Shown here: piece after piece, positions 1 to 64,000 of the stretch
Layout: every line of letters begins with the position of its first letter
How positions within the stretch are numbered: position 1 is the first letter of the stretch
Position numbers and translations under genes: made by a program
The notes under the pieces: model-generated
Seen by the model: the letters and a program-made list of their open reading frames with translations, nothing else
What the model was told of the DNA's origin: nothing
Database searches by the model: none
Assembly: GCA_021792255.1 (NCBI GenBank)
Contig: JAJYUZ010000001.1
Location: forward strand, 62,001 to 126,000
DNA: 64,000 bases
From: Thermoplasmata archaeon
GTDB taxonomy: Archaea > Thermoplasmatota > Thermoplasmata > Thermoplasmatales > GCA-001856825
Reading direction: 5' to 3'

Positions 1-1224
1 ATAAAGTCCTTCGAAAGAGCGGCAATAGTGGCCAAACTGTCAAAGTTCGATGGCTTAGAGGTACACGGCGCACACGGGTACCTGATCCATCAATTTCTCT
101 CTCCCACCCTTAATAAAAGAGAAGACAGATATGGTGGAACTTTCGAGAAGAGATTGACGGTTCCTCAAGCGATCGTAGACGCAGTATTAGCTGTCACCGA
201 TTTTCCCGTTGGGATAAGACTCAGTCTGTACGAGGACGACCCCAACGGCTGGAATGAGGATTATGGATTAAGAATAATTGAGTCCCTGAGAAATCTAGAC
301 TATGTACATTTCTCAGCTGGCAATTTTCATCCTCCCGGTTCTTCGGCACCTTTTTATTTCCCCGAAACGCACATCCTTCCTCGTTTGAAGAGAAGACCGA
401 AGATGACCACAATCCTAGTAGGTTCAGTAGTGAATCTTGCCGGGGTAGAGAGAGTTTTGAAATCCGTCGATTTTGTCTCGGTAGGAAGAGGAATGCTTGC
501 TGATCCCTATTTTGCTTATAAGTTGCAAAACAAGCCAGAGTTGCTAAGGCCTTGCATAAGATGCAACCAGGCATGCCGGGAACTGTCCTACGGAGAGGTT
601 AGGTGCACCGTCAATGCAAGCGTAGGCCGAGAACAAAATGAAGAAAAAAAATTGAAAGGAGAAATCGAAATTATTGGGGCAGGGATCCAGGGTCTGGAAG
701 CTTCCCTTTATGCGGCCAAACTGGGTCTAAAAGTGACTATCTACGAAAAGGAAGACAAGATAGGAGGGCAGTTCAACAAGATTTACGATACCTACAAAAA
801 AAGTGCATTTTCCCCTCTTTTGCGCTATTACGAGAAAGCTCTAACATTCTTCAATGTCTCGATAAACACCGATTCGAAGTACAAAGGCAAAGGAATATAC
901 TGTCTTCCACCAGTTATTTATCAAGAGCCACCAGAGAGCGGTGAGCAATTTGAAAGCAACATCTACGCGAATCAGGATTGGTTCCTAAGAATTGCGGAGG
1001 AAAAAAAGATAAAGGTCGGAAAAGACAGCCTGAATAATCTGGACAGGGGGAGGAGAATGGGTTATGTCGCTGCAGCAGAAGCGAAAGGGATAGAATTTGT
1101 CGATAGCGGCGAGTACGACTTTAGGCTAATGGTCAACGATCAGTATGACACACTCAGTGCCATCAATTTAGGAATAGGCAAAGTGAAGCAATTCGTCATT
1201 GAGAGAGAAAATGAATTCATTTGA
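1..1224 (+). CDS. NADH:flavin oxidoreductase / Old Yellow Enzyme family protein (2,4-dienoyl-CoA reductase-like), 5' truncated by window edge
   Basis: Frame is open from base 1 (IKSFERAAIVAKLSKFDGLEVHGAHGYLIHQFLSPTLNKREDRYGG); Fe-S cysteines CIRCNQAC...C and dinucleotide-binding EIIGAGIQGLEAS. Confidence 0.88.
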   Translation: MKSFERAAIVAKLSKFDGLEVHGAHGYLIHQFLSPTLNKREDRYGGTFEKRLTVPQAIVDAVLAVTDFPVGIRLSLYEDDPNGWNEDYGLRIIESLRNLDYVHFSAGNFHPPGSSAPFYFPETHILPRLKRRPKMTTILVGSVVNLAGVERVLKSVDFVSVGRGMLADPYFAYKLQNKPELLRPCIRCNQACRELSYGEVRCTVNASVGREQNEEKKLKGEIEIIGAGIQGLEASLYAAKLGLKVTIYEKEDKIGGQFNKIYDTYKKSAFSPLLRYYEKALTFFNVSINTDSKYKGKGIYCLPPVIYQEPPESGEQFESNIYANQDWFLRIAEEKKIKVGKDSLNNLDRGRRMGYVAAAEAKGIEFVDSGEYDFRLMVNDQYDTLSAINLGIGKVKQFVIERENEFI

Positions 1225-1299
1225 AGAGAGAGCACAGCACTCAGTTTAATGGGATGATCCTCTAGAAACATATATCGTTTAGATAGACATCAGAAAACT

Positions 1300-1476
1300 A
1301 TGAACCATCGAGTGTGCCCACAATGTGGCTCAGAACACATAGATTTCGAAACTGGTTATATTACAGGAAAATACAGATGTTTGGATTGCGGGTACGTCGG
1401 AAGCGTAATCTTCGAGTTCGATGACACGAATTACGATAGATTTCTGAAACAACTGAGGGGGGAAGAAGATAAGTGA
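1300..1476 (+). CDS. Small zinc-ribbon protein (58 aa, below ORF-track cutoff)
   Basis: ATG ORF MNHRVCPQCGSEHIDFETGYITGKYRCLDCGYVGSVIFEFDDTNYDRFLKQLRGEEDK; CPxC...CxxC zinc ribbon. Confidence 0.7.
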   Translation: MNHRVCPQCGSEHIDFETGYITGKYRCLDCGYVGSVIFEFDDTNYDRFLKQLRGEEDK

Positions 1477-1581
1477 TCTATTTTTTCACGCGAAAAGAAT
1501 CTCAAGGTTACTTCTGAGAGCCCAGAAATCACCTGAAAAGATATTACCGATCAAGCATTAAGAGGACGTTAGTGAGACGGC

Positions 1582-2286
1582 TTGGGCAGAACTGGACCAA
1601 CTGAGAGAGACAAATTGATTGCAATCGGGATAGGTACTGCATTCATGGTCATCGCGCTGATACCGCAGCTCATCACGCAAGAGATACCATCTATCATCGT
1701 GATCATAAAATATGGACTGGTGAAAGTGGTATCGATAATGTCCGGTTTTGAACTCTCAAATCCTATTATCTGGGCTCTTTTTGTGGGAGGAACTGCAGCG
1801 GTCTACCAGGAGACGATGAAATATTTTTCTGTCAACACTCAAGGTAGGTATCTTGCCATATGGATCGGCCTCGGATTCTCTCTGGTGGACATTGCAATAC
1901 TGTTGTTTGAGGGGGGAATCCTACCAATGATGATAATCGGGGTCTCCAAATTTGTTACGACTCTTACAACGACCACCGTAGTGTTAATTGCGCTAAACGC
2001 GATCTCTTCTTTACTCTTTCACCCGGGCACTGCCCTTATTTTGAAATACGGTAGAACGGTCAAGAAGGGCATATATTTTCTATTGTTCACCATACTTCTC
2101 CACGGAATCGAGGACGGAGGAGTAGTATATACCGATATTTACGTAATCACTCATCCCGGTCAGTATCTCTTTGCAATTGCAGTATTCTGGAGCGTCGCAA
2201 TTGTCGTCTCTCTCTTCGCCTTCGTAATGGCAATGAGTCTCAGAACAAAATTGTACTCGGAGAGAGTTGAAGAGAATCTAATATAA
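1582..2286 (+). CDS. Polytopic membrane protein, possibly YhfC-like intramembrane protein
   Basis: TTG-start ORF with many hydrophobic segments; QETMKYF and HGIEDGG motifs in membrane segments. Confidence 0.6.
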   Translation: MGRTGPTERDKLIAIGIGTAFMVIALIPQLITQEIPSIIVIIKYGLVKVVSIMSGFELSNPIIWALFVGGTAAVYQETMKYFSVNTQGRYLAIWIGLGFSLVDIAILLFEGGILPMMIIGVSKFVTTLTTTTVVLIALNAISSLLFHPGTALILKYGRTVKKGIYFLLFTILLHGIEDGGVVYTDIYVITHPGQYLFAIAVFWSVAIVVSLFAFVMAMSLRTKLYSERVEENLI

Positions 2287-2410
2287 ATCAGAGTCTCGAC
2301 TTCAACTTGATCTAGTTCTTTGTTTTGACATTAGATTCGAGGACACATTTTTATAATAATATTGTCTACTAAAGCTGCATACAGAATAGTGTGCAAAGGA
2401 GAGGACTAAA

Positions 2411-2899
2411 TTGCCGTTTGCTTCAAACAAAGAGGAACGAATTCACCAACTGGAAAGACAGCTTTCCGATCTGAGAATGACCAGTTCGTACGGGAGTAAC
2501 TGTGAGACGATAGCGCGAGTTCAGCTCCAATTGACTCAGCTTTATGCAGATACAGGTAACAAGATACTCTCTGACCAAATGCTAGATGAGGCACATAAGA
2601 CACTACAGGATCCACTCTGCGTCAAAACGAAGGCTACTGATCAGATGCAAAGGAACGTCGAATATTACAAGAGTCACCCGGGAATGTTAAACCTACAATC
2701 TATGCCGACGATATACAGATATCTCTCGCTGATTGTTCTACTTGTCGGATATATGGTCCTTTACGCTATGTACTATCTCTATCACGCGTTTTTCGTTTAC
2801 AACGATTTTTTGATAGGTATCCTGATAGTATTCATGGTGAGCATAGGCCTAAATTTTGCAGTAAGGAATATGTACATGAAGAAAGCTTCCAGAATGTAG
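2411..2899 (+). CDS. Small membrane protein: N-terminal coiled-coil-like region and two C-terminal TM segments
   Basis: ORF with TTG start; hydrophobic YLSLIVLLVGYMVLYAMYYLYHAFFVY and FLIGILIVFMVSIGLNFAV. Confidence 0.55.
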   Translation: MPFASNKEERIHQLERQLSDLRMTSSYGSNCETIARVQLQLTQLYADTGNKILSDQMLDEAHKTLQDPLCVKTKATDQMQRNVEYYKSHPGMLNLQSMPTIYRYLSLIVLLVGYMVLYAMYYLYHAFFVYNDFLIGILIVFMVSIGLNFAVRNMYMKKASRM

Positions 2900-2934
2900 A
2901 GTAGCACTTTCTTTTGCTGATCTATTTTCGTGCT

Positions 2935-3900
2935 TCAAGCATCCTTTGGGTGCCAGACTATTCCAGAACATGCTGACTCCCGAGATTTGAGATGGATATT
3001 GGTCGACAAGAGTGCGTCTTGAGGTCCAGCGATTAACCTGCAGTTGCCTATGAAATCCTTTATTTCGTCAAGATACATGTCGATCCTATCGTCGTATTCC
3101 TTCGTCAGTTCATCATTAATATACAGACTGGACGAAACCGTCGTTGAATAAAAATTCGTGACCGTTAAAACGCCTTCTTCTCCAAAAATTTTGAGATCGT
3201 TCGAATTGGAGGGAATGACTCTTGATGAAAGTGAGTTCGCGATGACTCCATTTTCAAATTCCATGGATACCTGCATCGTGTCGTCTAATACCGAGCATCT
3301 TGGAAGACTGAATGCACTCATCGATCTAACGTCCCTACCAAACAAATTTACAAAACTGTCAAAAATGTGGACTCCCAATCCAACGACAGAGCCTCCTCCC
3401 GATCTGTCCGGTTGTCCTCGCCATATGGAACTGTCGTACGGTGCACTATTTCTTGTCCATTTTCCGAATGCGATCTTTGGTTCACCAATTTGTTTCAGAG
3501 CAAGAATCTTCTTTACTTCCTCAACGGCCGGATGGAATCTAAGGTGAAATCCAACGCGAAAATTCAGATTCTCTTTCTCAGAAAAATTGACTAGCGTTTC
3601 TGTATCTTCAACCTTCAAAGTTACGGGCTTTTCCAGTAAGACCGATTTACCTGCTTCCAGACACATCTTGGCGTGATTGAAATGGAGAAAGTTTGGAGAA
3701 GATATGTAGACCGCTTCGAAGGATCCTTTCACAAAACTCTCCAGGTCTGGTAGGTATTCGGCGCCAATATCCTTCGAAACCCTTTCTCCCTTGGAACGAT
3801 CCGTTGAATAAATATGGGTGATTCTAGATCCAGACGCAATTATTGCAGGTATAACCTTCGTCATGGCGTGATTTCCTAGAGAAATGATCCCAAAATCCAC
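2935..3900 (-). CDS. Gfo/Idh/MocA family oxidoreductase
   Basis: N-terminal Rossmann MDFGIISLGNHAMTKVIPAI, LLEKPVTL motif, GVHIFDSFVNLFG. Confidence 0.87.
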   Translation of the reverse strand: MDFGIISLGNHAMTKVIPAIIASGSRITHIYSTDRSKGERVSKDIGAEYLPDLESFVKGSFEAVYISSPNFLHFNHAKMCLEAGKSVLLEKPVTLKVEDTETLVNFSEKENLNFRVGFHLRFHPAVEEVKKILALKQIGEPKIAFGKWTRNSAPYDSSIWRGQPDRSGGGSVVGLGVHIFDSFVNLFGRDVRSMSAFSLPRCSVLDDTMQVSMEFENGVIANSLSSRVIPSNSNDLKIFGEEGVLTVTNFYSTTVSSSLYINDELTKEYDDRIDMYLDEIKDFIGNCRLIAGPQDALLSTNIHLKSRESACSGIVWHPKDA

Positions 3901-3980
3901 AAATCACTTATAAATTATAAAATAAATCATTTCCTCAATGAAATCGAGAAAGGTTAGTCAAAATTGTGATGGAATCGCGA

Positions 3981-4054
3981 CGGGCCCAGTGGGAATCGAA
4001 CCCACGACCACCTGGTTAAAAGCCAGATGCTCTACCGAGCTGAGCTACGGGCCC
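3981..4054 (-). tRNA. tRNA-Lys (UUU)
   Basis: Reverse complement GGGCCCGTAGCTCAGCTCGGTAGAGCATCTGGCTTTTAACCAGGTGGTCGTGGGTTCGATTCCCACTGGGCCCG folds as a cloverleaf; anticodon loop CTTTTAA. Confidence 0.96.
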
Positions 4055-4091
4055 CAGGCGGTATGAATTAAAAAAATATAAATATTATTGG

Positions 4092-5042
4092 TCAGACTTC
4101 GACATTTATTCCGAGTTTTTCTGTGAGTTCCTTGTACCGATTCCTGATTGTGACCTCTGTGACTCCAGCTACTTCAGCTACTTCTCTTTGGGTCCTTCTC
4201 TCGTTCAAGGAAATGCTTGCAATATAGATTGCCGCAGCCGCTACTCCGGTAGGTCCCCTCCCAGAAGTCAGGTCCCTATTTTCTGCGAGCTTCAGGATCT
4301 CCATCGCTTTTTTCTTTGCCTCGTTAGATAGTCTCAGTCTATTGCAGAATCTGTTTATGTAGTCCTCTGGACGCGATGGGAAAATACCTAGCTGTAGAAT
4401 TCTGCTCATCATCCTGTAAGTTCTTCCTATCTCTTTCTTCTTGATTCTGGTTACAGACGCAATCTCTTCTAGCGTCCTCGGGACACCCATCTGTCTGCAG
4501 GCGCCATAGATTGACCCTGCCACGACACCTTCTATGGATCTTCCTCTTATCATGTTCTCTTTTACTGCCCTTCTGTAGATGACGGCTGCCGTCTCCCTGA
4601 CATCCTTTGGCAGGCTAAGATTTGATGCCATCCTTTCCAGCTCTTGAAGTGCCTGGGCAAGATTTCTTTCTGCAGCATTTGAAACTTTTATTCTTCTCTG
4701 CCACTTCCTCAGCCTGTAGAGCTGAGCTCTACTCTTGGTCGGAATACTCTTTCCGTAAGAATCCTTGTTCTTCCAGGAAATTTCGGTACTCAATCCCTTA
4801 TCGTGAATAGTATAAGTCATTGGCGCTCCGGTCCTTGCTCTCGCCTCGGACTGTTCGGAATCGAAAGCTCTCCAATCTGGTCCCTGATCTATGAAACTGT
4901 CATCTATGACAAGACCACAGTCTTGACAAACGAGTTCCCCTCGATCATAGTCCCTCACTAGGTGGGTAGAACCACACTCGGGACACTTGGTCACTTCTTC
5001 GAAAAGGTCTCTCTTATTCTTCTTCCTCTCTTCTTCAACCAT
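4092..5042 (-). CDS. tfb: Transcription initiation factor IIB (TFB)
   Basis: N-terminal zinc ribbon [28 protein letters not shown]; cyclin-like repeats [17 protein letters not shown] and [16 protein letters not shown]. Confidence 0.97.
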
Positions 5043-5046
5043 TCTT

Positions 5047-5262
5047 TCACCTCACATATATTTCCTTTGCCATAACTCCCTTTGAATCTATTGCGGCATA
5101 CGGTGCTTTGACAGGGCCAAACAATCTCGCTATTTTTCCCAGCGGTTTACCCTCCTTTCCAAAGACTTTTGTTGATAACTGAACCTCCCTGTTCAACTTG
5201 GCTATCAGCTTTCCCTCCCTCACTCCTAAAACAGTACCTACTTTCTTGAGAGAATTAGGCAT
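5047..5262 (-). CDS. gar1: H/ACA snoRNP protein Gar1-like
   Basis: 71 aa with [26 protein letters not shown]; located directly upstream of tfb. Confidence 0.85.
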
Positions 5263-5292
5263 AGGCCACTAGTATACCTTTTTAGTATTTAA

Positions 5293-6924
5293 TCATTTCG
5301 CAAATTTTTCCTGTTCTATAAAACCCTTTCTGCGAACATTATTATATTTCGAAGCGGCCAGCACCAGACCTTCGTGCAGAATCGATGGTTTTTCCGGTCT
5401 GCTCTTAAATTCTGCGTGGAACTGTGAGCCCATGAAAAATGGATGGTCCTTCAATTCTAAAATTTCCATCCTCACTCCACTTTCGTCCGTTGCTGAGAAC
5501 AGCATACCACTTTTTTCAATTTCCTTAATAAACTTTGGATTCACTTCGTATCTGTGCCTGTGTCTTTCTAGAACTTCGTGCTGCCCATAAAGGTCAAAGG
5601 CTCTGGTCCCATCCTTGACAATGAGCTTTAGGTCCCCAAGTCTCATTGTCCCTCCCATCTCGCTCAATCCAACTTGCTCTGGCAGGAGATCTATGACAGG
5701 GAATTTGGTTCCTGGATTAAATTCGGTAGAGTTTGCTCCTTCCAGACCTAATACATTCCTTGCAAACTCGACAACCGACAACTGAAATCCCAGACAGATT
5801 CCTAGGAGCGGGACTCCATTCTCTCTAGCAAATTTAATTGCCTTAATCTTTCCTTCCGTACCTCTCGGTCCAAAGCCTCCAGGGATGAGAATGCCATCAA
5901 CTTCCCTGAGCATTTCCTCTTCCCGTTCTTCGCTATCGGAGTTAATCCATTTTATCTTGATTCCTATTCCTGTCTTTCCCGTCACGTGCATAAAAGTGTG
6001 CTCGTGCGAGATATATGAGTCCTTCAGATTGACGTACTTTCCGACCACTCCTATGGTGACGAATTGGGAGGGGTTCTTGATATTCTCGACAACGCCTTTC
6101 CAGAAGTCCATGTTCGATTCGTTGGTCTTCAGTCCGATCTTGTCTAGCATGTAATTTGGCAGGACGGTCTCGTTAAGCACCAAAGGCATCGAGAAAATAT
6201 CTCCAACATCCGGAATTCCAATGACAGCTTTCTCATCAACCTGTGTGAACAGGGCAATTTTTTCCCTGAGCTCTCTATCCAATTCTATTTCGCTTCTTGC
6301 GATAATCGCATCAGGTTGGATACCAATAGATCTTAGTTCCTTTACGCTGTGCTGTGTCGGTTTAGTCTTTGGTTCTCCGACGCTTCTTAGGGTGGGAACG
6401 TAAGTAACGTGAATGAAGAATATCTTTCCGTCCTCCTCAAGTCTCATTTGCCTGAGGGCTTCTAAGAAGGGCATAGACTCTATATCTCCAACCACCCCCC
6501 CTACCTCTATCAACACAATATCGGCACCGTCTTCTACGCCTATCGTCCTGATTCTCTTTTTGATCTCGTCGGTTATGTGTGGTATGATCTGCACGGTGCT
6601 TCCGAGGAAGTCACCTCTCCTCTCTTTTTCAATGACCCATTTGTATATCTTTCCAGTCGTGAGATTGTTTCCACTCTTGAGGTCCCTGCTTAGGAACCTC
6701 TCGTAGTTCCCCAGATCTAGATCAGTTTCAGTTCCATCGCTCAGTACGAATACTTCCCCGTGTTGATAAGGATTCATCGTCCCTGCATCGTAATTGATGT
6801 ATGGGTCGATCTTGACAATATCGACTTTGTAATTTCTTTCCTTTAGAATGTAGGCCAATGAAGAGGTGATTGTTCCTTTTCCAATACCAGAAATTACTCC
6901 TCCAGTAATCGCTACAAAACGCAT
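5293..6924 (-). CDS. pyrG: CTP synthase
   Basis: MRFVAITGGVISGIGKGTITSSLAYIL; KIDPYINYDAGTMNPYQHGEVFVL; glutaminase GICLGFQ; start re-assigned from 6981 to the ATG at 6924. Confidence 0.97.
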   Translation of the reverse strand: MRFVAITGGVISGIGKGTITSSLAYILKERNYKVDIVKIDPYINYDAGTMNPYQHGEVFVLSDGTETDLDLGNYERFLSRDLKSGNNLTTGKIYKWVIEKERRGDFLGSTVQIIPHITDEIKKRIRTIGVEDGADIVLIEVGGVVGDIESMPFLEALRQMRLEEDGKIFFIHVTYVPTLRSVGEPKTKPTQHSVKELRSIGIQPDAIIARSEIELDRELREKIALFTQVDEKAVIGIPDVGDIFSMPLVLNETVLPNYMLDKIGLKTNESNMDFWKGVVENIKNPSQFVTIGVVGKYVNLKDSYISHEHTFMHVTGKTGIGIKIKWINSDSEEREEEMLREVDGILIPGGFGPRGTEGKIKAIKFARENGVPLLGICLGFQLSVVEFARNVLGLEGANSTEFNPGTKFPVIDLLPEQVGLSEMGGTMRLGDLKLIVKDGTRAFDLYGQHEVLERHRHRYEVNPKFIKEIEKSGMLFSATDESGVRMEILELKDHPFFMGSQFHAEFKSRPEKPSILHEGLVLAASKYNNVRRKGFIEQEKFAK

Positions 6925-7060
6925 ATCTCTTATTTCCAAGCTGATATTAATCTTTTGTGAAAGGTCACAGAAGAGGCCCAAACAATTTCTTCTGGAAGGT
7001 TAATAGCAGTGGGAATCAAATTCCAAAAAAGTATATTTGAAATGATATCATGATAAATCA

Positions 7061-9379
7061 ATGGAAGACGAGATTAGGGTAATCACCTCCTCATATTTCA
7101 GCGAAAATGGATCACCTATAATAGAAATCTTTGGAAGGAATAGGAACGGCGAGTCCGTTGTTCTCCTCTATAAAAAATTCTTGCCCTATTTCTTTGTCAT
7201 CGAACCAACGGAGGATGAAACGAGGCGACTGAAAGTAGTAGAGGAAATGGTCAGTGTAGAAGAGAAAGAGCTTTGGTTCAAAGGGAAAATAAGGAGAGCA
7301 GTCAAGTTTACTTGTAAATCCCCATGGAGAGTCCCGGAGTTCAGAAAGTATGTTTCAGACTCCAATAGGGTACTGGCCGCTGATATCCCCTTTCACTTCA
7401 GGTTTTTTTACGATTTCGACCTCGGCAGTTGTGTCCGATTCAAGGGGGAAGAAATAAAGAATGACAAGTTCACGGTTGACCACGTTGTCATAGCCGAAAG
7501 TGTTGAGAGAACAACAGACTTCTTGCCACCTCTGAAGGTACTCAGCTTTGATATTGAAAATAGCATAAAGACCCAGCATTTATTCGTCATCGGATACACT
7601 ATCAGTTTCAGGGGGAATTACACTGACGGTTCAATATATGGCGAACCGATAGATATTCTGGACAGATTCATCCAGCTTGTGAGAAAGGAAGATCCTGACA
7701 TTATCACTGGCTATAACATAGATGGTTATGATCTCCCTTTTTTGAAGAATTTAGCAGACAAAGAAAAAATTGTCATGAACCTGGCAAGAGACATGAGTCC
7801 ACCTCAGAGGATACAGGATCAGTTCTGGAGGATTCACGGCAGAGTCGTAGCTGACGCTTGGTGGAATGTGAAGAGGGAAATTCATCCCAAGCAGGAAACT
7901 CTTGCCTACGTCTCGCAGGAACTTCTGGGAGAGGCAAAGGGAGATGTGGACAGGCTGAACATAGACCAGGAATGGCAGAAAGATCGCGAAAGAGTAATAA
8001 AATATTGCATCAAAGATTCGTACCTTGCACTGAAAATTCTTGAAAAGATAGATGTTATCGAAAAATACGAAAACATGAGCACCGTTTCCATGATCCCTCT
8101 AGATGACGTCTGGAACTCCGGGAACTCTACACTAATCGATTCTCTGGTAATCAGGGAGGCGGACAGAAGAAGTATCGCAGTCCCGATGAACAATTTTGTC
8201 ACACAGAACTCAGAGAGAATAGAGGGAGGCTATGTTCACTCGATTGAGGCCGGTCTCTATGATATGGTAGCTGTGATGGACTTCAAGAGCATGTACCCGA
8301 GTCTCATGATAAAGTACAACATATGCTTCACGACGATGTCACCGGAAGGCGAAATAGTTTCTCCTAACGGTACTAGATTTCTCTCCAGACAAGTCAGGAG
8401 GGGGCTGATACCAGAACTGTTGGAAATGCTGATGAAAACCAGAGACAGTTACAAGGATATGATGAAGAGAGAAGTAGATGCTGATAAGAAAAGGTACCTA
8501 GATAGCATGCAGAGTCAGGTCAAGATACTGATGAACTCTTTCTATGGCGTATTTGCATCCAGTTTCTACAGGTTCACTGATCAGAGCATTGGATCGAGTA
8601 TCACCGCTTTTGCCAGGGATGCAATCAAGGGGATCATCAACGATTTTACCTCTAGTGGTATACAGGTCGTCTATGGAGATACTGATTCAGTATTCATAAA
8701 GACGGGTAAGGCGACGGTAGACGAAGCCCTGCAGTTGTCAAACAAGCTGAAAGAGGAGACATCAAACAAGCTGGGTATCGTTATTGAAGTCGAACGGGTC
8801 CTGGATCCACTGTTTTCGCACGGGGCAAAAAAGAGATACGCAGGGAAGGTAGTCTTCCCGAAACAGGATGCAGGAAACATAGTCGTAAGGGGGTACGAGA
8901 TAAGGAGAACAGATTCATTCGATTTGCAGTCTGACGCGCTGATGGAAATATTCCACCACATACTCGATCGAGACGTCAATGGGGCACTCAGGAGAGCCAA
9001 GGAGATAATATCCGATGTGAAAGAGGGGAGAGTGGAAAACGACAAACTCGTCATTTCACGTTCGGTTAAGGAGTTCGAATTCTACAAAGAAATGGACTCG
9101 CTTGCTAACGTTCAGGCGGCTCAGAAAATGATAAAGATGGGGAGAGAGTTCGTTCCCGGAATGAAGGTTTCGTGGATAGTGGTCGACAGCAAGAAGAGGC
9201 CACAAATTGTTGAACCGTATATTCCAAACGTGACGTTCCAATTCAAGCCGGATTACGATTATTATGCGGACCGAGTTGCCCAGACTCTTTCAAGGATAAC
9301 CGAAGTATTCAATGTAGATGAGTCTTCCCTGAGGACTGCTGACGTAAGAAGGAAAAGCACCTTGGAGGACTTCTTTTGA
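7061..9379 (+). CDS. polB: Family B DNA polymerase
   Basis: Exo motifs LSFDIEN, YNIDGYDLPF, YCIKDSYLAL; polymerase motifs DFKSMYPSLM, KILMNSFYGVF, YGDTDSVF. Confidence 0.97.
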   Translation: MEDEIRVITSSYFSENGSPIIEIFGRNRNGESVVLLYKKFLPYFFVIEPTEDETRRLKVVEEMVSVEEKELWFKGKIRRAVKFTCKSPWRVPEFRKYVSDSNRVLAADIPFHFRFFYDFDLGSCVRFKGEEIKNDKFTVDHVVIAESVERTTDFLPPLKVLSFDIENSIKTQHLFVIGYTISFRGNYTDGSIYGEPIDILDRFIQLVRKEDPDIITGYNIDGYDLPFLKNLADKEKIVMNLARDMSPPQRIQDQFWRIHGRVVADAWWNVKREIHPKQETLAYVSQELLGEAKGDVDRLNIDQEWQKDRERVIKYCIKDSYLALKILEKIDVIEKYENMSTVSMIPLDDVWNSGNSTLIDSLVIREADRRSIAVPMNNFVTQNSERIEGGYVHSIEAGLYDMVAVMDFKSMYPSLMIKYNICFTTMSPEGEIVSPNGTRFLSRQVRRGLIPELLEMLMKTRDSYKDMMKREVDADKKRYLDSMQSQVKILMNSFYGVFASSFYRFTDQSIGSSITAFARDAIKGIINDFTSSGIQVVYGDTDSVFIKTGKATVDEALQLSNKLKEETSNKLGIVIEVERVLDPLFSHGAKKRYAGKVVFPKQDAGNIVVRGYEIRRTDSFDLQSDALMEIFHHILDRDVNGALRRAKEIISDVKEGRVENDKLVISRSVKEFEFYKEMDSLANVQAAQKMIKMGREFVPGMKVSWIVVDSKKRPQIVEPYIPNVTFQFKPDYDYYADRVAQTLSRITEVFNVDESSLRTADVRRKSTLEDFF

Positions 9380-9418
9380 AGGGCAAAATATTATTTATTC
9401 TTAGTGTAAATAAACAAT

Positions 9419-11008
9419 GTGCCTCACTATCCCGATACTGATGAAGTCGATCGGTCACATTTCTATTCTGCTCCTGGCCTGAGAATTGTGAGCAGCGACT
9501 CAGAATTAGAGACAATAGAGTCGTACTCCATCAATAGGTTTGACAAGGTGAAAATACTCCGAGACCTCAAATCGGGGAGAATGCTCTATTTTGTCACTTC
9601 ACCAGGCATTAGCGAAGACGAGACAAGGACTCTTGGAAACATCAAGAAGTCTTTCACTAAATCATTAAAAGATGAACCAGACATACTGCCTTACGTGGAC
9701 AGGAAGAAGTACCTGAATGAACGAGTCTCTTCGTACATTCTGGAAAATCACTTGAGTTACGACGAAGACACCTTGAATTACCTACAACACATCGTCCAAA
9801 GAGATTATCTAGGCTACGGAAAGATAGACGCGATTATGAATGACGCAAACGTCGAGGACATATCGTGTGATGGCGCTGGAATTCCAATTTATGTCTACCA
9901 TAAGAAATACCGAAATCTCAGAACCAATTTGACCTTTGAAGATGACAGAGAGCTGAATAATTTCATAGTTCTTCTTTCCCAGAAGGGAAATAAACAGATA
10001 TCTGTTTCCGACCCTATCCTCGATGCATCGACCCCCGAAGGTAACAGAATCAACGCGACGTTTGGGAAAGAGGTCACTGCAAAGGGAGGAACGTTCACAA
10101 TTCGTCTCTTCAAGAAAGTACCCTTGACGCCAGTCGACCTAGTCTTGCTCAAAACTGCCAGTCCCGAACTGATGGCTTATTTGTGGATGGCAACAGAGAG
10201 CGGCAAGAATCTGATTGTTCTGGGAGGAACGGGGGTGGGTAAAACGTCGACTCTAAACGCGGTCTCTATATTCCTTCCTTCTAATTCCAAGATAGTCAGC
10301 ATCGAGGACACAAGTGAGATAAACATACCTCACAAAAATTGGATTTCTGCGATCACCAGAAGTGGGGTGGGCGAAGGAAGGTTCGTCACTGGCAGGTCTG
10401 CCGGAGAGATTGATATGTTTGATCTGCTAATGAGTGCACTCAGACAACGCCCAGATTACATGATTGTGGGAGAGATCAGAGGAAAGGAGGCGTACAACCT
10501 GTTTCAGGCTATGTCTATGGGCCAGACAACTCTGACAACCATGCACGCGGAATCTATTGATAACATGATTACGAGACTGGAAAATCATCCACTAAACATT
10601 CCGAGAACGATGTTTACCTCTATAAACTGCGTCGTGTTGCAATCACAGGTCAAGATCAATGGACGACTTGAAAGAAGAATTACAGAAGTATCTGAGATTG
10701 TTAGGCTAGATCCAGAATCTAATGAACTGACCTTTAACACTATTTTTTACTGGGATTCATCCAGCGACAAAATTGTGTTTTCGGGTAAATCAGAAATACT
10801 TACTGAAAAGATTGAAAGCAATGGTCCAGACCAGGAAGAATACAAAGAGTTTAACAGTAGAACAAAACTCATAAAATATCTATCAGAAATGAAAGTCACG
10901 GACTACAAAGAGATGTGGAACTACCTTAGGAAGTATTCGAAAGACCCAACAGGACTTTATTCTGAGATAGAAAGCGCAGTCGAGGAAAGGAGGAAGTCTG
11001 GTGAGTAA
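9419..11008 (+). CDS. Type II/IV secretion system ATPase (TadA/FlaI-like), paralog 1
   Basis: Walker A GGTGVGKTST, Asp box SIEDTSEINIPH, Walker B region RQRPDYMIVGEIRG, His box TMHAES; GTG start. Confidence 0.92.
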   Translation: MPHYPDTDEVDRSHFYSAPGLRIVSSDSELETIESYSINRFDKVKILRDLKSGRMLYFVTSPGISEDETRTLGNIKKSFTKSLKDEPDILPYVDRKKYLNERVSSYILENHLSYDEDTLNYLQHIVQRDYLGYGKIDAIMNDANVEDISCDGAGIPIYVYHKKYRNLRTNLTFEDDRELNNFIVLLSQKGNKQISVSDPILDASTPEGNRINATFGKEVTAKGGTFTIRLFKKVPLTPVDLVLLKTASPELMAYLWMATESGKNLIVLGGTGVGKTSTLNAVSIFLPSNSKIVSIEDTSEINIPHKNWISAITRSGVGEGRFVTGRSAGEIDMFDLLMSALRQRPDYMIVGEIRGKEAYNLFQAMSMGQTTLTTMHAESIDNMITRLENHPLNIPRTMFTSINCVVLQSQVKINGRLERRITEVSEIVRLDPESNELTFNTIFYWDSSSDKIVFSGKSEILTEKIESNGPDQEEYKEFNSRTKLIKYLSEMKVTDYKEMWNYLRKYSKDPTGLYSEIESAVEERRKSGE

Positions 11009-11939
11009 ACGGACAGCACAATCAGATTCCACCTCAAAGGTCGATGAAAATTATGCTTCTGAGAACAGTGCAGTTAATAGTTTCTTTAGGGTTTCTTACG
11101 GACTTTTTGCTCTATTTATTGGGGGAACGAAATCTGACTTTCTCAGTAGCATACAACTAAATTTGGACAAAGCGGAGATCGATATATCTTCAGAAGTATA
11201 CCTAAGCGGAGTTTACTTTGCTAGTATGCTTGTGGGAATTGTACTGGTTGCTTTGACATTGGGAGAATACCTCAACAGGGGTCCATATAACTTCGTCTCG
11301 ATTCTGATTCCTGTTTCAGTCGTTCTAACTCTAGGCGTCGGTTTCTTCCTTCCAGGAATCAAGTCATCATCTAGAGGTAAAAAAATCGATGAGAATCTTG
11401 GTTCCGCATTCTCCTTCATCTCAGCAATGTCGAGTGCAGACGTACCGATCAATGCTATAATGCTAAAACTGTCCAAAATGAAGGAGTACGGTGAAGTCAG
11501 CAGGGAAGCCTTAAAGATAGCAAGCCGTACAGAGATCCTTGGTACAGACATTTTTACAGCAATGCAGCAGGTTGCGAAAAGTAGCGCATCAATAGAGTGG
11601 CAAAAATTCCTACAAGGTGCGGTGGCTACTTCCACAGCCGGGGCCAGGTTAAAACCATACTTTGTAGGAAAGGCCACGGAATATCAGAGCAGGTTGAGAA
11701 TATCTCTAAAGAAGAACGCTGAAAGCGTGTCGGTATTTGCCGAGACGTACGTGACGGTCGGGGTTGCCTTCCCACTGTTTCTTATCGTCATTCTTGCGGT
11801 GATGTCAGTGATTGCAAGGACAGCAAGTGGAGCGACAATCTCTTTTCTTTTACTCTTCTCTTTCATCGTTTTGCCAGTCATGATTGTCACTTTTATCCTG
11901 CTGATTTCAAGCGTCAACAAGGAGGTCCAGATCTCTTGA
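11001..11939 (+). CDS. Type II secretion F / TadB-C-like pilus membrane platform protein 1
   Basis: Overlaps upstream ATPase gene; multiple TM segments and cytoplasmic helical region LGSAFSFISAMSSADVPINAIM. Confidence 0.78.
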   Translation: MSKRTAQSDSTSKVDENYASENSAVNSFFRVSYGLFALFIGGTKSDFLSSIQLNLDKAEIDISSEVYLSGVYFASMLVGIVLVALTLGEYLNRGPYNFVSILIPVSVVLTLGVGFFLPGIKSSSRGKKIDENLGSAFSFISAMSSADVPINAIMLKLSKMKEYGEVSREALKIASRTEILGTDIFTAMQQVAKSSASIEWQKFLQGAVATSTAGARLKPYFVGKATEYQSRLRISLKKNAESVSVFAETYVTVGVAFPLFLIVILAVMSVIARTASGATISFLLLFSFIVLPVMIVTFILLISSVNKEVQIS

Positions 11940-12769
11940 ACAGACTGTCTTTGCTCGGGATCTCCTCCGGAGCTGTTTCCATTTTCTTTTCGCTTTACCT
12001 GTTTACAGTCAGCCCAAATAATCCTACATTAATTTTCGATTTTTTGGTCCTAGGTATCTTTCTTGCGCTCGCTCCCGCAGGAATCGTGGATATATTGCGA
12101 ACGAGAAAACAGAGGGCAATAGAAGGTGTACTTCCAGACTTCCTGAGGGACGTTGCCGAGGCCTCAAAATTTGGAACAAATCTTGCGGATTCGATCAAGA
12201 TAGCGTCAGAAGGACAGTATGGGGTCCTCAGTGGTGAGATCAAGAAGATCACTGCCCAAATAAAATGGGGGGTATCTGTTGATGAAGCGCTGAGGGGGTT
12301 TGCAGAGAGAAATAAATCTGCATTCACCGTAAGACTGATAAGCACTGTCATAGAATCGAACAGATCAGGAGGTAACGTGTCTGAAGTTCTCAATATTATA
12401 GCAGATAACTCCAAGGAGACTCAACTTCTTGCAAAAGAGAAATACTCTCAGCTAAATAGCTACGTAATAATTCTCCTGATAGCTTATGCAGTGTTTCTGC
12501 TCACCATACTCATACTTGATCAGCAGTTCTTTCCAGTTATGTCGAGACAAATAAGTTCTGGAAGTTCGATATCGTCCATCAGTTACCTAAACTATAGCGC
12601 AATCCCATTAATCAAAGAGATATTCACGGGAGTAGTGATACTTCAGGGAATAGGAAGTGGGTTGATGTCTGGAGTTCTTTTCGATGGGAGGTACCAGAGC
12701 GGATTCTTGTATGCCGCTGTTCTGATCGCCATCGGATACCTCACCGTTCTCCTATTTGGAGGAGTTTGA
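11936..12769 (+). CDS. Type II secretion F / TadB-C-like pilus membrane platform protein 2
   Basis: 4-bp overlap with previous gene; VLPDFLRDVAEASKFGTNLADSIKIASE is typical of a T2SSF domain. Confidence 0.82.
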   Translation: MNRLSLLGISSGAVSIFFSLYLFTVSPNNPTLIFDFLVLGIFLALAPAGIVDILRTRKQRAIEGVLPDFLRDVAEASKFGTNLADSIKIASEGQYGVLSGEIKKITAQIKWGVSVDEALRGFAERNKSAFTVRLISTVIESNRSGGNVSEVLNIIADNSKETQLLAKEKYSQLNSYVIILLIAYAVFLLTILILDQQFFPVMSRQISSGSSISSISYLNYSAIPLIKEIFTGVVILQGIGSGLMSGVLFDGRYQSGFLYAAVLIAIGYLTVLLFGGV

Positions 12770-14361
12770 AAATGTCAAAAGACTCCATTCCTTATATAAA
12801 ACGCGATCCCCCTGGATTTAATAGCAGATTTACGGGCAAGGATCTGTGCAGTGACATGACCATGGGCACAGACCAGCAACTGGTTTATGACTACGAAGTA
12901 GAACCCCCCTTTGGTTCCGTTCAAATTGTCCTCGATAAAGGAAATGGCACTTATTTTTACAAAGTTAAGGAGCCAATTTTGAGTGCAAACTCCAGATCAT
13001 TTTCAGAAGAGGCTAGACGGAATTTTGTCGCATCAATCTCATCGTATTCACCGAGGAAGGATGACAGAATTAGAACACTCAGAACATTCCTCAGAGAATT
13101 TGCTGGTAAGACAAAAGCGGGTTTATCGGAGCTAGAGCTTGAAAAGGTCTTTTATTTTCTCTACAGAGAATTCGAAGGATACGGGCCCATAGAAGTACCC
13201 CTGCTGGACGACAATATTGAAGATATTTCGTGCGTAGGTCCTAATGCTCCACTGTACGTGGTCCACAGAAAATTTGGATCTGTAGTTTCTAACATAATTT
13301 TTGAGAGAGATAGCGATGTGGATGACTTCGTCAGAAATTTGGTACAACGCTCCGGGAAACACATATCGATTGCTGTCCCGATGGTAGATTGTTCTCTCCC
13401 GACTGGAGCCAGACTTCAAGCTACTCTTGGCAGGGAAATCACAAAAAATGGATCTTCCTTCACAATCAGACGGTTCAGGGATGATCCCCTCACTCCCACA
13501 GATCTTGTCGATCTTGGAACAATGAATGTAGACATTGCCGTATATCTCTGGCTAGCCATCGAGAAAGGGGAAAACATGTTCATATTAGGTGGTACTGCGT
13601 CCGGAAAAACTACCACACTGAATTCCATTCTCCTGTTCGTGCCATTGGACAAGAAGGTGGTAAGCATTGAAGACACAAAAGAACTCAACATTCCTCATGA
13701 GAACTGGGTCCAGACACTGACGAGACAGGGAACTGGAGATGTGAATGCCGCAACAAGGAAAAGGGTCGGAGAACTAGATATGTTCGATCTCCTTGTGAAC
13801 AGTCTCAGGCAGAGGCCAGACTACATAATTGTTGGAGAGGTACGAGGACGAGAGGCATACACCGTCTTTCAGTCGATGGCTACCGGCCAAACGGTCATCA
13901 GCACCTTTCACTCAAACGATGTGGCTTCTTTCGTTCATAGACTGGAAGGCGAACCTCTAAGCATACCAAGATCAATGATTACATCCCTCAATATCGTGGT
14001 ACTTCTTGCTCAAAGCAAAGTTGGGGAAAACACGATCAGAAGAATAAAGAAGGTTGTCGAGATAGTCGGCATCGAGAAGGCATCAAACGAAGTCGTCACG
14101 AACACGGTCTTTGAATGGGATCCTGGTTCTGACAAATTCATTTTTACAGGCCACTCTTACTTTCAGGAAAGAATGATGAAAGAAGAGAACAAGACCCTCG
14201 AACATTTAAATGATGAAATAAACAAGAGAAAGGAGATGCTGGAGGATCTGAGACGACAACGAAGGATAGGGGCTACAGAATTCTCCGAAAAAATCAACAA
14301 ATTTCTGGAAGATTCCGGTCGCGTTTCAGAACATGGAAGCAATGAACGGAGTGTCGATTAA
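12766..14361 (+). CDS. Type II/IV secretion system ATPase (TadA/FlaI-like), paralog 2
   Basis: Walker A GGTASGKTTT, SIEDTKELNIPHENW, RQRPDYIIVGEVRG, TFHSND; co-linear with paralog 1. Confidence 0.92.
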   Translation: MKMSKDSIPYIKRDPPGFNSRFTGKDLCSDMTMGTDQQLVYDYEVEPPFGSVQIVLDKGNGTYFYKVKEPILSANSRSFSEEARRNFVASISSYSPRKDDRIRTLRTFLREFAGKTKAGLSELELEKVFYFLYREFEGYGPIEVPLLDDNIEDISCVGPNAPLYVVHRKFGSVVSNIIFERDSDVDDFVRNLVQRSGKHISIAVPMVDCSLPTGARLQATLGREITKNGSSFTIRRFRDDPLTPTDLVDLGTMNVDIAVYLWLAIEKGENMFILGGTASGKTTTLNSILLFVPLDKKVVSIEDTKELNIPHENWVQTLTRQGTGDVNAATRKRVGELDMFDLLVNSLRQRPDYIIVGEVRGREAYTVFQSMATGQTVISTFHSNDVASFVHRLEGEPLSIPRSMITSLNIVVLLAQSKVGENTIRRIKKVVEIVGIEKASNEVVTNTVFEWDPGSDKFIFTGHSYFQERMMKEENKTLEHLNDEINKRKEMLEDLRRQRRIGATEFSEKINKFLEDSGRVSEHGSNERSVD

Positions 14362-15211
14362 TACGAAGGGAGTAAAGTACGAGGAGGAAGGAGTTGCAAC
14401 AGCCGTAGGGGCAATATTCGCCATCCTAATTTTTATTTTCCTTCTCAGCCTCTTCATCACAAGTTACGTACCGGCAGAAATGACCGCGTACGAGGAACAG
14501 TACTCCTCAGGAGTTACTAATGACATGATGCAGTTCATAAGCACGGTAAGTCTGTTAACCGTCAACTATCAACAGGGTGAGAGTGCTTCGGTGACCTTTG
14601 ATCTTCAATCCAACTATATACCCCTATTCACCTCACCGACAATGGGTGAATTGAGTCTTACTTCATCGGCCCCGGGAACTGACGGCTATCTCTCTGTGAG
14701 CAATTCTACAGTTACAGTGCACTCGGGGGGTTGTCTATCTTTATTGACCAACAATAGGTACTTCGTGGACGAATCACTTTATTTTGAACTCTCTACATTG
14801 CTGTATGAGCAAAGGGATAGCAGTCCACTAATAAATACAACTCTTCAGTCAAGTCTCATTCGAGTCGAACCCTCCACAAATGGCTCCATCAACCTTTCAA
14901 TGAGTCTGATCAACATTACTGGTGGACCTATCACACTGTCTTCGGGATCACCTTTTGCCCTTTCCGTTACTGCACTGTCGAAGGATTATTATCAACTGAG
15001 CGGCAATCTTACTTTAACATATTATTCTTCATTTGGTTTTCAAATTTATAAATCCCTGTCAGAAAGTCTAACAAACATAAATGGAATCAGCATTGGTTAC
15101 GTAAACGAGGGCAATGGGTACGGAACTGTAGACATCAGCTCCTCCGCTACTCCAATAATTCTCAACGTAACGGAAATGACTATCCTTGTCGGTGACAGCA
15201 TTTCTTCCTAG
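14333..15211 (+). CDS. Pilin-like / pilus-associated secreted protein with one N-terminal TM
   Basis: EEEGVATAVGAIFAILIFIFLLSLFITSYVP hydrophobic N-terminus typical of archaeal type IV pilin-like proteins, then a Ser/Thr/Asn-rich exodomain; last gene of the operon. Confidence 0.65.
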   Translation: MEAMNGVSINTKGVKYEEEGVATAVGAIFAILIFIFLLSLFITSYVPAEMTAYEEQYSSGVTNDMMQFISTVSLLTVNYQQGESASVTFDLQSNYIPLFTSPTMGELSLTSSAPGTDGYLSVSNSTVTVHSGGCLSLLTNNRYFVDESLYFELSTLLYEQRDSSPLINTTLQSSLIRVEPSTNGSINLSMSLINITGGPITLSSGSPFALSVTALSKDYYQLSGNLTLTYYSSFGFQIYKSLSESLTNINGISIGYVNEGNGYGTVDISSSATPIILNVTEMTILVGDSISS

Positions 15212-15257
15212 CTATGTCTTGGCCAAAGACTGGAGAGCTCAGCGAAGGTGTGAAAAA

Positions 15258-15842
15258 TCACATTATGTAAGATACCGTATCAGAATCGAAATTCTCTACG
15301 ATCTTAAGATTCTCTCCGTTTCCACTAGGAGCATTTGCTAGGAACGGGTACACCTGCCAAGGATCTCTTGTTCCCAGTTCATATGCAGGATGACCACCTT
15401 CGAAAATTGTAGCACATATTCTTGCGACAGTTGCCCTGGCCTTATACTCGTCCAAAATACCTAAAGAGTGAAGATATTCGTGCATCAGTATTACGAACAC
15501 GAATGAATTGACCTCTTCTCTGGGTCGGTTAGCGTGCTTCAGAGCATCGAGAAGATTTCTGTTCATTACGATGTAATTCCCACCAACCTCCCAAAACGCT
15601 CCTAGCTGCGCTGGCAAGTTGGCAAGGGCCAGCCCAATTCCTACTCTTTCTCTACCCAGAACAGATTTCACAGTCTTTCTTACTAATGAAAAAATAGTGT
15701 TGTAGTCCGTGCTCGAGTTGTTCCCCCCAAATATCCCTGCAAGTCTGGATGGAATGTTTAACTCTTTCCGAATAACAGGGTTTAACAAAATAGGCCCCAT
15801 ATTCACCTCGGCAGTCTTGTCCAGTTCAGACGAAAATTTCAT
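15258..15842 (-). CDS. Predicted zinc metalloprotease (HExxHxxGxxD)
   Basis: VILMHEYLHSLGILDEYKARATV; no obvious signal peptide. Confidence 0.7.
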   Translation of the reverse strand: MKFSSELDKTAEVNMGPILLNPVIRKELNIPSRLAGIFGGNNSSTDYNTIFSLVRKTVKSVLGRERVGIGLALANLPAQLGAFWEVGGNYIVMNRNLLDALKHANRPREEVNSFVFVILMHEYLHSLGILDEYKARATVARICATIFEGGHPAYELGTRDPWQVYPFLANAPSGNGENLKIVENFDSDTVSYIM

Positions 15843-15968
15843 TAAAATATGAATTATCTCTTCTACATAAATTCTTCGTAGTACGGTTGCCGGAGAGAAT
15901 GTTCAAGAGGTCAATCAGCCATTTACAGGGCTTATTAATTTTTAAATACAAAATTCGACTCAACACAG

Positions 15969-16841
15969 GTGCACCCATCATCATTCGAATATTTTGCTCC
16001 AGCAAGAATGGAGGAAGCGCTGAGTCTCCTTTCAAAGCACAGCGGAGAGGCAAAGATTATGGCAGGAGGTCAGAGCTTGATACCGTTGTTGAAACTGAGA
16101 ATAGCATCTTTTCCCTACGTTGTGGACATTTCAAGAATAGAGGGTATGGACCAAATAAAGGAAGAACGAGGTTTTCTGGAAATTGGTGCTCTCACCAAGA
16201 TCAGCGAACTTGAAGACAGCAATATAATCAAAGATAAATACCAAATTTTGCACGAAGCAGCAACTCAAATTGCTGATCCCTTGGTAAGGAACAGGGGGAC
16301 TGTTGGAGGAAACATTTCGCACGCGGATCCATCAAACGACATACCCGCTGTAGTTATTGCTATGAAGGCAAAGTTGGAAGTCATCGGAAGGAAAGAAAAA
16401 AGGACATTAAATGCCGACTCGTTCATCACCGATTCATTCAGTACTGCACTCGAGGAAGGAGAAATACTCAGCAAGATACTGATTCCGATTCCTGACACCA
16501 GATCTGGAGGGTGTTATATTAAACAAAAGAAAAGCGCCGGTGATTTCTCTATTGCAGCAATTGCTGTCCAAATGACGCTTGGTGATGACTACAAAGTCCG
16601 GAGCGCGGGTATAGGGCTTACGTCTGTCGCCCCTAAACCAACCAGGGCAGTCAAGGCCGAGCAATACATCGAAGGCAAGAGAGTCGACAACTCGGTGGCA
16701 AAGGAGATATCTAAAATTGTTGTTTCGGAATCCGACCCTTCGACTGATTTCTACGGGACTGCAGAATTCAAGAAGAAGATTCTCGGTAGAATAGCGGAAG
16801 ATGCAATCAACCTGTCGTACGAACGGGCTATGGTGAAATAG
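15969..16841 (+). CDS. Molybdenum hydroxylase FAD-binding (medium) subunit, CoxM/CutM-like
   Basis: IMAGGQSLIPLLKLR; NRGTVGGNISHADPSNDIP; YIKQKKSAGDFSIAAIAV; GTG start. Confidence 0.93.
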   Translation: MHPSSFEYFAPARMEEALSLLSKHSGEAKIMAGGQSLIPLLKLRIASFPYVVDISRIEGMDQIKEERGFLEIGALTKISELEDSNIIKDKYQILHEAATQIADPLVRNRGTVGGNISHADPSNDIPAVVIAMKAKLEVIGRKEKRTLNADSFITDSFSTALEEGEILSKILIPIPDTRSGGCYIKQKKSAGDFSIAAIAVQMTLGDDYKVRSAGIGLTSVAPKPTRAVKAEQYIEGKRVDNSVAKEISKIVVSESDPSTDFYGTAEFKKKILGRIAEDAINLSYERAMVK

Positions 16842-17348
16842 ATGAGCACGACTAAAATAAAAACAAGAATAAATGGAAAGCAGATAGAATCGGAGGTCGA
16901 ACCTAGGAAATTGCTAGTCCATTTCCTTAGGGAAGATTTAGGTCTGACTGGAACTCACATCGGTTGTGATACATCAAATTGTGGAGCATGCACTGTACTC
17001 GTCGACGGAAAGGCTATCAAGTCATGCACGATGCTGGCAGTCCAGGCCGATGGAAAAGAAGTCACTTCTATAGAAGGAATTTCCAAGGATGACGAACTTC
17101 ATCCACTGCAAAAGGCATTTTTGGAGAAGCACGGACTGCAGTGCGGATACTGTACATCCGGAATGATACTCACTTCACTCTGGCTGTTAAGGAAGAACAA
17201 AAATCCAACGGAAGAGGAAATCCGAAAGAGCTTATCAGGAAACCTGTGTCGATGCACCGGCTACCAGAGGATTGTCGAGTCCGTCATGTATGGAGCACAG
17301 CTAATGATAGAAAAGGAAGCAGAGGAACACGAAATGGTGATGAGATGA
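16842..17348 (+). CDS. Molybdenum hydroxylase [2Fe-2S] (small) subunit, CoxS/CutS-like
   Basis: GTHIGCDTSNCGACTVLVDG, QCGYCTSGMIL, GNLCRCTGYQRI. Confidence 0.96.
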   Translation: MSTTKIKTRINGKQIESEVEPRKLLVHFLREDLGLTGTHIGCDTSNCGACTVLVDGKAIKSCTMLAVQADGKEVTSIEGISKDDELHPLQKAFLEKHGLQCGYCTSGMILTSLWLLRKNKNPTEEEIRKSLSGNLCRCTGYQRIVESVMYGAQLMIEKEAEEHEMVMR

Positions 17349-19399
17349 ATATGTCCACGGTGAGGTGGGAGGACAGCGACCTAGCCTACGACTCATCGAA
17401 CTTTGTTAGAGGAAAAGGGCATTTTGTGGACGACATAAAACTGCAAGGAATGCTTTTTATGACAGTCCTGAGAAGTCCCTATGCACGCGCTAGAATTTTG
17501 AGTCTTAAGGGAGGGATGAACAGTCAAGACTTAGGAGCCAAGATGGCTTCGGTCGGAGAAGGGGCAGACCCAGGTGCTGGCATTTCCATCGAACCGGTTT
17601 TTGCAACGGGTTTCGTCAACTATGTCGGAGAACCAGTAGCGGCAGTTTTTGCAGAAGATAGGTACAAATCTACAGATCTGCTCGAGTCGGTAGAAGTTGA
17701 CTACGAACCTCTGAAGCCTGTAGTCACTATGGACGACGCACTTGCATTTGGTCCTATTCACGAAGGTATGAAAAACAACATTTTAGTGGAGGCTACTAAA
17801 GGAGATGATTTCTCGGACCCTAAGTCACCAATAGTCCTTGAGGACACGCTTGAGAATGAGAGGGTATCGACCAACCCAATAGAACCCAGAGGAATTGTAG
17901 CGAGCTACGCAGACGGCATTTTGAACGTTTGGATCTCTACCCAGTCGGTGCACAGCATAAAAGAAGGCCTAGTAGAATCACTAAACTTGAATCCAGATAA
18001 TGTAAGAGTAATGCAGGCAGATACCGGAGGAGCGTTCGGTTCAAAGGGTGGCCTGTACCCAGAATACGTGATGGCTTCTTACGCTTCGATGAAGTACAGA
18101 AAACCAGTAAAGTGGATTGAGACCAGAAGGGAACATCTGACATCGACGAACCCCGGGAGGGGGGTAAGAAGCAGAGTAAAGATTTTCGCTGAAAGAAGCG
18201 GGAAGATTACTGGCATGAAGGGGGACGTGCTAATAGATGCTGGTGCATATGGTTCCGGAATTGCATCATTTTCTGCACAGTTCGTGGCCATGATGATGAC
18301 GGGACCTTATTCGATCGAAAAAGCATTTGTCACTGGGAGGTCACTCCTCACCAATAAAGTACCGCAAGGACCTTATCGGGGGGCAGGAAGACCGGAGGCA
18401 TCTTTCTTTATTGAGAGGATGGTTGATCTTCTTGCGGACGAAGTGAACAAGGATCCTGCTGATGTCAGACTTCTGAATACAAGTGATAAGCCTTTCAACT
18501 CGCCCCTCGGAATGAAGATAGACGCAGCAAGACCATTCTTCGAGAGCGCCATAAAAGAACTAGAGTACAGGAAGGAAGCCAAAATGACTAAAGGAGTTGG
18601 AGTATCATTCTTTGTCTTGGTGCCTGCCGTCTATCCCGGAGAGAGTGCTAGAATTATGGTAAGAGACGGTAGAATAAGAGTATGGCTTGGTGGTAATAGC
18701 CACGGGCAAGGACACGAAGACTTTGTGAAGAAACTGGTCAACGAAGAGCTGAATGTTCCAGGAGATCTTGTAACCCTCTATCGAGGTGACACTGGAATGA
18801 CCAAGGTAGGCGTCGGATCATGGGGGAGCAGGTCCGCAATAGTAGCAGGTGCAGCAGTCGTTTCGGTATGCAGAAAGCTGAAAAAGGACGTCGAAGATGA
18901 CAATGGGACATACTCCTATGAATTGCTGCTGGCAGGCAGCTACGACGAATTCATAAACGAGGAGAAGAGGATGACTCTGAATTCCTTTGGGGCTAATCTC
19001 GCATCAGTCGAAGTTGGAAAATTCGGAACCGTTCGTGTAAAAAAGTGCTTGGCTTATTACGACGTTGGAAGGGCCCTGAACAAGGAAATGGTGATTGGTC
19101 AGATTCAAGGAGGGATGGCTCAAGGAATCGGTCAGACTCTCCACGAAGGGTTGTTCTACAATGAAGACGGTCAGCTCATTACTTCAAGCATTTCTGACGC
19201 AGGGGTTCCTCTAGCGGAAGACCTTCCTAACTTTGGAGTCAAGATTGCAGAGAACAGGTCTGCGCTTCCACACGGAGCCAAAGGAGTTGGAGAATCTCCA
19301 ACTATCGGTGTTCCGACCGCACTTATCAGGGCTATAGAAAAGGCAAGTGGTTTGCGACTCAGAAAGACTCCAGTGACCGCGGAAGATCTTATGCAGTAG
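17345..19399 (+). CDS. Molybdenum hydroxylase molybdopterin-binding (large) subunit, CoxL/CutL-like
   Basis: VRGKGHFVDDIKLQGMLFMTVLRSPYARA; QADTGGAFGSKGGLYPEY; PYRGAGRPEASFFIER; GAKGVGESPTIGVPTALIRAI; start moved from 17141 to the ATG at 17345 after coxS-like gene. Confidence 0.94.
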   Translation: MNMSTVRWEDSDLAYDSSNFVRGKGHFVDDIKLQGMLFMTVLRSPYARARILSLKGGMNSQDLGAKMASVGEGADPGAGISIEPVFATGFVNYVGEPVAAVFAEDRYKSTDLLESVEVDYEPLKPVVTMDDALAFGPIHEGMKNNILVEATKGDDFSDPKSPIVLEDTLENERVSTNPIEPRGIVASYADGILNVWISTQSVHSIKEGLVESLNLNPDNVRVMQADTGGAFGSKGGLYPEYVMASYASMKYRKPVKWIETRREHLTSTNPGRGVRSRVKIFAERSGKITGMKGDVLIDAGAYGSGIASFSAQFVAMMMTGPYSIEKAFVTGRSLLTNKVPQGPYRGAGRPEASFFIERMVDLLADEVNKDPADVRLLNTSDKPFNSPLGMKIDAARPFFESAIKELEYRKEAKMTKGVGVSFFVLVPAVYPGESARIMVRDGRIRVWLGGNSHGQGHEDFVKKLVNEELNVPGDLVTLYRGDTGMTKVGVGSWGSRSAIVAGAAVVSVCRKLKKDVEDDNGTYSYELLLAGSYDEFINEEKRMTLNSFGANLASVEVGKFGTVRVKKCLAYYDVGRALNKEMVIGQIQGGMAQGIGQTLHEGLFYNEDGQLITSSISDAGVPLAEDLPNFGVKIAENRSALPHGAKGVGESPTIGVPTALIRAIEKASGLRLRKTPVTAEDLMQ

Positions 19400-20017
19400 T
19401 CATTTTTTCTCTTCATACTTCTTACGGCTCTCTATTTTTTGTAGATCGTCTACAATATCGATGTCCGTTAAGCTAGGTGCGTCGACTTCGACCTTGATCA
19501 GATTCTCTACGTGTGATTCAGCTATGCTTCTTGCCCCTTTATCCTCTTTCAACTGTTTCAGCTCACCGAATACAGATGAAGGAAACAGTATCGGGTTGCG
19601 GACTTGTCCATCCACTGAACACGCAATTATTCTACGCGGGCTCACTAGGAATTCAAGAACGAGGCGGCTGATATCTGACGGTTTAATCAGAGGCTGATCT
19701 GCAAGCAGAAAGAGAATCCCATCTACATCACCTTCGAATTGTCGGGTTGCCAGTGCGATGGAAGTACCTATTCCTCTCGCCCACTCCTTGTTAACTATCT
19801 TCAATGTACCCTTGTGCAATATCGGATCGAGGTCTCTTCCGGGGGGCGTCACCACTGCGATATTCCAAAAGTTGTTCGCACGGACAGAATCCATGGTTCG
19901 TTCCAGGATGCTGATCCCGTCGATTCTTTGAAGGAGCTTATTCGAGCCAAATCTCTTTGAAGCGCCTGCAGCCAAAATGACAGCTGCAATCTTTATTCTA
20001 TTCTTTTCAACATTCAT
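19400..20017 (-). CDS. MobA/MocA-like nucleotidyltransferase (probable molybdenum cofactor cytidylyl/guanylyltransferase)
   Basis: AAVILAAGASKRFGSNKLLQRIDG; FLLADQPLI; next to Mo-hydroxylase genes. Confidence 0.88.
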   Translation of the reverse strand: MNVEKNRIKIAAVILAAGASKRFGSNKLLQRIDGISILERTMDSVRANNFWNIAVVTPPGRDLDPILHKGTLKIVNKEWARGIGTSIALATRQFEGDVDGILFLLADQPLIKPSDISRLVLEFLVSPRRIIACSVDGQVRNPILFPSSVFGELKQLKEDKGARSIAESHVENLIKVEVDAPSLTDIDIVDDLQKIESRKKYEEKK

Positions 20018-20454
20018 CTTTCGAACGCTTCTCTGAAGGAGTTTGTCAGTACTGAAATGTACTTCTCAGCAGTGTTGTTAATGACTCTAGATCCCATTGT
20101 AGCTATCACTCCGCCGATCGTAATCTCAACATTCCAAGTTACCAAAGTTGCACCATCGGTGGAGTCAGAAAAGTCATAAGTAGCTTTAAGGTTGAGCGAT
20201 CCCGTAGCCCCAGATCCCTTTGCCCAAATCTCTACCGAATGGTCGTCAATCTTGTTTTTGATTTCCAGGAGCAAATTGAACTTACCCTTGATCGCAGACT
20301 GACCTGCTTTTACCACGAGCCTCGAAGAAGTTTTGTCGATCCTCTCTACAGACTGAACGTCCGGGATAACGGAAGTGACTTTCTCAATATCCGACACGAA
20401 CGCCAAAACCGTCGGCCTATCAGTTTTCACTTCAAATTTTCCTTTGAAATTCAT
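20014..20454 (-). CDS. CoxG-like SRPBCC-family protein
   Basis: MNFKGKFEVKTDRPTVLAFVSDIEKVTSVIPDVQSVERI...; START/CoxG-like; 4-bp overlap with mobA-like gene. Confidence 0.82.
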   Translation of the reverse strand: MNFKGKFEVKTDRPTVLAFVSDIEKVTSVIPDVQSVERIDKTSSRLVVKAGQSAIKGKFNLLLEIKNKIDDHSVEIWAKGSGATGSLNLKATYDFSDSTDGATLVTWNVEITIGGVIATMGSRVINNTAEKYISVLTNSFREAFER

Positions 20455-20558
20455 ACCAAAGAGGTAACCAAAACAAATCCTTTAACCTTGCTAGTGGAGT
20501 GTTATGTCATCAACAGAACTCGAAAAATCATTTATACGGAGATTGATTGTAAACGACA

Positions 20559-21365
20559 TTGAATAACTGGGAGTTTTCACAGGTCATTTCAGAATTGGTC
20601 AAGAAAAGTGAGCCGTTCGTAGTAGCAACCGTAGTTAGGGTTTCTGGTTCTTCCATTGGAAAACCGGGTTTTAAGGAAGTGATATCTAGTAATGGAGACG
20701 TCATCTATGGTACACTTGGCGGAGCTTGTCCAGATTCCGCGATTGTTGAAAAAGCAAAAGAGGCTTTGAAATCAGGAAGTGCAAGGACGATCAAGGTTTT
20801 CTTGGAAGACGCGAAGGAGACTCTCGTCGGGATGGCGAAAAACAACGAGGATGAAATTCATGTCGAAACAAATTGTGGCGGAATCATGGACATTTACCTA
20901 GAGCCATATAAGAGAAACGAGCGACTCGTGATCGTGGGGCAGGGAGGAAGGGACGAAATAGAAGACACTCTCGTGTCACTGGGAAAGTCCATCGGAATGA
21001 GTGTTACAGTGATTGATCCCAATCCTATGATGAACTCAAAGCCTGATGAGCTCGTTGACCCCGTGAATTCTCCTATGAACGAATTCGTTTTTCAAGAAGA
21101 TGACTTTGTAGTAGTGCTCACGAAGGGTACTAGAGACATACAGGTATTGGAATCGATCTCTAGACACAAGGTGAAGTACGTTGGACTGCTAGCCAGCAAG
21201 AAAAGGATAAGGACAGATCTTGACGCTCTTGAAGCCAGTGGAGTGAGTGCGGAGTTTCTTAAATCGATTCACGCTCCAATCGGTTTAGATATAGGGGCGA
21301 TCACTCCTTCGGAGATATCGCTTAGCATAATTTCCGAAATAGTCTCGATTAGAAGAAAGGAATGA
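20559..21365 (+). CDS. XdhC/CoxI family Mo-hydroxylase maturation protein
   Basis: PFVVATVVRVSGSSIGKPGFKEVIS, GTLGGACPDSAI, NCGGIMDIYLEPY, YVGLLASKKRIRTDL; TTG start. Confidence 0.87.
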   Translation: MNNWEFSQVISELVKKSEPFVVATVVRVSGSSIGKPGFKEVISSNGDVIYGTLGGACPDSAIVEKAKEALKSGSARTIKVFLEDAKETLVGMAKNNEDEIHVETNCGGIMDIYLEPYKRNERLVIVGQGGRDEIEDTLVSLGKSIGMSVTVIDPNPMMNSKPDELVDPVNSPMNEFVFQEDDFVVVLTKGTRDIQVLESISRHKVKYVGLLASKKRIRTDLDALEASGVSAEFLKSIHAPIGLDIGAITPSEISLSIISEIVSIRRKE

Positions 21366-21377
21366 GGGTTTGTCTGG

Positions 21378-22445
21378 TTAACCCCTAATGACTCGAGCAG
21401 TGCTTCTCTTCACTTTCCGATGGCTCAATCCCGTAGCCTCAGGGGACAACGGAGCATTCCTTTTATTGCTGTAGTTCCAGAAAATCCCCCCTTCACCGAG
21501 CAGTGCAATTTCTCTTCTTGAGGGAATCTTTCCTGCCATTAGTCTCGTGAAAATTACGTCGATTGAGTTGAAATCGCTGTAGCGAATTCCGCCTGCCGAA
21601 ATTCCAAACAGAGGCATCCCCTTCCACATGGAAACAATGGTCATCGTAGTCGGCTTCATCGGAATTCCATATGCAATAATTTTAGCGCCCAGATCACGGA
21701 TGGTAATGGGTGTCTTATCAGTAGGATCCACGGACATTCCTCCGGTAATTATTATAGCATCGACTCCCGCTATCCTAGCGCTTTGGATGGCTCTAGTCTC
21801 AAGCTCTTGATTGTCTGGAACTATCTCCTTGTAAGCGATTTTCCAGCCGTATCTTTCGCACTTCTTTTTCATTATACTAAAGTACTGGTCTTTCTTTCTC
21901 TCTTCGTAGATCTCTGTACCGGTGATAATAAGAGCTATTTTAGAGTACTTGAACGGCAACACTCTTACCATTCCTCTCTTAACCAATTTGACGATATTCT
22001 CCATACGCTCCTTCTCGATTCCGAGAGGGATTACGTCAATCGCGGCAATGATCTCTTCCTTTCCCACAGCATGGTCTTGACCCTTCGTTATCAGGAGAAC
22101 TTCCTGATTGAGATTGAATTTGATCAGTTCTTTGTGATCGATTTGAATGAGTCCAGGTTCCTTGGAAACGAGAAATGCAATACCGTGTTTTCCTCCAACA
22201 ACTTCAGTGCTTTCATCAGAAATTCTCTTCGCGATCTCCAATGATATTTCCCACTCGTAGATCAGGCCAGCTTTGTTGTCTTCAGTCCAGACCTGGTATA
22301 CTCCAGAATTCTTCAAGCGCTCCACGTCAGATTTGGTGATCCTATGCCCACGCCCAAGGAGTGTGGAAGACTCTTTACTGGTAACTAGCGTAGTGTCATA
22401 AGCCAGAATCTTGCCAACGGCCCTTTCTGTTGGAGTTTTCTTCAC
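21378..22445 (-). CDS. Molybdopterin-binding / MoeA-like protein
   Basis: ALIITGTEIYEERKKDQY, DAIIITGGMSVDPTDKTP, LFGISAGGI; SAF-like N-terminus. Confidence 0.82.
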   Translation of the reverse strand: MKKTPTERAVGKILAYDTTLVTSKESSTLLGRGHRITKSDVERLKNSGVYQVWTEDNKAGLIYEWEISLEIAKRISDESTEVVGGKHGIAFLVSKEPGLIQIDHKELIKFNLNQEVLLITKGQDHAVGKEEIIAAIDVIPLGIEKERMENIVKLVKRGMVRVLPFKYSKIALIITGTEIYEERKKDQYFSIMKKKCERYGWKIAYKEIVPDNQELETRAIQSARIAGVDAIIITGGMSVDPTDKTPITIRDLGAKIIAYGIPMKPTTMTIVSMWKGMPLFGISAGGIRYSDFNSIDVIFTRLMAGKIPSRREIALLGEGGIFWNYSNKRNAPLSPEATGLSHRKVKRSTARVIRG

Positions 22446-22581
22446 AGTTCTTAATCTTCAATTCCATTATAATTATTGACTTATTTTCTAGACTACAAGA
22501 ATCGGAGCTAATTAGTCCATTAGTATGTTCAATTTAACTGAACTAAGTTTTATTAAGTAGACCTTTATTAATTCAATTGAA

Positions 22582-23700
22582 ATGAAAAAGGATTCAGTTG
22601 TAGTTTCTATTTCAACCGAGAATGGAGCGTATTTTGTTAAATCTGACACGAGCAGGAAGAAGTGGTCAAGGAGCAAGTGTTTCCTTTCCGGAGAGAGCGT
22701 TAACAACGTTGCAATTGATGGAGATGGAAGATTTTACGCCTCAACCCTAACAGAGGGCGTGTTCTCATCAAGCGACAGAGGAGAAACTTGGAAACCTTCA
22801 AACAAGGGACTGCACGTAAGAAAAGTATGGACAGTCGAAGTGGACAAACATCAGGAAGGACTCCTGTACGCCGGGACACAATACGGTCATCTCTTCAGAT
22901 CCACCAACTCAGGAAAGTTGTGGGAGGAGGTAACTGGACTTTATACGGCGCCCCATAGAGAGAACTGGGGGATAGACTGGGGATTTGGTACCACGGGGCT
23001 AACAATCCATTCGATCAAAACCGATCCATATGAGAAGGGGAAACTGTACATAGTCGCTGCAGGGAACGGGACTTACAGAAGTGATGATGCAGGGAATACC
23101 TGGAAGTCACTGAAAGGTGGTATTACCGAATCGTGCCCGATTTTAGGAGGTGAACCACATCCTTCTATTCCAAGCGTCGAGGACAAGGAAAAGATCTCAG
23201 AGCATCTCAACTCGGTGCATTCGTGTACGCACAAGATAGCCCTCTCTTCTTCTAAACCCGGTACAATATATCAGCAGAACCACTGTGGTGTCTATGCTTC
23301 AACGGATTCAGGAAACAAGTGGAAGGACATAAGCAAATCAAAAGAAGACAGACACGGATTTCCTATCATGGTATTAGACGGGAAGAAGGAATCTGTCTTC
23401 GTGATCCCTGCCTATCAAGGTAAGTGCAAGAAGCACAATTCGTGCATTGAGGGACAGATCACTGTCAACAGAACGGAGGACGGGGGTAAGAAGTGGAAAA
23501 AGCTGAGTAACGGCCTACCCAAGGGAATGCATACGGTAGTGCTCCGAGATGGAATGGCTCAGGACTCTCTAGAGGAACCCGGGGTCTATTTCGGAACTTC
23601 AACTGGAGAACTATTTGGTTCCATTGACTTGGGTGAATCATGGAACAAACTTGCAAGCGGACTAGGCAGAATTCAGGGCGTCTCTGCCTTCAATATCTAG
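22582..23700 (+). CDS. BNR/sortilin-type beta-propeller repeat protein (sialidase-like superfamily)
   Basis: Repeated SSDRGETWKPS, STNSGKLWEEV, SDDAGNTWKSL, STDSGNKWKDI, TEDGGKKWKKL, SIDLGESWNKL. Confidence 0.88.
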   Translation: MKKDSVVVSISTENGAYFVKSDTSRKKWSRSKCFLSGESVNNVAIDGDGRFYASTLTEGVFSSSDRGETWKPSNKGLHVRKVWTVEVDKHQEGLLYAGTQYGHLFRSTNSGKLWEEVTGLYTAPHRENWGIDWGFGTTGLTIHSIKTDPYEKGKLYIVAAGNGTYRSDDAGNTWKSLKGGITESCPILGGEPHPSIPSVEDKEKISEHLNSVHSCTHKIALSSSKPGTIYQQNHCGVYASTDSGNKWKDISKSKEDRHGFPIMVLDGKKESVFVIPAYQGKCKKHNSCIEGQITVNRTEDGGKKWKKLSNGLPKGMHTVVLRDGMAQDSLEEPGVYFGTSTGELFGSIDLGESWNKLASGLGRIQGVSAFNI

Positions 23701-23739
23701 CAAAATCCATTTCATTTCAGATTCGATTATTGCGAAAAA

Positions 23740-23812
23740 TGGGCCCGACCGGATTCGAACCGGTGGTCTCCTCCGTGTCAGGGAGACGTCATAGCCGCTA
23801 GACCACGAGCCC
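23740..23812 (-). tRNA. tRNA-Val (GAC)
   Basis: Reverse complement GGGCTCGTGGTCTAGCGGCTATGACGTCTCCCTGACACGGAGGAGACCACCGGTTCGAATCCGGTCGGGCCCA folds as a cloverleaf; anticodon loop CTGACAC. Confidence 0.95.
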
Positions 23813-23852
23813 TAACTCGTCAGTATTGCGTCAATAATAATTTTTTCTTTTA

Positions 23853-24623
23853 TTATTCGGCGGTTGCCAATATCATGCCGAAGTATTCCTGAAGATAATA
23901 ATAATGAAACTTAGGTACAAGATTTCCTTGATCTGCAAACCCGTGAAACATCAACAAATTCCAGTAACTATCGGGTTTTGCAGAAGCAATATGGTCTTCG
24001 CTCAGATGAGCAATATCATCAAATCTATTAGTCCTGATGGCTTTTATCACTGTCTTGTCGTACCTCTTCGCTTCAGTATTAAATCCATAAGGACCGGTTT
24101 TTGAGTGCGTATGAGCCTGATCTGCACTGAAAACTACAGAGACTTTTTCGTCAAGTCCTGAAACAATATCGAACAGCCTTCTTCCAAGTTCTATAAGCTG
24201 GTTCCTCTTAGTAGTCCTCCATTGTCCTAACATTGAAACCTTCTTTGTGCAAAAAAATGTGAGAGGTATAAGTGCGCCAAAATCAACTGGGAACGTTGAT
24301 AACTCTCCCTCTGCAGTAACAAAATTGGTCTCGACAAAATATTTTGATGATTTTATCAGAAGAGAATTTAGTTCTCTGTCTGTCACATATTCGCCTTTTA
24401 GTGTAATTTTTCCGATCCTGTATCTCCCTGAAAGATATTGTGTATTTATCACCGGTAGGCCGGAAGGGATTCTCAATGAGTGCGGACTTATGATGAGTAC
24501 GGAATCCGCCGAATCACCCCTCGTAGCTTTTATAATTGCTTCGTTCATTAATCTGCTTTCCTTGTTTGGCAGAGAAAGGATCTCGTCACCGTGAGGAATT
24601 AAATATGTCCCTACAAGTGTCAC
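23853..24623 (-). CDS. LigB/MEMO-like extradiol dioxygenase family protein
   Basis: GTYLIPHGDEI, LIISPHSLRI, VDFGALIPLTFF, VVFSADQAHTHSKTGPYGF. Confidence 0.8.
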   Translation of the reverse strand: MTLVGTYLIPHGDEILSLPNKESRLMNEAIIKATRGDSADSVLIISPHSLRIPSGLPVINTQYLSGRYRIGKITLKGEYVTDRELNSLLIKSSKYFVETNFVTAEGELSTFPVDFGALIPLTFFCTKKVSMLGQWRTTKRNQLIELGRRLFDIVSGLDEKVSVVFSADQAHTHSKTGPYGFNTEAKRYDKTVIKAIRTNRFDDIAHLSEDHIASAKPDSYWNLLMFHGFADQGNLVPKFHYYYLQEYFGMILATAE

Positions 24624-25853
24624 CTATTTCACGTATTCAGTTATCTTTCTTTGGCGTTTAATTATTTGGTAAGTTTTACTGTTTGCCCGGAGATCTACCT
24701 TTCTTCTAATCTTGATGATGTCAAAAAATTGATCGATACTGTCTAGGTAATTTTCTGCACGTAGCGCAATCTTGACGTTCTCTCTGACCTGCCAGACTCC
24801 AAGGGGGATTGTGTAATCTCCATCCACGAATCTGAATACGAGGATATTGCCTTTTTTCTCCTTCTTTTTCAGATAATCCAGTATTGGCAGCTTGGCTGCA
24901 AAGAAAGCTCCGGCAATCCTTGGATTAACTACCATTCTTCCAGGTTTCTCATAGTCGCCTTCAGCACTAGACTCTCTAGGGCCTGCCCATATGGATCCGT
25001 TATTCCAGAGTTCTATCATCTCGAACGAATAATCGCCAGGCACGATCAGGATATAGTATTCGTTTCCTATTCTTTTGAAGTGAAAGTACACATTTCCCTC
25101 GACTTCTGCGCAATTCCGAACAAATGGGATAAGCTGATCAGAAAGGGTTTTGTCGACAGCAGTTATAGACCATCTAGTCGGAACTATTTTCCTGTTTTTC
25201 GTCTTTCCAAGCATCCCGGCAGAGAATACCTTTTCGATCGCGTAAATGGAAGTCTCGGAATATAGAAGCTTCAATGCATCTACGGTCTTAAGATCGGTAT
25301 CGTAGTAGACTTTCTCCAAATTGGGATGCGAAGGAGAACTTTCGTGATAGAAATTCTTGGCGTACCCTCCTGGACCAAAGGGCTGCGATTCTGCCGAGAA
25401 ATCGATCTTTCTCTCGGTCGAAGAATATTCTATTTCACTGAACACAGGTCTTGACGACAGTATCAAGTCGTGCAACTCTAGAAGATAGTTGTTGGGGTCA
25501 GAAGGTGAAGAAATCGGCAGAATTTTATAACCTCTGTATAGAGAAAAACGCAACTTTGCTATTTGATCCAGCGTCAGTCTGCCCCACTGGTCAGGTCGTT
25601 CATAGATTGAAGTATCTCCCCTCCTGACAGGGAGAGCCGGTCCAATCCTAACTTTTGGATATCCAAACTGTCCAACAAAGATTGAAGGCGGGCTGTCTCC
25701 CGAGACGTCATTGACTTCTAGCGAGATCCCTTGGGTGAGATATGCCTTTGCGACGATAGGACAAGCAGATTTTCCACAGAGAAGTTTTGAACCTTTGCAT
25801 CTGATGCAGAGACTTACTGGAATGTTCTTTAATTCGTCGTCTAAGTGTATCAT
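24624..25853 (-). CDS. nre: Nre family archaeal DNA repair protein
   Basis: SLCIRCKGSKLLCGKSACPI zinc-binding N-terminus; C-terminal QRKITEYVK; start re-assigned to the ATG at 25853 (MIHLDDELK). Confidence 0.86.
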   Translation of the reverse strand: MIHLDDELKNIPVSLCIRCKGSKLLCGKSACPIVAKAYLTQGISLEVNDVSGDSPPSIFVGQFGYPKVRIGPALPVRRGDTSIYERPDQWGRLTLDQIAKLRFSLYRGYKILPISSPSDPNNYLLELHDLILSSRPVFSEIEYSSTERKIDFSAESQPFGPGGYAKNFYHESSPSHPNLEKVYYDTDLKTVDALKLLYSETSIYAIEKVFSAGMLGKTKNRKIVPTRWSITAVDKTLSDQLIPFVRNCAEVEGNVYFHFKRIGNEYYILIVPGDYSFEMIELWNNGSIWAGPRESSAEGDYEKPGRMVVNPRIAGAFFAAKLPILDYLKKKEKKGNILVFRFVDGDYTIPLGVWQVRENVKIALRAENYLDSIDQFFDIIKIRRKVDLRANSKTYQIIKRQRKITEYVK

Positions 25854-26023
25854 TCTGGAGGCAGTAAATTGGGTATCCCTTCTTCGATGGGATACTTTGT
25901 ATTGCACTTCACACACTCCAGTACTCCTTCCAGAATCTCGTCTCCTTGAACTTTGTCGATCTTTAGTGTCAGGTCTTCCTTGCAGACAGGACAGCATATT
26001 ATGTCAAGAAGTTCCTTCTTCAC
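25850..26023 (-). CDS. Trm112-like small zinc protein (57 aa, absent from ORF track)
   Basis: GTG-start ORF (V/M)KKELLDIICCPVCKEDLTLKIDKVQGDEILEGVLECVKCNTKYPIEEGIPNLLPPE; 4-bp ATGA overlap with nre start. Confidence 0.88.
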   Translation of the reverse strand: MKKELLDIICCPVCKEDLTLKIDKVQGDEILEGVLECVKCNTKYPIEEGIPNLLPPE

Positions 26024-26079
26024 ATCTGCTAAACGAGTCTATCGATTAATAGGTTGTGCAGATTTCGCAACTAGCAAAA

Positions 26080-26730
26080 TCACTTTCTGCCAAAAACTAT
26101 CGAGGCAGAAGGTGACACGAATCTTCTGATTTTGACTTCTTTAAAACCTGCCTTTCTCATCTCTTCCGCGACGACTTCTGGAGACTTGAAATTCTTGACT
26201 GTCATTGCGAGGTAATTATAGGAACCCGAGGATGAAACAAGTTTTGCAATCCTTGGCAGCAATTTGTAGAAGTAAAGCGAGAAAAATTCCGATAGACCTT
26301 TCCTCTTTTCTGGGAACGCATCCAAATTGGCCATAATGCCACCTTCTTTTAGAGTTCTAATCCCCTCTCGAAAGTAATCCTCCGTTGACGGGAGGTTTCT
26401 GAGCACGAAAGAAGAGACAATTGCGTCGAAAACATTCTCCTTTATGGGCATTTTGGTTGCCGAAGCAAGAAGTAACTTTCCTTTGTTCCTGTTCAGAGCA
26501 ATCATCTCTCTCGTTATATCGATACCGACAAAGTCTCCCGTTGGGCCAGCTAGACTCTCCAGCTTACCAGTTCCAGTTCCTACATCAAGGACTCTCCCCG
26601 ATTTAGGTATTATCTTCAGAAGAGACAATCGCCAGAATATGTCCATTCCTAGTGACATGTAGGTATTCATCTTATCATAAATAGAAGGTATTTCCTTGAA
26701 TACCGCTTTCACTTTTTCTACGTCTGGCAT
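26080..26730 (-). CDS. UbiE/MenG-family class I SAM methyltransferase
   Basis: VFKEIPSIYDKMNTYMSLGMDIFWR; GRVLDVGTGTGKL; LKEGGIMANLD. Confidence 0.88.
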   Translation of the reverse strand: MPDVEKVKAVFKEIPSIYDKMNTYMSLGMDIFWRLSLLKIIPKSGRVLDVGTGTGKLESLAGPTGDFVGIDITREMIALNRNKGKLLLASATKMPIKENVFDAIVSSFVLRNLPSTEDYFREGIRTLKEGGIMANLDAFPEKRKGLSEFFSLYFYKLLPRIAKLVSSSGSYNYLAMTVKNFKSPEVVAEEMRKAGFKEVKIRRFVSPSASIVFGRK

Positions 26731-26771
26731 CCACTCATGAAAGTATTTATTCTATTATACCTTGTTGAGAA

Positions 26772-27428
26772 GTGAGCGGGCCAGTTATCAGTCTAGGCGG
26801 TTCCATATTTTCTAAAACTGATGAAAAGTACCTCTTGGAATTCATAGAAAGGATCAGAGAAGAAGAGGGGTATGCAATCGTTGTTGGCGGAGGACCAATT
26901 GCTAGAGACCAAATTTCAAAACTGAGAGCTATTGGCGCGAAGGAGTACTACTTGGACATGATGGGTATTCAGGCAACCAGACTCAACGCTACAATGGTCT
27001 CTTTGGCTCTCGGAAATCTGATGGATGTTCCAAAATCCATCGACGAGGCCGTCCGGCAAATGAAACTATATAAAAGGGTAATCATGGGTGGGACCGAGCC
27101 AGGGCACACAACAGATGCTGTTTCTCTTCTGCTAGCAGAAGCTCTCAGTCGGGAGACAGTGGTCAACGTAACGAACGTAGATTACCTGTACGACAAAGAT
27201 CCAAAGTTGAAAGATGCAAAGAAGATCGAAAAAATATCCTACTCCTCAGCTGTTGAAATGATAACTTCTGAAAAAAGAGGAGCAGGACAGAATTTTCCAC
27301 TGGACATACTTTCCCTAAACATAGCAAGAAGGAGCAACATTAAGATCAAGATTGTATCCTTCAGAGATTCATTAAATGTATTCAATGCCATAACTGGGAA
27401 GAAATTTAGAGGAACAACAGTCAGCTGA
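26772..27428 (+). CDS. pyrH: UMP kinase (archaeal type)
   Basis: VISLGGSIFSKTDEKY; IVVGGGPIARDQI; MGGTEPGHTTDAV; NVTNVDYLYDKDPK. Confidence 0.93.
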   Translation: MSGPVISLGGSIFSKTDEKYLLEFIERIREEEGYAIVVGGGPIARDQISKLRAIGAKEYYLDMMGIQATRLNATMVSLALGNLMDVPKSIDEAVRQMKLYKRVIMGGTEPGHTTDAVSLLLAEALSRETVVNVTNVDYLYDKDPKLKDAKKIEKISYSSAVEMITSEKRGAGQNFPLDILSLNIARRSNIKIKIVSFRDSLNVFNAITGKKFRGTTVS

Positions 27429-27469
27429 CGACCCACTCAGGAATTTCTTATCAGGTGCTTATTGCACTA

Positions 27470-28312
27470 TTAAAGCACTGAAAGAATTATCAAAACCGTG
27501 AAAAGAAAGTGTATTGCTACAGAATAGTTCGTTTGTCTTGAAATTTTTAGAGGGGACTTGGGAAGAAAGACAATATGAATCAGGGACGCAATGAATACGA
27601 TGGTTGCCGCCACCACGAGACCCCTGAAGATCGAAATCATAATGGCAGCGGTCAGGAGCATTATCGGATATACCGTTCTAAAGTATCTTACCCTTATTCC
27701 GTTCTCTCTATCTTCAGGAAGATGGTGAAGATATCTTATCGACGAAGCGAGCAGACCAAGACTGAGCGAGACCAGAATGGTCTCCAGAGTTATCTGTTGA
27801 TCTAGTGCTATTATTGTTCCTAGGACAGGAAAAGGACCGAACGAAAAAAAAGTCGCAAGCTCTCCTATTCCCCTAGCGCCCAACCTGATTGGCGGCACTA
27901 CGTACAACAATGAGAGAAAAACCGCAGTGAGCCCCAGATAAAGAAGGAGGAGACTCTTAGTCAAATACACCACAGTCAGTCCGACTGAGACTGCAAGGAT
28001 GATCATTGTCGCGAATGAATACCTGAGGACTACGGGCCTGACTTTCAGTTTTTCGATGAAGTAAGAGCCTAGGGGGAATAAGGTATCGTCGTTTCTCAAT
28101 GCTCTGCTGCTGGCGTGGTCATAATAGTCCATAGCCAGATTCATTCCGGCTTGCATGGATATCGTGACGACTAATAGAAGAGGTACAAGGTAGGAAATCT
28201 CGAAATGCACAAATCCCCATCCGATCAGGACTGGGCTAATGCTCGTAAAGTAGATTGGTGCCTTTAGCCCCTTAATAAAGTCCCACGCCTTCATTTCTCC
28301 CTGTGATTCCAT
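27470..28312 (-). CDS. UbiA-family prenyltransferase (MenA-like)
   Basis: MNLAMDYYDHASSRALRNDD Asp-rich motif; MKAWDFIKGLKAPIYFTSISPVLIGWG; polytopic. Confidence 0.86.
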   Translation of the reverse strand: MESQGEMKAWDFIKGLKAPIYFTSISPVLIGWGFVHFEISYLVPLLLVVTISMQAGMNLAMDYYDHASSRALRNDDTLFPLGSYFIEKLKVRPVVLRYSFATMIILAVSVGLTVVYLTKSLLLLYLGLTAVFLSLLYVVPPIRLGARGIGELATFFSFGPFPVLGTIIALDQQITLETILVSLSLGLLASSIRYLHHLPEDRENGIRVRYFRTVYPIMLLTAAIMISIFRGLVVAATIVFIASLIHIVFLPKSPLKISRQTNYSVAIHFLFTVLIILSVL

Positions 28313-28366
28313 AGTAACATAATTATATTATCCGAGTCGCACTCAAAAAAAGACATGCACCGTGAT

Positions 28367-30049
28367 TCATTTTCTCGATGAATGGAGATACCTGTAAATC
28401 ATGAATATCAGTTTCTTTTCCGGTGTCGTTGGAGTGCCCCACATTATCTGTTTCTTCAAGACCGTATACTTGTCTGCACAGTTCCTTATCAGTGCTTCAC
28501 CTTTAGACATCATTCCGTAGTCTCCGACTCTCGACAATCTGACTGCAAGTCTGCTAGTTTCCAGTACGTGGTGCGATTTTTCGTACTCCTCATTTTCGAT
28601 GTATCCCAACTGTTCCTTCTCCTTGAGCAGCATATCTATAGCGTCGTAGGTCGTTTCTACTATGGTCCGTCGATCCATCCAGTCGGTCTCGTAATTGAGG
28701 TAATCCTCCCACGTCCTTCCACGATCGAGTCCATTGTAGTGATCTAGAAGTGTTTTGAATCTGAGTCTGTAACCCGTTGAAGGATTTTCGAATGACTTCG
28801 AACCAGGATCGAGAAACGGAGATAGTGGAGAAGTGAAGATGAACAGTCTCTTATCGTTTCCACTCGATTCCATCAGATGCTTTGCATATTTTACATCGTC
28901 CAGTGAGCTATCTCTAGTCTGTCCACTCAGTCCCACCATAAAGTATACGTCTAGTTTCTTCCCCCCCAAGTCCAAGAAGTCAAAAACAAATTTCTCCAAT
29001 TCCTTATTACCGTAAGGTCTCCCATTTTGAAGTCTGATGTCGTAATTCGAAGAGTCAGGAGAAATTTCCATCGAAACGTCTGGAGAAGCTCCAAACAGTT
29101 TCTTCATGCGTTCTCTTGGGTGAGGAATGAACACTTCCATCAGCAATGGCACGTCCATTCCTTCCTTTTTTAGGTTGTTGAAGATATAATCTATTTCCTT
29201 TTCCGATCGCATCAACAGATCTCCAGCCACGAATACTGGGATTTTAAGCTCGTTATTTATCCTCATTATGTCTTCAACTATTCGCTTGGATGACCTATAA
29301 ATTGGCCCAGCTCTATGGTAGAAGTTTTTGAACGCGTAGTATGACCCACCACATATTCCACAACTGTAGGCGCAACCGTGGGTCGAAAGAACCATTGCAA
29401 CAGGTTCTTTCAGCCAGTCGCAGTAAGGTAAGTGTCCAGAGATGTCCATCGTTTTAATGGAACTCTTTATAATTTCTGAATAATCGAACTCCTGGTAGTC
29501 CATGTCTGGGGTAAAGGTGAATCCATTGTCTTTGGTCTTCCCATCTGTCTTGTATATAGCATTGGGGATTTCCTCCATGTCCTTACCAGCTAAGACCATC
29601 TCCATTGGCTGTTCTGTCGTGTCTCCTCTAATCACGATATCTACATCTTTCGTTTTTGACATAATTTCGGTGGCATAATATGTGGCTGAGAAACCTCCCA
29701 GCATTACCTTTATGTCTGGTCTCTCTTCCTTTATTATACGTGCCAGGCTAAGTGCGCCGTGGACGTGGGGAAGCCAGTGAAGGTCTATCCCAATGTATTC
29801 CGTATCTAGTTTCAAGAGTTCTTCGTTGAAATTGTATCTCTTTGAACTCAGCATCTTTAGCGCGATATTGTCAATCCTCACTTTGTACCCTCTTGAATTT
29901 AGGTAGGAGAGGATCGCAAGAAAACCGATAGGATACATTTCGAATACGCCGGTGCTGGGCACAAGCTCAGAAATCGGACCTGCTACGATATCCCTCTTCC
30001 TGAAATCGTATATAGAAGGGGGATGCATCAGGACAAGGTCATATCTCAC
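28367..30049 (-). CDS. B12-binding-domain radical SAM protein (Ta0216-like family)
   Basis: N-terminal cobalamin-like domain (LMHPPSIYDF..GFLAILSYLNSRGYKVRI); radical SAM CAYSCGIC motif. Confidence 0.88.
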   Translation of the reverse strand: MRYDLVLMHPPSIYDFRKRDIVAGPISELVPSTGVFEMYPIGFLAILSYLNSRGYKVRIDNIALKMLSSKRYNFNEELLKLDTEYIGIDLHWLPHVHGALSLARIIKEERPDIKVMLGGFSATYYATEIMSKTKDVDIVIRGDTTEQPMEMVLAGKDMEEIPNAIYKTDGKTKDNGFTFTPDMDYQEFDYSEIIKSSIKTMDISGHLPYCDWLKEPVAMVLSTHGCAYSCGICGGSYYAFKNFYHRAGPIYRSSKRIVEDIMRINNELKIPVFVAGDLLMRSEKEIDYIFNNLKKEGMDVPLLMEVFIPHPRERMKKLFGASPDVSMEISPDSSNYDIRLQNGRPYGNKELEKFVFDFLDLGGKKLDVYFMVGLSGQTRDSSLDDVKYAKHLMESSGNDKRLFIFTSPLSPFLDPGSKSFENPSTGYRLRFKTLLDHYNGLDRGRTWEDYLNYETDWMDRRTIVETTYDAIDMLLKEKEQLGYIENEEYEKSHHVLETSRLAVRLSRVGDYGMMSKGEALIRNCADKYTVLKKQIMWGTPTTPEKKLIFMIYRYLHSSRK

Positions 30050-30138
30050 TGGAAGGTAATTATAACCACAAATTTAATGGATTTGGGAATAAACGAAAAA
30101 AAATTAATCTTCAAATTCTATTAACTTCTGGTGAAAGA

Positions 30139-31257
30139 ATGAGAGTTCTTGTTCTCGGAGGTGGCATGGTTGGCGAGGGCATTGCCTACGCCCTTAGGTC
30201 CGATAATGATGTTACGATTGCCGACTATAGCTCAGATACACTCCAACGACTTAAGAAAAAATTGGGAGTTAATACAGTAAAAGTGGACGCATTCAAGGAA
30301 CCTTTGGCCCCCGTGATGAAGGATTTTGACGTAGTATCGGGAGCGCTGCCAGGAAGACTGGGAATGAAGGTGATCAAGGAGGCTTGCAACGCGGGCGTCA
30401 ACCTTGTAGATAACAGCTTCATGGAAGAGGATTTTTACAGCCTGGAGAAGGAAGCTAAAGACTCCGGAATTACGATAGTTCCTGACGCAGGAATAGCTCC
30501 AGGCCTTTCTAACGCGATAGTAGGTAGAATCGCCTCGGATTACGAGTATCTGGAAAATGTAGAGATAAAAGTGGGAGGCCTTCCAGAAAAGAACATACCT
30601 CCAATCGGATACAAGGTAGTCTTTTCGCCGATGGATACCTTGGATGAGTTTACCAGAAAGGTTCAAATCATACAAAATGGAAAGTTGACTGAGACTGAAC
30701 CCGGCGAAGGTCTGGAATATTTCTTTGTTAATGGTCTCGGCTCGCTTGAGGCATTCTACACTAACGGACTGAGGTCTCTTCTGCGTAACATCAAGGCGAA
30801 GAACATGGTAGAAAAGACCGTCAGGTACAGGGGGCATATCGAAAAGATGAACTTTTTGAAAGATCTTGGTCTTCTTGGAGAATCAAAAGTGGATTTGAAT
30901 GGTAACGAAATAGTACCGAAGGAACTTCTAGCCGCCCTGTTTCTGAAAAATCTCAGCTTTCCGGAGATCGGAGATGTGCTCTACATGGAAATTAGGGTGA
31001 CACCCGCCAGGGGAAAAGAAGATATCGTATATACGGTATTTGATAAAGAGGATCCAAAGACTGGATACACTGCCATGACGAGAACGACGGGCTTTACCAA
31101 TGCTTCTGTCGCAAGTCTGATGCTAAAGGGAATGATCAAAGAGAAAGGGATTATTCCGCTTGAGGTGGTTGGAAGAGACCCAAAGAACTTCAACGAAATC
31201 ATAGGATTCCTCGAAAAGATGGGAGTATTCGTCTCTGGCCCAGAAAAATCTAGATGA
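30139..31257 (+). CDS. Saccharopine dehydrogenase / lysine 6-dehydrogenase-like protein
   Basis: MRVLVLGGGMVGEGIAYAL; VDNSFMEEDF; IVPDAGIAPGLSNAIVG. Confidence 0.88.
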   Translation: MRVLVLGGGMVGEGIAYALRSDNDVTIADYSSDTLQRLKKKLGVNTVKVDAFKEPLAPVMKDFDVVSGALPGRLGMKVIKEACNAGVNLVDNSFMEEDFYSLEKEAKDSGITIVPDAGIAPGLSNAIVGRIASDYEYLENVEIKVGGLPEKNIPPIGYKVVFSPMDTLDEFTRKVQIIQNGKLTETEPGEGLEYFFVNGLGSLEAFYTNGLRSLLRNIKAKNMVEKTVRYRGHIEKMNFLKDLGLLGESKVDLNGNEIVPKELLAALFLKNLSFPEIGDVLYMEIRVTPARGKEDIVYTVFDKEDPKTGYTAMTRTTGFTNASVASLMLKGMIKEKGIIPLEVVGRDPKNFNEIIGFLEKMGVFVSGPEKSR

Positions 31258-31898
31258 AGGCAATTTCTCTTCTATCTGGAGGGAAGGATTCATTTCTGAG
31301 CCTAATCATTGCCCTCTCCGTGGGCATGGATGTTGAAAGAACTATAACCGTTAAGGCTGAGCAAGACTCGTACATGTTTCACTATCCTAACGCAGAACTT
31401 GGGAGTAAATTGTCTGAGGCACTGGGTATAAGCAATTCCCTTATTATGGAATCAGAATTTAACAGAATGATTTCTAGGTATCCCGGATACTTCTTAATAG
31501 CTGGAGCGGTTGAGTCGGAATATCAGAAGACCAATTTGGAAGAGATATGTGAAAACTTTGGGTTGAAGACTTTCTTTCCTCTGTGGAGAAAGAATCAGGA
31601 ATCAATAATAGTGGATTTTATTTCCACGGGCTCGGAAGGAATTTTCGTTTCCGTCGCAGCCGAAGGGCTCGGTTTAAATCTCTTAGGCAAGCCAATCAAT
31701 GAAGATTCCCTCGAGATACTAAAGAAGATGAACAAAAAATACGGAATTTCAATTGTTGGCGAGGGAGGGGAGTATGAGACACTGATAACGTGCTCTCCTT
31801 TCTCTGCAACGTGCATAAAAATTGTTCATTCAGTTATTATTGACCGAGGGATTCAGAAGAACCTAATAATAAAGAATTACGAGACAGTTAATCCCTGA
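31254..31898 (+). CDS. Dph6-like diphthine-ammonia ligase / PP-loop ATPase
   Basis: MKAISLLSGGKDSFLSLIIAL; FPLWRKNQESIIVDFI; VGEGGEYETLI. Confidence 0.88.
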   Translation: MKAISLLSGGKDSFLSLIIALSVGMDVERTITVKAEQDSYMFHYPNAELGSKLSEALGISNSLIMESEFNRMISRYPGYFLIAGAVESEYQKTNLEEICENFGLKTFFPLWRKNQESIIVDFISTGSEGIFVSVAAEGLGLNLLGKPINEDSLEILKKMNKKYGISIVGEGGEYETLITCSPFSATCIKIVHSVIIDRGIQKNLIIKNYETVNP

Positions 31899-32355
31899 TA
31901 AAGTGGGACACTCCAGAGGGATCACTCATCGAGATGGTGAAGCGCAATTTACCCTCTACGGCATCTTTAATCTTTCTTTCTATTTCTTCCACTTTTTTAC
32001 GGTCTTCAAATAAGGGCAAGAGTTTTAGAAATCTGTTGAGAAGCCCCTCGACGTTGGTGATGAATGACTCAGCTAATGGACCGGGATAGAGCTCGAGTCC
32101 AAGCTCCGGAATCAGCATTGTCGCTCCGCTTCCCCTTACCAATTTGATGTCAAGATCCTTCTTTTCTCTTATCTCCACGCTGTCTTCTTTCTGGAAATTG
32201 CCCTGGAAAGCGAAATCGTTGATCCTGTATCCACACTTCTTGCACCTCATGTAGTAGTGAATAACGTTTCCAAAGTGCGGAATGTCCAACTCGTCCATGC
32301 CTTTCTCCATCGACTTCTCCGAACAAGCAGGACAGGCTATATCTGTTTCGTCCAT
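31888..32355 (-). CDS. ZPR1 zinc-finger domain protein
   Basis: CPACSEKSMEKG...IPHFGNVIHYYMRCKKCGYRINDF; GSGATMLIPELGLELYPG. Confidence 0.9.
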   Translation of the reverse strand: MDETDIACPACSEKSMEKGMDELDIPHFGNVIHYYMRCKKCGYRINDFAFQGNFQKEDSVEIREKKDLDIKLVRGSGATMLIPELGLELYPGPLAESFITNVEGLLNRFLKLLPLFEDRKKVEEIERKIKDAVEGKLRFTISMSDPSGVSHFIRD

Positions 32356-33386
32356 TCTAGCAGTCTACCTCTGTAAATTTTTCGGACCTTCTTTATGTCA
32401 TTGAGATTAGAACATCCAGTCAAAAACATTGCCGCTTTGAGTTCATTTTCAAGTTGCGATATCAAGATAGAGACTGCCTTATCGGATTGGATTGCCGCCT
32501 TCAGGAACGTGGATGCGAGTCCTCCAAGCGAGGCTCCCATGGCCAGGCCTCTGAACACATCCAGCCCGGTCCTGATGCCACCCGATGCTATCATTGGAAG
32601 TTCCACATCATCGCATATCAGACATATCGGAGAAGGGATTCCCCAGTTCCAGAAGGTCTTGCCAATTCTTTCCTTTGGTTCGTCTTCCTTGCTCCTGCTT
32701 CTTAAGGACTCCACAGCCGCAAATGAAGTACCGGACCTTCCACCAACATCTATTGCAGAGACTCCAAGCTGTTTAAATTCAAGAGAGTCCTGTGTGGAGA
32801 ATCCAGCTCCAGTCTCTTTTGCAATTATCTTGTATTTTTTTGAAAGATCTCCTACTCTTTTCTTTATTCCCTTGGAATTCCTATCTCCCTCTGGTTGCGA
32901 TAACTCTTGAACGAAATTGAAATGGACTGCTAGCGCGTCTGCTTTGATCAGGCTGACCGCGTACTCTATTTCCAGGTCACTCAGAGCGTTCTTGTCCTGT
33001 TTAATTAGCTGAGGTGCTCCAATATTAGCGATCCTGAACGGTACGTCATATTCGGCAACGACCGAGTAAGAGTCTCCCATTTCCCTATTCTGAATCGCAG
33101 CTCTTTCGGACCCGACTCCCATTGCAATTCCTGCTTCTGCTGCCCCCCTTGCAAGATTCTCGTTTATCTTCTTTGTATCCGGGTGTCCTCCTGTCATGGA
33201 AGATATGAGAATAGGCAGCTTGAGCTTCTTTCCCAGAAACTTTGTCGAAGTATTTATCTCATCAAAATTTACCTCTGGCATAGATTTTTGGATAATGTCG
33301 ATGTCATCCCAGTAATTGTAATCGTGGGAGACGTCCTGCGTGGATATGATATCTATGTGTTCCAGTTTTCGCCTCTCGACGGTCAT
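32337..33386 (-). CDS. fni: Type 2 isopentenyl-diphosphate delta-isomerase
   Basis: RKLEHIDI, LISSMTGGHP, AMGVGSERAAI, AIDVGGRSGTSF, IASGGIRTGLDVFRGLAMGA. Confidence 0.95.
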   Translation of the reverse strand: MTVERRKLEHIDIISTQDVSHDYNYWDDIDIIQKSMPEVNFDEINTSTKFLGKKLKLPILISSMTGGHPDTKKINENLARGAAEAGIAMGVGSERAAIQNREMGDSYSVVAEYDVPFRIANIGAPQLIKQDKNALSDLEIEYAVSLIKADALAVHFNFVQELSQPEGDRNSKGIKKRVGDLSKKYKIIAKETGAGFSTQDSLEFKQLGVSAIDVGGRSGTSFAAVESLRSRSKEDEPKERIGKTFWNWGIPSPICLICDDVELPMIASGGIRTGLDVFRGLAMGASLGGLASTFLKAAIQSDKAVSILISQLENELKAAMFLTGCSNLNDIKKVRKIYRGRLLEWTKQI

Positions 33387-34123
33387 GTGATCACCGTGGA
33401 AATAGTTTCCATCCCTCGGAAGTAACGTCCCAATCTCTCAGGCTTTTTTCCATTCAGGACAACCACTCTTCTACTATAGGCTACCATTTTCTTAATCCTT
33501 TCCATCTTTCCTGCCATTGATCCAGTTGCGTCCGTGTCGGTGTCCACAACCGATATCATCTTCGACTTTATTGAAGGGATTAATTTGGCGTTCTTGTTCT
33601 TCTTTGGGTCTCTATCATAGAGTCCATCAACGTCCGTTAGGAACACAACTGACTCTGGCCTGAACTTCCTAGAAAGATCGAGCGCGATTTCATCCCCGGA
33701 GATTATTCTATATTTCCCGTTGAAAAGAATTATGTCTCCGTAAAGTACAGGAACGAATCCCTTCCTAAGCAATGACTGAACTGGTTTGAAATCAGGTTTA
33801 TTTGAATTGTAAATTACGTGGGGAGGGACAGATATTGCCTTTACTCCCTTCGCATTGAGTTCGTCCACGATTTCTGAGTCGAGGGTGAGCACGTCTGAAA
33901 TCACTCTTGCTATCTCCGCTTCTCTTCCTTTAATCGGTCCAGGTTTATCCAGCCCGAATTTGAGTGCAAGAATATGACCGAACGAACCTGCTCCGTGGAT
34001 CAATATCTTTTTCTCTTTATTAGAAGATATTACCTCGCACAAATTTCTCAGAAGAGCCTGGTTTACTTTTCTATAGTTGGCTTTGTCAGTTATGACACTT
34101 CCTCCGAGCTTTATCACATTCAC
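33383..34123 (-). CDS. Isopentenyl phosphate kinase (amino acid kinase family)
   Basis: VNVIKLGGSVITDK; ILIHGAGSFGHILA; VVFLTDVDGLYDRDPK; TGSMAGKMERIKKM; GTG start preferred. Confidence 0.92.
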   Translation of the reverse strand: MNVIKLGGSVITDKANYRKVNQALLRNLCEVISSNKEKKILIHGAGSFGHILALKFGLDKPGPIKGREAEIARVISDVLTLDSEIVDELNAKGVKAISVPPHVIYNSNKPDFKPVQSLLRKGFVPVLYGDIILFNGKYRIISGDEIALDLSRKFRPESVVFLTDVDGLYDRDPKKNKNAKLIPSIKSKMISVVDTDTDATGSMAGKMERIKKMVAYSRRVVVLNGKKPERLGRYFRGMETISTVIT

Positions 34124-34191
34124 TCTTTGCAATTTCCTCCAAATAATTAAAATCATGGAAGATTGTATATTAGTGAAACAATTGTACCGTT

Positions 34192-35184
34192 ATGCCTTTG
34201 GACGTTTCAATGTTCAGGTACGTCGAATCGATTCCTGACGGAACCATTGACCTCGCTTCGAGTGCAATGAGAGGTATGAACCCTGATGGTCTCGGTGGGA
34301 CAGAAATAGAAGAACAGATTGCCAAATTGTACGGCGTCGAAAAAGAGCAGGTAATCGTCACTCCTTCGAACACATTTGCATCTTTCTTCACTCTATATCA
34401 TCTGAGAAAGAAAATTTCGTCCTTGGTCACTATAACTCCAGAGTACCCCGCTTATTATTATCAAGCGAGGGAGATCGGAATAACGGCATCTCTTGATAAC
34501 AGGGTTTCTTCAGAGGGTGTGGACTTATCTCCGTGGGATGTCGACGAAAAAACGGGATATTTTATTAGTAACCCGAACAATCCTACAGGCCTTTCGTGGA
34601 GTGAAGAGAGCATTAAATCGATCGCAAGAGAAACGGAAGGAAATGAATCCTACCTTGTGATTGATGATACGTTTTCCTTTTTCAATGGAACATTTCCACG
34701 GCGACTTGAGACAGGGAATACTATAATTCTAGGCTCGGTCTCTAAATTTTTTGGAGATTCAGGCATAAAGATGGGGTGGATAGTAAGTGGGAAACAGATA
34801 ATACAAGAAATGAGGGAGCGCATCGGAATCATCGTCCCTGTCATTTCTAATAACGTAAAGAGAAGGGGAAGCTATCTACTAAGCAACATAAATGTGTTCA
34901 AGGATTATAACAAGAAAAAGTTGGATGAAAATTCTAAGATTCTTTTCGAGAATTTTGATGAATATATTTTGGGTTACAGAGGAAGCGTCATAAATGCCAT
35001 CTCCGTGGGAGGGGACTCGACAAAATTTTCACTCTCTCTCATGACAGAAGGAGTGGCAACAGTTCCTGGTTATTACTTTGGTACTGACTCTCTAGTGAGG
35101 ATCGGCATCGGAACCGAAGATTCTGAGAGGACAGAAAAGGGAGTCAAAATTATTGCGAGGAGACTGTCGGACTGGTCGAGGTGA
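34192..35184 (+). CDS. PLP-dependent class I/II aminotransferase
   Basis: ISNPNNPTGLSWSEE; VIDDTFSFF; GSVSKFFGDSGIKMGWIV. Confidence 0.9.
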   Translation: MPLDVSMFRYVESIPDGTIDLASSAMRGMNPDGLGGTEIEEQIAKLYGVEKEQVIVTPSNTFASFFTLYHLRKKISSLVTITPEYPAYYYQAREIGITASLDNRVSSEGVDLSPWDVDEKTGYFISNPNNPTGLSWSEESIKSIARETEGNESYLVIDDTFSFFNGTFPRRLETGNTIILGSVSKFFGDSGIKMGWIVSGKQIIQEMRERIGIIVPVISNNVKRRGSYLLSNINVFKDYNKKKLDENSKILFENFDEYILGYRGSVINAISVGGDSTKFSLSLMTEGVATVPGYYFGTDSLVRIGIGTEDSERTEKGVKIIARRLSDWSR

Positions 35185-36623
35185 AGATGGATCCTGTTGG
35201 AATCCTATACGGAGATATCCATCCAACGGTCGTAAATTGCTCAGTAATGGGAAAGTTGAGACAGGGAGATTATGTCAGAATAAAACACCAGGAGGACGGC
35301 TGGGTTTTAGGGAAGGTAGATTCCATTGAAGCGAAGACCAACCTTTCAATTGAGAAATCGTACAAGATAATGGAAGGTAGCAATGTAGAGATACAGCAAG
35401 CGGTCTCGGCTCAGATAGTCATAATAGGTTATCTAGATCAAAAGAGAATCCTGCAATACCCGCGAACTCCCTTCCTGGCTGGAACACCAGTGTATTTAGC
35501 AGACGACGAATTCATAGCGTCCACCTTAAACATAAGCGCCGGAAAGAAGGGAAGAGCCTACGTGGGCCTGATTTATGGGCACAGCATTCCTTTTTCAATA
35601 GACATTAATGCCATGGTCCAGAAGCACATTTCAGTGATGGCAAAGACCGGTGGGGGGAAGAGCTACCTTACGGGTGTTATAGTCGAGGAACTCATAAAGA
35701 ACGATGTGACTGTTGTAATCATAGATCCTCATGGAGAATATGGATCAATGAAGAAGAAAGCATCGGATACCGACGAAATGAAGAGATTCTCCATTCGTCC
35801 GGGTTCCTATGGAGAGAAGATAATAACGTTTGCGCCCGAACGTGGTGACGAAAAGCTCACATTCACTCTTTCACAAATCAACGTTAAAGAGTTAGTCAGC
35901 ATAATGAATTTGTCCGATCCAAAGTCTTATGTTTTGCCTCTAAGAAAAGCAATCGACGCAATCAGACTTTCGAGCAAGGACTATGATTTTGATGATATCA
36001 CAAAAGAGTTGAAGAGACAGGATGATTCGTCCTTGTCTCAGACTCTTGAGAAGGAATTACTGTACCTCAAGTCTCTCAACGTTCTGGGAAAGCGGGGATT
36101 GAGGGTGGACGAACTGGTCGTGAAGGGCAAAGTGTCGATTATCGAAATGAAGGGGCTCCCTCCAGACGTGCAGGAGCTGATTGTGCAGAGGCTCTTGTAT
36201 GCTCTTTTCGAGGCAAGAAAGAAAGATCGGATACCCCCTCTTCTCACTGTCGTAGAGGAGGCGCACAATTTTGCACCACAACAGGGAAAGGCATTCTCGT
36301 CGAAGATAATGAGGACGGTTGCTTCCGAAGGTAGAAAATTTGGATTTGGATTGCTGGTAGTCTCTCAGCGGCCTGCAAAAATTGACAAGAACGTGCTATC
36401 CCAGTGCGGAACTCAATTGATCTTAAAAGTCACAAATCCTAACGACCTGAAGGCGATAGGAAATTCGGTCGAGGGTCTTACAACTTCCTCTCTCGACGAA
36501 ATACAGAGGCTTCCAGTTGGAATCTCTCTTATCGCGTCTCCGGACCTCCCAATTCCACTCTTTGTTGAGGTTCGTCCAAGAGAGACGGACGATGGAGGAA
36601 AGAATGTGAGGGTCGTTAAATGA
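35181..36623 (+). CDS. herA: HerA-family hexameric ATPase/DNA translocase
   Basis: VMAKTGGGKSYLTGVI Walker A; VVIIDPHGEYG; LLTVVEEAHNFAPQQGKAFSSKIMRTVASEGRKFGFGLLVVSQRPAK. Confidence 0.93.
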   Translation: MKMDPVGILYGDIHPTVVNCSVMGKLRQGDYVRIKHQEDGWVLGKVDSIEAKTNLSIEKSYKIMEGSNVEIQQAVSAQIVIIGYLDQKRILQYPRTPFLAGTPVYLADDEFIASTLNISAGKKGRAYVGLIYGHSIPFSIDINAMVQKHISVMAKTGGGKSYLTGVIVEELIKNDVTVVIIDPHGEYGSMKKKASDTDEMKRFSIRPGSYGEKIITFAPERGDEKLTFTLSQINVKELVSIMNLSDPKSYVLPLRKAIDAIRLSSKDYDFDDITKELKRQDDSSLSQTLEKELLYLKSLNVLGKRGLRVDELVVKGKVSIIEMKGLPPDVQELIVQRLLYALFEARKKDRIPPLLTVVEEAHNFAPQQGKAFSSKIMRTVASEGRKFGFGLLVVSQRPAKIDKNVLSQCGTQLILKVTNPNDLKAIGNSVEGLTTSSLDEIQRLPVGISLIASPDLPIPLFVEVRPRETDDGGKNVRVVK

Positions 36624-36904
36624 CGATCCAGGAGAGGTGCAAGAAATATCTGGAGATGACAAGTGAGGCACTTAGGCTGGTAAAGATCTCTCCATCAAAG
36701 GAAAGTTTTCTGAACAAGGTGGCAACGGACTTCATTGAAATGTGCAACAACTACCTCAAGGATGCCACTTTCTTTTACGAGAAGGGCGATTATGAAAACT
36801 CCCTAGCTGCAAGTTCGTATGCGTACGCCTGGCTTGATGCCGGGGTACGACTAGGAATCCTCAGCGCGACTGGTGACTATAAGCGATTTACTCAGTATTC
36901 TTAA
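36620..36904 (+). CDS. DUF357 family protein
   Basis: KYLEMTSEALRLVKI...FIEMCNNYLKDATFFYEKGDYENSLAASSYAYAWLDAGVRLGI; 4-bp overlap with herA. Confidence 0.85.
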   Translation: MTIQERCKKYLEMTSEALRLVKISPSKESFLNKVATDFIEMCNNYLKDATFFYEKGDYENSLAASSYAYAWLDAGVRLGILSATGDYKRFTQYS

Positions 36905-37221
36905 CGAAATGTACTATAGTCGTATATCAAATCTATTAGTCTTTTGCTGGTGACGTCGTCAATTATTCCTTCGTTCTTTTTGACCAAGACATAATCTCTT
37001 GCTTCCAGTACTCCATTTTTTGCAGCCTTTGCATAAACGGATCCTATAACTCCTCCTCTGACACTTTCTGGAAGATCTTTCAAGCACTTTCCTAAGAGAA
37101 ATCTGAACTCCTCATTTTTTCTCATGTTGAGTTTTCTTAACTTTCTCTTCGTCTCTATACCATCTGCGTTCGTAGGGGTTCGATTTACCTCCATCTGTTG
37201 GTAAAGATTAATCCGTAACAT
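36901..37221 (-). CDS. Conserved hypothetical (helical, basic)
   Basis: Intact ORF filling the gap between DUF357 gene and a 200-bp intergenic region; start may be internal (MEVNRTPTN...). Confidence 0.5.
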   Translation of the reverse strand: MLRINLYQQMEVNRTPTNADGIETKRKLRKLNMRKNEEFRFLLGKCLKDLPESVRGGVIGSVYAKAAKNGVLEARDYVLVKKNEGIIDDVTSKRLIDLIYDYSTFR

Positions 37222-37426
37222 TTAAATATTTCTGTAATGCGTCTAAGTCTAATATCCCCTGAAATCAAGGAGTAGGGTAATCTGTATTCTCACAAGAGCG
37301 CACTTATTCACCGTCGAACGGTAAGCACTCTCCATTCCAGTTCGTTTCACCGGCAATGTGTGATTTGATAAGGCTTAAATTGGATTCACGTACTGGCAAA
37401 TAATTTATTGTAAATTGGCTTAGGCA

Positions 37427-39805
37427 TTGGTGACGGAGGCTGTAAGAAAAAGGCACATCTTCTACTCAAGCGGAGCAGCAAGAGCTTTTTCGGTCATCGA
37501 AGGAGAAGATGCTCAAGGAATAGTCGACCTAATCAAGGAGATGTCATCTTCAGTGAACGTCAAAATAATGCCTGAAGAAGAAAGTCTTGTGATCCTTCTC
37601 AAATCGGGTGCTTCGGTAGACGATCTGCGTACAATGAAGATACTCCAGAATTTTCTCAAGATAATAGGAGAGACATCAAAGGTCCATAAGCTGGTGGCAG
37701 AAGACATTTCGGAAAAAAAGATAGAGAAATATAGCGAAATAACTCTGAATTATTATAAATTAATTTCTGAGCTAGGAAAGAGTGAATTGGAAGATTTTAC
37801 CGAATTCATGAATTTATTCCCGCTGAAATACGATCTGTCAGAGGACTACATTAGCCACCTGCCTTCATTCCTCAAACCTTATTATGGGCTGTTCAAGAAA
37901 CGTGAGGACCCTCCCAAAAGGAAGAGCAAAATCTCAAAAAGAAGATTTCCCGATTATTCGACTGAAATGAGGTGGATCGCCAGAGACATCTTGTTCAAAA
38001 ATGGCACCACAGGCATCGTCGTACCGGACGATTATTTAGTGGTAGGTTTAGTCAGAGAACTGGAACTATATGGAATCAACCCCAGCGTGACTACCCCAGT
38101 CTCTGAAATATTGCTGAATGACGTGCCTTACAACTTTGTCGTTTCAGCGCTCAAGTGCATAGACGAAAATTTTTCGTACGAGACAGTCATTTCTTTATTA
38201 GAAAATCCTTTCTCAGGAATAGATCCGGTCAAGACGTACGACATAAAGGACCAGTGTTACGAAAAAAACATAACGAAGGGTATAGAAGACTGGAAGACCT
38301 TGTTCCACGACTTAAAAGTTAATGGGAATATTTTGGTAGATCTAGAATTATTATCCGAAGTAATATCTAATAAGGACGGCCTTTTTGACTTGGTCAGATT
38401 TGTCGATAAATATCTGGGAGAGAGAAGCTATCCCAGCAGAATGCTGGGTATTCTTCTTTCCGCCTACGAAGGCTATTCGAACGATGTAGCTGAGTTAATC
38501 AATGATCTCGAGTCGATGAAGTACATACCGAAGGTGAACATTGTCGGAGGTACGGATGTCTGGATTGGAAAGCCCCTCGACTTGCTGGGAATTCCGCTGA
38601 ACAACCTTTACCTTGCGGGGTTGGATGCGGCGTCGTCCCTTCGAGCATTCCCGGAAGAGGCAAGAGACTTTTTGGTGAGAACCGGGCTTGGTGGTGCCTT
38701 TGAAGACGTGGTAGAAAGTGCATACCTATCCTTAATTGAACGGGCGGAGAACGTTAACCTGAGCTATTCTACAATGGATGAAAAACTCTCCTATACGGAA
38801 TCAACTTCGTTCTATGATGGAATTGCAGCCGACGAGGAGTATATTCAGAGAGAGACGGCATTCTTGCCGCAGAGTCCAGTTACTCGATGGGAGATGGGGA
38901 AAGAAAACAGAGTTTCCAACAGATACCTGCTTGATGAAGGGCTGATAAAGTCCAGAATAGATAAACCGATTTATCCGACGCTTATAGAAAATTACGCAGG
39001 GTGCCACTTTAAGGGTTTCGTCAACGGGATGTTGAGTATAGACGATATTGACTCTCCCAGAGAATTCCTTGATCCTCGAACAACTGGAACTTTGACGCAC
39101 AGGATCCTTGAGAAGTTCTATTCCACAGAAACATCTCCGGCAGAATTTGGAAAGTCAGCAGATTCTTACATCAGAGGCGAGATCAACAAGGAAAAATACG
39201 AATCTAGAATCGAGGCACTGAAATTCTACAGGGACAGATATCTCATGAGTGGGAGATTGGTAAGATTCTTCCTGATGGATGTGAGACACTCACTTGAACT
39301 GGGAAGAAAGACTGTACAGAAGGAATTTCATTTTCCGACCGCCGAGCAACAGGTGTTTTACAATTTCGGAGAGAAAAAGATCAGCATCGGTGGTTACGTC
39401 GATAGGGTTGACGAAGATAAAGGAGGTTTTTGCATCATAGATTATAAGAGTTCGCTGTACGGCTATCCAAAGAACGATCTGTGTGACGAGAGGCACAACA
39501 AGATCCAACTTTTTTTCTACAAACTTGGAGTGGAGTCGATTCTCAAAAAGAAGGTGAGTGCCGCTGCCTACGTTTCATTCAGAGACATAAACGATGGATT
39601 CAGCACTGCGGGTTTTTTCAACTCAATTCCTAACGAACAAGCACAATTGCAGAAGTGCAGGGAAATAGTAGATCCCGTGCTTGAAGACTTCGTGAGCGGA
39701 GACTGCGATCCAGTTGTCAAGGAAGGAGAAAGCCTCTGGAAATGCGAAAACGAACTGTTCTGTTCCCTACTGAGCATTTGCAGGGTCCAGGAAAGGAGAT
39801 GGTGA
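37427..39805 (+). CDS. AddB/RecB-like protein with C-terminal PD-(D/E)XK nuclease and probable Fe-S cysteines
   Basis: GGYVDRVDEDKGGFCIIDYKSS nuclease motif; YPTLIENYAGCHFKGFVNGML; C-terminal CENELFCSLLSIC; GTG start. Confidence 0.82.
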   Translation: MVTEAVRKRHIFYSSGAARAFSVIEGEDAQGIVDLIKEMSSSVNVKIMPEEESLVILLKSGASVDDLRTMKILQNFLKIIGETSKVHKLVAEDISEKKIEKYSEITLNYYKLISELGKSELEDFTEFMNLFPLKYDLSEDYISHLPSFLKPYYGLFKKREDPPKRKSKISKRRFPDYSTEMRWIARDILFKNGTTGIVVPDDYLVVGLVRELELYGINPSVTTPVSEILLNDVPYNFVVSALKCIDENFSYETVISLLENPFSGIDPVKTYDIKDQCYEKNITKGIEDWKTLFHDLKVNGNILVDLELLSEVISNKDGLFDLVRFVDKYLGERSYPSRMLGILLSAYEGYSNDVAELINDLESMKYIPKVNIVGGTDVWIGKPLDLLGIPLNNLYLAGLDAASSLRAFPEEARDFLVRTGLGGAFEDVVESAYLSLIERAENVNLSYSTMDEKLSYTESTSFYDGIAADEEYIQRETAFLPQSPVTRWEMGKENRVSNRYLLDEGLIKSRIDKPIYPTLIENYAGCHFKGFVNGMLSIDDIDSPREFLDPRTTGTLTHRILEKFYSTETSPAEFGKSADSYIRGEINKEKYESRIEALKFYRDRYLMSGRLVRFFLMDVRHSLELGRKTVQKEFHFPTAEQQVFYNFGEKKISIGGYVDRVDEDKGGFCIIDYKSSLYGYPKNDLCDERHNKIQLFFYKLGVESILKKKVSAAAYVSFRDINDGFSTAGFFNSIPNEQAQLQKCREIVDPVLEDFVSGDCDPVVKEGESLWKCENELFCSLLSICRVQERRW

Positions 39806-39806
39806 A

Positions 39807-42146
39807 ATGAGCGGCGACTACGTTTCTGCTGTCCCCGGATCTGGAAAGACCGAGACTCTCATCAACAAGTGTTATGAACTGATGGAGGAAGAAGGCGTAG
39901 AAAACGTTGTCGCAATAACATTTACCGATCGCGCATCAGAAGAACTCGTCGAACGGTTGAAGAAAAGAGCACTGAAGGAAGGAAAGTCAGAATTGGTAAG
40001 ACAACTTCCGACTTCAAACGTAGGGACCATCCACAATTTCTGCTCAAAAATCGTAAGAAAATACGGTTCAGAAATAGGTATACCGTGGAACTTCAGAGTG
40101 ATGGATGAACTTGAATCTTTTAACATGCTGGAAAGGAGCGTGAGGAACTTTATAATAAATACTAGGAATGCGAACAAAGTAACGGAGAAAGGGTTACTTC
40201 TGGGCAGAATGTTAGAAGAGTTCGGAACGGACGTCGAACAAGTCATAAAAGACTGTACTGAGGTGATGGAGGCACAGAAGGGGTACCTTGATTATATGAT
40301 GCTCACAAACCGAAGTTTCTATACAATGTACAGATTGGAATCATTTGACGAAGCCGTCATGAAGGAAGTATCTTCCAGATTGCGGATATCTTTGATACCC
40401 AGTTTGCTGTCTCTCCTCTCATCCTTCGTGAGCGAATATCAGGCCATAAAACGAAAGGCAAGACTAATGGATTTCGACGACCTTTTATTATACACCCTCA
40501 AAGTCATGGACGTGAGGGGAGAAGAGGTAGCCAAGAAGTACAAGTACATACTGGTCGACGAGTTTCAGGACACCGATGAACTACAGATCGCATTATTCAA
40601 TAAGTTCTTGGAGAACGATTCTACTTTTTTCGTCGTCGGTGATCTCAATCAGAGTATCTACTCGTTCAGAGGGGCGCACCCGGGAGCTCAACGGAACTTT
40701 TCGGACAGAATTTCCAACCAAATCACTCTGAAGACAAATAGGAGAAGTGGAAAGAATCTCATCACCTTCTTCAATAAATTTTTCCCCACATTGATAGAGT
40801 ACGAGCCGATGGAAGGCTCTTCAGATCACTTGGGTGGAGCTTATCTTCATATTGAGGATGACAAACTCCTCGCGGTAGCCGAAATTATCAAAATGAAGAT
40901 AAGGGAGGGAAAACTCCCGGGTAAGATTGCGGTCCTTAGCAGAACTTCGTCGGATTTCTTTAATTTAAAAAGATATCTGAAAAGAGAGGGTATAGATTGC
41001 GTTCTCATTTCGGGGGAGTCGATATTGAAGTCGCAGGAGGGACTAGACGTGCTCTCCCTGGTCCGGTACTTAGCTGACCCTGGAGATCAGGTCGCTCAAG
41101 CATCACTCCTTTTCTCCCCAATGTTCAGTATGAACGTATCAGACTTAATGCGATCAAAAGACAAACTTGGAGAAGTTTTGGAGACGAAGCTTGGCAAGTA
41201 CAGACAGGAAGTTAGGGACGAAAGAATCGATTTCCTGATTAACAGAATCATGCTCAAGGAAGAGTACACTTCCAACCTGCTTGGAACTATCGACGGAAGA
41301 GAAAGGGTGGATAGGCTCTACAGAATTCTTGAGCTTATCTCTTCTCACGTCTCTGCGTATGGAGGCAACGTATATTCCTTGGTAGAGTGGTTGCAGAACG
41401 CTAGCAACAGTAAGGAAAGTGGCCCGATTGAGGATCTGCTTGAGGATCAGTCCAGAGTGAAGATTATGACGATTCATCAGGCAAAGGGGCTGGAGTTCGA
41501 CTCAGTAATAATTTATGATTTGCGACCGGGAGTGGACAGGGAGAAGTACTATGCAGACGAATACGTTGGAATCGTCGCAAAGAGAGAAAAAGATTTTATC
41601 ACCTCACCCAGCAAAAAAATAATTGGCAAGAGTGAAAGACACAGCTTCTCTCTGAATGAAGAATCTAGAATACTGTACGTTGCATTTACTAGAGCGAAGA
41701 GTGATCTGCATTTCGTCTTTTCCGAAAAGGATCTGAAGGATGAGAGAAATGCGAAGAAAGCAGATGATTTGATCTCTCTCTTCCAAAGGACTATAGGTCT
41801 CTGGAAAGAAAGCGATCCGAAGGGGAGAGAGGAGGCCATTTCTAAGATGTCACTGATCTCTTCTAAGATTTCAAAGACTTCACCACTAGAACAGAAAAAA
41901 ATAGATCAGAGTGTTTCCGAATTACCGAAACTGAACGATATTCGGCCGTACACTCAAAACGACGATGACAATGAGCAGGCAATCGTACAATTTCTCAAGG
42001 GAAAAGGAGATAAGATCAAAGAGTTCAGGCTGTACTCCAATGGATCTAGAGTGACAATAACAGAAATGGGCCTAAAGATTTATGAGGATATCTCAACGCC
42101 AAACAACTATTTCGTGAAAAATGGGGAGATAAAATTCATCCTTTAG
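39807..42146 (+). CDS. UvrD/RecB (AddA-like) superfamily 1 helicase
   Basis: SAVPGSGKTETL, ITFTDRASEEL, ILVDEFQDTDELQ, GDLNQSIYSFRGA, MTIHQAKGLEFDSVII, RILYVAFTRAKSDLHFVF. Confidence 0.94.
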   Translation: MSGDYVSAVPGSGKTETLINKCYELMEEEGVENVVAITFTDRASEELVERLKKRALKEGKSELVRQLPTSNVGTIHNFCSKIVRKYGSEIGIPWNFRVMDELESFNMLERSVRNFIINTRNANKVTEKGLLLGRMLEEFGTDVEQVIKDCTEVMEAQKGYLDYMMLTNRSFYTMYRLESFDEAVMKEVSSRLRISLIPSLLSLLSSFVSEYQAIKRKARLMDFDDLLLYTLKVMDVRGEEVAKKYKYILVDEFQDTDELQIALFNKFLENDSTFFVVGDLNQSIYSFRGAHPGAQRNFSDRISNQITLKTNRRSGKNLITFFNKFFPTLIEYEPMEGSSDHLGGAYLHIEDDKLLAVAEIIKMKIREGKLPGKIAVLSRTSSDFFNLKRYLKREGIDCVLISGESILKSQEGLDVLSLVRYLADPGDQVAQASLLFSPMFSMNVSDLMRSKDKLGEVLETKLGKYRQEVRDERIDFLINRIMLKEEYTSNLLGTIDGRERVDRLYRILELISSHVSAYGGNVYSLVEWLQNASNSKESGPIEDLLEDQSRVKIMTIHQAKGLEFDSVIIYDLRPGVDREKYYADEYVGIVAKREKDFITSPSKKIIGKSERHSFSLNEESRILYVAFTRAKSDLHFVFSEKDLKDERNAKKADDLISLFQRTIGLWKESDPKGREEAISKMSLISSKISKTSPLEQKKIDQSVSELPKLNDIRPYTQNDDDNEQAIVQFLKGKGDKIKEFRLYSNGSRVTITEMGLKIYEDISTPNNYFVKNGEIKFIL

Positions 42147-42277
42147 CACTTACTCTGGGGGACATTCATAGCCTTCGTCAAGTCCATCCAACAAATCATG
42201 TGACGAGTATGCCTGTTGGATAAGGATAACGGTCCCACCTTTGAGAGAGATTTTATATTTTTATCGAATTAGGCTTA

Positions 42278-42352
42278 GCTCCGGTAGTGTAGACCGGCCA
42301 AGCATATGGGGCTCTCAATCCCACGACCCGGGTCCAAATCCCGGCCGGAGCA
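42278..42352 (+). tRNA. tRNA-Glu (CUC)
   Basis: GCTCCGGTAGTGTAGACCGGCCAAGCATATGGGGCTCTCAATCCCACGACCCGGGTCCAAATCCCGGCCGGAGCA; anticodon loop CTCTCAA; 7-bp acceptor stem. Confidence 0.94.
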
Positions 42353-42522
42353 TTGGTGAGAAGGGATAACAATGGAGTCAGCTGTATAGTGCAGAACATT
42401 TCACTTTGGTGACTGATCTCGATAATTACAGCCTTAAGCACGATATCGAGAGACTTTGTGAAAATGTCCTGGGAGAATCAACGGGCAAAAACATTTAACT
42501 CAATAAGGGTGTTCAATGATGA

Positions 42523-43527
42523 ATGAGCGGGAGAATTGGTATAGGAATCGTGGGTATCGGTGGGATTTCAGTCATTCACGAGGCTGCGTATCAAGAAGAC
42601 CCAAGGACAAAAATTGTCGCTTTGTGCGACACCAACAAGGAAGTACTTAAAGAGAGGGCAAAACAAATCTCAGTAAAAGCGTACGAAAGCTACCAGGATC
42701 TAATCAACGATTCGGAAGTTGAGGCAATCGACGTGTGTTTGCCACACTATCTTCACCATAAAGTTGCAAGATATGCAATTGAACGTGGCAAGAATGTGCA
42801 GTTGGAAAAGCCAATTACGATGAATTACGTCGATGCAGTAGATTTAGTTAATCTGGCAAAAGAAAAAGGGGTCAAACTGTCGGTTTCAGAAAACACGCGG
42901 TTTGTCAAGTCTTACCAACAGGTTAAGAGACTTCTTGTTTCCGGGAAGATAGGTGAGATATGGCAAGTGAGAACTCTGATTGCGGGAAGCGAAGTTGAGA
43001 GACTTTCTAACAAGAATGGTTGGATTGCCAAGAAAGAATATGGGGGAGGAATTGTCATGGATGCCGGGGTTCATACCTTCTATCTCTTCAAGTGGCTCTT
43101 CGGGGGCCTGAGGTCCGTTCAGTCAATCCTCTGGAATAGAATAGAGGGAACTGAGGTGGAAGATAACGCCATAATGTATGGTATACTGGAAAATGGCTCC
43201 CAATTCCAGGCACAGCTTAGCGACACTGCTCAGAGTCCTTGGACAGAGAGACTTGAGATATACGGCAGCGGAGGTGCAATTATCAGCGATCAGTTGTCTG
43301 ATCCACCTTTAAAAATCTACAACGGATGGATGGATAGTGAGGGAGAGAAAGTTGCAGAAGTTGAATACAATCCTGCCGGATGGAAGGCTATTTCAATTAT
43401 GGATGGCATTCACGATTTTGTCTCAGCGATCGTCGATGATAGACCGCCTACGGTAGACCCATCTGATGCGGCTTACGCAGTCAGGATTGCAGAAATGGCT
43501 TATTCAAACTCATCGATGATCCAATGA
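42523..43527 (+). CDS. Gfo/Idh/MocA family oxidoreductase
   Basis: GIGIVGIGGISVIHEAAY; VQLEKPITMNYVDA; MDAGVHTFYLFKWLFGG. Confidence 0.9.
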   Translation: MSGRIGIGIVGIGGISVIHEAAYQEDPRTKIVALCDTNKEVLKERAKQISVKAYESYQDLINDSEVEAIDVCLPHYLHHKVARYAIERGKNVQLEKPITMNYVDAVDLVNLAKEKGVKLSVSENTRFVKSYQQVKRLLVSGKIGEIWQVRTLIAGSEVERLSNKNGWIAKKEYGGGIVMDAGVHTFYLFKWLFGGLRSVQSILWNRIEGTEVEDNAIMYGILENGSQFQAQLSDTAQSPWTERLEIYGSGGAIISDQLSDPPLKIYNGWMDSEGEKVAEVEYNPAGWKAISIMDGIHDFVSAIVDDRPPTVDPSDAAYAVRIAEMAYSNSSMIQ

Positions 43528-44780
43528 ATCCTGTGGAGAACAGACCCGATATCGTAAGAGGAAAAAGGGGAATAGCTTTCCTTTTGCTGTTCAGTTCCTT
43601 CTACCTGGGCCTTAATTATTTGTGGATTTCTTACGAGTCTCTAATACTTCCTGAACAGATTTTAGTCGCATTTCCTTCCTTCGAAAGAGGACTGGCACTG
43701 GGCGCGATCGCTTCTGGAGGAGTGGCCCTAGGAGTAATCGTAAATATTATTTCGGGCGTAGTTAGTGACCAATTGCACTCTAGATGGGGAAGAAGAACGC
43801 CGCTGATCATCGCTGGAACAATCCTACTGGTCGCCGTCTTGGCTCTTGTAGCGGTCATCCCTATAACAATCCCTCTCGTCGTAACTGGTTTCGTTTTCAT
43901 GCAGGTATTCTCCAATCTCGCCCAAGGTGCATTTCAACCTTTGCTACCGGATCTCTTCCCCCATGAGAAGAGAGGTGAAGTCGGCGGATTCTTGGGACTG
44001 TACGCTCTCATCGGAGATGCGCTGGGATTTGGTATTACTGGATTGCTTGTCGGAATAGGGTATTTATCAGTCTCTGTTTTTGTAATTATTGTCCCAGTCT
44101 TGCTAACGACTTCGCTTATGTTGTTTACAGTGAGAAAATACGATGCTCCATATTTAGGAACTTCAATCGGTGTTCGGAAAGCTTTCGTCAAGATTTTCAG
44201 TCCGGAGGAGTCTGTACCGGGTTTCATATGGCTCGTAATGGGTTCCTTTCTTGTCCTCATAGGTTCAAGCGGCCTTGTATACTTCGAACTTTATTTCTTT
44301 AAATATATCCTTAACATTCCAAACCCCGCATTCGGGGTTGCTATCGCGGGAGTTGTAGTGCTCATAACCGGGATGGCCGCGGCACTGGGTCTCGGGTACC
44401 TTTCCGACAAGATAGGGAGAAAGATCATACTAATTTCTGCAGCGTTGGTGGGAGGGGTAGCAATGTTGTCCCTGCCCTTTGCAAGATCATTTTACGTCTT
44501 CCTAATAGTTGCGGCTGTAGTTGGCGCCACTACTGGCCTCTTCTTGAGCGTTGAGATGGCATATGCAAGCGATCTAGTTCCTAAACGATCCTCCGGACAG
44601 TATATGGCTTACTCCAACATTGCATTTGGTGGATCATCTTCGTTTGCACCCCTTGTCGATGGTGCTATCTTCTACGTTTTCAGGAGCAATATTTACCAGA
44701 GCTTCACGGCAATGTTTTTCCTAGCTTCCTTTTTCTATTTCGTCGGAGCGGCAATACTCTTGAAGACTCCTAAAAGATGA
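43524..44780 (+). CDS. MFS transporter
   Basis: About 12 hydrophobic segments; SDQLHSRWGRRTPLIIAG loop motif; second-half SDKIGRKIILI. Confidence 0.88.
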   Translation: MNPVENRPDIVRGKRGIAFLLLFSSFYLGLNYLWISYESLILPEQILVAFPSFERGLALGAIASGGVALGVIVNIISGVVSDQLHSRWGRRTPLIIAGTILLVAVLALVAVIPITIPLVVTGFVFMQVFSNLAQGAFQPLLPDLFPHEKRGEVGGFLGLYALIGDALGFGITGLLVGIGYLSVSVFVIIVPVLLTTSLMLFTVRKYDAPYLGTSIGVRKAFVKIFSPEESVPGFIWLVMGSFLVLIGSSGLVYFELYFFKYILNIPNPAFGVAIAGVVVLITGMAAALGLGYLSDKIGRKIILISAALVGGVAMLSLPFARSFYVFLIVAAVVGATTGLFLSVEMAYASDLVPKRSSGQYMAYSNIAFGGSSSFAPLVDGAIFYVFRSNIYQSFTAMFFLASFFYFVGAAILLKTPKR

Positions 44781-44864
44781 AAGACCAATAAATCACCGTT
44801 GTTTATTGGCAAACTCAAACTGCGAGTCGCATAGATTTAAATATAGTAGAAAAGATGGAGAGAC

Positions 44865-45983
44865 ATGAATTTTGAGGGAGAGCCTCTAGCTCTAAAGCAT
44901 GAGAAAATCTCAAAGTCCATCGCGGATCTTGGAATAGAGGGAATTTTTATAACCTCCATTGAAAATGTCTATTATTTCACTGGTGCACCTGTAATGCCAG
45001 GAACCGGGAACCCCATCCTTTTTGCACTCAGAAACAGAATCCCTTTTTTTGCCTATTTGAGCAAGAGCGGAGAAGTGACGCTTTTCGTGTGGTTCGGCGT
45101 GACGATGGGAGTGGAGTACCAAGTGGACGACGTTAGGAGTTACATGGATATGGATGGGGGGATTGCCGAATTGTCCAGTTTTATCGAAGAGAAGGAGATA
45201 GGATTGAGCAAAGTTGGAATTGAATCCAACTGTCCCTATTACGTCACAGACCTTCTACGCAAATCAGGAATCTCGTGGATCGTGATTGATTATCCTATCA
45301 AGAATATGCGCTTGGTGAAGAGGAAGGAAGAGATTCTCTTGATCAGAAAAGCAACCGAAATTGCAGAGTCTACCGTCAAAGATTTGGGTGAGGAAATGAA
45401 GATTGGAATGACAAGGCAGGACCTTGCAAGGAAGGCCAGATTGTTTATGATAGAGCACGGTGCGAACTCGATAGATCACATCACACTCGCATTCGGGCCA
45501 TCAAATCCAGAAGTAATGATTGACGAGTCTCTCAAGGCGGGACAGATAATCACCGTTGATCTCGGAGCAATCTACGAAGGATACGTTTCGGATACAAGGA
45601 GACTGTTTTACTCTGGGAAGATTGTTCCTGAGAGGACAGAGAAGTTGTACAGAACGATGGTCGGCATTGTAGATAAGATCGGAGAAGCTTTGATTCCAGG
45701 AAGGAAATTTGGTGAGATCTACGATTTGGCAGTCAGGTTATACGCCGACAACGCTCTAGAACCAATGTTTGTAAGCGCAGGTCACAGTATTGGTATTGTG
45801 ACTGAGGAAGAAATGATCACTCAAGGATGTGGAACTGAAATAGAAAACAATATGATCCTTAACATAGAGTTGTACGCACCAGATGACAACGGAGTAATGA
45901 TAGGAGATGAGGAAACATATTTGATACAGAACGGAAGCAGCACAAGGATTACGGAGTTACAGAGAAAGATTTTTCAAGTATGA
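44865..45983 (+). CDS. M24 family metallopeptidase (Xaa-Pro aminopeptidase/creatinase-like)
   Basis: ITVDLGAIYEGYVSDTRRLFYSG; SAGHSIGI; ILNIELYAP; creatinase-type N-domain. Confidence 0.9.
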   Translation: MNFEGEPLALKHEKISKSIADLGIEGIFITSIENVYYFTGAPVMPGTGNPILFALRNRIPFFAYLSKSGEVTLFVWFGVTMGVEYQVDDVRSYMDMDGGIAELSSFIEEKEIGLSKVGIESNCPYYVTDLLRKSGISWIVIDYPIKNMRLVKRKEEILLIRKATEIAESTVKDLGEEMKIGMTRQDLARKARLFMIEHGANSIDHITLAFGPSNPEVMIDESLKAGQIITVDLGAIYEGYVSDTRRLFYSGKIVPERTEKLYRTMVGIVDKIGEALIPGRKFGEIYDLAVRLYADNALEPMFVSAGHSIGIVTEEEMITQGCGTEIENNMILNIELYAPDDNGVMIGDEETYLIQNGSSTRITELQRKIFQV

Positions 45984-46017
45984 TAACTATAAATATCTGA
46001 TTTTTCATTGAAAAATA

Positions 46018-46806
46018 ATGGAGCCACTCATAATAACTGCCACACCCAACATAAGCTGGCTGAATCCTAAACTGAAGTTCCCCAAAACACCCGAAGAGAT
46101 TGGAGAGGCGGCAGAAAAGTGTGCTAAGGCAGGAGCATCAATAATACACATTCACTCCGATGGGAAATGGAAAGAGAGTACGAGGATGGTAAGAAGGAGG
46201 ACCGATGCAATCATTCAGTGTGGAATGTCAAGTCTTTCAATAAAGAACAGAATGGATGCGATCAACGGCGACTGCGACATGATTTCGATAATTCTTGGAC
46301 ATCACGACGAGGCCTTCGTCAACGTGGAGACTCACAAGCTTCATACGAGAGAGGAATTGAAGGAATATGCGGCACTATTGAGAAAGCACGGACTGAAGCC
46401 TGAATTTGAGGTCTGGCACAGTGGACACATATGGAATTTGAAATATCTCATAGAACGAAACTACTTCCAAAGACCATATTTTTCGACTCTTTTTTTTGGT
46501 TGGCCAGGAGGAAACTGGTCCCCTCCCATACTCGAAGAATACCTTCAGAGAAGAAGGATGATGCCGGATAACAGCATCATAAGTGTGAGTGTGATGGGCC
46601 CTGAGAACATTAAAGTCCTAACGGCCGCCATACTGATGGGAGATCACGTAAGGGTGGGAACCGAAGATCATCCTTTCATCGGTAACAAAAAGGCCAAGAC
46701 AGAAGAACTCGTTTCGTGGATTTCCGATGTTGCCAGATCCTTGGGCAGGAGAGTCGCCTCAACAGATGAGGCAGTAAATTTGATTGGCGTGAGGAGGAGA
46801 GGTTAA
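46018..46806 (+). CDS. BKACE (3-keto-5-aminohexanoate cleavage enzyme-like, DUF849) protein
   Basis: LIITATPNISWLNPKLKFPKTPEEIGEAAEKCAKAGASIIHIHSDG; HVRVGTEDHPF. Confidence 0.84.
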   Translation: MEPLIITATPNISWLNPKLKFPKTPEEIGEAAEKCAKAGASIIHIHSDGKWKESTRMVRRRTDAIIQCGMSSLSIKNRMDAINGDCDMISIILGHHDEAFVNVETHKLHTREELKEYAALLRKHGLKPEFEVWHSGHIWNLKYLIERNYFQRPYFSTLFFGWPGGNWSPPILEEYLQRRRMMPDNSIISVSVMGPENIKVLTAAILMGDHVRVGTEDHPFIGNKKAKTEELVSWISDVARSLGRRVASTDEAVNLIGVRRRG

Positions 46807-47570
46807 TGGAGGGAAAAAAGGTAGCCATAATAACGGGAGGCGCGCGTGGTATAGGCGAGGCAGCAGCGAGAATTTTTTTAGATAACGGATACAAGGTTTC
46901 TATCCTTGACATAATTGAGGGAAGAGAGTTTACCAAACATTCTCACGATGAAAATGACTTCATATTTGTCAAGTGTGACATCTCTAAAGAAGCCCAGGTG
47001 AAGAACGCAGTCTCCAAAACCTTCGAAGAATTTGGTAGGATAGATGTACTGCTCAACATTGCAGGCGTAGTAATAGTGAAACCAATAGAAGAGATTACAG
47101 TCGATGAATTTAGGAGAGTGGTGGATGTAAACATTGGAGGAACTTTTCTGATGATTAAGCACGTAGTCCCAATAATGAAGAAGCAGAGGACCGGTGCCAT
47201 CATTAATATGGCCTCAGTATCAGGGCACGTTGGTCAGGTCAGACACTCCCTGTACGGAGCCACGAAAGGGGGGATAATTGCATTCACCAGAGCACTGGCC
47301 TGGGAGCTATCTCCTTTCGGGATTAGGGTGAACTCCGTGAGTCCAGGTTCCGTAGATACACAAATGCTTAGGGATGATGTTTCAGGTGAGGCAAAGCGTC
47401 TGGGACGGAGCTATGAGCAGGTCAAGAAAGAACGAGAGGCTGAACAGGCATTTGGCAGGTGGGCAGAACCCAAGGAAATCGCCGAGGCAATATTCTTTCT
47501 TGCAGACGAACGCGCCTCTTTTGTCACGGGGACTGACCTACTTGTTGACTGCGGGTGGGTAGCAAAGTAA
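46806..47570 (+). CDS. Short-chain dehydrogenase/reductase
   Basis: AIITGGARGIGEAAARIFLDNG; NIAGVVIV; SLYGATKGGIIAFTRALAWELSPFGIRVNSVSPG. Confidence 0.95.
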   Translation: MEGKKVAIITGGARGIGEAAARIFLDNGYKVSILDIIEGREFTKHSHDENDFIFVKCDISKEAQVKNAVSKTFEEFGRIDVLLNIAGVVIVKPIEEITVDEFRRVVDVNIGGTFLMIKHVVPIMKKQRTGAIINMASVSGHVGQVRHSLYGATKGGIIAFTRALAWELSPFGIRVNSVSPGSVDTQMLRDDVSGEAKRLGRSYEQVKKEREAEQAFGRWAEPKEIAEAIFFLADERASFVTGTDLLVDCGWVAK

Positions 47571-47571
47571 T

Positions 47572-47898
47572 TCACAGCATCAGTTTCTGTAATCTGAGGA
47601 GATCCTCCATTGATCCCTTAACTTTTATTTTTCTTGTTGAATAGGCTACCACTGGATTGATTTTTCTGTTTATTATCCCTTCCAGCACATCGCTAGTGGT
47701 ACTCACTACTACGTCTGGATTACCTGTTGATCCTTTGAGTATTCCGGCACTTCCTCTCTCTATAGAAAGGAGATATTGTTCCTTGACATCAGTAAATTCG
47801 AACTGCACCTGCTTGACCACATCCTTGAATTTTTCTTGAACGTCCGGATTAGAAAATTTGTTCCTTATGGATTCGAGGATTGATTCAACGTTCGTCAT
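47572..47898 (-). CDS. SCP2 sterol-transfer-like domain protein
   Basis: KGSTGNPDVVVSTTSDVLEGIINRKINPVVAYSTRKIKVKGSMEDLLRLQKLM. Confidence 0.8.
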   Translation of the reverse strand: MTNVESILESIRNKFSNPDVQEKFKDVVKQVQFEFTDVKEQYLLSIERGSAGILKGSTGNPDVVVSTTSDVLEGIINRKINPVVAYSTRKIKVKGSMEDLLRLQKLML

Positions 47899-48223
47899 CT
47901 TTGAATTGATTAGAAAGGTCGTATTTATAGTTTGGACATTGATTATGGAAGGAAACTACATTAAGATCCGATGGAGCGATACTTACCGTTTTCAACTAAT
48001 TTCCCTGCCGAACTCTTCACGAAGGGGCCGGGGAGTCAGCAATAGGGACATTCAAATTGACGACAAACAATACCAGCCCTGACACCAAAAAGAAAGAGGG
48101 AATTGATGTCTCATCAAAGCCAAAAACCCAATAGATTCTGCCCATCCTTGTAATACAAGAGCTCTTCGAGTTCCATTCTGTTACGTTACTGGTAATCAGA
48201 ACGAGAGCGGCCTTTTTCCTTTC

Positions 48224-48460
48224 CTATTTCTTCTCCGGTTTCTTCTTCTTGCTCTGTCTGACCACAACATCTTCCAAGGTTTCTTCAGCACGCTTCAGAT
48301 CGGATTCTACAGACTTCAACACACCCCGTTCCACCGGCTCTTCCCTCTTTTTCATCTCTTTCTGCAGTGATTTCTCGATTGCTTCTTTCCTCTTTCTCTT
48401 GGCATACTTGATCTCGTCTCTCTTCTCCTCCTTCTTCAACTCTCTCTTCCAGTCACTCAA
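48224..48460 (-). CDS. Small highly charged Lys/Glu-rich hypothetical protein
   Basis: TTG-start ORF MSDWKRELKKEEKRDEIKYAKRKRKEAIEKSLQKEMKKREE...; poly-purine upstream (GGGGGAAG). Confidence 0.45.
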   Translation of the reverse strand: MSDWKRELKKEEKRDEIKYAKRKRKEAIEKSLQKEMKKREEPVERGVLKSVESDLKRAEETLEDVVVRQSKKKKPEKK

Positions 48461-48479
48461 AGTGCTTCCCCCTACACGA

Positions 48480-49190
48480 AATGGAATTCACCAGGTCAAA
48501 TAATCCATTGCCCTTGTAAAAGTCTTTCAAATGTTCACGAACTGAAGGATCAGATAACATCCTTCTTCAAACCAGAGTTGTCTAATAAACGTTTCTGGCG
48601 TTAGCTATGTGCTTGATCTATCGACCATTTGCTTTATACAACAAAGCTACAAACGGCCACCCATTAGCTCAATTATTCTTAACAACCCGATTTGAGTCAC
48701 TATGATAGAAGAGCGCGTTTCCGGTCATACTATCTGACGGAAAAATACAAACTCCCGTGAGGAACCAGCATGATGATTAGTCCTATTACCCAACAGACTA
48801 GACTTGGAGGAGGAACATAAAGACTGTACAACAAAAAGGCAATAGGGGCCATGGTCATCTTTATTGCCGTCGCCTATTTCGTCGGTATCTCTGAAATTCT
48901 CTCGTCCAATAACTACCTAATTCGACTCTCTGCTAGTCCAGACCCGCACTCTGTTGGATCCAGGTCAAGTATCTTACTCACCGCGACTACGCGGCCAGAC
49001 TGCATATTCTAACTAGCCTTCAGAGGCTGGAACTTAGCCCAAATGAAGATAAGTAGCATCCTTGAAAGTCGTACATAGGCATACATTCTTCTGCCATATC
49101 CAGGAGGATCACAAGTAACTGAACTTCTTGGATAGAACCTCCGGGACCCATTCAGTCTCTTAGTACGTGCTATCTTGAGCTCGAGAACCG
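48480..49190. other. ORF-poor interval, possible decayed gene(s)
   Basis: No ORF of 60 aa or more in either strand; contains short open segments such as MVIFIAVAYFVGISEILSSNNYLIRLSASPDPHSVGSRSSILLTATTRPDCIF (48851..49012). Confidence 0.4.
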
Positions 49191-49193
49191 TTC

Positions 49194-49379
49194 TTAGAAG
49201 AAGCTCTTTTTAATGACTGAATTGACTTTCTCCATTACTTCTGGCGAAATCTCTGTCATGTTGTGGGCGGTTTTTGCGTGATTTGCGATCAACGGCATAA
49301 GTTCTTCCTTAGTAGAGGCTTTTGTCTCGAAGGCACAATTTTGGCCAGTGTCGGCGCATTTGAAGCTATATTTAGCCAT
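49194..49379 (-). CDS. DUF1059-like small protein
   Basis: MAKYSFKCADTGQNCAFETKASTKEELMPLIANHAKTAHNM. Confidence 0.82.
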   Translation of the reverse strand: MAKYSFKCADTGQNCAFETKASTKEELMPLIANHAKTAHNMTEISPEVMEKVNSVIKKSFF

Positions 49380-49485
49380 GTTTATACAAATTAAGGTACA
49401 ATAAAAATTTTACGCACAGTCTGAAAAATTGAAATTTCTGAAGTCTGTTCTAAATCCTTTTTTACGAGGTGAACATACGATTTCA

Positions 49486-49995
49486 ATGGAGAGACCATCT
49501 TGGGATGAATATTTCATGAGAATGGCCTTTATGGCAGCCACCAGATCAAACTGTGTCAGAAGAAAGGTGGGGGCCGTAATAGTTAAAGAAAAGAGAATCA
49601 TGTCGACTGGTTATAACGGACCACCCAAAGGTGCGCTCCACTGTGACGAGGCTGGCTGTCTGAGAGACCAGTTAAAGGTTCCTCCCGGCGAAAGGAGAGA
49701 ACTATGTAGAGGACTGCATGCGGAACAAAATGCAATAATTCAAGCAGCTTACAACGGAACCGCGATAAATGGAAGTATCATTTATGTCACTACACATCCT
49801 TGTTCCGACTGCTCCAAGATGATAATAAATGCTGGAATAAAAGAAATTATTTTCTCGGAAGGTTATCCGGACGAACTTTCAGAATTGATGCTTATAGAGA
49901 GTGAGATAGAAACTAGACAGTACGATGTTTCTCAAGACTTCAAGGATTTACTGTTCGGATCAAACGTTGCGCTGATACATAGAGACAAGGACTGA
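49486..49995 (+). CDS. dCMP/cytidine deaminase family protein (ComEB-like)
   Basis: [53 protein letters not shown]; start moved to the ATG at 49486. Confidence 0.93.
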
Positions 49996-50053
49996 ATGCG
50001 GTCTCCTGAATGTGACATGCTTCGCGGGATAATTTTAGAAGAGCGGAGCCGAC

Positions 50054-50986
50054 TCAGAATGTATCCAGTTTATCTTTGATTTGGATATACTCGTCCTCTA
50101 TTCTCTTGTTCTGCTCCGGGTTCAGTCTCCATCCGTTAGATTGCAGGTTGATCGTGGCCTGATCCCTGTTCTTAGCTCCAGGAATCGGAATGACGTTTCC
50201 TCTTGAAATGAGCCAGTTCAGTGCTAGCTGAACGACCGAATGGCCCGTTTCCAGAGAAATTTCCCTGAGCACTGTGAGGAAAGAGGAAATACTCCTGATA
50301 TTGGATTCAGAAAACAACTTGTTGCTCTTCCGCACATCGCTGGGTTCAAGATTTGCGTGATCATACTTGAAAGTAAGGAGACCCTGAGCGAGTGGCGAAT
50401 ATGCTATCACGCTGATATTTTCTTTGCTGAGGTAAGGAAGCATTTCTTCTTCAATTTCCCTCTGCAGAATGTTGTATCTGACTTGATTCGATACGATGTC
50501 CATGTTTGACAGATACGATCTCGCCTCTTCTATCTGGCAGATGCTAAAATTGGAAAGTCCTATATATCTAATCTTTCCGTCGTTCGCCATCTTTTCAAGC
50601 GTCTTCATGCTTTCCTTCAAAGAGGTGTATATGTCTGGCCAATGTATTTGGTACAGATCTATGTAGTTGGTATTCAGTCTTTTGAGACTTCCCTCCAACG
50701 CTCGCTCAAGGTACTCTGGTTTCAGATGACTTCCAGACGCCTTTGTAGCGATTATAATCTCGTCACGAATGTCCTTTATTACTTCTCCTATGACCGCTTC
50801 CGAGTGTCCGTCTCCATAGACCTCAGCTGTATCTATGAAGTTGAGTCCCATTTCTATAGATGTTAAAATGGCGTTTTTTACGTCAGAATCGACAATTTTT
50901 CCCCATCCTTTCGCCCCCGCTTGCCAGGCGCCAAGGCCAATAACAGAAACTTTTAAATCGGATTTTCCTAGGTTCCTATATTCCAT
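50054..50986 (-). CDS. Aldo/keto reductase
   Basis: MEYRNLGKSDLKVSVIGLGAWQ; FIDTAEVYGDGHSE; YIGLSNFS; IPIPGAKNRDQ. Confidence 0.95.
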   Translation of the reverse strand: MEYRNLGKSDLKVSVIGLGAWQAGAKGWGKIVDSDVKNAILTSIEMGLNFIDTAEVYGDGHSEAVIGEVIKDIRDEIIIATKASGSHLKPEYLERALEGSLKRLNTNYIDLYQIHWPDIYTSLKESMKTLEKMANDGKIRYIGLSNFSICQIEEARSYLSNMDIVSNQVRYNILQREIEEEMLPYLSKENISVIAYSPLAQGLLTFKYDHANLEPSDVRKSNKLFSESNIRSISSFLTVLREISLETGHSVVQLALNWLISRGNVIPIPGAKNRDQATINLQSNGWRLNPEQNKRIEDEYIQIKDKLDTF

Positions 50987-51040
50987 TAACCGATATAATA
51001 GGATTTATAATTAATTTTCGTCTGTGGTTTTACATTCCGC

Positions 51041-52132
51041 ATGAAAATCATAAAAAACTCCGCCGCCCTCTCACAAGATTACGTTCCAGAGATAGTTTTA
51101 GGAAGAGAGGAACAGATAAATCAGCTAAAGGAATTAATCAGAGTCAGTGACGTCTCTTCTACATTTGTGATCAGGGGAAACCCAGGAACTGGAAAGACTC
51201 TAACCGGCAAGTATCTTTTGAAAGACCTGAAGGAATTCAATGGTGTGTACGTCAACTGTTATGTCAACCAAACGGACAGGTCAATAGTATCTAGCATTCT
51301 TGATAATCCAAACATCAGGCTTCCAGAGATAGGAAACACAAGATCAGAATCTTTGTCCAATCTTTTATTCAAAGAATTGCCTTCCAAGAAAAACTTAATT
51401 GTGCTCGACGAGAGTCAATCACTAAAGCGGAGTCACGGTCAGATTGTTTACTTGCTATCTAGGAGCAAGGAACTGGGCGGACCGGATATAAAATTGGTAC
51501 TCTTGTCGATGGAAGAACCAGAAATGTATCTTGACAGAAGCACATTATCGGGTTTGGGCAGATACAACAGGATCACTTTGAAAGAATACAGTATCAGCGA
51601 GCTCTTTAATATCCTCAAATCTCGAGCAAGTATCAGCCTATATGAAGGAGCATACACGGATTCCGCAATAGGTAAGATATCTGAACTTACTGAAGAGAAC
51701 GGAAGCGCCAGGATCGCAATAGAATTGTTAAGAAATTCCGCCCTATTTGCAGAATCGAGGGGCACATTTCTAGACGATGAGACAGTCCTCAATGCTTACA
51801 GGGAATTTTCTCCACCTCTTGACGAAAGCTCGCTGATCAATCTCGAAGAGGACGAAATTCATCTGTTGAGGTCTTTATTAGAATTAACAGACATTGAGAA
51901 CGGATTCAAAGCATCAGACCTAAAGAATCTACGGCCCGACTTGAGCGACTCAAGAATGTACAAATTTTTAAAAACAATTGAACTGTCTGGACTAGTCAAA
52001 AAAAGCAGGGTGGGAAAGGGGTATTCGGGAGGAGTCGAAAATGAGTACCTGCTAAGAGTCTCGCCACGCGTACTAATCAGTAAATTGAGCCTAATTGAGA
52101 AATCAATTGGAATGTCCCAAAAGGAAGACTAG
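51041..52132 (+). CDS. cdc6: Orc1/Cdc6-like AAA+ protein (copy A, divergent)
   Basis: LGREEQINQLKELI; Walker A GNPGTGKT; Walker B LIVLDES; ARIAIELLRNSALFAE; C-terminal winged helix-like. Confidence 0.85.
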   Translation: MKIIKNSAALSQDYVPEIVLGREEQINQLKELIRVSDVSSTFVIRGNPGTGKTLTGKYLLKDLKEFNGVYVNCYVNQTDRSIVSSILDNPNIRLPEIGNTRSESLSNLLFKELPSKKNLIVLDESQSLKRSHGQIVYLLSRSKELGGPDIKLVLLSMEEPEMYLDRSTLSGLGRYNRITLKEYSISELFNILKSRASISLYEGAYTDSAIGKISELTEENGSARIAIELLRNSALFAESRGTFLDDETVLNAYREFSPPLDESSLINLEEDEIHLLRSLLELTDIENGFKASDLKNLRPDLSDSRMYKFLKTIELSGLVKKSRVGKGYSGGVENEYLLRVSPRVLISKLSLIEKSIGMSQKED

Positions 52133-52198
52133 AAATTCGTCCGAGTTATACGTTCAAATACCGAAAGATATATATAGTGTCATATTAATGTCATTATT

Positions 52199-52750
52199 AT
52201 GTCAGACAATTTTAGAGTACTCGGTGTTGGAGGTGCTGGGATTAATGCGGTAAAGGCTCTTGGTTATAGCAATTCAATCTATTTAGATTCTCAAAGTTAT
52301 GATTCTCTAGAGGGTATAAAGGAATTTCTCAAAAGGATCAGCAGAAATGAGAAGGTAGTCGTAATCTCATCGCCAGCTGGAGAATTTTCATCCGCGGTAC
52401 TAGAAACTGTCTGTAACGCTCTCAACTCAAATGGAGATAGCGTTTTCTTGATAGGAATAATGCCATTTCATAGCGAATCCCCTGAAAGGAAGAGGAGAGG
52501 GGACGCCGTCCTTAGAAATTTAAAAAAAGCCGTAGACTCCACCGCAATCATTGAAAACGAGAACTTTGCTTCTTCCATGAGAGAATATTCTTGGACTCAG
52601 GTACTGGCTAGGATCAACGATCACGTCGCTGACCTTGTCAAAGAATTTATCACTCTTGGAGAAAATCAATTTTCCCCTACGGTACATGAAGTTGTGGTAT
52701 CCAAAAGACAATTGGAATACTCTCCAACCGTGCCTACTGTTTCTAACTGA
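52199..52750 (+). CDS. Divergent FtsZ/tubulin-superfamily-like protein, GTPase-domain-only and T4-loop-deficient
   Basis: FRVLGVGGAGINAVKAL (T1-like); GIMPFHSESPERKRRGDAVLRNLKKAVDSTAIIENENF and ARINDHVADLVKEFIT align by eye with FtsZ; GGGTGTG replaced by SSPAGEFS. Confidence 0.65.
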   Translation: MSDNFRVLGVGGAGINAVKALGYSNSIYLDSQSYDSLEGIKEFLKRISRNEKVVVISSPAGEFSSAVLETVCNALNSNGDSVFLIGIMPFHSESPERKRRGDAVLRNLKKAVDSTAIIENENFASSMREYSWTQVLARINDHVADLVKEFITLGENQFSPTVHEVVVSKRQLEYSPTVPTVSN

Positions 52751-52839
52751 GATCAGTATACCTTCTTTGCAATAGCTAAAAGTATTGAGCTTAATGAGAA
52801 AAAAAGATTTAAGCGAAGGGAACATTCGACTTCCCGTAC

Positions 52840-53775
52840 ATGCAGGAAAGGTATAGAGTTCTGGGGAACACTCCTCTTATCCGCGCAGAGAAATTAGGTA
52901 AATTCCTTAATATTGAGGGACTGTACATTAAATATGAAGGATCAAATCCAACTGGGACTCAAAAAGACAGGGCGGCCTCAGTCCACATACTGGCGGCTAT
53001 ATCTGCGGGCTATGATACCATCGTAGTTGGTAGCTGCGGAAATTATGGAGCTTCGATCGCCTATTACGCTCATCTAAATCACTTAAAATCTCGTATTTAC
53101 ATTCCAAAGGAGTTCCATTCCCAACGGCTTGAGGAGATCGAAAAGAACTACGGAGCTACCTTGGTACTCGTGGAGGGCAAGTACGAAGACTCAGTCGAGG
53201 CAAGCAAGAGAGATGCCATCGCCAATTCTTGGTTTGATGGTAATGCTGGCGCCCATCCTGAACTTGGGCTTGAAGCATATTCGAAGATATCCTCAGAGAT
53301 CCACGACTCAATTGGGGAAGCGCCAGTGACGGTCTCAGTGCCTGTTGGAAATGGAACAACTCTGGCGGGGATATACTACGGTTTTGCTAATCAAAGAAAG
53401 CGGGGAGAGATTAAGAAAGTCCCACGGATGATTGCCGCAAGCACCGAAGGAGGAAATCCAGTGGTGGAGAGTTTTAAGAAAGGACTGAAGGAAATTACAG
53501 ACTTTCCCGTGGAGAAGATAAGAGAAACCGAAATCAACGAGGCCCTCGTAAATTATCATTCATACGACGGTGACTTGGCGTACAAAGCATTGCTTGAATC
53601 TGAAGGTTATGCAGAATACGTCACAGATGAAGATCTGATATCATACAAGGATATAGTGAGAGAATATGAGGGCATAGATCCATTGCCTCCTGCAGTCGCC
53701 TCCTTAGCTGCAACCGTTCGCGTGGTCGGGAAAGATAGGATATCGGGAATTCACGTTGCTATTTTGACCGGATAA
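52840..53775 (+). CDS. Threonine synthase-like PLP enzyme
   Basis: GNTPLIRAEKLG; YEGSNPTGTQKDRAA; VVGSCGNYGASIAYYA; VPVGNGTTLAGIYYG. Confidence 0.88.
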   Translation: MQERYRVLGNTPLIRAEKLGKFLNIEGLYIKYEGSNPTGTQKDRAASVHILAAISAGYDTIVVGSCGNYGASIAYYAHLNHLKSRIYIPKEFHSQRLEEIEKNYGATLVLVEGKYEDSVEASKRDAIANSWFDGNAGAHPELGLEAYSKISSEIHDSIGEAPVTVSVPVGNGTTLAGIYYGFANQRKRGEIKKVPRMIAASTEGGNPVVESFKKGLKEITDFPVEKIRETEINEALVNYHSYDGDLAYKALLESEGYAEYVTDEDLISYKDIVREYEGIDPLPPAVASLAATVRVVGKDRISGIHVAILTG

Positions 53776-53803
53776 TCGATCCGGGGCCCGTGCGTAATGT
53801 CTA

Positions 53804-54502
53804 TCAGTTCTTCACTGCATCCTTGTGACTGCAACCAATAGCTCCCATCAATATTCTGTACTCGTAGGGGGAGATGGTTGCTCTCGAAATTACTCTTCTA
53901 AAGAGCAGACTAGTCTTCCCAATTCTGTGCTTTGGATAGTTATTTTCTATAAGGGACTCTTTAAACTTCTCTATCAGTCTGTCGTTCTCCTCTCTGGTTA
54001 TTGTCTCTTTACCCTTCGTCTTTTTACCTCCGAAAATTTCGTAGAAAAGGATCGCAGCAGCGCTCGAAACATTTAGTATTGGGTACTCTTCGGCTGCTGG
54101 TATGTGAACGAAGAAATCGCACATCGCTAATTCCTCGTTCGTCAGACCGATATCCTCTCTTCCGAGAACAATCCCGACCTTCCCTTTAATTTTCGACGAT
54201 AATTCAACGAATCCTCTTAGATCAAAATAATTTCGGAGAACCTCTTTCGGAGATTCACTCTTTACTCCTGAAGTACCGACAACGTATTCAAGATCGCTAA
54301 TAGCTTCATTCAACGAAGTGACCTTAGAACACTTGATCAGTATTTCATTTCCCTTCATTGAACGAAATAAGTCTTCGCTGGGAATTCTGTTGGTATTCAC
54401 CACTGTCAAATCGCTTAGTCCAAAGTTTTTCATGAGCCTTGCAATCGCGCCTAGATTTCCAGGATTCTTGGGTTCAACTACGATAATCCTAACGGACAGC
54501 AC
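53804..54502 (-). CDS. TrmJ-like SpoU-class RNA 2'-O-methyltransferase
   Basis: IIVVEPKNPGNLGAIARLMKNFG; GIVLGREDIGLTNEEL; IPAAEEYPILNVSSAAAILFYE. Confidence 0.92.
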   Translation of the reverse strand: MLSVRIIVVEPKNPGNLGAIARLMKNFGLSDLTVVNTNRIPSEDLFRSMKGNEILIKCSKVTSLNEAISDLEYVVGTSGVKSESPKEVLRNYFDLRGFVELSSKIKGKVGIVLGREDIGLTNEELAMCDFFVHIPAAEEYPILNVSSAAAILFYEIFGGKKTKGKETITREENDRLIEKFKESLIENNYPKHRIGKTSLLFRRVISRATISPYEYRILMGAIGCSHKDAVKN

Positions 54503-54557
54503 AATCCTAATTTTGAACGTAAATAAACCTTTTTACTTATGACTATCTTCACTTCTA

Positions 54558-55871
54558 ATGGATGGGGAGAAATTCCTATTTTCACTCTCAAGATTTGGCA
54601 TTAAGTTGGGGTTGGGCCCAACGACTGCTTTTGCCAAATTGCTAGGGGACCCTCAAAACAGATTCAGGAGCATTCACGTTGCAGGCTCGAATGGAAAGGG
54701 ATCTACCACTACTTATCTCTACAGAATTCTGAAAAAGCGTTACTTTACAGGGTTGTACACTTCGCCGCATCTGCGAAGATTTTCTGAAAGAATCATTGCT
54801 GGTGATGAAGAAATACCGTCCACTTTCATAGACGAGTTTGTGACAAAGCACAAATCGATTATTGAGTACAACGGAGAAGATACTCAGCTCACTTTCTTTG
54901 AGTACACAACTAACATGGCGTTCGACTTCTTTAGTAAAAAGGGAGTTCAGTTTGCAGCAGTAGAAGTCGGACTGGGAGGAAGACTTGATTCCACCAACAT
55001 ACTGACTCCTGACGTATCAGTTATAACGAGTATTTCTCTCGAACACGCAGACAAGCTTGGAGGGAGCATAGAATACATTGCGAGAGAGAAAGGGGGAATA
55101 ATCAAAAAAGGCGTACCGCTCGTTATCGGGAAAGTTCCTGAAGTCGCCAATGAAATCTTCCAAGGTATTGCAAAACAAAATGAATCGCCCGTTAAGCAAG
55201 TGAAGGATTGTTCTGTAAGAAATCTTGATTTCTCACTTTCTGGCACGAGATTTGAACTTGACACACAGTCCAACAAATATGATGTCGAGTTGAAGGCGCT
55301 TGGAGAGCATCAAGTGAACAACTCCATTGCCGCCATCCTGGCGTGCGAGTCCATAAGCAATCCTCCCGATGCAGGCGAAATACTTCACGGATTGAAAGAA
55401 GACCAGATATCTGGTCGATTCGAAGTCAGAAGGAGAGATCCGTTGATGATTTTAGATGGTGCACACAATTCTGAAGCTTCCAGAGTTCTCAGTTCGAACA
55501 TCAAGAAGTACTCGATAAACGATCCTCTTATTGTCCTTGGAGTACTTAGGGATAAGAATACCTATAACATTTTACAAAACTTATCAGAAGTTGCTGATAG
55601 CGTACTGATAACAGAACCAAACGAGCCAGAAAGAAAAAAAGATAGCGAAGATCTGAAGAGAGAAGCTAAGTTATTTTTCAAAGACGTTGAAGTGGAAAAG
55701 GTTCCGGCAAAAGCTTTAGATGCGGCGATTAATTCTAGGAGAAATACAATAGTAACTGGCTCCCTATATCTGGTCGGAGAGATGGAACTGTTGCTCGATG
55801 ACAAAGAAAAATCAGTTAGCCTTCCAGTGGAAGAAGAGGAACTTCGAAAGAGTCCAGAACTGATTGAATAA
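54558..55871 (+). CDS. folC: Folylpolyglutamate/dihydrofolate synthase-like Mur ligase
   Basis: HVAGSNGKGSTTTYLYRIL; GLYTSPHLRRFSERI; AAVEVGLGGRLDSTNI; LDGAHNSEAS. Confidence 0.93.
   Translation: MDGEKFLFSLSRFGIKLGLGPTTAFAKLLGDPQNRFRSIHVAGSNGKGSTTTYLYRILKKRYFTGLYTSPHLRRFSERIIAGDEEIPSTFIDEFVTKHKSIIEYNGEDTQLTFFEYTTNMAFDFFSKKGVQFAAVEVGLGGRLDSTNILTPDVSVITSISLEHADKLGGSIEYIAREKGGIIKKGVPLVIGKVPEVANEIFQGIAKQNESPVKQVKDCSVRNLDFSLSGTRFELDTQSNKYDVELKALGEHQVNNSIAAILACESISNPPDAGEILHGLKEDQISGRFEVRRRDPLMILDGAHNSEASRVLSSNIKKYSINDPLIVLGVLRDKNTYNILQNLSEVADSVLITEPNEPERKKDSEDLKREAKLFFKDVEVEKVPAKALDAAINSRRNTIVTGSLYLVGEMELLLDDKEKSVSLPVEEEELRKSPELIE
55821..55842 (+). promoter_or_regulatory. Candidate ORB-like element 1
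   Basis: cttccagtggaagaagaggaac resembles archaeal ORB (TTCCAGTGGAAAC...GGGG); shares the exact 10-mer tccagtggaa with element 2; lies in folC 3' end. Confidence 0.4.
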
Positions 55872-55887
55872 GAAATCTAGCTTACCG

Positions 55888-55910
55888 TTTTCCAGTGGAA
55901 AGAGAGGGGA
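55888..55910 (+). promoter_or_regulatory. Candidate ORB (origin recognition box) 2 upstream of cdc6 copy B
   Basis: tttccagtggaaagagagggga: near-canonical ORB core plus G-string; intergenic; followed by AT-rich DNA to the cdc6 start. Confidence 0.6.
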
Positions 55911-55999
55911 CTGCATGAAGTGCCAGCTATTTATTCGTTTTGGTAAAAGACCTGATAAGAAACGGTTTTAATAAAGAAAATTTTTGACGGTAGTATAAC

Positions 56000-57256
56000 A
56001 TGAGCAGTTCATCTAAAAACTTATTCGAAAAGTTCACTTATGCCTCTCTAATCGTTAAGGGGCAGAGGCAAGCGTTAGAGCCTGGATTTGTCCCAGATCG
56101 GCTTCCGCACAGAGAAAAAGAAGCGGAACAACTCGCAGAGATAATTTCTCCTTCACTCAAGAATTTCAAACCATCCAATGTAATTATTTTCGGCAAACCT
56201 GGAGTAGGGAAGACTAGTGTGGTCAAGTTTGTCGAAGGCGAGATATACAAGGCAATGCAGTCAAGACTTGACGTAAGAATCAAACTTATCGACGTGAACT
56301 GCGGAGTCGTTGACAACCCCTACGGAGTCCTTTTGGCGGTCGGCGATGGTCTCCTAGAAACGTGGGAGGAAAAACTCCCATTTACCGGATGGCCACTGGA
56401 TAAACTTTACGCGACCGTGCTCGACAAAGTCAAGAACTTTGCTGGTATAGCGATCATAGTTCTGGACGAAATAGACAAGCTCGTGAAAAAGAGCGGAGAC
56501 TCAGTTCTCTATCAGCTTCTGAGGATAAACGAAGTGACAAAGGAAGGCAGAGTGTGCTTACTGGGCATAAGCAACGATCTACGGTTTACAGAATATTTGG
56601 ATCCAAGAGTCAAGAGCAGACTCATAGAGGAGACTATGGTTTTCAACCCCTACAATGCTTCCCAAATATATGACATACTTAGAGACAGATCTCTTTACGC
56701 CGGGATAGCGGACTCAATTGACGAGTCTGCCATGAAAACTTGTGCGGCGCTAGCGGCTCAGGAGCATGGAGATGCAAGAAGGGCGATAGATATGCTCAGA
56801 ATCGCGGTCGAATTGACAGAAAAGGGAAGCGAGAAGAGGATACTGGACGATACGATATATGAGGCCAAAAAGAAGCTGGAAAGGGATGTAGTAGTCGAGA
56901 CAGTCTCTACTCTACCGTTGCACAGCAAGTTAGTTCTCTTCTCAATTTCTCTCATCGACGAGATAAAGAGCGGAGGAAGTTCTACGATGGGAGAATTTTA
57001 TGACCTCTACGAAAAGATTGCTGACAGGATGGGACTCAGCAGTCTCACTCAGAGAAGAGTAGCGGACATAATAGGCGAATTGACGAATCTTGGTCTCGTA
57101 GATTCCAAAGTCCAGAGTTTTGGAAGGTATGGAAGGACCACAACAGCTACACTCAATTACAGTTCTTCTAAGATCAAGGATATCCTTCTCAGCGATGAAA
57201 TCTTGATGCAGCTCAAGGACGTTAAACCTTCACAGAAATCTCTGCCCGTTTCATAA
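56000..57256 (+). CDS. cdc6: Orc1/Cdc6 replication initiator (copy B, canonical)
   Basis: LPHREKEAEQLAEII; Walker A GKPGVGKTSV; Walker B IIVLDEIDKL; LLGISNDL; GDARRAIDMLRIAVELTEKG; C-terminal winged helix. Confidence 0.96.
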   Translation: MSSSSKNLFEKFTYASLIVKGQRQALEPGFVPDRLPHREKEAEQLAEIISPSLKNFKPSNVIIFGKPGVGKTSVVKFVEGEIYKAMQSRLDVRIKLIDVNCGVVDNPYGVLLAVGDGLLETWEEKLPFTGWPLDKLYATVLDKVKNFAGIAIIVLDEIDKLVKKSGDSVLYQLLRINEVTKEGRVCLLGISNDLRFTEYLDPRVKSRLIEETMVFNPYNASQIYDILRDRSLYAGIADSIDESAMKTCAALAAQEHGDARRAIDMLRIAVELTEKGSEKRILDDTIYEAKKKLERDVVVETVSTLPLHSKLVLFSISLIDEIKSGGSSTMGEFYDLYEKIADRMGLSSLTQRRVADIIGELTNLGLVDSKVQSFGRYGRTTTATLNYSSSKIKDILLSDEILMQLKDVKPSQKSLPVS

Positions 57257-57283
57257 ATCTATATATCTTTGGCATAATCGGGT

Positions 57284-57832
57284 ATGGTGAAGGCGAAGGC
57301 GATTCTGATAATAGGCATGCCTGGTTCCGGCAAGGACGAGTTCGCTATGGTCGCAAGGGAAATGGGCATCGAAGTAATCAACATGGGAGATATCGTAAGG
57401 GAGTTCACTTCCGGCACCGGAGTGAGCATATCGATGAGTGGTGAGATCGCCTCAAAGGAACGAAAGAATCATGGGATGGACATATGGGCCAAGCGAACGA
57501 TTGAAAAGGTAAAAAGCAACTTTGTAGTGGTGGAAGGCATAAGGAATGTCGAGGAGATAGTCAGATTTAGAAAGGACATGGAGATCGGCCTTGTGGTTGG
57601 GATATCATCTGGAAGGGACAATAGGTTCAGTCGTCTACTCAAGAGAGGAAGAGAGGACGATCCTAGAAACATAGACGAATTTTCTGTCAGGGAGAAAAGA
57701 GAACTGAACTGGGGGATAGGAGAAGCACTAGCGACTGCGGATCGCTATATATGTAACGACTCCACCATTCAAGAATTCAGAGAGAAAGTCAGAGAATTTC
57801 TCAAGGGACACATAGTTCAAGAAAGTTCTTAA
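57284..57832 (+). CDS. UPF0200-like P-loop nucleotide kinase
   Basis: ILIIGMPGSGKDEFAMVAREMGIEVINMGDIVRE; VVVEGIRNVEEI. Confidence 0.9.
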   Translation: MVKAKAILIIGMPGSGKDEFAMVAREMGIEVINMGDIVREFTSGTGVSISMSGEIASKERKNHGMDIWAKRTIEKVKSNFVVVEGIRNVEEIVRFRKDMEIGLVVGISSGRDNRFSRLLKRGREDDPRNIDEFSVREKRELNWGIGEALATADRYICNDSTIQEFREKVREFLKGHIVQESS

Positions 57833-58379
57833 AAATATTTTTCCCAAATTGGGTATGCTCAACCTCGGGATGAAATTGCAGAGCGTATCTCTTTTCGTAG
57901 GTATTTGCCATAGCCTGTACCTTACACGTCTCGGACGATGCGAGTAGCTGGAATCCAGGCGGGATGCTCTTAATTTCATCGTTATGACTCTCCCAGGCAA
58001 AGAACTTTTTAGGGACTCCCCTCAGTATAGAATTTTCTTCCGATATGGATATCTCCACTCTTCCAAATTCTGGGTGAATTGCTGGCATGACATTTGAACC
58101 GTAGTGCATTCCCATGAATTGTGCGCCTGCGCATATCCCAAGAATCGGAATCTTAAGCTTATCAAGATACTGGGCAGTTTTTCCCAGCCTGAAACTTTCA
58201 TATGCGATTGAAGGGGCTCCTCCTGAGAGAACGATGCCATCCGCATCGCTGATTTCATCTATTTCAGACTCGTTGCTCTTGATTTCACAATCAACCTCCA
58301 GATCCCGAAGAACTCGCCACTCTCTGTGCGTCCACTGACCACCATTGTCCATGACGTATATCTTCAAACTTTCTGCCAC
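57801..58379 (-). CDS. guaAA: GMP synthase glutaminase subunit
   Basis: IYVMDNGGQWTHREWRVLRDL; GIVLSGGAPSIAYES; ILGICAGAQFMG; ALQFHPEVEHTQFGK. Confidence 0.93.
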   Translation of the reverse strand: MAESLKIYVMDNGGQWTHREWRVLRDLEVDCEIKSNESEIDEISDADGIVLSGGAPSIAYESFRLGKTAQYLDKLKIPILGICAGAQFMGMHYGSNVMPAIHPEFGRVEISISEENSILRGVPKKFFAWESHNDEIKSIPPGFQLLASSETCKVQAMANTYEKRYALQFHPEVEHTQFGKNIFKNFLELCVP

Positions 58380-58380
58380 C

Positions 58381-59088
58381 TCATATCTTTCTGCTCATCA
58401 GCATGTCAATGTAGCTATTGATATGCTCAGCGAGCAACGGGTTGTCTGTAAAACCACACGCAGATAGATCAGGAGCTGCTATAAGCGCCCTTACCCCGTC
58501 AGAGACCATATCTGTTGCGATCAGGGAATTATTCCTGAAAACTCTCGTTCCCTGGGGTACCCGTTGGTTATCTGGGGCTACAATTGAAACGGAGACGTTT
58601 CTCGTGATTGCAGACTCGATCTCCTTTACTAGCTCCTGCCGAAGCTCCCTGAGCTTTGGTGTAGAAATCGAGGCAAACCTCTCAGCTGCGTTTAGGACTT
58701 CTTTCATCTTTTCAAGAACTCTCTCCTTTCCGTAAATTGTGTATATCAACTGCGGAAGGCCCTGTTGCGTAAGCAGTTCGCTCATATCGGTGAGCTTCTC
58801 GAAGAGAATATCTAGATTCTTGGAGAAATTTTTTCTGATTTCATAGACATTTTTTGCCTTGAAGACCTTGGGCCTTCCTTCCAAAGAGGTGATGAATCCT
58901 CTCTCCTCGAGTTTCTCCAGAACCTTATAAGTGGAAGTTCTCGGAATTTTAGCAGTCATAGCTATTGTATCCGGTGTGCTAGCACCCAATAGTATTAGCG
59001 CAAGGAACCCCCTTAACTCGTAGTCTGTCATTGCGAAACTCTCGAAGTATTTCGACACTTCCGAAAGTTCTTTTTCAAAATCTTCCAT
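58381..59088 (-). CDS. TrmB-family transcriptional regulator
   Basis: DYELRGFLALILLGASTPDTIAMTAKIPRTSTYKVLEKLEERGFI winged helix; PLD-like sensor C-domain. Confidence 0.88.
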   Translation of the reverse strand: MEDFEKELSEVSKYFESFAMTDYELRGFLALILLGASTPDTIAMTAKIPRTSTYKVLEKLEERGFITSLEGRPKVFKAKNVYEIRKNFSKNLDILFEKLTDMSELLTQQGLPQLIYTIYGKERVLEKMKEVLNAAERFASISTPKLRELRQELVKEIESAITRNVSVSIVAPDNQRVPQGTRVFRNNSLIATDMVSDGVRALIAAPDLSACGFTDNPLLAEHINSYIDMLMSRKI

Positions 59089-59135
59089 GGGTAATAATAA
59101 AAAAGGCTTTTATAATTTTTTTCACTACAAGGACG

Positions 59136-60047
59136 ATGAAATGTTCCTTATGCAATAATGATGCGGTGGTGTTCCTAAAGTACAGCGGGAGTCATCTGTG
59201 TGATAAACACTTCACCAAATTCTTTCAAAAGAGAGTGAACTTAGAGTTCAGGAACGAATTAAGAATTAAGAGACCTATTAAAATAGGAGTGGCCCTTTCA
59301 GGGGGAAAGGATAGTTCTGTTGCTCTTTATGAGACAGAAAGAGTATTTGGAAAGAGGAGAGATGTAAGCATCGTTGCGCTCACCATCGATGAGGGGATCA
59401 AATCTTACAGGCCAGAGACAATTCGAACCGCCGAATCCTTAACTAAGAAACTCGGTGTAGAACACCGGATCCTAAAGATAGAAGACAGTTTTGGAACAAG
59501 CATGGATTTGGTGTCCGAGGGCGGAAGGCTCTCTCCGTGCAGTTACTGTGGCGTTTTTCGGAGGAAATTGATTAACACTGCGGGGATAGAAGAAAACGTC
59601 GATTACATGGTCACTGGACTAAATCTGGATGATACTGCCCAATCAGTAATGATGAACATCGTCAGGGGAGATATCTCAAGGTTGAGCAGGATGGGCCCTC
59701 ACAGTCAGGTCAAGGGTGGGCTCGTTCCCAGGCTTCAACCACTGCGTAAGATCCCAGAGAAGGAAGTAATGCTCTATGCAATTTTACAGGGTATCGATTT
59801 CTCCCACTCAGTCTGCCCTTACGCTGATCAGGCAATTAGAAACGAATTCAGAGAGTCAATAGACAGGTGGGAGGAACGTTCTCCTGGGACAAAATACTCG
59901 ATTATCAATTCATTCGATAAGATAAGAGCCCTGATACCATCGGAGCAAGACATCAAGATAGGCAAGTGTAAAGTATGCGGATCTCCCACGCCCGGCGACG
60001 TATGTCAGAGTTGTTCCTTCGAAATGGAGATAAGAACATGGACGTGA
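59136..60047 (+). CDS. TtuA/Ncs6-family tRNA 2-thiolation PP-loop enzyme
   Basis: CxxC N-terminal ribbon; VALSGGKDSSVALY; SPCSYCGVFRR; C-terminal CKVCGSPTPGDVCQSC; start moved to the ATG at 59136. Confidence 0.92.
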   Translation: MKCSLCNNDAVVFLKYSGSHLCDKHFTKFFQKRVNLEFRNELRIKRPIKIGVALSGGKDSSVALYETERVFGKRRDVSIVALTIDEGIKSYRPETIRTAESLTKKLGVEHRILKIEDSFGTSMDLVSEGGRLSPCSYCGVFRRKLINTAGIEENVDYMVTGLNLDDTAQSVMMNIVRGDISRLSRMGPHSQVKGGLVPRLQPLRKIPEKEVMLYAILQGIDFSHSVCPYADQAIRNEFRESIDRWEERSPGTKYSIINSFDKIRALIPSEQDIKIGKCKVCGSPTPGDVCQSCSFEMEIRTWT

Positions 60048-60520
60048 CTTTAGGAATCATCGCACTCTTTTTGGCATTATTTGTAGGTTTTTTGGCTAGG
60101 TACCTTATCCTAACTAGCAGGAAGAAAAAGTCAAACTTTCTCTACAAGGACTTGAAGGTGATAACATCAGAGGGTACAAATCCCGGTTTGATGGTGTATT
60201 TGATTTCTATAGCAACTGCTATTATCGGTCCATTTTCCTATAGGCTATACCCTTTGAACGACCTGTCTTATATGCTTGCGAACGTAATTGCTGCACTATT
60301 CTTCGTAGTTTTCTATCCTCCTTACGCGCCCGTTACAGGGTTTGCGACCATAGACGTCGTGGAGAAGGATGGAGTCAAATTTTGCATAGTGGGTAAGGTA
60401 ATGAACAGGAAGTACAAGGTTCAGTCAATCTCCGAGCAACCCAAGTTCGAAATAGTCGTTGAGTTCAGAAGAAACAGGTTGATATTCGAGGTCACGGATC
60501 AGTCCTCTTCCCAGCGGTAA
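60038..60520 (+). CDS. Membrane protein of unknown function (DUF2101-like)
   Basis: N-terminal TM MDVTLGIIALFLALFVGFLARYLIL, TM pair then a soluble domain; start moved to ATG at 60038. Confidence 0.6.
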   Translation: MDVTLGIIALFLALFVGFLARYLILTSRKKKSNFLYKDLKVITSEGTNPGLMVYLISIATAIIGPFSYRLYPLNDLSYMLANVIAALFFVVFYPPYAPVTGFATIDVVEKDGVKFCIVGKVMNRKYKVQSISEQPKFEIVVEFRRNRLIFEVTDQSSSQR

Positions 60521-61142
60521 GTTTGGTGATTACCCTGACGGCCGAATTCATGTATTTTTCATCCATTATGTAAGTCACATCGTTGTAGAATGAAGCCACC
60601 TGGTAAACATTTATTCCGTTTACCGCGAGGATCGATGAGACGTAAGCCACATATCCTCGCAATTTTTCGATGATTAATGGTGAAATTACTACCAACTCAC
60701 CCAGATCATCCCTGAATGAGAGAATTTCCTCAGGTGGGAATTGTTTCCTAACCTCGGGGGTATTCTTCTTGTCAACAACAATAACTATTCCCTGACTTCC
60801 CTGGACTATTCTTATCTTTCCCCCAGAACCAAAGATCTCGCTGTAAATATTTGAGACCTTCTCAAAGTTGTCGGCTGAATTTCTAACGGTCAAATTCGTC
60901 ATCGAATAGAATGCCTCAATTCTCGACTCGTTTAAAGCTGATTTATAAGCGGACTCGAGTGATGGATTTCTCTCAGGATACCTCTTTATCGCGGCCAATA
61001 CTGCATTGAAATTTTGGGTCTTCAGTTGCTTCATCAAGTACATGGCGAGAGAAGAGTAATTGACTATCCCAGACTGGAGAGCATCCATTGCGCAAGGATT
61101 AGATGATAGATATTCAGAGACCCTCCTGCTAATTCTTTCCAT
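60492..61142 (-). CDS. Conserved archaeal protein with ACT-like C-terminal domain
   Basis: C-terminus GYVAYVSSILAVNGINVYQVASFYNDVTYIMDEKYMNSAVRVITKL is ACT-like. Confidence 0.6.
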   Translation of the reverse strand: MERISRRVSEYLSSNPCAMDALQSGIVNYSSLAMYLMKQLKTQNFNAVLAAIKRYPERNPSLESAYKSALNESRIEAFYSMTNLTVRNSADNFEKVSNIYSEIFGSGGKIRIVQGSQGIVIVVDKKNTPEVRKQFPPEEILSFRDDLGELVVISPLIIEKLRGYVAYVSSILAVNGINVYQVASFYNDVTYIMDEKYMNSAVRVITKLTAGKRTDP

Positions 61143-61286
61143 GATTGAAGATAAATTCCATCTTAAAAAGTTAGTTCTTCAGTCTCCTCGTCCTTCACCC
61201 GATCGTCAGAAAGGGTAAGTGATTAAGTAAAGGGCCCGGGTAAGCTGACCGTATAACTAAAATCGCTAAATTGAATTAAGATAACC

Positions 61287-61499
61287 ATGGTTGCCGAAGC
61301 AGACAAGAAGATAGTCCTACTTCACAATTTCGACAGGAACGACTATACAAGATTGCTGAATTTCCTCAAGTCGAGCGGGTTATCGAGTAAAACTATAGTT
61401 GCGGTTACAACCTCTGTAACCCTAGACTGGAAAGTGGCAGACCTCATCAAGGAACTCTTCCTCGAAGACGAAGCTCTGAGAGACCAGACAAAGGGCTAA
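61287..61499 (+). CDS. Small DUF3783-like protein
   Basis: MVAEADKKIVLLHNFDRNDYTRLLNFLKSSGLSSKTIVAVTTSVTLDWKVADLIKEL. Confidence 0.6.
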   Translation: MVAEADKKIVLLHNFDRNDYTRLLNFLKSSGLSSKTIVAVTTSVTLDWKVADLIKELFLEDEALRDQTKG

Positions 61500-62003
61500 T
61501 TAGAATTTCTTAAATTTAGGTCCACTCGTTCCGCAAACTGGGCATTTCTCTGGTGCTTTACCCATCACTGTATAGCCACACACCGGACATATGAAAATGT
61601 CGCTCTGTTCGATGTCTTTTTTAGCAGTTACGCTGTCGAGTGCCTTCCTGTATAGATCTTCGTGTATCTTTTCGGCCTCGAGGGCGTACTTGGTTGAGAC
61701 CTCTGCACCCCTTTCGTTCTGGAATTTTGCTACCTCGTTAAATACTGGATACATTTCGTTCACCTCATAGTGTTCTCCTTCGACTGCATCCTCCAGGTTC
61801 TCGGCCGTACTCTTGATCATCCCGAGGTTTCTATAGTGGTTGGTTGCATGGACAGTCTCTGCGAACGAAATCGCCTTGAATAGTTTCGAGACGTTCGGGT
61901 ACCCATTTTTGTCAGCGACCTCAGAATAAATAGAGTACTTCATTGCGGCTTTGCTTTCACCGCTAAAAGCCTCTTCTAAGTTATTTTTAGTCATTGACCT
62001 CAT
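61500..62003 (-). CDS. Rubrerythrin
   Basis: LEEAFSGESKAAMKYSIYSEVADKNGYPNVSKLFKAISFAETVHATNHYR; C-terminal rubredoxin-like CPVCGYTVMGKAPEKCPVCG. Confidence 0.96.
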   Translation of the reverse strand: MRSMTKNNLEEAFSGESKAAMKYSIYSEVADKNGYPNVSKLFKAISFAETVHATNHYRNLGMIKSTAENLEDAVEGEHYEVNEMYPVFNEVAKFQNERGAEVSTKYALEAEKIHEDLYRKALDSVTAKKDIEQSDIFICPVCGYTVMGKAPEKCPVCGTSGPKFKKF

Positions 62004-62213
62004 TTAAATCACTAGTTGATTACAAGGTGGTTAATTAGAGCTACTGATTCCTGAAAATTAGATCCGGTAGGCAATGCTCTTATTCCAACACGAATTATTG
62101 ATTGTGTACTCCATAAAGAATATAATGATTAGAGCTCATCGCAACTGTAGAGTGCCATTATTTTCACACAAAAGGGCCATCTCTTTCAATCTACACTCTT
62201 AGGAGGAAATATT

Positions 62214-63383
62214 TTGGGATACCTATTCAAAGCTACGTCAATAAATATTGCTAGAGCGATCTACGCGCTCAACTGGTTCGACATAGCACCCGGCCTTATC
62301 TACATCTCCAATGATCTTGGATTGAAATTTGTACAGCTCGGAATTGCGACCACTTTCTTCTACCTGGGCTTAGGTCCATTTCAGTTTGTCGGAGGCGCAC
62401 TAGCCTCGAGGATAGGTTCGAGAAAAGTCGCCTTCATTGGCCTTTTGCTATTAGGAATAGGTGCTATTTATTCGGCATATTCATTCAATCTCTTAGAGTT
62501 AGCCTTTGCAAGATTTATTGCTGGCTGCGGGTCTGCATTCTTCTTTTCCCCCGGATTATCCATTTTAAGGGACATATCGCCCCCTGAGTCATTCGGATTC
62601 CAAGTTGGAATATATAATGGAGCGTTCAGTTTGGGTGGCGGAGTGGGAGCGTTTGGATGGGTATTCGTGGACAGGGCTATAGGGTGGCAATCGGGGCTCG
62701 TACTCGGTGGGGTAATGATGATTGCAATTGCCATCGAGAATTTCATAGTGCTTAGAGGAGGCAAAGAGGTATTAGCAGAAACCACCGGATTTGCTACTAA
62801 AATGCTCTCTATTGTTAAGAATAAGTTCCTCTGGATGCTGGCTATTGGTACGATTGTTTCGACCTTTGTTGAGACAATCGGTGGCCAATTTTTGGTCTAT
62901 TTCGGAGAAAACTATCTCAAAATGTCTCCTTCAGAGTCTGGTTTCATAGATGGATTGTTCCTGATTATTGGTTTTGTCGGTGGACTCGTCGGAGGATACT
63001 TTCTTTCAAATCCCACCAGAAGGAGACCGTTTACCTATCTTATGCTTGTGATGAGCGGGCTGGCCTTCATGATAATACCGTTTTCAAAAAGCTTCATCTT
63101 ACTGACATTTGATGTTGCTGTCGCGGGATTTTCAGTCGTTTCAGGCTTCTCTGCACTGTACGTCTTTGCGACTCCACATGCACGAGACAAGGCAATGGTT
63201 CCCTTTGCTCTTTCGTTTGTCAACTTTATAGGGATTGCGATCGGCTCGATATCGCCTTTCACATTTACACTTCTGACAGACAAGATAGGACCCGCATATG
63301 GCTGGGTAATACTGGGGGCAATAGGTATTGCGCTGGTTCCTCTTCTGCTCATGGCGAAAAATCCGGAGGGGGTCAATACTTAA
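62214..63383 (+). CDS. MFS transporter
   Basis: Polytopic; RIGSRKVAFIGLLLLGIG; ARFIAGCGSAFFFSPGLSILRD; TTG start. Confidence 0.88.
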   Translation: MGYLFKATSINIARAIYALNWFDIAPGLIYISNDLGLKFVQLGIATTFFYLGLGPFQFVGGALASRIGSRKVAFIGLLLLGIGAIYSAYSFNLLELAFARFIAGCGSAFFFSPGLSILRDISPPESFGFQVGIYNGAFSLGGGVGAFGWVFVDRAIGWQSGLVLGGVMMIAIAIENFIVLRGGKEVLAETTGFATKMLSIVKNKFLWMLAIGTIVSTFVETIGGQFLVYFGENYLKMSPSESGFIDGLFLIIGFVGGLVGGYFLSNPTRRRPFTYLMLVMSGLAFMIIPFSKSFILLTFDVAVAGFSVVSGFSALYVFATPHARDKAMVPFALSFVNFIGIAIGSISPFTFTLLTDKIGPAYGWVILGAIGIALVPLLLMAKNPEGVNT

Positions 63384-63552
63384 GGGCTGTGCAGGTGTAT
63401 CATCCTCAAACCGAGGTGCAAAGTGACATGTCAGGTTTCATTTTTTGCATGAGCCTATAAGCTCAAGCACGAAGCATAAACCAAGAACTGCGTTCTGAAC
63501 TTCTAAAATTATTCACAAGGTTTTATTACCTTCTTTTTATAAGGATAAGCGA

Positions 63553-64000
63553 ATGTATAGGTTCGGGATTGCGGGCATTCCTCTTGGTTCTAAAGGCAGA
63601 ACGGTCAAAGATGCTGTTGAAAACACCTTCCAGCTAGGGTTGGACTATCTTGAAATTCAGCTGTTTAGAATAAGCACACAAGAACGAGAAATGCGGGATT
63701 TTGTAGGAACGAAACCAAAAGACCTCGATGAGATGCTCCTCGTTGATTTGCTAAGAAGTGACGATGAGGGGAAGTACAAATCTGTGGGCCTGAACACTGA
63801 AATCGAAGAGGATGATATAGGCACCGAACTCTTCTGGAGTATGGCAAGGGACTACAAAGAACTGAACCTCGCAAGAGATATCGCAAAGGAACTGGACGTT
63901 AAAATTTCTCTTCATACCCCATACTACGTGGATTTTTCAAACGAAGAAAGAATGGTCGTCGACTCGATTCAACACACGATATGGGGTGGAGTAATTGCTG
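63553..64000 (+). CDS. TIM-barrel endonuclease IV / sugar-phosphate isomerase-like protein, 3' truncated by window edge
   Basis: ATG ORF MYRFGIAGIPLGSKGRTVKDAVENTFQLGLDYLEIQLFR...LARDIAKELDVKISLHTPYYVDFSNEE runs to window end. Confidence 0.78.
   Translation, partial: MYRFGIAGIPLGSKGRTVKDAVENTFQLGLDYLEIQLFRISTQEREMRDFVGTKPKDLDEMLLVDLLRSDDEGKYKSVGLNTEIEEDDIGTELFWSMARDYKELNLARDIAKELDVKISLHTPYYVDFSNEERMVVDSIQHTIWGGVIA

What the first reader, a model, noticed from the sequence alone, without database searches (positions are those of the whole stretch)
52199..52750. Minimal FtsZ-like protein lacking the tubulin GTPase signature, beside a divergent Orc1/Cdc6
The 183-aa product starts FRVLGVGGAGINAVKAL (FtsZ T1 nucleotide loop). 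It then keeps a strand-helix pattern matching FtsZ around PF...E...R...A...LK..VD..I.I.N and VLARINDHVADLVKEFIT. Where FtsZ has GGGTGTG it reads VVVISSPAGEFSSAVLE, and the C-terminal activation domain is absent. It may be a nucleotide-sensing or capping partner of FtsZ, or a non-polymerising regulator linking replication (cdc6 next door) to division. FtsZ-like families outside canonical FtsZ are described in archaea and bacteria (FtsZl-1, FtsZl-2), but a domain-truncated, T4-less version would be different.
Basis: partly seen in the sequence, partly recalled or inferred. Interest (0 to 1): 0.78.

Follow-up and report, generated by a model that had tools for sequence, protein, structure and literature searches.

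The report
Single-domain pseudo-FtsZ beside Orc1-like gene
One family of Thermoplasmata archaea carries a stripped-down relative of the cell-division protein FtsZ that keeps half the fold, has lost the parts needed to burn GTP and build filaments, and has stayed beside a replication-initiator gene; it is probably a regulator of division, but its function is untested.

Summary
ORF 52199-52750(+), 183 aa, is a real FtsZ-superfamily protein: Pfam Tubulin 36 bits (cut-off 33), and every listed Foldseek match of its AlphaFold model is FtsZ (best E 2e-7, TM about 0.7). It is one domain only. The S3-T3-H2 stretch is deleted (T1-to-T4 span 44 residues against about 81), the T4 signature GGGTGTG is replaced without gaps by AGEFSSA, and T7 plus the C-terminal domain are gone. 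It is not a broken gene: 13 orthologs across four genera of one Thermoplasmata family keep SPAG.(F/Y)SS and PF.SES.ER..R, dN/dS is about 0.09, and the gene follows a divergent Orc1/Cdc6 gene in all 13. Three sister genera have about 250-aa versions with an extra C-terminal part, so the 183-aa form is the most reduced stage. Its promoter is unusually conserved (TGTCA three times at 11-bp spacing) and unique in the genome. Residues aligned with FtsZ ribose, alpha-phosphate and base contacts are largely kept, so the best reading is a non-polymerising pseudo-GTPase that tunes the cell's three canonical FtsZs. That role is inference. FtsZ-like proteins lacking the C-terminal domain recur across Thermoplasmata, so this is a new variant of a known kind.

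The parts
52199..52750 (+). 183-aa single-domain FtsZ-like protein (called FAM in the report), stop codon included
52211..52246 (+). T1 loop FRVLGVGGAGIN (aa 5-16); G11, A13, G14, N16 invariant in 13 orthologs
52367..52396 (+). T4 position: SSPAGEFSSA (aa 57-66) in place of the GGGTGTG signature; SPAG and SS invariant
52463..52489 (+). T5: PFHSESPER (aa 89-97); E93 and R97 align with the FtsZ ribose and alpha-phosphate contacts, both invariant
52553..52567 (+). T6: ENENF (aa 119-123); N120 aligns with the guanine-contact Asn of FtsZ
52592..52657 (+). H7 core helix (aa 132-153), with N140 at the base-contact Asp/Asn position of FtsZ
52664..52747 (+). Low-confidence, fast-evolving tail (aa 156-183) where T7 and the C-terminal domain would be
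52178..52204 (+). TGTCA direct repeats at 11-bp spacing between TATA box and start codon (the third overlaps ATGTCA); operator-like, unique in the genome
52145..52176 (+). Upstream promoter part: GTTATACGT element and TATA-like box
51041..52132 (+). Divergent Orc1/Cdc6 AAA+ protein (363 aa), directly upstream in all 13 genomes

Best explanation
It is a lineage-fixed pseudo-GTPase paralog of FtsZ: one nucleotide-binding domain that still folds like FtsZ and probably still touches a nucleotide through T1, T5, T6 and H7. It cannot be expected to hydrolyse GTP (T3, T4 and T7 elements lost) or to form head-to-tail filaments (no bottom face). Most likely it acts as a non-polymerising regulator: its surviving top face docks on the exposed T7/C-domain face of canonical FtsZ subunits or filament ends and limits or shapes Z-ring assembly, somewhat as ARC3, SulA or MciZ restrain FtsZ. 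Its dose is set by a dedicated operator. Shown here: fold, losses, conservation, synteny, promoter conservation. Inferred: nucleotide binding, lack of hydrolysis, FtsZ docking, inhibition, any timing link to replication.
For: Fold: AlphaFold model pLDDT 79.7, all 50 listed Foldseek matches FtsZ. Loss of catalytic parts, retention of T1, T5 E/R, T6 N and H7 N. Purifying selection, dN/dS 0.08-0.09 over aa 1-150. Target present: the genome has three canonical FtsZs and SepF. Conserved orc1-like/FAM gene pair in 13 of 13 genomes. Promoter -30..-1 identity 0.79 between genera against 0.32-0.65 for five neighbouring genes, although the protein is only 31-39% identical between genera. Precedent: ARC3 inhibits FtsZ assembly (PMC5471200).
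Against: No interaction or nucleotide-binding data. T3 and the T4 glycines, which hold the phosphates, are gone, so nucleotide binding may be lost too. The longer orthologs carry an extra C-terminal part that a pure top-face cap would not need. Conserved gene order may only reflect slow rearrangement, since most neighbours are conserved too.
Confidence: 0.42

Rival explanations
1. It is a guanine-nucleotide sensor or switch working with the adjacent Orc1-like protein, controlling replication initiation or orc1 expression rather than FtsZ filaments.
For: Strict orc363-FAM adjacency in four genera while the downstream gene differs (threonine synthase only in g1). Base and ribose contact residues retained.
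Against: The flanking genes (AKR, SpoU, folC, second orc1) are syntenic too, so adjacency is weak evidence. Each gene has its own conserved promoter-like sequence, so no shared transcript is shown.
Confidence: 0.2
2. The FtsZ domain has been repurposed as a scaffold or transcription factor with no link to division, possibly binding its own promoter repeats.
For: The TGTCA repeat array is deeply conserved and occurs once in the genome, as expected for a dedicated autoregulator.
Against: No DNA-binding domain seen in the protein. T5 and T6 residues typical of FtsZ are among the most conserved.
Confidence: 0.17
3. It co-assembles with another C-domain-less FtsZ-like protein of the genome (class B, 272 aa, G000:C3:254684) in an unconventional polymer.
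For: Each of the eight other f1 genomes with FAM scanned also has a class B-like frame of 255-285 aa, as does the window's genome. Class B keeps GGGTG(S/T)G in most lineages.
Against: Both lack the C-terminal domain with T7 that makes the longitudinal contact in FtsZ. No shared gene neighbourhood.
Confidence: 0.11
4. It is a decaying or truncated FtsZ gene, or an assembly error.
For: Short, and the C-terminal tail evolves fast.
Against: Same length class in nine genomes of the genus, invariant motifs, dN/dS about 0.09, conserved promoter.
Confidence: 0.02

Closest known systems
Canonical FtsZ (FtsZ1/FtsZ2, Pfam PF00091)
   Same: Fold of the GTPase domain, T1 GGAG, T5 PF..E...R, T6 N, H7 N/D
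   Different: No S3-T3-H2, no GGGTGTG, no T7, no C-terminal activation domain; 183 aa against about 340-400
Compact FtsZ-like 'class A' of other Thermoplasmata families (e.g. L079, L081, L142; my label)
   Same: Shortened T1-T4 span (63 residues), altered T4, shortened part after H7, no deletion in T5, PF..ESPER-like T5
   Different: Keeps a recognisable FtsZ C-terminal domain (hhalign E 1e-5 to canonical) and a GLGG-type T4; different gene neighbours
C-domain-less FtsZ-like 'class B' of Thermoplasmata (e.g. L093:5984-6799, L104; my label)
   Same: GTPase domain only
   Different: Full T1-T4 span, mostly intact GGGTG(S/T)G, one-residue T5 deletion in most members, usually next to a ribbon-helix-helix-like gene
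FtsZl1 and FtsZl2 (Makarova and Koonin 2010, PMC2875224)
   Same: FtsZ-superfamily paralogs outside the canonical families
   Different: Those keep GGGTG(S/T)G and carry a coiled coil or about 300 aa more; FAM has neither and does not match Tubulin_2
ARC3 (chloroplast FtsZ-assembly inhibitor)
   Same: FtsZ-derived (my knowledge), non-canonical, proposed here to work alike
   Different: Plant multi-domain protein with MORN repeats; similarity of action is only inferred

Membership tests
Tubulin/FtsZ superfamily (PF00091) | Pfam gathering score | tested here: met
   36 bits against 33 for the window protein; two longer orthologs fall just below, 29-30 bits
Tubulin/FtsZ superfamily (PF00091) | FtsZ GTPase-domain fold | tested here: met
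   Predicted model only:
Canonical FtsZ | T4 signature GGGTG(T/S)G | tested here: not met
   AGEFSSA in the same columns, SPAG.(F/Y)SS in 13 of 13
Canonical FtsZ | T7 catalytic loop and C-terminal activation domain | tested here: not met
   Protein ends about 30 low-confidence residues after H7
Canonical FtsZ | NCBIfam TIGR00065 equivalog cut-off | tested here: not met
   34.3 bits against 295.2
Canonical FtsZ | GTP-dependent polymerisation | not testable with these tools
   needs biochemistry
FtsZl1 (Tubulin_2, PF13809) | Match to Tubulin_2, GGGTG(S/T)G, coiled coil | tested here: not met
   only PF00091 hit, T4 signature absent, 183 aa
Class A compact FtsZ-like (f4, f2) | Common ancestry with FAM apart from other FtsZs | tested here: inconclusive
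   Architecture agrees, but the tree puts FAM with fast-evolving class B2 on long branches flagged as unreliable; C-terminal part z 1.9 to class A, about 0 to canonical
Class B C-domain-less FtsZ-like | T5 one-residue deletion and RHH-like partner gene | tested here: not met
FtsZ-assembly inhibitors (ARC3/SulA/MciZ-like action) | Binds FtsZ and blocks assembly | not testable with these tools
   needs binding and sedimentation assays

The most novel reading that the evidence does not exclude
A dedicated, non-polymerising single-domain pseudo-FtsZ, co-evolved with a divergent Orc1/Cdc6, couples replication status to Z-ring assembly in an archaeal family: a checkpoint made from a worn-down cytoskeletal subunit.
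Probability: 0.14. Interest if true: 0.82.

Novelty: new variant of a known kind. Interest (0 to 1): 0.55.

Why it matters
If it binds FtsZ it would be an archaeal FtsZ regulator derived from FtsZ itself, in a domain of life where few division components beyond FtsZ, SepF and PRC-barrel proteins are known. It would show how a filament subunit can be cut down to a regulator, with longer forms preserved in sister genera. Its position next to an Orc1-like gene makes a replication-division link directly testable.

Tried and rejected
Pseudogene or truncation: rejected. Non-FtsZ Rossmann protein: rejected. Membership in class B: rejected on T5 deletion, T1-T4 span and neighbours, although the tree groups FAM with class B2 (long-branch warning). 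Proof that the C-terminal part of the 250-aa orthologs is a shrunken FtsZ C-domain: not obtained (hhalign score within shuffles; z 1.9 and 0); predicted strand-helix order E-H-E-H-E-E fits but confidence is low. Wider regulon for the TGTCA motif: none, one perfect site only. Replication origin from GC skew: no clear inflection. Viral relatives: none found. Two same-genus genomes without FAM (76% and 52% complete) also lack the Orc1-like gene, so they say nothing. Literature searches found no description of this family in the open-access library; subscription papers are not covered.

Full report
The ORF at 52199-52750(+) encodes 183 aa exactly as described. It passes Pfam's gathering score for the Tubulin/FtsZ GTPase domain, 36 bits against 33, over aa 36-125, but is far below the FtsZ equivalog cut-off (34.3 against 295.2 bits). 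An AlphaFold2 model from 13 orthologs has mean pLDDT 79.7, with low confidence after residue 155. Each of the 50 best listed PDB matches is FtsZ, best E 2e-7, query TM 0.60-0.71.

Anatomy. The alignment with canonical FtsZs of the same order and the profile alignment show three losses. The T1-to-T4 span is 44 residues (38 in genus g3) against about 81, so S3, T3 and H2 are missing. The T4 loop reads AGEFSSA in the columns of GGGTGTG, without a gap. Everything after H7 is gone in the window's genus apart from a short tail. T1 GGAG is kept in three of four genera (GDAG in g3). T5 E93 and R97, T6 N120 and H7 N140 align with positions that, from established FtsZ structures (my knowledge), contact ribose, alpha-phosphate and guanine; E93, R97 and N120 are invariant and N140 nearly so in 13 orthologs. 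The picture is a pseudo-GTPase: nucleoside side kept, phosphate and catalytic side lost.

It is maintained. Orthologs occur in 13 genomes of one family, four genera; named examples are MAGs labelled Thermoplasmatales archaeon A_EUR_01 and Thermoplasmata archaeon DBS2-4.bin120. Invariant residues include SPAG, S64-S65, PF, SES.ER..R and EN.NF. dN/dS over aa 1-150 is 0.08-0.09 in three pairs; the tail is relaxed. A sample of 400 genomes of the class gave no hit of comparable strength outside the family, and none was found in viral contigs.

Stages of reduction. Genus g1 has 175-183 aa; genera g2, g3 and g4 have 248-251 aa with about 100 residues after H7. That part is predicted as E-H-E-H-E-E, the order of the FtsZ C-terminal domain, but at low confidence, and sequence tests do not prove homology: profile score within shuffles, z 1.9 to class A and about 0 to canonical, against 11.5 for the positive control. 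I treat it as likely but unproven.

Relatives in the class. Two other non-canonical lineages exist (labels mine). Class A (families f4 and f2, about 260 aa) has a 63-residue T1-T4 span, GLGG-type T4 and a shortened but recognisable C-terminal domain. Class B is spread over the class, lacks the C-terminal domain, mostly keeps GGGTG(S/T)G, and is usually next to a small protein; one of these matches a ribbon-helix-helix model over its cut-off (RHH_1, 26.1 bits against 20.5), others only below threshold or by eye. The window's genome has a class B gene as well as FAM, so FAM is not class B. FAM looks closest in architecture to class A, but the tree does not settle this; it joins FAM with class B2 across long branches with an explicit artefact warning.

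Neighbourhood. The gene follows a 363-aa divergent Orc1/Cdc6 in all 13 genomes. Clear orthologs of this Orc at 44-50% identity are found in the sister genera; the best matches in other families are about 27-32% identical over most of the length. Downstream threonine synthase is found only in g1. Since the AKR, SpoU, folC and second orc1 genes are also syntenic, the pairing is suggestive and not proof of function.

Promoter. Upstream DNA is strongly conserved: identity between genera at -30..-1 is 0.79, against 0.32-0.65 for five neighbouring genes, while the protein is only 31-39% identical between genera. The conserved block is GTTATACGT, a TATA-like box, and TGTCA three times at 11-bp spacing, the last overlapping the start codon. 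The geometry implies a leaderless transcript (inference). The motif occurs perfectly once in the genome, so it looks like a dedicated operator and not a regulon site. The binding protein is unknown.

Function. The genome has three canonical FtsZs and SepF, so a target is present. With the top face kept and the bottom face missing, docking on the T7 side of FtsZ and limiting assembly is the simplest mechanism, with ARC3 as precedent for an FtsZ-assembly inhibitor (PMC5471200). This step is inference; I give the whole mechanism 0.42, and the pseudo-GTPase reading alone about 0.9.

Novelty. Paralogs of archaeal FtsZ lacking known motifs are noted in general terms in PMC2875224, and FtsZl1/FtsZl2 are different families. 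I found no description of this family in the held library. It is a new variant of a known kind.

Noticed in passing
L093:5984-7175 (own genome G000:C3 about 254480-255680); also L087, L102, L104, L106, L109, L145-L149, L025: A C-domain-less FtsZ-like gene (class B) sits directly beside a small ribbon-helix-helix-like gene across much of Thermoplasmata; it recalls the cdrS-ftsZ2 locus (PMC7439475), but with a truncated FtsZ.
   Followed up: partly
L079:5888-6682, L080-L083, L085, L086, L088, L090, L091, L142: Compact FtsZ-like proteins (class A, about 260 aa) with shortened T1-T4 region, altered T4 and shortened C-terminal domain in two other families.
   Followed up: partly
L141:5404-5994: A separate 197-aa FtsZ-like protein in family f2, with degenerate T1 and T4 GGRTGTR, next to the RHH-like gene: minimal forms seem to have arisen more than once.
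   Followed up: partly
L148:4902-5666, L149:4738-5502: In the family that includes a genome with a 1,584,804-bp contig (the length I recall for Thermoplasma volcanium), class B has a degenerate T4 (GFGGSFAQ, GFGGNFSQ).
   Followed up: partly
window 52145-52204: Triple TGTCA repeat at 11-bp spacing plus GTTATACGT, the best conserved promoter of six compared; reader protein unknown.
   Followed up: partly
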